Origin: Deltaproteobacteria bacterium RIFCSPLOWO2_02_FULL_50_16
GTDB taxonomy: Bacteria > UBA10199 > 2-02-FULL-50-16
Assembly: GCA_001798715.1 (NCBI GenBank)
Contig: MGSF01000006.1
Coordinates: 2,972 to 37,634 of the forward strand
Reading direction: 5' to 3'
Length of the DNA: 34,663 nt
Below the pieces are notes generated by a model. It made no database searches. It had not been told where the DNA came from and saw nothing but the letters and a program-made list of their open reading frames with translations. Positions 1 through 34,663 of this stretch are shown here, piece by piece; position 1 is the first letter of the stretch; each line of letters begins with the position of its first letter. The translations under genes were made by a program, and so were the position numbers.

Positions 1-290
1 ACTTGGGCCTCCTCTAAGGCCTTGGCGGCTTGATTGAGATCTTTTTCCTTGCAGACAGTCAATGCGGCCCGAACGGCACGGTTTGTTTCAATGATGGCTA
101 TCTTGTCAAAATCACCATCCAGGGGTTTTTCAGTTTCCTCATCAAAATCGCTCTCTTCTAGTTTGCCGGCCAGGAAGAAACCGGCGTCATGGAGGGGTTT
201 GACATCCTCAAGGAGGGGGCCATTGGCAATATCCAAGGAATCCTGTTTTTGGGCAGTGGTTTTTTTGGTTCTCAGTTTTTGGGGGATCAT
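1..290 (-). CDS. N-terminal fragment of a hypothetical protein (truncated by the window edge)
   Basis: Minus-strand open frame from ATG at 290 to the edge: MIPQKLRTKKTTAQKQDSLDIANGPLLEDVKPLHDAGFFLAGKLEESDFDEETEKPLDGDFDKIAIIETNRAVRAALTVCKEKDLNQAAKALEEAQ. Composition is more protein-like than the opposing plus-strand frame. Confidence 0.6.
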   Translation of the reverse strand, partial: MIPQKLRTKKTTAQKQDSLDIANGPLLEDVKPLHDAGFFLAGKLEESDFDEETEKPLDGDFDKIAIIETNRAVRAALTVCKEKDLNQAAKALEEAQ

Positions 291-2346
291 CACTGGCGAA
301 AGTGTAGCACAGGCCTTTGACAGGTCTCAACAATTTTTAAAGGGGTATCAGTATATTCAGGATCATCAATATGGCGAAGTTATTGATTTATGGTCAGAAG
401 AGATCCAATGGGGGCCTCTGGAAGATTATGTTTTTTATTATTTGGCCCAGGCCTATGAGGGGCTTAATCTGTGCGAAAAGGGATATGAGCTCTATGAGAA
501 GGTCACGACACAACACCCAAAAAGCCTTTTCTACTGGCCTTCTGTGAAGGGGATGGGCACAGAAGCCTTGTGTTTAGGGAATCTGGCAAAGGCGAGGGAG
601 TTTCTTCATCGCTATCTAAAAAACGCCCCCCATCCGGGAGATACCTCGGAAATCAAATTTCTCCTCGCCCTGAGTTATGATGTGCCGGGGGAGCGTCAAA
701 AATATCATCAAGAGCTCAAACTTTTGTGGCAGACAGAGCCTCAAAACCAGTGGACACAACTGGTTTATAATTTTCTCAATGAAGATAAAATCTCTATCAA
801 AGATGCCGATTATCAAAAAAAGGCCCATGAACTTTTAGATAAGAAATATTATGAAGAGGCCCTCAGTCTCTTTAAAAAATGGGGGGAGGGAAACTATAGG
901 GGGGAAATTGCCGAATGTTATTATGGTTTGCGCCAGTACAAAACAGCCCAAACCCTGTTTGAAGAACTCTACAATAACGGGATTCATAGGGAAAAGGCCT
1001 TGGGGCGCCTGGCCACCCTGGCGGTGCGTCTGGGGGATAATGAAAAAGGAATAGCCCTCAACGATAAAATTATTCGTCTTTATCGGCAGGGTCCTCTTGT
1101 TTACGAGGCAAGGCGCAAACTGGCCTTTCTTTATCGGGATATTTTTCAGTTTCAAAAGGCCATTCAAGAGCTCAATATTTTACTTTCTACCCGTCCTTCC
1201 GCTCAGTGGAAGCGACGATACCTCAAAAATATCGCCTGGAATTATTATCGTCTGGGAAAAATGGGGGACCCTGAGGCCTATCAGAGCGCCATAAAACATT
1301 GGGAGGATTTGATTTATATTTCTCAAGATCAGGAAAAGATCTTGCAGCAGGCCTATTATTGGCGAGGTCGCGTCTTTGCAGAATTGGGGCAGCAGGAAGC
1401 GGCACAAAAAGAATGGACCCAATTGGCAGAGGCCTATCCATGGACTTATTATGGATTTTTGGCCTTGAAGTCTCTTTATCCGAGGGAAGAGGATTTCAAA
1501 AGCGCCTTTTCTCGATGGATACAGCTTCACTACGTCAATATTCAGTGGATTACGGAGCCCAAGAATCAGTCCTTTTCATATGGATATCACTATCCGCGAT
1601 ATTTGATTCTTTCAGAATTAAGATTGGGAAAGGAGGCCCAGAATGAACTCATGGCCTCTTATGAGGAACTCAATGGCGAACTTCAGTTGGCCCCCCTCGT
1701 CGTGATGGCGCGTGATGCCGCAAAAAGAGGTAATTTTTATTTTCCCTTTCGAGTGGGAATTTCTCTGTGGCACTCCTATGAAAGTGAAGATCGCACCCTC
1801 CTTTATTGGGCCTATCCCAAGGCCTATGTCAAAAGCGTCACTCAATATGCCAGGAAATTTTTATTGGATCCCTTTTTGATGTATGCCGTGATGCGGCAGG
1901 AGAGCCATTTTCGTCCCAATATTGTTTCCAGTGCCGGGGCCCGGGGGCTTTTGCAGATTATGCCGGAGACGGGACGGCGCCTTGCCAAGGGGCTTCAATG
2001 GAGGCATTTTGATCCCGACCTTCTCTTTTATCCCGAGAAAAATATTGCCTTGAGCAGTTATTATCTTGACCGTCTTTTAGATGAGTTTGGTCGTGATTTA
2101 GTTTCCATCTTGGCCTCTTACAATGCCGGGGAAAGTGCCGTCAGGCGCTGGAAAAAAGGACGGGAAAACTTGTTGCCTGAGGAATTTGCCGAAGAAATCC
2201 CCTATGAAGAGACCAATAATTATGTCAAAAAGGTCCTGGAAAATTATTGGCTCTATCGCTCCCTCTATCAACAGCCCAATAAAAATAAAGAACCTCAAAA
2301 AAGTACTGATCCTGTTCTTGTCTGGAAAGACATATCCAATAAATAA
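256..2346 (+). CDS. slt: Soluble lytic murein transglycosylase (Slt70-like, TPR-like helices plus C-terminal SLT domain)
   Basis: C-terminal SLT motifs ('FLMYAVMRQESHFRPNIVSSAGARGLLQIMPETGRRLA', 'LASYNAGESAVRRW') after a long helical repeat region. The ORF track starts at 34, but residues before about GTG 256 look like antisense to the minus-strand ORF. GTG 256 gives a signal-like VVFLVLSFWGIITGESVAQA. Exact start uncertain. Confidence 0.9.
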   Translation: MVFLVLSFWGIITGESVAQAFDRSQQFLKGYQYIQDHQYGEVIDLWSEEIQWGPLEDYVFYYLAQAYEGLNLCEKGYELYEKVTTQHPKSLFYWPSVKGMGTEALCLGNLAKAREFLHRYLKNAPHPGDTSEIKFLLALSYDVPGERQKYHQELKLLWQTEPQNQWTQLVYNFLNEDKISIKDADYQKKAHELLDKKYYEEALSLFKKWGEGNYRGEIAECYYGLRQYKTAQTLFEELYNNGIHREKALGRLATLAVRLGDNEKGIALNDKIIRLYRQGPLVYEARRKLAFLYRDIFQFQKAIQELNILLSTRPSAQWKRRYLKNIAWNYYRLGKMGDPEAYQSAIKHWEDLIYISQDQEKILQQAYYWRGRVFAELGQQEAAQKEWTQLAEAYPWTYYGFLALKSLYPREEDFKSAFSRWIQLHYVNIQWITEPKNQSFSYGYHYPRYLILSELRLGKEAQNELMASYEELNGELQLAPLVVMARDAAKRGNFYFPFRVGISLWHSYESEDRTLLYWAYPKAYVKSVTQYARKFLLDPFLMYAVMRQESHFRPNIVSSAGARGLLQIMPETGRRLAKGLQWRHFDPDLLFYPEKNIALSSYYLDRLLDEFGRDLVSILASYNAGESAVRRWKKGRENLLPEEFAEEIPYEETNNYVKKVLENYWLYRSLYQQPNKNKEPQKSTDPVLVWKDISNK

Positions 2347-2380
2347 GGGGAGTGGTGTTACTAAGGCTCCTTCGTTGGTA

Positions 2381-3526
2381 TTAAACCCTGGAGTGGGGGT
2401 CAAAGAGCTTTGTATGTTCGTCTAAGGCAAAGCGGTCCGTCATTCCGGCGATATGGTCACACACATGTCTTCGGAGATCCCCTTTTTGAATTTTTTGATA
2501 GACATCTTGCGGCAATATCTTGGGATTGCGGACATAGGCCTCAAAGAGGTCTCTAATGATGCGCCTGGCCTTATCCGCCATGCGCTCAACGCGGTATTGG
2601 TGATAGAGATTCTTGTTGAGAAAGTCCTTGAGTTGCTGATTCTTTTGATCCACCCTCTGATTAAAGTGGGCGAGGTTTGAAGGATGTTTGCGAATTTTAG
2701 CAACACTCTCTATTTTGTTATCTTGGATGTTTTTTTCCGTTTGGGTCACAAGATCGGTGACCAAGAGGTTGATAATGGCCTTGATTGTTTGTCTTATCTG
2801 GACCTTTTGGTCGTGGTTATCGTGGATGTTGTTGCCCTTGTAATTTTCCCTCCAAAGATCCACCTCTTCCAGTTGTTGGAGACTAATCAGCCCAGAACGA
2901 AGGCCATCATCTAAGTCGTGGTTGCTATAGGCGATTTCATCGGCAATATTGACAATCTGCGCCTCTAAGGTGGCCTGTCCTTTTTGTCCCTCCTGTTTTT
3001 GTTTAAAGTCGTAGGGGGTCGAGTGTTTTGAGATCCCCTCTAAGACTTCAAATGTAAGATTAAGCCCTGGAAACTCCGGATAACGATCCTCCAACAAAGT
3101 GACGATTCTCAAGCTTTGCCCGTTGTGTTCAAAACCGCCCTCATCCTTCATGAGTTCGTTCATCGTTGTTTCTCCGGAATGGCCAAATGGCGTGTGTCCG
3201 AGGTCATGGGCCAGGATGATGGCCTCGGCCAGGTCCTCGTTGAGCCTCAAGGCCCTGGCCACTGTGCGGGAGATCTGTGCCCCCTCGATGGTGTGAGTCA
3301 GACGTGTTCGAAAATGATCTCCTTCGTGATAGACAAAAACCTGCGTCTTGTATTCCAGGCGGCGGAAGGCGTTTGAGTGGATAATGCGGTCGCGATCGCG
3401 CTGAAAGGCCGTTCGATAGGGGTGCTCCTCTTCGGGATGGATCCTCCCTTGTGTCTCTTGACTCTTCATGGCATAGGAGGCCAAGTTCTCTCTTTCAATT
3501 TCCTCATAATTTTTGCGTAGAAGCAT
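2381..3526 (-). CDS. dgt: Deoxyguanosinetriphosphate triphosphohydrolase-like protein (HD domain)
   Basis: HD motifs 'RTRLTHTIEGAQISRTVARAL', 'AIILAHDLGHTPFGHSGE', 'IVNIADEIAYSNHDLDDGL'. Confidence 0.93.
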   Translation of the reverse strand: MLLRKNYEEIERENLASYAMKSQETQGRIHPEEEHPYRTAFQRDRDRIIHSNAFRRLEYKTQVFVYHEGDHFRTRLTHTIEGAQISRTVARALRLNEDLAEAIILAHDLGHTPFGHSGETTMNELMKDEGGFEHNGQSLRIVTLLEDRYPEFPGLNLTFEVLEGISKHSTPYDFKQKQEGQKGQATLEAQIVNIADEIAYSNHDLDDGLRSGLISLQQLEEVDLWRENYKGNNIHDNHDQKVQIRQTIKAIINLLVTDLVTQTEKNIQDNKIESVAKIRKHPSNLAHFNQRVDQKNQQLKDFLNKNLYHQYRVERMADKARRIIRDLFEAYVRNPKILPQDVYQKIQKGDLRRHVCDHIAGMTDRFALDEHTKLFDPHSRV

Positions 3527-3536
3527 AGTCTCTCTT

Positions 3537-4274
3537 TTATAATAAACCCATAGTCTTGTGCAATTGGGGAATGAGAAATATTCTTGGGATTTCTTTTTTT
3601 AGGAGATTCATCTGTCGAATCAGCGACTTTTGACCAGGAGAGTCATTGAAGGAGGGGGTGGGGCTGGCCGGTTGTATGTAGACGGGAATATTTGACCGCA
3701 CCTCCCGAATCAAGGAGGACAATTGAAACAAGTCGTCGTCATGGGTGTCCTCTGTGACGACGCATTTGATATAAAGTTTTTTTTGCAAAGATTTTTCAAG
3801 AAAGGCCCTATGTTCTTCCCAATGAGATTTTTCTCCCGTCGATGAGGGAAGCTTGATGTCCATGCTGACTATATGAATATGAGAGAGAATTCTTTCCAGG
3901 AGATGGGGATGGGTGCCCGCTGTTTCGAGGAGGATTTCATAGTCGGGGTGGAGGGTGGGGAGCCAGGTTTCCAAGAAATCGATTTGATCCAGAGGCTCTC
4001 CCCCTGTCAGGGAGAGAAATCGGTCTGAAAAACGAGAAAGAAAGGTATTCAATTGTTGAGGAGTGACGGGATTGGGGTAATCTTCAAAGATCATGGACTG
4101 GGGTGTTTTTTCAACACGAAAAATGGATCTTTTTGAGGGAAGGGCGGCTTGCGTATCACACCACCGACACCTTTGGGAACAACCCTGGAAACGGACAAAG
4201 ACCTGGGGGCGCCCCATAAAGGCCCCTTCGCCTTGATAGGAAGAAAAAATTTCATTTAAGACAGCGTGAGTCAT
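3537..4274 (-). CDS. queE: 7-carboxy-7-deazaguanine synthase, radical SAM
   Basis: N-terminal 'NEIFSSYQGEGAFMGRPQVFVRFQGCSQRCRWCDT' with a radical-SAM Cys cluster, then 'LSLTGGEPLDQ'. Confidence 0.92.
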   Translation of the reverse strand: MTHAVLNEIFSSYQGEGAFMGRPQVFVRFQGCSQRCRWCDTQAALPSKRSIFRVEKTPQSMIFEDYPNPVTPQQLNTFLSRFSDRFLSLTGGEPLDQIDFLETWLPTLHPDYEILLETAGTHPHLLERILSHIHIVSMDIKLPSSTGEKSHWEEHRAFLEKSLQKKLYIKCVVTEDTHDDDLFQLSSLIREVRSNIPVYIQPASPTPSFNDSPGQKSLIRQMNLLKKEIPRIFLIPQLHKTMGLL

Positions 4275-4280
4275 TTATTA

Positions 4281-4377
4281 ACAGGACCGAAATAATATGG
4301 ACAGCCCGATAGGGCTAACAGCCGGTCCTGTAATACTGACAGTCCCCAAATGTCTATACAATTTTTGGACTGTTAGT
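4281..4377. promoter_or_regulatory. Two tandem hairpins between the DUF366-like gene and queE (queE leader)
   Basis: Stem 1 ACAGGACCG (4281-4289) / CGGTCCTGT (4323-4331) with nested AGCCC/GGGCT. Stem 2 ACTGACAGTCC (4335-4345) / GGACTGTTAGT (4367-4377). Confidence 0.6.
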
Positions 4378-4936
4378 AAGGGACCCTTTTTACCTTTGAA
4401 AAATCGCGATGGATACTGGCGATTTCATCTCTATAACTTGTCAAAATTTTTTCGGCAAAGACCTTTGGGTCAATCTTGAAATCGTCAAGTCCCTTGGTGG
4501 GGACGGGGGTTTTTCGGGAATCGATATTGATTCCCGTATGGAAAAGGGAAGAGGTCGGGGAGGTAGTGGCAACCGAAATCGTTATTTTAAAATTTTCCTT
4601 TTCGTAGAGATCATTTCCTGTGCGGAAGAGATTGAGAGAAGGGCAGTCTTGCAACAAATGCTGTTGTATCTGGGTAATCAAAAGACGCTGTCTTAGGATG
4701 GCCTTTTCAAGATCGTGATCGGCAAATTCCCCGATAAAATGAAGCATTTTTTGGCTGAATATCTTATGACCGGCCTTGAGATCTTCCAGATCCACCATAA
4801 ATTCTGGGCGAATATCACAGCCTCCTGTAAAGGTGACAAGGGCATCAGGCATCAATCCTGTTTGCTGTGTGACCCATCCAGAGCGAAGCTGGGAGCCATT
4901 GTAATCAGTGATTTTCTCCAAAAATTTGGTGTTCAT
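4373..4936 (-). CDS. DUF366-like conserved protein in a queuosine operon; possible biotin/lipoate ligase-like fold
   Basis: 'DYNGSQLRSGWV', 'MVDLEDL' and 'LFRTGNDLYEKENFKITISVATTSPTSSLFHTGINID'. Recalled similarity to DUF366 (PF04017). Lies 7 nt downstream of queC on the same strand. Confidence 0.7.
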   Translation of the reverse strand: MNTKFLEKITDYNGSQLRSGWVTQQTGLMPDALVTFTGGCDIRPEFMVDLEDLKAGHKIFSQKMLHFIGEFADHDLEKAILRQRLLITQIQQHLLQDCPSLNLFRTGNDLYEKENFKITISVATTSPTSSLFHTGINIDSRKTPVPTKGLDDFKIDPKVFAEKILTSYRDEIASIHRDFSKVKRVPY

Positions 4937-4943
4937 TGTTCTA

Positions 4944-5660
4944 TCACTTCTCCCGCTCAGCCTCTAAAAAATTTCTCCGCATCTTTTCCCATATATTGTT
5001 CTTTTTGTAGGCATGAATGGAACGAAGACATGATTCGCACACACCACACATCTTTTCTCCTCCTTCATAGCAACTCCACAATTCTCCAAAGTCGAGATGG
5101 AGAGAAATCCCCTTGTGCACCATCGTCTCTTTGGTCATGTCCTGTACCCAGCTTTTAACCGTTGTGTGACGAAGGGTTGTCCATTCAAAAAAACGATTGG
5201 CGGCCACAACCGCCTCCGAAGAGTTGTCGGGAAAAGAGGTGCCCTCTTCGACATTAAATCCCGTGACAATAGAGTCATATCCCTTGGATTCAGCGAAGGC
5301 GGCGGCCACGTTTAAAAAAATTCCGTTACGATTAGGGACCCAGACTTCTTTTGCGGTTTTTTGGGTAATAGTGAGGGTGTTCAGTTCGGCTTCCGAGATC
5401 ATGGGAAGGGGGCGTTTTCGATTGACGAGGGCCGTTTGAGTGAGGTCTTTCAGCCAGGGAAGGGGGATGACTTGATGGGGAAGATTCCACTTTTGAGAAA
5501 AGGATTTGGCGGCCCTCACTTCACGCAAAAAGGCCCTCTGACCATAGTCAAAGGTTAAGGCCTCTTTGAGGGTGATTTCTTGGGAGGCCAAGGTGGCCGA
5601 GAGAACCGAGTCCAGTCCGCCAGAAAGAAGGACAATGGCTGTTTTTGATGAAGGAGGCAC
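4944..5660 (-). CDS. queC: 7-cyano-7-deazaguanine synthase
   Basis: PP-loop 'AIVLLSGGLDSVLSA', 'FDYGQRAFLREVRAA', 'PNRNGIFLNVAAAFAE', C-terminal Zn motif 'CGVCESCLRSIHAY'. Confidence 0.95.
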   Translation of the reverse strand: MPPSSKTAIVLLSGGLDSVLSATLASQEITLKEALTFDYGQRAFLREVRAAKSFSQKWNLPHQVIPLPWLKDLTQTALVNRKRPLPMISEAELNTLTITQKTAKEVWVPNRNGIFLNVAAAFAESKGYDSIVTGFNVEEGTSFPDNSSEAVVAANRFFEWTTLRHTTVKSWVQDMTKETMVHKGISLHLDFGELWSCYEGGEKMCGVCESCLRSIHAYKKNNIWEKMRRNFLEAEREK

Positions 5661-5704
5661 GATCGAAACCTCATCGCATTTTTGGGGGGAAAGTCAACCT
5701 TCCT

Positions 5705-6514
5705 TTAAATGTTTTCTATAAAGGAAATATCGAGGTTTTGATAATTGCGATAGTATCTCATGACCTTGCGGGCATAGTCCTGTGGGAGGGGTTGATGGTT
5801 TTTTAGGCGTTCGATGACGGCCGTGGGCCCCATATTATAAGCGGTCAGGGCAAGATTATAATTGTTGTTAAATTGGGCGAGAAGCTCGGAAAAGTAGTGA
5901 ACCCCCAGGGACAAATTATCCATCGGATCATAGAGAACGTCCTCATAGGGGCGTCCAGAATATTCGGGGAGATCCTTTTTTAAATCTCGGATCACGATGG
6001 GAAGGACCTGCATGAGACCCATGGCGCCCGCATAAGAACGGGCCTCAGGATCAAAGCGACTCTCAGTTTTCATGATGGCCAAAATGAGAAAGGGATCGAT
6101 CTTGTATTGGTGAGCGAGTCTAGCGATTTTAAGGGACACCTTTGAGATAAGGGTATTGTTTAATGGGACATTTTCTTCTTGAAGGATAGAATCAATGGTT
6201 TTTGCCATCTGTTTGGACTTATAATAATAAGTTTTTGAGGCAAAATGAAAAATGGGGGAGAGGATGATGGAATGAAAAGATTCTTGAGGAGAAGATCCAG
6301 CAGGCTTATTCAGGAAGGTGTTTAACTCTCCCCAACTCTGAAGAATGAGAAAAAGGATCAATAAACCGAGGATTGGTTTTTTTTGTTGGCGACAATAAGC
6401 CACAATAGCCTTCCTCCACGACTTTAGTTGTTTCCCAAGCGGCAAGCGGCGTTTTCTAATCATGTAGCAATTCTCATGCCCAAGCCAATTGAGAAGATAA
6501 CTATTTGATTTCAT
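5705..6514 (-). CDS. Membrane-anchored lytic transglycosylase (SLT domain)
   Basis: One N-terminal hydrophobic segment (ILGLLILFLILQSW), then 'DPFLILAIMKTESRFDPEARSYAGAMGLMQVLP' and 'ALTAYNMGPTAV'. GGAG upstream of the ATG at 6514. Confidence 0.88.
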   Translation of the reverse strand: MKSNSYLLNWLGHENCYMIRKRRLPLGKQLKSWRKAIVAYCRQQKKPILGLLILFLILQSWGELNTFLNKPAGSSPQESFHSIILSPIFHFASKTYYYKSKQMAKTIDSILQEENVPLNNTLISKVSLKIARLAHQYKIDPFLILAIMKTESRFDPEARSYAGAMGLMQVLPIVIRDLKKDLPEYSGRPYEDVLYDPMDNLSLGVHYFSELLAQFNNNYNLALTAYNMGPTAVIERLKNHQPLPQDYARKVMRYYRNYQNLDISFIENI

Positions 6515-6620
6515 TTATATATCTCCGAAAAAGACCTCTGTATGCCATTGAGCCTTATGGGGTCTTTATCCCCCCTCTCTCGGCATGGCCTGGGAAAGGT
6601 TGCTTCTTTTTCGGTCCCCC

Positions 6621-6660
6621 AAAAAACAAGCCCCGCTTCGCTTAACGCTCCACGGGGCCC
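6621..6660 (-). terminator. Rho-independent terminator of the phasin-like gene
   Basis: Minus-strand GCCCCG-TGGAGCGTTAAGCGAAG-CGGGGC followed by TTGTTTTTT, just 3' of the gene ending at 6689. Confidence 0.75.
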
Positions 6661-6688
6661 ATTCGAGGGAGGTAACTTTTTAAAACCC

Positions 6689-7237
6689 TTAAGCCGCCTT
6701 CTTGCTTAAGGTATTAATTTTTGTCTCCAAGTTTTTGATCTTCTTTGAAAGCTTATCGATTTCACGGACCGAGGGGATGCTCAGCAAACTTAAGACATGA
6801 TCCTTGGTCTTGTCGGCGCTCTCGAGGGCCTTGGCCAGGAATTCGCTTTCATTGATTTTTGTGATGAGATCAGTCAGGTTTTTCTTAGCTTCAGTGATAA
6901 ATTTGTCACGGTTAAAACCTTCAATAGGAAGAAATTCAATTTCTTTGGCACGATCAATGATATCCTCGGCAATGCGGCGGATCTCCTTCTGCAGTTCGTC
7001 TTTCTTCTCACTGGCGACGCTGTAGAATCCATCAAGATTGACCCTGTCAATGAGGTCTTGGACGCGACCCTTGAGATCACGAGAAGACTGATTCATAAGA
7101 TCAGTCACCCTTGTGACGATTTTTTCGGCTTCGCTTTCTAGACGATTTAAGAGGTCGATGAAGACGTCTTTTTTCGTCACTTTAGTGGCAGACTTACTGG
7201 TTTTGCGACCCTGACTTCTTTTTCGGACTGTTGTCAT
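6689..7237 (-). CDS. Phasin-like coiled-coil protein
   Basis: Highly charged helical protein with heptad-like pattern and C-terminal 'LSKKIKNLETKINTLSKKAA'. AAGGGG ribosome-binding site before the ATG at 7237. Phasin family membership is tentative. Confidence 0.6.
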   Translation of the reverse strand: MTTVRKRSQGRKTSKSATKVTKKDVFIDLLNRLESEAEKIVTRVTDLMNQSSRDLKGRVQDLIDRVNLDGFYSVASEKKDELQKEIRRIAEDIIDRAKEIEFLPIEGFNRDKFITEAKKNLTDLITKINESEFLAKALESADKTKDHVLSLLSIPSVREIDKLSKKIKNLETKINTLSKKAA

Positions 7238-7273
7238 AAAGTACCCCTTTCCGAGTATGGAATTGTTCTTTTG

Positions 7274-7346
7274 GGGTCTTGTAAGATCTGATCTATCGCC
7301 CCCATGAGGATCCTTTTGGAGGCAGATCAGGTCTTACGAAAGACCC
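7274..7346 (-). promoter_or_regulatory. Long hairpin in the 5' leader of the phasin-like gene
   Basis: GGGTCTTGTAAGATCTGATCT (7274-7294) pairs with AGATCAGGTCTTACGAAAGACCC (7324-7346) apart from one mismatch and a 2-nt bulge. Confidence 0.6.
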
Positions 7347-7506
7347 TTTTTTGAAGACACCCCTTAAGTAACACACTGCGTTAAACACGTCAAATATTTT
7401 TTTACGCATCGCGTTAATAAAGATCGGATGAGCATTAAAATAACAGTAATATCAATAAGTTGAGATTAATAAAAAAATGACATGGTGCATTGAGAAGAGA
7501 AGGAAC

Positions 7507-8052
7507 TTAATCAGCAGTGGTGGTTTTGGGAGGAGAGAAGTGGATGTAGCTTAAATAGGTTTTTAATTCTCTGATGGATTCGTAGATATCTTGAAGGGCA
7601 CGGTGGGTGCCGCTTTTCTCCAAGCGAAAATTATATTTTTGTCGAAAAATTTCCTTAAAAGAACTGACATCAATGACGCGATAATGGAGGCGCCCCGCCA
7701 GAGCCGGCATGTATTTATCAATAAACCGCTTATCATTGCCAACGGAGTTGCCACAGATGACAACACGGTCACTGGGGGTAAAGTGTTTATCCACCAGCAT
7801 GAGGATGTCTTTTTCGACTTGAACGAGGTGTTGACCGGACTTCACTTCTTTTGTCAAACCAGTGGCCCCGTGATGCTCTTGGCACCAGGGGTCCATGCGA
7901 TCCATGACCTCTTGGGATTGATGGATGACCCGACTATATTCCTCGATGACATTAAAGTTGGTATCTGTGATGACAATGGCGACCTCGAGGATGGCATGAA
8001 TATTTTCATCCAGCCCCGTCATTTCTAGATCAATCCAGAATAATGAATGCAT
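7507..8052 (-). CDS. orn: Oligoribonuclease
   Basis: DEDD exonuclease 'LFWIDLEMTGLDENIHAILEVAIVITD', 'VICGNSVGNDKRFIDKYMP', 'THRALQDIYESIREL'. Confidence 0.95.
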   Translation of the reverse strand: MHSLFWIDLEMTGLDENIHAILEVAIVITDTNFNVIEEYSRVIHQSQEVMDRMDPWCQEHHGATGLTKEVKSGQHLVQVEKDILMLVDKHFTPSDRVVICGNSVGNDKRFIDKYMPALAGRLHYRVIDVSSFKEIFRQKYNFRLEKSGTHRALQDIYESIRELKTYLSYIHFSPPKTTTAD

Positions 8053-8068
8053 AGGAAGACATATTGAC

Positions 8069-8341
8069 TCACTTCAAAGGGTTTTGTCCACCATTATTGG
8101 ATTTTTTGCAGGGGAGGTTTTTTTGTTGCCATCTTCGAAAGGCGGGTTTCTGGGCTAATTTTGGAAATTGATTCAGAAGCCAGAATATTTGACGGTGGAA
8201 AAAGGGGATGTCTAAAATGAGGACACCCATGATGAAAAAAAACCAGCCAGGGATCACGGGGAGTAGCCAGCCAATGATGGCCATTACCATCAATCCCCAG
8301 CCGGCGCTCAGTCTCAAGATTTTTTTGGCGTGTTGTTTCAT
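8069..8341 (-). CDS. Small membrane protein, PGPGW-like
   Basis: 'MKQHAKKILRLSAGWGLMVMAIIGWLLPVIPGWFFFIMGVLIL' with two hydrophobic stretches around VIPGW. Start at internal Met 8341 rather than the ORF-track start at 8371. Confidence 0.65.
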   Translation of the reverse strand: MKQHAKKILRLSAGWGLMVMAIIGWLLPVIPGWFFFIMGVLILDIPFFHRQIFWLLNQFPKLAQKPAFRRWQQKNLPCKKSNNGGQNPLK

Positions 8342-8754
8342 GGTCGGGGATCCATGACGGCTAACGTACATCGTGAGATGCAGACAAGTCGTTTTTTGTC
8401 ATCGTGGATCTTGACCTCCCAGACTTGGGATATCTTTCCTTTGTGGAGGATGTGACCCTCGGCCGTCACGGTACCGGAGGTGACGGATCTTAGGTGATTG
8501 GCGTTGATCTCCTGTCCGACAACGATCTTGCCTTCTTCTTGGACGAGGTACCATCCTCCCATACTGGCGATACTCTCCGCGAGGGCCACGGAGGCCCCTC
8601 CGTGAAGTAGCCCATAGGGTTGGTGGGTCCTTGCGTCGACGGGCATGGTGGCGACCACATGGCCTTTTTCAAAGCCGATCACTTTTATGCCGAGCGTCTC
8701 GGCCAGGGTATTTTTCAAGGATTGATTACAGGCCTCTAAATCGATGGGGGGCAT
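8338..8754 (-). CDS. PaaI-family hotdog-fold thioesterase
   Basis: 'HQPYGLLHGGASVALAESIASMGG', 'INANHLRSVTSGTVTAEGHILHKGKISQVWEV'. Confidence 0.88.
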   Translation of the reverse strand: MPPIDLEACNQSLKNTLAETLGIKVIGFEKGHVVATMPVDARTHQPYGLLHGGASVALAESIASMGGWYLVQEEGKIVVGQEINANHLRSVTSGTVTAEGHILHKGKISQVWEVKIHDDKKRLVCISRCTLAVMDPRP

Positions 8755-8843
8755 TAAGAAAGACTATCTTAAACCTTTCCGGAATCAAGGGGAAAATTTT
8801 TCATTGGAGAATTAACAGGCTGTCAACATCCCGTTAAGGGATT

Positions 8844-10556
8844 TCAGTCTTCTTTATAATCCGCTGCGATATCCTTGATTTTTATTTGTAGGCTCCGTTC
8901 CCCCTGCCACTCGTTCCATTGGGGGAGACCGATAAGGCTGCAGGGTCCCGAATAATCAGCCCAATCCTTGGCCAGGTCAAAGCCGATGGCCGGAACCGAT
9001 AAGGCACCCTGTTTGAGGGTGGTCTTCAGGTGATTTTTTCCTACAGTGCGGGATTTTTCAAGAAAGACGTCTTTGAAGAGAAAATTGGGTTCTGGATTAC
9101 CGTAACCGAAGGGGGCCAGCTGCCCCAGTTCCTCCAAGAGGGTGGGGGAGATATCTTGGATATTGAGGGGGGCGTCGATGGGGAGGACGGGATTTTTGCT
9201 TTCTTCACTGAGATAGGCCTCTGTGGCAGATCGAAAATGTGAGGTAAAATTTCCGATTTGATCCAGGGACAGGGTAATGCCGGCGGCCGATTGGTGTCCC
9301 CCAAATTTTAACAGGGTCTCCCGGCATTGAGAGAGGATATCAAATAAGGGACATCCGGGGATACTGCGGAGGGACCCCTTGCCAAGTCCCTCTTTGAGGG
9401 CAATGACGGCGGCAGGCCGATAAAATTTGTCAACGAGTTTGGAGGCCACGATACCGATGATGCCGGGATGCCATTTTTCAGAGGCGACGACAATCGCAGG
9501 TTGTTTTTCTTGGGCCGTGGCCTGGAGGAGGGCCTCTTCTACCATTTTGTCTTCCAGGGCCTGCCGCTGATGATTCAAGTGATCGAGTTTTTGGGCCTGC
9601 TCCTGGGCGATCACGGGATGATCGGTGATGAAAAGTTCGACGGCCTCTTTGGCATGGGCGAGTCTCCCGGCGGCATTGATGCGGGGACCTAGACGAAATC
9701 CAAGACTGCCCGTATTGATTTGGTCTCGCGTGGTTCCCGAGATCTCGGTCAAGGTTCTGAGTCCCAGCCGGTGTCCGGCCTTTATTTCCTCGAGTCCATA
9801 ACGAACAAAGATTCGATTGATTCCCTTGAGGGGGACGATGTCGGCCACCGTCCCCAGGGCCACGAGATCAAGAGAGTCTTTGAGGGAGGGTTCTTTTTTC
9901 CCTTCAAAAAATCCCTGTTGACGCAGGTGGGATCTCAAGGCAATGGCCAGGTTAAAACAAATGCCGACGGAGGCCAGATCACGATCAGGATATCGGGATG
10001 AGGGGTGTTTGGGGTTGATGAGGGCCAAGGCCGGGGGATCTTCTGGGAGACATTCATGGTGATCCAGGACGATGACATCAAGACCCATTTTTTTGGACTC
10101 GCGGAGTTCTTCCGTCGCCGCCGTTCCATTGTCGATAGTGATGATAAGGGAGTGGCCCTTCTGGGCGATGTCACGGAGGGAGTGTTTGTTGAGACCGTAG
10201 CCTTCCGTATTTCGGTCAGGGATGTGATAGGCGACAGAGGCCCCGAGGGATTTTAGAAAAAGATAAAGGAGGGCCACTCCCGTTGTCCCATCGACGTCGT
10301 AGTCCCCATAGAGCAGGACGGACTCCTGTTGGCGGAGGGCCTGAGTCAGGCGTTTGACGGCCCGGTCCATGTCTTTTAAGAGAAAGGGATCGGGTAGATC
10401 CTTGAGAGATCCCTTGAGGAATAAACGGATTGATTCGGGTTCCGTGATGTTTCTATTGATGAGGACTTGGGCTGTTGTGGGGGAGATGTTTAAGGTCTTT
10501 GAGAGGTGTTGTTGAAGATCGGGACTTTGTGGTTTGAGTTTCCAGCGTCGTTTCAA
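8844..10556 (-). CDS. recJ: Single-stranded-DNA-specific exonuclease RecJ
   Basis: 'VLLYGDYDVDGTTGVALLYLFL', DHH motif 'VIVLDHHECLP', 'LGFRLGPRINAAGRL', DHHA1-type 'FGGHQSAAGITL'. Confidence 0.96.
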   Translation of the reverse strand: MKRRWKLKPQSPDLQQHLSKTLNISPTTAQVLINRNITEPESIRLFLKGSLKDLPDPFLLKDMDRAVKRLTQALRQQESVLLYGDYDVDGTTGVALLYLFLKSLGASVAYHIPDRNTEGYGLNKHSLRDIAQKGHSLIITIDNGTAATEELRESKKMGLDVIVLDHHECLPEDPPALALINPKHPSSRYPDRDLASVGICFNLAIALRSHLRQQGFFEGKKEPSLKDSLDLVALGTVADIVPLKGINRIFVRYGLEEIKAGHRLGLRTLTEISGTTRDQINTGSLGFRLGPRINAAGRLAHAKEAVELFITDHPVIAQEQAQKLDHLNHQRQALEDKMVEEALLQATAQEKQPAIVVASEKWHPGIIGIVASKLVDKFYRPAAVIALKEGLGKGSLRSIPGCPLFDILSQCRETLLKFGGHQSAAGITLSLDQIGNFTSHFRSATEAYLSEESKNPVLPIDAPLNIQDISPTLLEELGQLAPFGYGNPEPNFLFKDVFLEKSRTVGKNHLKTTLKQGALSVPAIGFDLAKDWADYSGPCSLIGLPQWNEWQGERSLQIKIKDIAADYKED

Positions 10557-11485
10557 CGCCTTTTCCCCTTGATCATTTTCGATTTTTTCTCAAACGGGGT
10601 ACCTAACGAGATCTTCTTTAAAATCTGATAGACGGGAGAAGCGACAAAAATGGTAGAGAGCATGCCAAAGACAGCCCCAACGATCATGGCAAAGGCAAAG
10701 TTTTTGATCTCTCCTTCAGAGACTACAAAGAGAACCACCACGACAAAAAGGACGGTGAGAGAGGTGATGATGGTACGGGACAATGTCTCATTGACGGAGG
10801 TGCTGATAATATCGCCTGTGGAACGTTCTGGATATTTTTGCAGATTTTCCCGGATGCGGTCGTAGACGACAATCGTGTCGTTGATCGAATAACCAATGAT
10901 GGTTAGAAGGGCTGCCACACTGGTGAGGCTGAAATCCACCTGCCACAGGGAAAAGGCCCCCAGTGTAATGATGACGTCATGAATCAGGGCAATAATAGCT
11001 CCAGGGGCAAAGAAAAAATCAAAGCGCCAACCGATGTAGATCAACATCAAAAGCCACGAAACGATCACAGCCAGTTGTCCCTTACGACGAAGCTCCTTTC
11101 CCGCCTTGGGACCAACAGAATCGGCCTTTTCTAAAACAACCTCCTCTTTGCCCAATTGGTCAGCCAGAGTCTTCGTGATATTTTCGGAATAAATACCCTG
11201 CTCTATTTCGGGTAGCTCTGTCTTGATGACATAGCGCTTTTCAGAGGTTTCACCGATACGTTGAATGGAAAAGCTTCCGATGTTCGTCACTGTTCCCAGG
11301 ATTTCTCGCAGTTGTCCTTCCGTGATGTCTTTCGAAAACATATACTGGAGTTTGAGACCTCCCTTAAAATCCGTTTCAAAATTGAGTCCCCGCGTCATCA
11401 GTAAAAAAAGGCTGAAACCGATGAGAAGGGCTCCTATGACGGCATAATAGTATTGCCAGCGTGTGATGGGGAGGTTAAATGTCAT
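10553..11485 (-). CDS. secF: Protein translocase subunit SecF
   Basis: 'GLNFETDFKGGLKLQYMF', 'TIIGYSINDTIVVYDRIREN', 'SRTIITSLTVLFVVVVLF'. 4-nt overlap with secD. Confidence 0.96.
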   Translation of the reverse strand: MTFNLPITRWQYYYAVIGALLIGFSLFLLMTRGLNFETDFKGGLKLQYMFSKDITEGQLREILGTVTNIGSFSIQRIGETSEKRYVIKTELPEIEQGIYSENITKTLADQLGKEEVVLEKADSVGPKAGKELRRKGQLAVIVSWLLMLIYIGWRFDFFFAPGAIIALIHDVIITLGAFSLWQVDFSLTSVAALLTIIGYSINDTIVVYDRIRENLQKYPERSTGDIISTSVNETLSRTIITSLTVLFVVVVLFVVSEGEIKNFAFAMIVGAVFGMLSTIFVASPVYQILKKISLGTPFEKKSKMIKGKRR

Positions 11486-13218
11486 ATGCTCATGACCTCC
11501 CTTTTTTGTCGTCGCATGAAAAAATCCTGCAAAGTTCGAACCACAAATAGTGCCGTAAAGAGTGTGCTGATGATTCCGATCATGAGGGTCACGGCAAAAC
11601 CCCGGACAGGTCCCGTGCCGAACTGATAGAGGACAAGACCCGCCAAGAATGTCGTCACATTGGAATCGACGATAGCACTCATCGCATTTTCGTAACCCGC
11701 GGCCAGGGCCGCCTTTGGGGATTTTCCGGCGCGTATTTCGTCACGAATGCGTTCAAAAACAATAACATTGGCATCGACGGCCATACCGATGGTCAAAATG
11801 ATACCGGCGAGTCCTGGAAGCGTCAGAGTGGCCTGAAACATGGCCAAGATGGAAAAAATGAAGACAACATTGAGTAATACGGCGATGTCGGCCAGGATCC
11901 CGGATCTTTTGTAATAAATGGCCATAAATAGGATGACCAGCAAGGAACCCATCAAAAAGGCCTTGGAGGACTGTGCGATGGATTCCTTTCCTAGTGTGGG
12001 ACCCACGATTGTCTTTGTCTGTTCCTCCAACTTGGCGGGAAGGGCGCCTTCGCGGAGGACGAGGACCAGGTCTTCGGCCTCTTTCATCAAATCCTGATAA
12101 TTGCCATAACCCAGGGTGATCTGGGCCTCTCCCCCCGGTATTTCGCTTTGGATGACGGGGGCCTTGTTGACGTAGTCATCCAGGATGATGGCCAGACGTT
12201 TTCCGACGTTGGCCTTGGTGAGATCGGCAAAGGCCTTGGTCCCTGTCTTATTGAAGGATAAAAGGGCATAGGGTTCGTTGTTGCGCACCTGGACCTGGGC
12301 ATTACGGAGCATATCTCCCGTCACATCGGCCTTTCTCTTCAATAAATAAGGTGTTCCTCCGACAATCTTTCGGGTGAGGGGATCGTACTGCAGTTCGAAG
12401 CTGATTTCGGCATCGCTTGCGATCTTGTCTTTCGTCAGTTCATTGATTTGATGAGTGATGGTGGCCGCATATCCCTCGGGAATCTTATTTTCTTCACGGA
12501 CTTTGTTGACGAGGGCCAGAACCTCCTCAGGTTTCATCGATTCATCGACAATTTTAAACTCCAGTTTGCCGGAGGTCTTGATGATGGAAATGGCACGATC
12601 GGGATCACTGATACCGGGGAGCTCAATGGCGATCTTGTTGGCGCCCAGGCGTTGAATGCCGGGTTCGGAGACCCCATAGCGATCGATACGATTGCGAATG
12701 GTCTCGACGGCTTGTTTCACCGTTTGATCTTTGATGCGGGACCCAAAGGCCTCGGTGATATGATAAATGATGGCGTTGTTTCCCTCCCCTGAACGTTCTT
12801 CCTGAAAGGTATCGCGGTAATACTGATTCATAAATCGGAGAAGGGGATCACGATTTTCGGGTTTTTCATAGGTGATCTTGATGTTGTAGGTGTCGGGAAG
12901 GCGCTCCAATTGCTGGTAGGCAATAGTGTCATTTTTTAGAAAATGCTCAATTTCATTGGCGAGGAGGTCCGTCCTGTTTTTGAGGGCATCTTTCAGCAGG
13001 ACCTCAAGCTCGATATAAAGGCCTCCCTTGAGATCCAGGCCCAGATTGAGTGTTTTTTTGGGGAGGAGGTTTCGCCAAAAGTCTTGAGAGACCTCAGTAT
13101 CCTGGGTCTCAAAGTCAATCTTGGTTCCCCATTGAAGAAGGGTAGGCATGAGGACATAGACTGAAACGAGGATAATGATGAAAATAAGGATAAATTTGCG
13201 ACGCTCTTGAGAGGGCAT
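11482..13218 (-). CDS. secD: Protein translocase subunit SecD
   Basis: 'LNLGLDLKGGLYIELEV', 'TIRNRIDRYGVSEPGIQRLG', 'GMAVDANVIVFERIRDEIRAG'. Confidence 0.97.
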   Translation of the reverse strand: MPSQERRKFILIFIIILVSVYVLMPTLLQWGTKIDFETQDTEVSQDFWRNLLPKKTLNLGLDLKGGLYIELEVLLKDALKNRTDLLANEIEHFLKNDTIAYQQLERLPDTYNIKITYEKPENRDPLLRFMNQYYRDTFQEERSGEGNNAIIYHITEAFGSRIKDQTVKQAVETIRNRIDRYGVSEPGIQRLGANKIAIELPGISDPDRAISIIKTSGKLEFKIVDESMKPEEVLALVNKVREENKIPEGYAATITHQINELTKDKIASDAEISFELQYDPLTRKIVGGTPYLLKRKADVTGDMLRNAQVQVRNNEPYALLSFNKTGTKAFADLTKANVGKRLAIILDDYVNKAPVIQSEIPGGEAQITLGYGNYQDLMKEAEDLVLVLREGALPAKLEEQTKTIVGPTLGKESIAQSSKAFLMGSLLVILFMAIYYKRSGILADIAVLLNVVFIFSILAMFQATLTLPGLAGIILTIGMAVDANVIVFERIRDEIRAGKSPKAALAAGYENAMSAIVDSNVTTFLAGLVLYQFGTGPVRGFAVTLMIGIISTLFTALFVVRTLQDFFMRRQKREVMSI

Positions 13219-13225
13219 GATAATT

Positions 13226-14894
<1,669 letters not shown>

Positions 14895-14896
14895 TT

Positions 14897-16090
14897 ATGC
14901 CTACGGTGGCCGTACACAACAAAAAGATCATCCGAACAGGGATGAAGCCGGGAAATGCCATGCAGGATATCCTTTCCCGGCAATATTACAGTCATATTAT
15001 TGCACGCATCAAAAAGGGGGGCAATGTCTACTCAAAAAACGGCATCACCTTCTATCTCACGGATTCTTTCGGGTTTTGTTATGGGGTGGATCGTGCCGTG
15101 GATTTGGCCTATGCGACCCGTGAAAAATATCCCAACACACGTCTTTTTTTAACCACAGAGATCATTCATAATCCGCGGGTCAATAAAAATCTCCTGGAAA
15201 TGGGGTATCAATTTCTGACAGGGCCTTACAAAGGGCATGTCACTGTTGATGAATTGACAGCCGAGGATGTGGTCGTCATTCCCGCCTTTGGCACTGATCT
15301 GCAAACCCTCAAGCGCGTCCTGGATAAGGGATGTCAGATTGTGGATACGACCTGCGGTTCGGTGCTCAATATCTGGCGCCGCGTCGAAAGTTATATCAAG
15401 GATCATTTTACCGTTGTGATCCATGGGAAGCATTATCACGAAGAAACGCAGGCGACGAGTTCCCGCGTCCTCAAAAATCCCCATGGCAAATACATTGTCG
15501 TTCTCAACATGAAAGAGGCGGATCATGTTGCACACTACATCTGTCAGGGAGGCGACAAAGAGACTTTTCTGAAAAAATTTGAAAAAGCGACCTCTCCCGG
15601 ATTTGATCCGGATCATGATCTAGAAAAGATAGGTTTGGCCAATCAGACAACGATGTTGGGGAGCGAGTCTTTGAGTATTGCCGATCATCTCAAGAAGGCG
15701 ATGCTCAAGCGTTATGGCAATAAAACCTTGTCGGAACATTTTCTCAATTTTGACACTATTTGTTCGGCAACGGATGACCGACAAAATGCCGTCATGGCCT
15801 TGGAGGGAAAAAAACTCAATTTGATGATTGTGGTGGGTGGCTATAACAGCAGCAATACCAATCAACTTTGCTATATTTCTTCCCAATTTGCCTCCACGTA
15901 TCATATCGAGAATTTTGAGGATATTTTGTCATCGGAGGCCATCCGCCACAAGCCCCATGGGCAGTGGGAAACCGTTGTCACGAACGATTGGCTCCCCAAG
16001 GGTCCGGTCAATATCGGTGTCACCGCCGGGGCCTCCACACCCGATAAGGTGGTGGGCGATGTTGTCGAAAAAATTCTCAGTTTTCGCTGA
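14897..16090 (+). CDS. ispH: 4-hydroxy-3-methylbut-2-enyl diphosphate reductase, long plant/cyanobacterial-type
   Basis: 'DSFGFCYGVDRAVDLAY', 'EIIHNPRVNKNLLEMGYQFL', 'IVDTTCGSVLNIWRRVE', 'VVIHGKHYHEETQATSS', 'FDTICSATDDRQNAV', 'GVTAGASTPDKVV'. Start at MPTVAVH with AAGAGG upstream. Confidence 0.93.
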   Translation: MPTVAVHNKKIIRTGMKPGNAMQDILSRQYYSHIIARIKKGGNVYSKNGITFYLTDSFGFCYGVDRAVDLAYATREKYPNTRLFLTTEIIHNPRVNKNLLEMGYQFLTGPYKGHVTVDELTAEDVVVIPAFGTDLQTLKRVLDKGCQIVDTTCGSVLNIWRRVESYIKDHFTVVIHGKHYHEETQATSSRVLKNPHGKYIVVLNMKEADHVAHYICQGGDKETFLKKFEKATSPGFDPDHDLEKIGLANQTTMLGSESLSIADHLKKAMLKRYGNKTLSEHFLNFDTICSATDDRQNAVMALEGKKLNLMIVVGGYNSSNTNQLCYISSQFASTYHIENFEDILSSEAIRHKPHGQWETVVTNDWLPKGPVNIGVTAGASTPDKVVGDVVEKILSFR

Positions 16091-16092
16091 TT

Positions 16093-16455
16093 TTACCCGA
16101 CAAGAGAAGGTCCCATTTGCAGGCCCCCCAAGAGGTGGATATGAAGGTGGTCGATGGCCTGTCCCCCTTCAGTTCCCGTATTCATAACGGTTCGAAAACC
16201 ATTTTCGCTGATGTTGAGTTTTTTGGCCATGAGGATGACAGTGTGCATGAGATGGCCTAAGAGGGGTTGATGCCTTTCCATTTCCCTAAGACTCACAAAA
16301 TGTTTCTTGGGCATGATGAGGGCATGAACGGGGGCCTGGGGGAATTTGTCGAGAATGACACACACGGCCTCATCCTCGTAGAGAATTGAGGCCTCCAATT
16401 TTTTTTCGATGATTTGACAAAAAAGACAATGAGGATCGCGTTTTTTGAGTGGCAT
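16093..16455 (-). CDS. HIT family (histidine triad) protein
   Basis: 'CLFCQIIEKKLEASILYEDEAVCVILD' and the triad 'AIDHLHIHLLGG'. Confidence 0.94.
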   Translation of the reverse strand: MPLKKRDPHCLFCQIIEKKLEASILYEDEAVCVILDKFPQAPVHALIMPKKHFVSLREMERHQPLLGHLMHTVILMAKKLNISENGFRTVMNTGTEGGQAIDHLHIHLLGGLQMGPSLVG

Positions 16456-16460
16456 GGTTA

Positions 16461-16853
16461 TTATTTATTGTACTTCTTTTCAGGGTCGAAGAGGCGCTGG
16501 CCTACGATTTTGACAGGCTTGTCCTCCCCTTCGATTTTACGGAAGAAACAAGTCCGGTAACCTTCGTGACAAGCCGCGATATTTTGCTTGACCTTGATCA
16601 AAAGGGCATCTTGGTCGCAGTCAAAATAAATCTCTTTGACTTCTTGGGTGTGACCGGAGGTTTCTCCCTTGACCCAATACTTTCGTCGAGAACGCGACCA
16701 AAAAGTGACGTACGGTCCTTTCAGGGTACGTCGGACGGCCTCTTCATTCATATAACCCAGCATGAGGACCTCGTTATTGTCGACATCTTGGATAACGGCC
16801 GCGATAAGTCCCTTGTCATCAAATTTTAATTTTTTTATGATGGTGTCACTCAT
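16461..16853 (-). CDS. hisI: Phosphoribosyl-AMP cyclohydrolase (no HisE domain)
   Basis: 'VLMLGYMNEEAVRRTLK', 'FWSRSRRKYWVKGETSGHTQEVKEIYFDCDQDALLIKV'. Confidence 0.95.
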   Translation of the reverse strand: MSDTIIKKLKFDDKGLIAAVIQDVDNNEVLMLGYMNEEAVRRTLKGPYVTFWSRSRRKYWVKGETSGHTQEVKEIYFDCDQDALLIKVKQNIAACHEGYRTCFFRKIEGEDKPVKIVGQRLFDPEKKYNK

Positions 16854-16870
16854 ATTAACGTCTTGAGTGT

Positions 16871-17461
16871 CTATTTTTCTTCAATCATTACCGAATTGAT
16901 CTTATCTCCCTGTTCGATTTTGTTGACCACATCCATTCCCGCAGTGGTTTCTCCAAAGACCGTGTAGGCCCCGTTCAAAAAAGAGGCATCTCCCTTGGTG
17001 ATGTAGAATTGGCTTCCACTGGATTCTCTCTTGGGATTGCTCTCGTCCCCCAATCGAGCCGTGGCCCAGGCCCCCAGCTTATGAAGTCGCTTGATTTCAG
17101 CAGGGAGATTATAACCAGGTCCTCCGCTTCCCGTGCCTTGAGGATCCCCGCCTTGAATGACAAAATTAGGGACGACACGATGAAAAGTAAGACCATTATA
17201 AAATCCCCCGCGAGCTAGTTGGATAAAATTGGTGACAGTCACGGGGGCGTCGGCCGCATAGAGATCTCCTTTAATTTTTCCTTTGTTGGTGTCGATAGTG
17301 ACGTGATATTTTTTGCCCGGTTTTAAGGTGTTTTTCACCATATCTTGGGTCGGTGCTGAAAATTTTTGTTTGGCTTCGGCCATAGAAAATCCCCTTTCCA
17401 AAGTTGGGAAAACAAGAATGAGACAGAGGCCTATGAGGATAATTTTCAATAGGGATTTCAC
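16871..17461 (-). CDS. Exported cyclophilin-type peptidyl-prolyl cis-trans isomerase
   Basis: 'GGFYNGLTFHRVVPNFVIQGGDPQGTGSGGPGYNLPAEI', 'SSGSQFYITKGDASFLNGAYTVFGE'. N-terminal hydrophobic signal 'LLKIILIGLCLILVFP'. Confidence 0.93.
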   Translation of the reverse strand: MKSLLKIILIGLCLILVFPTLERGFSMAEAKQKFSAPTQDMVKNTLKPGKKYHVTIDTNKGKIKGDLYAADAPVTVTNFIQLARGGFYNGLTFHRVVPNFVIQGGDPQGTGSGGPGYNLPAEIKRLHKLGAWATARLGDESNPKRESSGSQFYITKGDASFLNGAYTVFGETTAGMDVVNKIEQGDKINSVMIEEK

Positions 17462-17530
17462 ATTGAGACTCCTTCTTTTGAAATGGATGGAAAGAGGTAT
17501 TGTGGGGGAAAGGGGGCCTCAAAGTCAATA

Positions 17531-18319
17531 CTAAATAGGATAACGGACAGGGACACCTTTTTGATGCAGATATTTTTTGACGTCGCTCACAGAATATTCG
17601 CGATAGTGAAAGATGGAGGCGGCCAAGGCCGCATCGGCGCCGCCTTCGGTAAGACCCTCGTAGATATGCTCAAGAGTCCCCACCCCTCCGGAGGCGATGA
17701 CGGGGATGCCGACGGCTTTTGCGATGATGCGTGTCAATCTCAGGTCATAGCCATTTTTGGTCCCATCGCAATCCATGCTTGTCAGGAGAATTTCTCCAGC
17801 ACCAAGGCCTTCCATTTTTTTAGCCCATTCAACAGCATCAATCCCTGTCGGATGACGGCCGCCATGGGTGTATAATTCCCATTTTAATGTTTCTTTTTTA
17901 GAAGAGGGGGGTGTTTTTATCCGTTTGGCATCAAGGGCCACCACAATACACTGGCTTCCAAATTTTCGAGCTGCCTGTTTGACAAAATTCGGGTCTTTAA
18001 TCGCCGTGGTATTCATCGAGACTTTATCGGCCCCCGCATTGAGGAGATTACGAATATCAGTTAAGGAGCGGATCCCTCCACCGACGGTTAGGGGCATATA
18101 AATTTGATCAGCCGTGCGATGGACGACATCAATAATGATGTCTCTTTTCTCGTGTGAAGCCGTAATGTCTAGGAAAGTAAGCTCATCAGCCCCTTGGCGG
18201 TTATATTCGATGGCGACTTCGACAGGGTCACCGGCATCCCGGAGGTTGATAAAACGTGTTCCCTTGACGACCCGGCCGTCTTTGACGTCAAGACAAGGAA
18301 TGATTCTTTTGGTTAACAT
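17531..18319 (-). CDS. hisF: Imidazole glycerol phosphate synthase cyclase subunit
   Basis: '[23 protein letters not shown]', '[28 protein letters not shown]', '[16 protein letters not shown]'. Confidence 0.97.
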
Positions 18320-19041
18320 TATTTTGCCGCCTCAATGGCCTCTTTCAAGTCAATGGTTTTTTCATAAAGGGCGCGACCGATAATAATACCTTGAATGCCG
18401 TCAGATTCGTATTTTTTGATTTGTTTGATGTCATCTAAGCGAGCCATTCCCCCAGAGGCAATGATGGGGATGGAGACCGATTGGGCCAGTTTTCTTGTGG
18501 CCTCGATATTGGGTCCTGAAAGCATGCCGTCACGATGGATGTCCGTATAGATGATGGCCGCGACACCACTATTTTCAAAACACTTGGCGTATTCAATCAC
18601 ATCTTTGTCCGTCGTTTTTTTCCAACCGTGAATGGCGAGCTTCCCTTCACGGGCATCGAGCCCGACGGCAACCCTTTTTGGAAATTTTTCACAAAGACTC
18701 ATGACCATATCGGGATCTTTGAGGGCCGCAGAACCGATCACGATGCGACCGGCCCCCAAGGTGAGATAGATTTCAGCTGTTTTTTTTGTCCGAATACCCC
18801 CCCCGATTTGAATAGGAACCCCTGCGTCTTGAAGGACGGATTCGATAGCCTTAATATTGGTGGGCTCTCCTAGAGTGGCGGCATCCAGGTCGACTAAATG
18901 GATCCATTGGGCCCCCTGCTGGACCCATTTTTGGGCCTGGGCTAGGGGGTTTTCACCATAGATCGTGCTTTGGTCCAGTTGGCCTTGAGAGAGGCGAACT
19001 ACTTGGCCCTTATGAATGTCAATAGCAGGGTAGATGATCAT
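18319..19041 (-). CDS. hisA: ProFAR isomerase (phosphoribosylformimino-5-aminoimidazole carboxamide ribotide isomerase)
   Basis: '[20 protein letters not shown]', '[30 protein letters not shown]', '[16 protein letters not shown]'. The upstream ORF extension (19042-19332) is not HisA. GGGAGGG SD before 19041. Confidence 0.96.
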
Positions 19042-19148
19042 ATTTTTTAATCCCTCCCATAATATCAAATTATTCAATAATTTCAATAGCTTTTTAATAA
19101 CAATCTTTGAGTGATCGAGATTCGATTCATAAAAAACAGAGGGAGTCC

Positions 19149-19177
19149 TTGACAAATAGCGCAGTGCGTCATATTTT
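19149..19177 (+). promoter_or_regulatory. Sigma70-like promoter of an orphan small gene
   Basis: TTGACA (19149-19154), 17-nt spacer, TATTTT (19172-19177). Confidence 0.6.
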
Positions 19178-19289
19178 ATAGCTGAAGGATGGGGCGGAAA
19201 AGACGGAAAAGGGGGCAAAAAGTTCATATAATGAACAAATAGGGGTGGGGTTTGAGGGAGGGTGAAAAGATTATTTAAGGAGGACTCAA

Positions 19290-19493
19290 ATGAGAACCAT
19301 CTCTCAAAAGAAGAAAAACGCCGAACTGACACGGTTCTTAAAAAATGATCTTGGGATCAGTGAGTCCGTGCAAGTCCGTGGTCGCGAAGTCGGACTGGCC
19401 CTGTGGTTGATCAAACGTCAACCCAAGAAAAAGGTCAGCGACATAAAAGAGACGGCCATGAAGCGGCGTCAAAAAAGAAAGTCCTTCAATTAG
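19290..19493 (+). CDS. Small basic protein of unknown function (67 aa)
   Basis: Strong SD AAGGAGG before ATG 19290, upstream promoter and downstream terminator. Lys/Arg-rich ends (MRTISQKKK... MKRRQKRKSFN). Confidence 0.75.
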   Translation: MRTISQKKKNAELTRFLKNDLGISESVQVRGREVGLALWLIKRQPKKKVSDIKETAMKRRQKRKSFN

Positions 19494-19541
19494 GAAGGAC
19501 GCCATAATTTGGAGATTGAAAGACAATCCATAAGTTTTGGC

Positions 19542-19575
19542 AAAGGCCCTTGCTCATTGAGTAAGGGCCTTTTTA
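19542..19575 (+). terminator. Rho-independent terminator of the small gene
   Basis: AAAGGCCCTT (19542-19551) ... AAGGGCCTTT (19563-19572) with T run TTTTTATTT. Confidence 0.8.
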
Positions 19576-19586
19576 TTTCTAATCCT

Positions 19587-20198
19587 CTACAGTTTTGCAA
19601 AATTTTCTAGGACTTTAAGACCCAGGTCCTGGCTTTTCTCGGGATGAAATTGACAGGCAAAAAGATTGTCTTTCGCGATGCTTGAGACAAAAGGATTGCC
19701 ATAATCAGTTGTTGTGGCAATCAAATCATTGTCTTCTGGAATGACGTGATAAGAATGAACAAAGTAAAAATAACTCTTGTCTTTGATCCCCTTGAGACAG
19801 GGGCTTTTCTTTTTGATGTGAATTTGGTTCCAGCCCATGTGGGGTACGGAAAGATCGGAAGGGAGTTGAAAATGGACCACCCTTCCTTTGAAGAGTCCCA
19901 ACCCCTTATGCCGGCCAAACTCCTCGCTTTCTTCAAAAAGGGCATGAAGGCCAAGGCAGATGCCCAAAAAGGGTTTGTTTTTTTCTATCGTCTTAATGAG
20001 GGGATCGATGAGGCGGTTTTTTTTGAGATTTTTAATAAAATCGGGAAAGGCCCCCACTCCCGGCAAGACAACCTTGTCGGCCTTCAAGACTTCTTGAGGG
20101 GACCCCGTAATGACGACTTTAGTATCCACTTGCTCGAGCGCCTTCTTGACGCTGTGAAGATTACCCATTCCGTAGTCAATGAGTGCGATGCGTGACAT
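19587..20198 (-). CDS. hisH: Imidazole glycerol phosphate synthase glutamine amidotransferase subunit
   Basis: 'MSRIALIDYGMGNLHSVKKALEQ', 'VVLPGVGAFPDFI', 'PFLGICLGLHALFEESEE', 'FACQFHPEKSQDLGLKVLENF'. Confidence 0.96.
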   Translation of the reverse strand: MSRIALIDYGMGNLHSVKKALEQVDTKVVITGSPQEVLKADKVVLPGVGAFPDFIKNLKKNRLIDPLIKTIEKNKPFLGICLGLHALFEESEEFGRHKGLGLFKGRVVHFQLPSDLSVPHMGWNQIHIKKKSPCLKGIKDKSYFYFVHSYHVIPEDNDLIATTTDYGNPFVSSIAKDNLFACQFHPEKSQDLGLKVLENFAKL

Positions 20199-20200
20199 AG

Positions 20201-20325
20201 GGGAACCTCTAAAAACCACCCATCTGCGGCGTTGCCCTTCTCGCGTGACCCTCAACGTACTTTTTAGTACGCCTCGGGCCTCGCTCGGCGGGCGCCTTGC
20301 ATCTGGGTGGTTTTTAGAGGTTCCC
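20201..20325. repeat. 125-bp palindromic intergenic element (MITE/REP-like) between hisB and hisH
   Basis: Perfect 22-bp terminal inverted repeats GGGAACCTCTAAAAACCACCCA (20201-20222) / TGGGTGGTTTTTAGAGGTTCCC (20304-20325). Central CGTAC-TTTTTA-GTACG hairpin (20256-20271). Confidence 0.85.
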
Positions 20326-20362
20326 GCAATTTGGGGTTATTAGAGGTATCCATAGTATAAAA

Positions 20363-20950
20363 TTATAATGTCCCTTTGGTAGAAGGGACGTCTCTTCGGC
20401 GCGGATCGATTTGTGTTGCCTGATCCATGGCCCGTGCGAGGGCCTTAAACAGGGCCTCAAGAACATGATGTTTGTTTTCTCCACGCAGTACGGAAAGGTG
20501 CAAATTGATACCTGCCTTTTGAACCAAAGATTCAAAGAAGTGGTGGATCAGCTCGACATCGAAGTTTTTGATAACCCCTTTTTTGATGGGTGTTTCATAA
20601 ACAAGATGAGGTCTATTGGAAAAATCGACAATGGCTGAAGCGGCAGCATCGTCCATCGGGACCTGAAAACTCCCATAACGATTCATTCCAACCTTATCAC
20701 CGAGGGCTTTTGAAAAGGCCTCACCCAAGACAAGGGCAATGTCCTCAACAAGATGATGATCGTCAACGTTGACATCGCCGACTGCCTTTATTTTCAAATC
20801 GAAGAGACCGTGTTTTGCGAAGAGCTCCAGCATATGATTGAGGAAGGGAATGGGGGTCTCGATCGTATACGCGCCGCTTCCATCAACATTGAGGTCGAGC
20901 TGGATGTTGGTCTCTTTGGTTTTTCTCTGAATGTGGGCCTTTCGGGTCAT
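20363..20950 (-). CDS. hisB: Imidazoleglycerol-phosphate dehydratase
   Basis: 'TPIPFLNHMLELFAKHGLFDL', 'VDDHHLVEDIALVLGEAF', 'HHVLEALFKALARAM'. Confidence 0.97.
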   Translation of the reverse strand: MTRKAHIQRKTKETNIQLDLNVDGSGAYTIETPIPFLNHMLELFAKHGLFDLKIKAVGDVNVDDHHLVEDIALVLGEAFSKALGDKVGMNRYGSFQVPMDDAAASAIVDFSNRPHLVYETPIKKGVIKNFDVELIHHFFESLVQKAGINLHLSVLRGENKHHVLEALFKALARAMDQATQIDPRRRDVPSTKGTL

Positions 20951-22245
20951 GAAAATTCCTTGTGAAGCCGCAGCTTGACGGATTCGGCATGGGCCGTCAA
21001 TCCTTCAAAATAAGCCATACGAATCACTTCAGGTCCGAAATCCTTAAGTCCCCTGGGATGCACCTCCAAGACGCTGGAGTGTTTGATAAAATCATAAACA
21101 CCCAAAGGGGAGAAAAATCGTGCCGTCCCTCCCGTAGGGAGGACGTGATTGGGACCGCAGCCATAGTCTCCCATGGGAACAGATGTGAGGGGTCCGAGAA
21201 AAATGGCGCCCGCATGACGAACATGGGGAAGAATTTTTCCAGGATGTCGGGTGATGATCTGGAGATGTTCGGGGGCGATTTCATTGGCGACGCTGATGGC
21301 CTCTTTAAGATCGTCTGTCTTGATGAGGGCGCCATTATTTTTTAAGGCCTCTTCAATGATAGGACGCCGGTTAAGAGAGACGATCTGAAGCTGCATTTGC
21401 TGAAAAACCTTCCGAATAAGATGCTCGGAAGGAGTGAGGAGTATGGAGGTGGAGAAGGGGTCGTGTTCGGCTTGAGCCAGGAGATCGGCGGCCACATAAG
21501 AAGGATCCGCCTTGTCATCAGCAATAATGACAACTTCAGAGGGACCGGCGATGGCGTCAATATCGACGATTCCATAGACCTGCTGTTTGGCGAGGGCGAC
21601 AAAGATATTTCCGGGTCCCACGATCTTGTCCACTTTAGGAATACAGGGTGTGCCATAAGCGAGGGCAGCTATCGCCTGGGCCCCCGCCACTTTATAAATT
21701 GTCTTGATGCCAACAAGATCCGCGGCAATAAGGGTGTAGGGGTTGCATTCTCCATTGGGAAAGGGTGTCACCATGACGATATTTTTGACTCCGGCGATTT
21801 GGGCAGGGATGGCATTCATAAAAACCGTAGAGGGATAGGCCGCACGGCCCCCCGGGACATAGAGACCGACACGATCGATAGGGAGACTTTGCATCCCATA
21901 GGTGCAACCACCGAGGGAAAATCTCCAGGAACCTTGTTGTTTTTGCTGTCGATGATAGGTACGGATGTTTTTGATGGCCTTATTGAAGGACTGAATGCTT
22001 TTGCGTGAGACCTGATCGTAGGCCCGTTCAATTTCAACAGGAGAGACCTCGATCGACTTGGGTGTCAGGGAGTGTTTGTCGAATTTCTTGGTCAAGCCGA
22101 ACAGGGCCTGGTCCTTCTTTCTCTTGATATCGCTGATGATCCTCTGAACTTCTTTTTGGTAAGCCGATTCGGGAGTTTGCTGACTGTTTAAGAGGTAATT
22201 CAGATCGCGTGTAAAGCTTTTGGCCGATGTCTTCAAGATTTTCAC
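20947..22245 (-). CDS. hisD: Histidinol dehydrogenase
   Basis: 'VGLYVPGGRAAYPSTVFMNAIPAQIAGV', 'KIVGPGNIFVALAKQQV', 'AGPSEVVIIAD', 'LLAQAEHDP'. Confidence 0.97.
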   Translation of the reverse strand: MKILKTSAKSFTRDLNYLLNSQQTPESAYQKEVQRIISDIKRKKDQALFGLTKKFDKHSLTPKSIEVSPVEIERAYDQVSRKSIQSFNKAIKNIRTYHRQQKQQGSWRFSLGGCTYGMQSLPIDRVGLYVPGGRAAYPSTVFMNAIPAQIAGVKNIVMVTPFPNGECNPYTLIAADLVGIKTIYKVAGAQAIAALAYGTPCIPKVDKIVGPGNIFVALAKQQVYGIVDIDAIAGPSEVVIIADDKADPSYVAADLLAQAEHDPFSTSILLTPSEHLIRKVFQQMQLQIVSLNRRPIIEEALKNNGALIKTDDLKEAISVANEIAPEHLQIITRHPGKILPHVRHAGAIFLGPLTSVPMGDYGCGPNHVLPTGGTARFFSPLGVYDFIKHSSVLEVHPRGLKDFGPEVIRMAYFEGLTAHAESVKLRLHKEFS

Positions 22246-22264
22246 AGGTCAATATCCTTAATAA

Positions 22265-22368
22265 TACTAACGAGAAACAAAGTATGAAGACATTCCTTCA
22301 CAAAAAACCCTTTGTTTCTCGTAGTACTAGCCGACCTTTATGTATAGATACTAATGACCGGCTTAGTA
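22265..22368. promoter_or_regulatory. Two tandem hairpins between murA and hisD
   Basis: Hairpin A: TACTAACGAGAAACAAAG (22265-22282) / CTTTGTTTCTCGTAGTA. Hairpin B: TACTAGCCG (22325-22333) / CGGCTTAGTA (22359-22368). Confidence 0.7.
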
Positions 22369-22433
22369 AAAGGTGAAAATTGAAAAAATAAGGTAATGGA
22401 TTGCGTCAAAGTTTGCAATTGATTTTACAAGCA

Positions 22434-23696
22434 CTAGTATTTTACCTTGACCCTTTTGATTTTGGCCCCCAATTTTCTAAATTTTCTTTCAATATGCTCG
22501 TATCCCCGATCAATGTGATAAACTCTATGAATTTCCGTAATTCCCTCGGCATTGAGGCCAGCTAATACAAGGGCCGCAGAGGCCCGGAGATCGCTGGCCA
22601 TGAGGGGGGCCCCCGAAAGGCGGGGGATGCCTTCGATAATGGCCCGATGACCTTCCACACGGATTTTGGCACCCATACGGGCCAGTTCGCTGACATGCAT
22701 AAATCGGTTTTCGAAGATAGTTTCCGTGATGACGCTCGTTCCCTTGGCGACAGTCATGCAGGCCATAAATTGGGCCTGAAAATCAGTGGCAAATCCGGGG
22801 AAGGGGGCCGTGGTGATATCGGCAGTTTTGAGGATTTTGGGGCCAATGGCACGAAGGCCCCTCTCGTTTTCCTCAAAGGAAACGCCGACCTCTTTTAATT
22901 TTTCGATGAGGGCCACAAGCATTGAGGATTTGGCATTGGTGATCGTGATGTCTCCATGGGTAATGGCAACGCCCATCAAGAAGGTGCCCATTTCGATGCG
23001 GTCCGGAATGATGGAATATTGGCAGGCGTGCAATTGGTCGACCCCCTGAATGTGGATGGTTTTTGTACCCATCCCTTCGATCCGGGCCCCCATAGCGATG
23101 AGGGCTTGAGCCAGATCGATGACTTCAGGTTCGCGAGCGGCATTTTCGATCACCGTTTCTCCCTGGGCTAAGGTGGCGGCCATCATCACATTTTCAGTCC
23201 CTGTGACAGTCACGGTATCAAAGCGGATGAGCTCTCCATGAAGCTTTTTGGTGGAGGCCACGACATAACCTCCCTGGATGTCGATTTTGGCGCCCATTTT
23301 TTCAAAGGCCTTGAGATGGAGATTGATGGGGCGGGCCCCGATGGCACAACCCCCGGGGAGGGAAACCTTCGCCTTGCGCACACGGGCCAATAAGGGGCCA
23401 AGGACAAGGACAGAGGCCCTCATGGTTTTGACGAGATCGTAAGTAGCCGTGTAACTGCGCATGTTGTTGCATTGCACTTGATAGGTGTGAGTCTGGATTT
23501 TTTTGTGATGGAGTCCCAATTTGGAAAGAAGTTTTAATGAAGTAAGGACATCCTTAAGTTCTGGAATGTGATGAAGGGTGCTTGTCCCTTCAGTCAAGAT
23601 CGTTGCAAAAAGGAGGGGGAGAGCGGCGTTTTTGGATCCACTAATAGAAATTTCACCTTTAAGTCTTCGACCGCCTTGTATGATGATTTTATCCAT
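22434..23696 (-). CDS. murA: UDP-N-acetylglucosamine 1-carboxyvinyltransferase
   Basis: '[27 protein letters not shown]', '[25 protein letters not shown]' with active-site Cys, '[17 protein letters not shown]'. Confidence 0.97.
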
Positions 23697-24601
23697 TACA
23701 CACTTCTTTTGGTTTTTAAAATTCTAGGGATATCATGGTAGTCGTTCACGCATTCTGTATTTGAAAAACTTTCTGTGAGATCAATCAGCTTTTTTATTTT
23801 TTCAACCTGTCCGGCACCGATTTCTAATAGAAGCCAGCCGTTGTCTTTTAATAGTTCGGTGGCATCTTGAAGGATTCGTGGATAGAAATCAAGGCCGTTA
23901 TGTCCGCCATCCAGGGCTAAGCGAGGCTCGTAGTCGCGCACCTCGGGTTGGAGGGTGTCAAAATCGGATCGTGCAATGTAGGGGGGATTACTGACAATCA
24001 TATCAAAGCGGTGTTGGGCGGCCTTCAGGGACAATTTTGGAGAGAGATCCGTCAGGACAAAATCAATATTTTCAATTTGATTTCTTTCGGCATTTTTTTG
24101 TGCCACAGCCAAGGCCTCTTTGGAAATTTCAGTGGCCATCATCGTGGAATGAGGGAATTCCTTCGCGAGTGTAATAGCCAGACAGCCAGATCCTGTGCCG
24201 ATATCGAGCAGGGAATATTTTTCCTCAACGTTGGTGAGAATTTTTTTGGCGATTTCAATCATGAGCTCTGTTTCCGGACGTGGGATAAGGACGGAGGGAT
24301 TGGTCAGAAAAGAGAGGCCAAAAAATTCTTGGACCCCAGTGATGTATTGTAATGGTTCGCGATGATAGCGCCTTTGAATGAGTTCCTTGTAAAGCTCTCT
24401 TTGGGATAAAGAAACCTCTTTTTTAAAATGAACATAGAGATCGATTCGGGAACACTTTAAGACATGAGCGAGGAGGAGTTCGGCATCGAGACGGGGATTG
24501 GGAATATCTTTTGATTTAAAATAGTCGGATGTCCACTGGATGATGTCTAAGGGATACCACTTTTTGCTGTCTGTAGTCTGAGAGGAGGATGGAGGATTCA
24601 T
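23696..24601 (-). CDS. prmC: Release factor glutamine methyltransferase
   Basis: 'LLDIGTGSGCLAITLAKEFP', 'FDMIVSNPPYIARSDFDTLQPEVRDYEPRLALDGG'. Confidence 0.96.
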   Translation of the reverse strand: MNPPSSSQTTDSKKWYPLDIIQWTSDYFKSKDIPNPRLDAELLLAHVLKCSRIDLYVHFKKEVSLSQRELYKELIQRRYHREPLQYITGVQEFFGLSFLTNPSVLIPRPETELMIEIAKKILTNVEEKYSLLDIGTGSGCLAITLAKEFPHSTMMATEISKEALAVAQKNAERNQIENIDFVLTDLSPKLSLKAAQHRFDMIVSNPPYIARSDFDTLQPEVRDYEPRLALDGGHNGLDFYPRILQDATELLKDNGWLLLEIGAGQVEKIKKLIDLTESFSNTECVNDYHDIPRILKTKRSV

Positions 24602-25665
24602 AGGGTCTCTTTAATGGCTTCGGTTTGATAATGCGTTCTCAAGGCCATGATGATTTCATCAAGATTGCCATCCAAAATCTGGTCAAGTTGGTGGAGGGTC
24701 AGTCCGATACGGTGATCAGTGACTCGACTTTGTGGAAAATTGTAGGTTCGAATCTTTTCACTCCGATCTCCGGAGCCTATTTGGGATTTTCTCTCAGCCC
24801 TCTCTTGCGCCTCTTGTTCCCTCTGTTTCGCTTCCAGGAGACGAGATTTTAATATTTTAAGACCCTTGGCCCGATTTTTGATTTGAGATCGTTCATCGCG
24901 ACACACCACGACCATTCCTGAAGGGATGTGGGTCAAACGCACGGCAGAGTCCGTTGTATTGACTCCTTGTCCTCCAGGGCCCGAGGAGCGAAAGACTTCG
25001 ATCTTGAGATCCTTTTCTTCGATGTCGATTTCGATATCGTCTGCTTCGGGAACCACAGCAACAGTGACGGCCGAGGTATGGATACGCCCGGAGGATTCTG
25101 TTTTAGGGACGCGCTGAACCCTGTGGACTCCGCTTTCATATTTTAAGTCGCTGAAGACATTGTTGCCGGTAATGAGGACGATGATTTCCTTGAGGCCGCC
25201 TATTCCCGTATAATTGGAATCCATGAGCTCTACTCGCCAGCCCTTGCGTTCGGCGTATCGGGAATACATGCGAAAAAGATCCGAGGCAAAAAGGGCGGCC
25301 TCTTCACCTCCGGTTCCGGCGCGGATTTCAAGCAAGGTGTTTTTTTCATCCCGAGAATCCTTGGGGAGGAGGAGTGTTTTGAGTTCATTTTCCAATTTTG
25401 TTTTTTGAGATTCTAATAAAGTCAAATCTTCTTTAGCCAGTTGGCGAAGCCCCTCATCGATTTCTTCATTAAGGATGTGTTTGTTATCTTCGATGTCCTT
25501 GCAGGTTTTTTGGTATTGAAGGAAGGTATTGACCAAGGGAGAGAGGCGCGAGCGTTCTTTGAGGATTTTTTGGTATTCTTTCTGGTTTTGGACAATATCA
25601 GGCTGAGAAAGCTGTTTTTCCAGCTCTTGATATTTTTTCTCAAATTCTTGAAGTTTTTGAAACAT
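24598..25665 (-). CDS. prfA: Peptide chain release factor 1
   Basis: 'RSSGPGGQGVNTTDSAVRLTHIPSG' (GGQ), 'GSGDRSEKIRTYNFPQSRVTDHRIG', 'IRAGTGGEEAALFA'. Confidence 0.97.
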   Translation of the reverse strand: MFQKLQEFEKKYQELEKQLSQPDIVQNQKEYQKILKERSRLSPLVNTFLQYQKTCKDIEDNKHILNEEIDEGLRQLAKEDLTLLESQKTKLENELKTLLLPKDSRDEKNTLLEIRAGTGGEEAALFASDLFRMYSRYAERKGWRVELMDSNYTGIGGLKEIIVLITGNNVFSDLKYESGVHRVQRVPKTESSGRIHTSAVTVAVVPEADDIEIDIEEKDLKIEVFRSSGPGGQGVNTTDSAVRLTHIPSGMVVVCRDERSQIKNRAKGLKILKSRLLEAKQREQEAQERAERKSQIGSGDRSEKIRTYNFPQSRVTDHRIGLTLHQLDQILDGNLDEIIMALRTHYQTEAIKETL

Positions 25666-25738
25666 GGTTATTTAATGCCCCTGCCTTATTGGACTTGAGC
25701 ACACAAGCCCCTTGGCACATCAGGACCTTACCAAATCG

Positions 25739-25966
25739 CTAACCTTTTTTCTTTGGGGCTTTTTCTTGGATCTTGGCGTAGCGTTTCTTAAAGCGCTCTA
25801 CACGACCTGCCGTGTCGATAAGCTTTTGCTTCCCTGTATAGAAGGGATGGCAGTTGGAACAAATCGCAATAGAGATATTCTTGACTGTGGACAGGGTCTC
25901 GATGACGTTGCCACAGGCACAGGTAATCTTGATGGGATGTAATTCTGGGTGGAGGCCTTCTTTCAT
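25739..25966 (-). CDS. rpmE: 50S ribosomal protein L31 (Zn-binding Cys type)
   Basis: '[63 protein letters not shown]'. Confidence 0.95.
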
Positions 25967-26016
25967 GAGGGGGCGTTTCTAGCATGGCTATCTTAAGGAA
26001 ATCAAGGGCTTTTTAT

Positions 26017-26427
26017 CTAGGAACGATTGATGTAATCGTTGAGATAGGGAAGGAGAAAGGCGTCCCTGTCTTGGGCAGCTTGAAAGGAGGAGGATTGATG
26101 AAAGGTGGTATTTCCATTGTTTTCGAGGGACTGGAGGCCTTTATGGAGGACATTGGTCGTATCGCCCCAGCGTTGATAGGTATCGGGCCCTTGGGCCTGC
26201 GAGGAGCGGCGCTGGATCTTGGGTTCGGTGATCCCAAAGCTATCGGTAAAACTACGGGCGGCCCCCTGGAGGCGTTTAAAAAGGCCTGATTTTGGAACAC
26301 TTCTTGGGGCTTGCAGCCCTGTCCTTACGATCTGTGAGGGATGGATCCTCCTTATGGACGGGGTATTTTGGGGCCGCATTTGAGGGCTGACACCGGGATT
26401 TCTATGACTGAATACAGGAGAACTCAT
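26017..26427 (-). CDS. Hypothetical small soluble protein
   Basis: 'MSSPVFSHRNPGVSPQM...LQSLENNGNTTFHQSSSFQAAQDRDAFLLPYLNDYINRS'. Composition is more protein-like than the opposing plus-strand ORF; same strand and directly upstream of rpmE. Confidence 0.5.
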   Translation of the reverse strand: MSSPVFSHRNPGVSPQMRPQNTPSIRRIHPSQIVRTGLQAPRSVPKSGLFKRLQGAARSFTDSFGITEPKIQRRSSQAQGPDTYQRWGDTTNVLHKGLQSLENNGNTTFHQSSSFQAAQDRDAFLLPYLNDYINRS

Positions 26428-26651
26428 ACTGTCTCTTAGTAAGAGCAAGATTAGTGCCAATTAAAGGGCAAAAAGAGGGGTTTTGAAGGATATACAACAA
26501 GTTGATATTATTTAGTTTTTTACAAGAACAGGAGTGAACGGAGGCCCTCCCTCTCTTATTTTCATATTTTATTGGGGCATGGACCCCCCATTTCGGCGGT
26601 TAATTTTCCCCGATTTGACTTCCCCTAAGACAACTTGATATAGCATTTCAA

Positions 26652-26703
26652 CTTTGAATGAGTACTCATGTGCTCATTCAAAGCCTGCTTATCAATTTTG
26701 CAG
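26652..26703. promoter_or_regulatory. Palindromic candidate operator upstream of bioF
   Basis: CTTTGAATGAG (26652-26662) / CTCATTCAAAG (26673-26683), perfect 11 bp, immediately followed by CCTGC/GCAGG (26684-26688 / 26699-26703). Confidence 0.5.
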
Positions 26704-26787
26704 GTACTTATGGTTGGTCATTTAAGCTGTACTCACTGAAAGTTAATAAACCATAGGTTGGGTCTTCTTCTACGAAAGGAACGAGAT

Positions 26788-27912
26788 TTGGGGCTATTTG
26801 ATGGTGCCATGAAAGAGATTGAGGAGCGAGGAAGAAAAAGGTCCCTTCTCTCGGTCCACCCCCTTTCCCCCCCCATCCTCGTCATTGAGGGACAGGAAAA
26901 GATAAACTTTTGTTCCAATGATTATTTAGGTCTTGCCCAAGACCCTCGTTTGGTGGAGGCCGCGTGTCAAGCAGCCAGGGATTATGGGGCTGGGTCCAAG
27001 GCCTCTTGCCTGGTGGGCGGACATTATGATCTCCATGAGGCCTGCGAAAGGGAGGTCGCGGCCTTTAAAAACACCGAGGCCGCCTTGATTCTCAATTCGG
27101 GGTATCAGGCCAATATTGGTCTCCTGCCGATTTTAGCGACCCGAGGGGATGTCATTTTTAGCGATGCCTTGAATCATGCCTCCTTGATTGATGGATGTCG
27201 TTTGTCCAGGGCCAAAAAAGAGGTGTATTCGCATCATGATTTAGAGGCCTTGGAAGGGGCCCTGAAAAAGGCGGCCCAGGCTCGCAAGCGATGGATTGTC
27301 GTGGAGGGGGTCTATAGTATGGAGGGGGACGTTACGCCCTTGCCCGAGATATTGGCCTTGGCGGAAAAGTATGAGGCCTATGTCTATTTGGATGAGGCCC
27401 ATGCCACAGGGGTCTTTGGCAAAGAAGGGCGGGGCTTGGTGGAGTATTTTGAGGACCAAGGGCATTCACTCAAGACAGATCGTTTATGGCAGATGGGGAC
27501 CTTTGGCAAGGCCTTGGGTTCGTTTGGGGCCTATGTGGCCGGGGATCGGGGTTGGATGGATTATGTGGTGAATACGTGTCGCTCTTTTATCTTTACCACC
27601 GCCCTGCCGCCGCCTGTTTTGGGGGCCATTCGAAAGGCTGTTGAGATTGTGCCTCAAGAATCAGAGAGACGAAGACGTTTGTGGCAATGGGTGAAGATGT
27701 TTCAAGGGGTCTCGCCTATTATCCCTATTATTATCGGTTCAGAGCAGGCGACCTTGCATATTCATGAAAGGCTTTTGGAGGAGGGTTTTTTTGTCCAAGG
27801 GATTCGCCCGCCCACAGTGCCTCGAGGGACCTCACGCCTCCGCCTCACCTTGTCCGCCAGTCATACCCAAGAACATATCGTGGCCTTCAAAAAGGTGTTG
27901 GAAAGGGGGTAG
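26788..27912 (+). CDS. bioF: 8-amino-7-oxononanoate synthase
   Basis: '[41 protein letters not shown]', '[14 protein letters not shown]', '[16 protein letters not shown]'. TTG 26788 with AAAGGA upstream, or ATG 26809, is the likely start. Confidence 0.93.
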
Positions 27913-27918
27913 AGGGGA

Positions 27919-29286
27919 ATGGTGAAAAATAAAAATAGGCACTTAAAGACCTTGGATCATGGGACACTCTGGCACCCCTTTACTCAAATGACAGAATATG
28001 GCCAGGAAGATCCTATCATTATCCAACGGGCTAATGGTCATGAGCTCATTGATATTGACGGCAAACATTATTTGGATGGGGTGTCGTCGCTTTGGGTGAA
28101 TGTCCATGGGCATCGAAAAAAAGAGATTGATCAGGCCATCAAAAAACAGCTCAATCAATTTTCCCATTCGACCCTATTAGGGGTGAGTCATGTGCCCGCC
28201 TTGGAGTTGGCTGAAAAACTTGTCAAGATAACGCCACACAACCTCACACGCGTCTTTTATTCGGACAATGGGTCCACAGCGGTGGAGATCGCCTTGAAGA
28301 TGGCCTTTCAGGCCTGTCAGCAAAAAGGACTCACAAAAAAGAAGAGGTTTGTGTGTTTTGAAAATGGCTATCATGGCGACACCCTGGGTTCCGTCAGTGT
28401 CGGGGGCATTGACCTCTTTCATGAGATGTATCGCCCCTTGCTTTTTGAGGCCCTCAAGGTTTCTTATCCAGATCCTTATCATTCAGGACAAGGTCTGGAG
28501 GCGTGTCGACGGCATTGTTTGGAAAAGTTAGAGGCCGTTTTTAGGGAAAAATCCGATGAGATCGCGGCCCTGATTATTGAACCCTTGATTCAGGGGGCCG
28601 GGGGCATGATCATCTCTCCTCCGGGATTTTTAAAGGGGGTACGCCATCTCTGCACACAATACAATGTATGGATGATTGCCGACGAAGTAGCCACGGGTTT
28701 TGGGCGTACCGGCAAGATGTTTGCGTGTGATCATGAGGCCGTACGACCGGACTTTATGACTTTGGCCAAGGGGATAACGGGGGGTTATCTGCCTTTGGCC
28801 GTGACACTCACGACGGAAGAAGTTTATCAGGCCTTTGAGGCCCCTTATGAGGAGTTGAAGACATTTTTTCACGGACATTCCTATTCAGGGAATGCCCTGG
28901 CGTGTGCCGCAGCCTTGGCAAATCTCAAAATCTTTAAAAAAGAAAAGACCTTGGAAAAAATGAAAGAGAAAATTATATATCTCTCAAAGGAGTTAAAAAA
29001 GTTTTGGGACTTGCCGACAGTCGGCGATATTCGGCAAAAGGGTTTTATGGTGGGGATTGAGTTGGTCAAGGATCGGGAGACCAAGACCCCTTATGCCTTG
29101 GAAGAAAGGATCGGCCATCGGGTGATTCTCAGGGCCCGGGAGAAAGGGGTGATCCTCCGTCCCTTGGACAATGTGATTGTCCTGATGCCCCCTTTATCCT
29201 TGACGAAAAGGGAATTATCACATTTGTGTGGGGTCACGTTTGAGGCGATTCAAGAGGTGACTGCGAAGCAGTCATCCCGAGTGTAA
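27919..29286 (+). CDS. bioA: Adenosylmethionine--8-amino-7-oxononanoate transaminase
   Basis: 'LWHPFTQMTEYGQEDPIIIQRANG', 'DGVSSLWVNVHGHRKKEID', 'FYSDNGSTAVEIALKMAFQ', 'WMIADEVATGFGRTGKMFACDHEAVRPDFMTLAKGITGGYLPLAVTL'. Confidence 0.97.
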   Translation: MVKNKNRHLKTLDHGTLWHPFTQMTEYGQEDPIIIQRANGHELIDIDGKHYLDGVSSLWVNVHGHRKKEIDQAIKKQLNQFSHSTLLGVSHVPALELAEKLVKITPHNLTRVFYSDNGSTAVEIALKMAFQACQQKGLTKKKRFVCFENGYHGDTLGSVSVGGIDLFHEMYRPLLFEALKVSYPDPYHSGQGLEACRRHCLEKLEAVFREKSDEIAALIIEPLIQGAGGMIISPPGFLKGVRHLCTQYNVWMIADEVATGFGRTGKMFACDHEAVRPDFMTLAKGITGGYLPLAVTLTTEEVYQAFEAPYEELKTFFHGHSYSGNALACAAALANLKIFKKEKTLEKMKEKIIYLSKELKKFWDLPTVGDIRQKGFMVGIELVKDRETKTPYALEERIGHRVILRAREKGVILRPLDNVIVLMPPLSLTKRELSHLCGVTFEAIQEVTAKQSSRV

Positions 29287-29320
29287 GCGAGGGATCTCCC
29301 GAGTCAACTCATGGGATTAT
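29258..29320. repeat. Short palindromic repeat-like element overlapping the bioA 3' end
   Basis: TGACTGC-GAA-GCAGTCA (29258-29274) followed by ATCCCGAGTGTAAGCGAGGGATCTCCCGAGTCAACTCATGGGAT. Confidence 0.55.
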
Positions 29321-29326
29321 TTTTGA

Positions 29327-30049
<723 letters not shown>

Positions 30050-30091
30050 AGAACTGATCGACTCCTGTTCGTGAGGGGAACCTGGCAGGGC

Positions 30092-31102
30092 TTAAATAGG
30101 TGTGGATTCCCGATAATAGGAGCAAAGAGTCCTTCTTAAGCCATCTCTTTGATTCGGGGTTAATCCCTCTTCACCAATGAGCTCGCTGACTTGTTGAGTT
30201 GCTTGGTCCCAGGCCTCTTCAGCATAGGCTGTCTGAAAGGCCCTGTCTAATACAAGTCGTTGGTCTGGTCGATGGTTTATGTCTAAGTCTCGTCCCAATT
30301 CTTCCTCAAGAGATCTTTCTGAGGGTTCAATATGGCGAGAACGACTAATGAGACCCCGTCTGTCATAAAAATCTCGGATCATGGCTGGGTCATTAAGGTT
30401 GGCTCCAAAGTAAATTCTGCTTTGCTGACTTTCAAATATTTCTCTACCATGTTCATTAATGATCGATTCAATCAAGAGGTCTCTTTGTGTGGTCTGGAGT
30501 AAGTCTTCAGCAGGCTCAGCCGCTAACAGATCTCCATTAAGAATGGCTAGTTGATCAAGTTGGTGTTGAGTCTCCTCAGAAATGTTTCTGGGAATTCTGT
30601 CCTGAAATTCTGCCTGAACCCTTGTATTAACGGCGTATTCGCTTCCTATGGCAGAACTTGCAAATCCTAGGGCTAAACGAGGGACTAAAGGATCATCAAA
30701 TTCAAGATTCTCATTCAGTTCAACAATCCAGTCCTCAACTGATCCTTCTTCCAGGGGGAGATCGGGATCATAAGCGGTTTCTTCAATAAAATTTTCAGGT
30801 GCAACAGTCCATCCTTCATCAGTTTCGACTTCCACAGAATTTTCAGGTTCGATGGTATTATGAAGAGGAATTTGAGAAGGGCGTGACCAGAGCGAGTTTG
30901 TGGGGCCTGTTATATCGAGACTGCCAGGAATGACAGATGTTAATTGCCTTAATGTATCGCTTGATGTGGTCGGTGTCTCTTCAGGAGAAATACACTCTGG
31001 AAATTTTCTATGCGATTCGACATCTCTCTCTTCGGGCATTGCTATTAAGGCATTAAGATTTTGCAAAAAATTAGAGATTATTTGATCTATTATGGTGCTC
31101 AT
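30092..31102 (-). CDS. Hypothetical acidic protein, no recognised domain
   Basis: 336-aa ORF with GAGGA SD before ATG 31102. Rich in E/D/T/S, no signal or TM segment seen. Confidence 0.75.
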   Translation of the reverse strand: MSTIIDQIISNFLQNLNALIAMPEERDVESHRKFPECISPEETPTTSSDTLRQLTSVIPGSLDITGPTNSLWSRPSQIPLHNTIEPENSVEVETDEGWTVAPENFIEETAYDPDLPLEEGSVEDWIVELNENLEFDDPLVPRLALGFASSAIGSEYAVNTRVQAEFQDRIPRNISEETQHQLDQLAILNGDLLAAEPAEDLLQTTQRDLLIESIINEHGREIFESQQSRIYFGANLNDPAMIRDFYDRRGLISRSRHIEPSERSLEEELGRDLDINHRPDQRLVLDRAFQTAYAEEAWDQATQQVSELIGEEGLTPNQRDGLRRTLCSYYRESTPI

Positions 31103-31307
31103 AAAAAATCTTCCTCTATGACAGAATTATTATCGTCGTTGGGAAGGGGGCGAGTTGTGGATTTGACTCAAAAAAGTCTGACAATCTATAAAAATAGAAT
31201 TCTCAATTGATTGTAAATGCTTGTTTTTTAAGTAAATATTATAATATATTACGTTATGTATAATAATCAAGAATACAGTGCAAGTCATGACAATTTCTTC
31301 CCGTGAT

Positions 31308-32375
31308 TTATTTCTTGTGGTGGAGGGCCCGGAAGAGGAGGACAATCAGTGTGATGACCATCACGGGAAAGATTAAAATGAGGGACATTATATTGAAATA
31401 GATCATGCCTTCATGCTCTGAGGTCTTGCGTATCAAAAAAGTGAGATAGGAGGAGTAGTAGGCCAAAAAAAGAAGGCCCTCAAACCGGGCAATTTTAAAA
31501 CCTGTAAAAAAGATAGGAAGACAGGCCACGGCAGCAACAATCATGAAGGGGACGTCAAAATGGAGGGCGAACGATCGGACCTTGATCCCGAAGGGGGCCA
31601 GGAGGCTGCTCAAGCCCAAGACACCGATGATATTTATAATATTGCTTCCAATGATGCTGCCGACGGCAACATCCCGATGCCCACGAATGGCGGCCACCAT
31701 GGCGGTGATGAGTTCCGGGAGTGTTGTCCCTATGGCGACAATCGTCAACCCAATGACGAGTTCACCGACCCCTAGTGAAGTCGCAATAAAAGTGGTTCCC
31801 TTCACCAGCCAGTAAGATCCGATCAAGAGTGATAGAAGACCAAGGACGATATAAATCATCTGGATGGATACATCCGTTTTTTTCCCCCTGCCGAATTCCT
31901 CCTCATATTCCTTTTGCACAAAAAGGGTGTCGGGGCGACTTTTTTTGATGGTAAAAAAGGTGTAAAGAACGGCACAACACAAGAGGATTCCACCGTCCAC
32001 ATGGCTCACGACCCCGTCAACGGCCATGATCCCCATCATGATGGAAAAGCCGATCATGATGGGGACATCGAGTCGTATGATTTTTTGGGCAACAAAGAGG
32101 GGGGTGACTGTTGCGGACAATCCCAAAATGAGAAAAATATTACAGATATTGCTCCCAACGATGTTTCCAAAGGCCAAATCCGTCTGATTACGAAGGGCAG
32201 AGATTGTGCCGATGGCAAATTCGGGGGTGCTGGTGCCAAAGGCCACGATGGTAAGACCTATGATGAGGGGGGAAAGGCCCAGGAGGGCGGCCAGGCGTGC
32301 GGCACCGCGAATGAGCCATTCAGCCCCCAGGACCAGCAAGAGGAATCCTGCGATAAAGAGGAGGAGGGGGTGCAC
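31308..32375 (-). CDS. Calcium/sodium antiporter (CaCA superfamily)
   Basis: Two alpha-repeats: 'LTIVAFGTSTPEFAIGTISALRNQTDLAFGNIVGSNICNIFLILGL' and 'LTIVAIGTTLPELITAMVAAIRGHRDVAVGSIIGSNIINIIGVLGL'. Confidence 0.95.
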   Translation of the reverse strand: MHPLLLFIAGFLLLVLGAEWLIRGAARLAALLGLSPLIIGLTIVAFGTSTPEFAIGTISALRNQTDLAFGNIVGSNICNIFLILGLSATVTPLFVAQKIIRLDVPIMIGFSIMMGIMAVDGVVSHVDGGILLCCAVLYTFFTIKKSRPDTLFVQKEYEEEFGRGKKTDVSIQMIYIVLGLLSLLIGSYWLVKGTTFIATSLGVGELVIGLTIVAIGTTLPELITAMVAAIRGHRDVAVGSIIGSNIINIIGVLGLSSLLAPFGIKVRSFALHFDVPFMIVAAVACLPIFFTGFKIARFEGLLFLAYYSSYLTFLIRKTSEHEGMIYFNIMSLILIFPVMVITLIVLLFRALHHKK

Positions 32376-32472
32376 AGCTAAGCCCTACTCTCCTCCCGGG
32401 GACAGGTCAAATGCCTTTTGTGGGGGAAATGGAGAAGCAACTATTTGGGGCAGCGACCGATAGTCTCCCGTT

Positions 32473-33705
32473 ATGGTCCCCCCATCCATCAGGCCCAGGC
32501 TTGAGGCCGTTTTCGAGGCCTTGAGGCGGCCTATCACCTCGGTGAGGCAATTAGCCGGTCATGTCCGCGGTGTTCGTGAGGTTTTAGGACCCGGGCATCC
32601 TTTGCATCAGAAAACCCTGACGCTTGAAAGGATTATTGACGCTCAAGGAGAAGAAACAGTTGCCGATCCCTCGATTCGGGAAGGGGCAGAGATTTTTCTT
32701 CGACAGGCCGGGGTCCTGCCTGAGAGGGAACAGGATCTCCAAACATTTGCAGAAGGGTTGGAGAGGGTCGTTCAATCATCACCAGAACATCTTTGGTCTC
32801 GAGGGGCTGGTCGGTTTGCCGCTACGGCATTTGCTGGGGCGGGTGTTGCTGCGTCTCCCATCCCTGGATATATCCTTGAAGAGGCGATTGGAACGGGGGC
32901 GACGTCCGTCTATCGAGCCGTCCAAGAAGGTTCAGGCCGTGCCGTGGCCATCAAGGATTATCGTTGGATGACGACCCTGCCCTCTGACACGACATCCAGT
33001 TTGGAGGCTTATAGGGCCCGTCTTCGTTTTTCCGGGGGGGCGCTCAATGAGGTTCGGTTTCAGTGGCGGCCTTCTTCGCCACACATCGTCGAACTGGTGG
33101 ATATCGTGAGCACGCCGGAACGACTGGCCCTCGTCTATGAACTGATGGAGAGGAGCGTGGGGGCCATGGTGATGCAGCATCAAAGGCCGTTTACCTTAAG
33201 ACAGGCGGCGCAAATGATCGAATGTGTGGCCTGCCTGCACGAGCACGGTATCTTGCACCGCGATATCAAACCGGAAAATTTTCTGCAAAGTCCAGGGGAC
33301 GGGATCGTCAAAATGACCGACTTTCAAACCAGTTGTCGTTTTGGCGAACGTCCGACCACCCTGGATGCCGCTTTTTATTATCTTCCCCCGGAGGCGAGAC
33401 CGACCTCTCACTACTATGATCCTACGGCCGACGTTTATGCCTTGGGCAAGACCCTTTTTCAGATGTCCGAAGGGGGATGGGCCACGCCCTTGGAAGAACG
33501 GGTGGCCCTTGCACGGCAGACACCGGAGGGACTTATGAATCTTCCCCTCCTTTTGCATCCTGATCCCGCAAGACCCTGGCATCGAGATCCACCCCCGTTT
33601 GAGACGATCCTTCGCCGGGCCATGGCCCCGGATCCTCTTAAGCGTTATCCAGACGCCGTCGCCATGAGGGAGGATTTTCATAGGCAGTTGGGAACACACC
33701 ACTAG
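32473..33705 (+). CDS. Hanks-type Ser/Thr protein kinase with DFG-to-DFQ substitution and N-terminal domain of unknown function
   Basis: 'YILEEAIGTGATSVYRAVQEGSGRAVAIKDY', 'HGILHRDIKPENFLQ', 'VKMTDFQTSCRFG', 'YLPPEARPTSHYYDPTADVYALGKTLFQM'. Confidence 0.9.
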   Translation: MVPPSIRPRLEAVFEALRRPITSVRQLAGHVRGVREVLGPGHPLHQKTLTLERIIDAQGEETVADPSIREGAEIFLRQAGVLPEREQDLQTFAEGLERVVQSSPEHLWSRGAGRFAATAFAGAGVAASPIPGYILEEAIGTGATSVYRAVQEGSGRAVAIKDYRWMTTLPSDTTSSLEAYRARLRFSGGALNEVRFQWRPSSPHIVELVDIVSTPERLALVYELMERSVGAMVMQHQRPFTLRQAAQMIECVACLHEHGILHRDIKPENFLQSPGDGIVKMTDFQTSCRFGERPTTLDAAFYYLPPEARPTSHYYDPTADVYALGKTLFQMSEGGWATPLEERVALARQTPEGLMNLPLLLHPDPARPWHRDPPPFETILRRAMAPDPLKRYPDAVAMREDFHRQLGTHH

Positions 33706-33827
33706 GAGGCCCTTGATTTTACAGGGCAGCACATTAATAATTATACAAGGATCTGCCCAGTATTAATCAGAGTGGTAAAGGCATTTTGTTTTTTTCCACT
33801 ACGCGTAATAAGGTTTGAACTGATTAA

Positions 33828-34343
33828 TTATGAAGGGCGGGGGACGTAGATGGGGAGGGCTTGATCGGGATGGAGTTGGAGGTCGCCCCTTTCGGCCTCT
33901 CCCGGTTGGAGGATTTCGGGGCCATAGCCAAAAAATTCCTGAAAGGAATGAGATTCGTAGGAAACGGACAGGATTCCTCCTCTATAGATAGCTGTGACGG
34001 TGTAACCGTCTCTGAGACGAAAGACGCCCGGGCCGGTTTGGCTTAACTGGCTTTGATACTGACCATCCACCCAGACAAGGATCCCACTCTCAAAGGGGAT
34101 GGCATCGATGTCGCTGACACAAAAATCCCCTTTTGAGCTGTGTCCCGCGGGCAGTCGAAACCGGACCCGATCGTGGATGTGAAAATCACTGCTGATCACC
34201 CAAAAGGGTTCCTCTCCCCCATTGATGACGATCCCCCCGTCCGATTTATGGGATCGATCCGTAAAATCGGCGCAAGGGTTCTCGACCGTGGGGGAAGAGG
34301 CGCATCCCCAAAAGGCAAGTATTCTCGATGATACGAAGGTCAT
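33828..34343 (-). CDS. Hypothetical protein, possible lipoprotein
   Basis: N-terminal 'MTFVSSRILAFWGCASSPTVENP' (weak lipobox-like WGC), soluble beta-rich remainder. Confidence 0.6.
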   Translation of the reverse strand: MTFVSSRILAFWGCASSPTVENPCADFTDRSHKSDGGIVINGGEEPFWVISSDFHIHDRVRFRLPAGHSSKGDFCVSDIDAIPFESGILVWVDGQYQSQLSQTGPGVFRLRDGYTVTAIYRGGILSVSYESHSFQEFFGYGPEILQPGEAERGDLQLHPDQALPIYVPRPS

Positions 34344-34420
34344 AGTTTTATTGTTTAATAAGATTATCGGCTTCCAGACATTTATGTTGCGTCTGTCAGA
34401 AATGATTGCCCATTTTTTCC

Positions 34421-34557
34421 CTATCGCTCATTATCAGTCATTATAAGTCGTTATCAGCCATTTATAAGTCAGACCATTTTTAGTGTGACTGATAAAGGGG
34501 GTATTTTATAAGTCATTATGCGCCATTATAAGGCTTTTATAAGGCATATATAGGTCA
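34421..34557. repeat. Degenerate 10-11 bp phased tandem repeat array
   Basis: Block 1 (34421-34471): CTATCGCTCA TTATCAGTCA TTATAAGTCG TTATCAGCCA TTTATAAGTCA. Inverted unit TGACTGATAA (34486-34495). Block 2 (34506-34557): TTATAAGTCA TTATGCGCCA TTATAAGGCT TTTATAAGGCA TATATAGGTCA. Confidence 0.8.
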
Positions 34558-34577
34558 ATAGCCTGGGGATTGAAGGC

Positions 34578-34663
34578 TTATTGCGTCTCTTGCTTTTCCC
34601 GCTGGTAATATTGTTCAAACAGGGGATCCTCTTTTTTCTTTTCCTTTTTCTGCTTTTCGTAAT
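34578..34663 (-). CDS. C-terminal fragment of a minus-strand gene (truncated by the window edge)
   Basis: Minus-strand frame ending ...YEKQKKEKKKEDPLFEQYYQREKQETQ*, TAA at 34578-34580. Confidence 0.55.
   Translation of the reverse strand, partial: YEKQKKEKKKEDPLFEQYYQREKQETQ

Follow-up and report, generated by a model that had tools for sequence, protein, structure and literature searches.

The stretch of DNA analysed here (the window, 34,663 nt; G000:C6:2972-37634) carries near its right end an array of short direct repeats, arranged in two blocks and spaced by about one helical turn. Which protein would read such an array, and to what end?

The array in the window and its sister copies

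The first block (34421..34471, + strand) comprises five direct units of 10 bp each, CTATCGCTCA TTATCAGTCA TTATAAGTCG TTATCAGCCA(T) TTATAAGTCA, which start at 34421, 34431, 34441, 34451 and 34462 (spacings of 10, 10, 10 and 11 bp). The second (34506..34557, + strand) comprises five more, also of 10 bp, TTATAAGTCA TTATGCGCCA TTATAAGGCT(T) TTATAAGGCA(T) ATATAGGTCA, starting at 34506, 34516, 34526, 34537 and 34548 (spacings of 10, 10, 11 and 11 bp). Between them lies a central gap of 34 bp (34472..34505), across which the flanking units stand 44 bp apart from start to start, i.e. ~4.2 turns and thus slightly off whole turns. The gap contains one inverted unit, TGACTGATAA (34486..34495, − strand), which is 6.2 turns from the first unit and therefore near the same face of the DNA as the direct units. 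This layout of ten direct sites and one inverted proved to be exactly that given by the initial annotation.

The 234-bp intergenic region was shuffled 5,000 times with its dinucleotide composition kept, and no shuffle contained even one 10/11-bp run of five sites, of which the real sequence has two; the periodicity thus exceeds that of shuffled sequence, the comparison on which the initial annotation had made its reality depend. In 298 kb of fetched sequence a strict unit-blind detector called 7 arrays, every one of this phased type; in Markov sequence of five times that length (1.5 Mb) it called none. TRF and a repeat search recovered the window array in parts.

To the left of the array lies a lipoprotein-like ORF of 171 aa without a Pfam match (33828..34343, − strand), whose start is 78 bp away, placing the array in its possible promoter region; a + strand gene with a Pkinase domain (E 3.5e-29) lies further left, at 32473-33705. 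To the right, the 3′ end of a gene (34578..34663, − strand; frame read by eye) encodes a C-terminus, ...EDPLFEQYYQREKQETQ, that is not that of the winged-helix (wHTH) protein described below. This right-edge gene is truncated, as had been noted, but not merely by the edge of the window: contig C6 itself ends at 37634 and cuts it.

The genome (G000; 1.73 Mb in 90 contigs, 92% complete) has two further copies of the array: one on contig C7, from 2533, and one at C87:5423-5549. Both are 72-73% identical to the window array, and each lies 3′ of a wHTH gene, in the gene's direction. The product of this gene, ~199 aa long, contains four hydrophobic helices and, at the C-terminus, a winged helix that IclR/TrmB/MarR-type models recognise. 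The C87 array begins at the wHTH stop codon, and on C7 an 88-bp GC-rich stretch lies between gene and array. Between the two contigs the gene is 85% and the array 89% identical while the immediate flanks are unlike, so that gene and array are conserved jointly, as a unit. Adjoining the C87 array, L002:75-1055 encodes an IS200-like Y1 transposase domain whose C-terminus matches Bac_DnaA_C (the DnaA DNA-binding domain) just below cut-off.

The window array keeps the full layout without an adjoining wHTH gene. Close relatives of it were found in none of 59 other genomes, and a search for solitary arrays of five other units gave none that was clear across the phylum; its two 25-bp matches (E ~0.005) look like chance. 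The window array may be bound in trans by the proteins of C7 and C87, may serve the 171-aa ORF as an operator, or may be what is left of a gene-array pair that has been lost.

Membrane winged-helix genes with arrays at their 3′ ends

Homologs of the protein with four transmembrane helices and a wHTH (4TM-wHTH) are distributed patchily, occurring in 9 of 46 genomes of the window's phylum; further homologs come from MAGs whose record titles read Lentisphaerae or Kiritimatiellaeota, and a wider search of the phylum of G061 found no further genomes with the family among 289. In all 20 loci read with their 3′ flank, the gene's 3′ end or its vicinity carries a phased array, which typically begins at the stop codon or within tens of bp. 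The unit-blind detector gave 18 of these 20 arrays a score of 13 or more, whereas in a null of 3 x 298 kb 7 matches reached at least 12 and the best scored 14.5. The arrays of G009, L066 and L083 are short or weak. A clear inverted unit lies in the gap of 12 of the 21 tabulated arrays, window included, and is not clear in the other nine; several inverted units are preceded by a stretch like GGCCAAAAAGTG. The 4TM-wHTH gene is seemingly broken by an in-frame stop on G016 C52 (L046:9940-10569) and at L063:3022-3697, and in both cases the 3′ array is intact.

AlphaFold models of the protein contain four long helices (10-36, 45-66, 75-95 and 103-130) and a confident wHTH; with AF2 and 15 sequences, the wHTH is good and the membrane part reaches a moderate pLDDT of about 80. 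The loop charges fit the positive-inside rule with the N- and C-termini inside, hence the wHTH should be cytoplasmic. A structure search with the AF2 models gave no PDB match below E 0.001. The four-helix membrane part is without a Pfam, NCBIfam, PHROG or PADLOC model, and in the open-access papers searched no 4TM-wHTH protein with a 3′ phased array is described.

The sequence of the unit varies by locus. It is TTATCRGTCA in the window's own genome and elsewhere TRCGCCCCA, ATCGACCCA, TAACGTCCT, TTGCCGCTCA, TACRACCCA, TATGACCCA, AATGGCGCGTAA, GGGGGATAAA, CCGTCYCA, GATGCATAA, TTTGACCCAT, TTGGTCGT or TGAGCGATAAA, with CGCCCCA and TGACCCA among the examples; G061 alone has four proteins with four different units. 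Over 17 loci, near-duplicates removed, the more alike two proteins are in the 11-residue stretch around the recognition helix, the more alike are their unit matrices (Mantel r = 0.31, p = 0.001). This holds when the rest of the wHTH is controlled for (partial r = 0.29, p = 0.003), and the rest of the wHTH given the helix carries no signal (r = 0.00). The helices SHSTAYRLL (L062, L083) and SHNTAFRLL (L064) go with CCGTCYCA at all three loci. The helix SRSSLGRLL goes with TATGACCCA in both G017 and G009, proteins with unrelated N-termini, that of G009 being a membrane segment unrelated to that of G017. As the unit co-varies with the recognition helix, the simplest reading is that each protein would bind the array at its own gene.

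When the wHTH by itself is used as a profile, Fic-wHTH and DUF4325-wHTH proteins are found in the same phylum. Repeated sites stand directly before the wHTH start codon at L122, L117, L112, L125, L116, L115, L128 and L131; these sites, read by eye, number three to five per gene with spacings of ~11 and 21 bp. They belong to Fic-wHTH, DUF4325-wHTH and solo wHTH genes, and some are interleaved with TATAAT-like boxes; these upstream sites of soluble wHTH genes are probably autoregulatory phased operators. The strict 10/11-bp chain test did not call them, since their spacings mix one and two turns. These soluble proteins resemble the 4TM-wHTH family in having a distantly related wHTH and helically phased sites beside their own gene, and differ from it in the absence of a 4TM domain, the position of the sites at the promoter and the shorter arrays without a central inverted unit. 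They support the view that this type of wHTH would read phased direct repeats. Apparent arrays in the AlbA_2 genes L113 and L127 were rejected as sites: they lie inside coding sequence with a 12-nt period and appear to be KTTQ/KTRE peptide repeats. The AlbA_2-type proteins concerned carry these tandem KTTQ or KTRE repeats just before their wHTH domain.

Helical phasing of the sites

We measured the phase of 157 forward sites in those arrays that contain at least four. Coherence peaks at 0.89 for 10.5 bp per turn and falls on either side (0.37 at 10, 0.71 at 10.25, 0.77 at 10.75 and 0.54 at 11), the mean spacing of neighbouring sites being 10.59 bp. Note that the unit consensus was picked by eye and some sites were admitted with two or three mismatches, so that chance sites are included, which would lower the coherence. 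The 10.5-bp coherence is maintained over the central gap, whose start-to-start lengths group near whole turns (31-32, 42, 51-53 and 63), and inverted units fall near the phase of the direct ones (vector length 0.75, n = 12). The cooperative one-face assembly envisaged by the initial annotation, with one helical turn per unit, is thereby well supported, the coherence of 21 arrays peaking at 10.5 bp. Units occur in both orientations relative to the gene, those of L060, L061, L063, L066 and L088 looking reversed when compared to the YCA-ending units, hence the site works as duplex DNA. Such phasing belongs to protein bound on duplex DNA and not to RNA. Given that coherence at 10.5 bp per turn extends across the gap, the array functions as a duplex that is read from one face, and its reader is most likely the membrane protein.

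Proposed role of the gene-array pair

Three results derived from sequence, that gene and array are paired, that the unit varies together with the recognition helix and that the sites are phased on one face, make it very probable that the 4TM-wHTH protein and its array form a cognate binding pair. What the binding would serve is suggested by the anatomy of the pair. The explanation we favor, with a probability of roughly 0.55, is that the array is the cognate array of a 4TM-wHTH protein which would hold the locus at the membrane; that tethering is the main purpose of the array we rate at even odds. In such an assembly, one wHTH domain would bind each core of 6-8 bp. Since a membrane-bound protein would reach only the near face of the DNA, sites would be expected every 10.5 bp, and ~13 turns would be laid flat on the inner membrane surface, where multivalent contact would hold the locus. 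The inverted unit may cap or orient the assembly. A protein made beside its own array would turn that array into a self-tethering site, and the window array would depend for its tethering on the C7 and C87 proteins, acting in trans. More tentatively, gene and array may constitute a two-part module that needs no motor or cytoskeleton and comes in many specificities, each distinct from the others and up to four in a genome; it would attach selected loci, frequently those of defence genes, to the inner membrane.

An operator array is a possible, though less probable, explanation: the 4TM-wHTH protein, as a membrane-bound one-component regulator, would sense a signal, bind the arrays and control genes in the manner of ToxR/CadC, the target in the window being the lipoprotein-like ORF that starts 78 bp away. 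The window array is indeed intergenic and upstream of this ORF (33828-34343), the L063 array is followed by a same-strand AlbA_2 gene and the L088 array by a methyltransferase-like ORF; the phased sites immediately upstream of the start codons of the distantly related Fic, DUF4325 and solo wHTH genes add weight to this explanation too. However, promoter matches within the window array are at chance level only, and the gene-linked arrays lie at the 3′ end. Those of C87, L045, L048-50, L062 and L083 face a convergent neighbor, a setting in which a downstream promoter is unexpected and which argues against a promoter role at these loci, and the genes downstream of the arrays are not conserved. 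As to ToxR and CadC themselves, they have an OmpR-type winged helix at the N-terminus, a single TM helix and a sensor in the periplasm. The family shares with them the combination of a membrane part and a winged DNA-binding domain in a single protein, but its wHTH is C-terminal and MarR/IclR-like, it has four TM helices, and it lacks a large periplasmic domain and has its own array.

A centromere-like partition site of the parC or stbDR type, derived from mobile elements and serving DNA segregation, is improbable in spite of a close likeness in layout. StbA of R388 is not known to be a 4-TM protein, and ParR of R1 is typically a soluble ribbon-helix-helix protein, whereas the sister arrays have a 4TM-wHTH protein as their partner. 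The parC site of R1 consists of two sets of five ~11-bp direct repeats (PMC4949242), a layout also stated in the title of Dam and Gerdes 1994 as cited in PMC5016525, and the stbDRs of R388 of two sets of five 9-bp repeats, 2 bp apart, with an 11-bp period (PMC3098194). The window array shares with parC the ~11-bp direct repeats in two blocks of five, specificity varying between families, and with the stbDRs the two five-repeat sets, the 11-bp period and a single DNA-binding protein. Compatible partition families of different specificities coexist (PMC9426499), as do the four units of G061. The wHTH model resembles the centromere-binding AspA, and equally many regulators. On the other hand, parC lies upstream of its operon and the stbDRs surround the stbABC promoter on a conjugative plasmid, whereas the arrays of the family lie at the 3′ end of the gene with an inverted unit in the gap. 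R1 has its ParM motor adjacent, and no actin-, tubulin- or ParA-like motor was recognised among the family neighbors scanned (a partial set). Several gene-array loci sit among housekeeping genes, and no 4TM-wHTH homolog was found by tblastn (E 1e-8) in 72,556 plasmid and 50,697 phage records or by a pattern scan of IMG/VR; a search of plasmid DNA with the window array region gave no match. The site architecture thus resembles parC and the stbDRs, with an unrelated partner and a 3′ position; because the family lacks features that define those systems, we do not file the gene-array pair with either. The iteron-like reading of the initial annotation is likewise not supported, as no replication initiator or other replication gene was recognised beside any array read.

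We consider it very unlikely that the pair is a self-contained selfish or defence module whose membrane-active protein would be restrained by its binding to the array, the DNA acting as antidote and its loss or damage freeing the protein. The patchy distribution and the joint conservation of gene and array amid differing flanks would fit, as would the neighborhoods: restriction, toxin-antitoxin, Fic or YhcG genes lie nearby in about 10-12 of 18 distinct settings by raw count. The neighbors are AbiEi/AbiEii on C7; a HigB toxin, an M78 peptidase and a Beta-protein gene in G016; YhcG or DUF1016 nuclease genes in G017, G019 and L083; a type III restriction-methylation pair in G009; and SNF2-Mrr, Fic, AlbA_2, a type I restriction subunit and a QueC-like gene at L060, L062, L063, L064 and L065, respectively. 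Against this, PADLOC found only generic wHTH similarity to CARF/Csa3/SoFic regulators and no match to a system-specific model. The wHTH gene is also preceded in G019, G013 and partly G045 by two unnamed genes, for a membrane and a secreted protein. These two genes (L049:6004-7010, L047:1226-2178 and L045:4136-4636) are without a Pfam match and carry the motifs DKTPxxxVxQFYN (membrane protein) and GGYC...AGGTKIGG (secreted protein, which ends in AGGTKIGG...). In G019, with several copies, and in G013 they apparently share an operon with the 4TM-wHTH gene; in G045 only the second is present.

Neutral tandem slippage or an RNA element can practically be dismissed: the single strand does fold better than shuffled versions of it (z −2.6), a tendency of arrays that contain an inverted unit, but the three copies in the genome keep one layout at 72-89% identity and distant relatives keep it with other units, coherence at 10.5 bp spans the gap, units occur in both orientations relative to the gene, and the window array has no Rfam match and no terminator in the scan.

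If the tethering explanation is true, the pair would be a minimal bacterial means of fixing a chromosomal locus at the membrane, and the helical phasing of the sites would follow from the protein being membrane-bound. The co-diverged protein-site pairs would form a natural data set for winged-helix recognition, relating residues to bases, and a possible source of orthogonal DNA-anchoring parts, in an unnamed membrane family linked to neighborhoods rich in defence genes. Even if the arrays were operators, the family would represent membrane regulators of a new class, distinguished by an array located at the gene's 3′ end.
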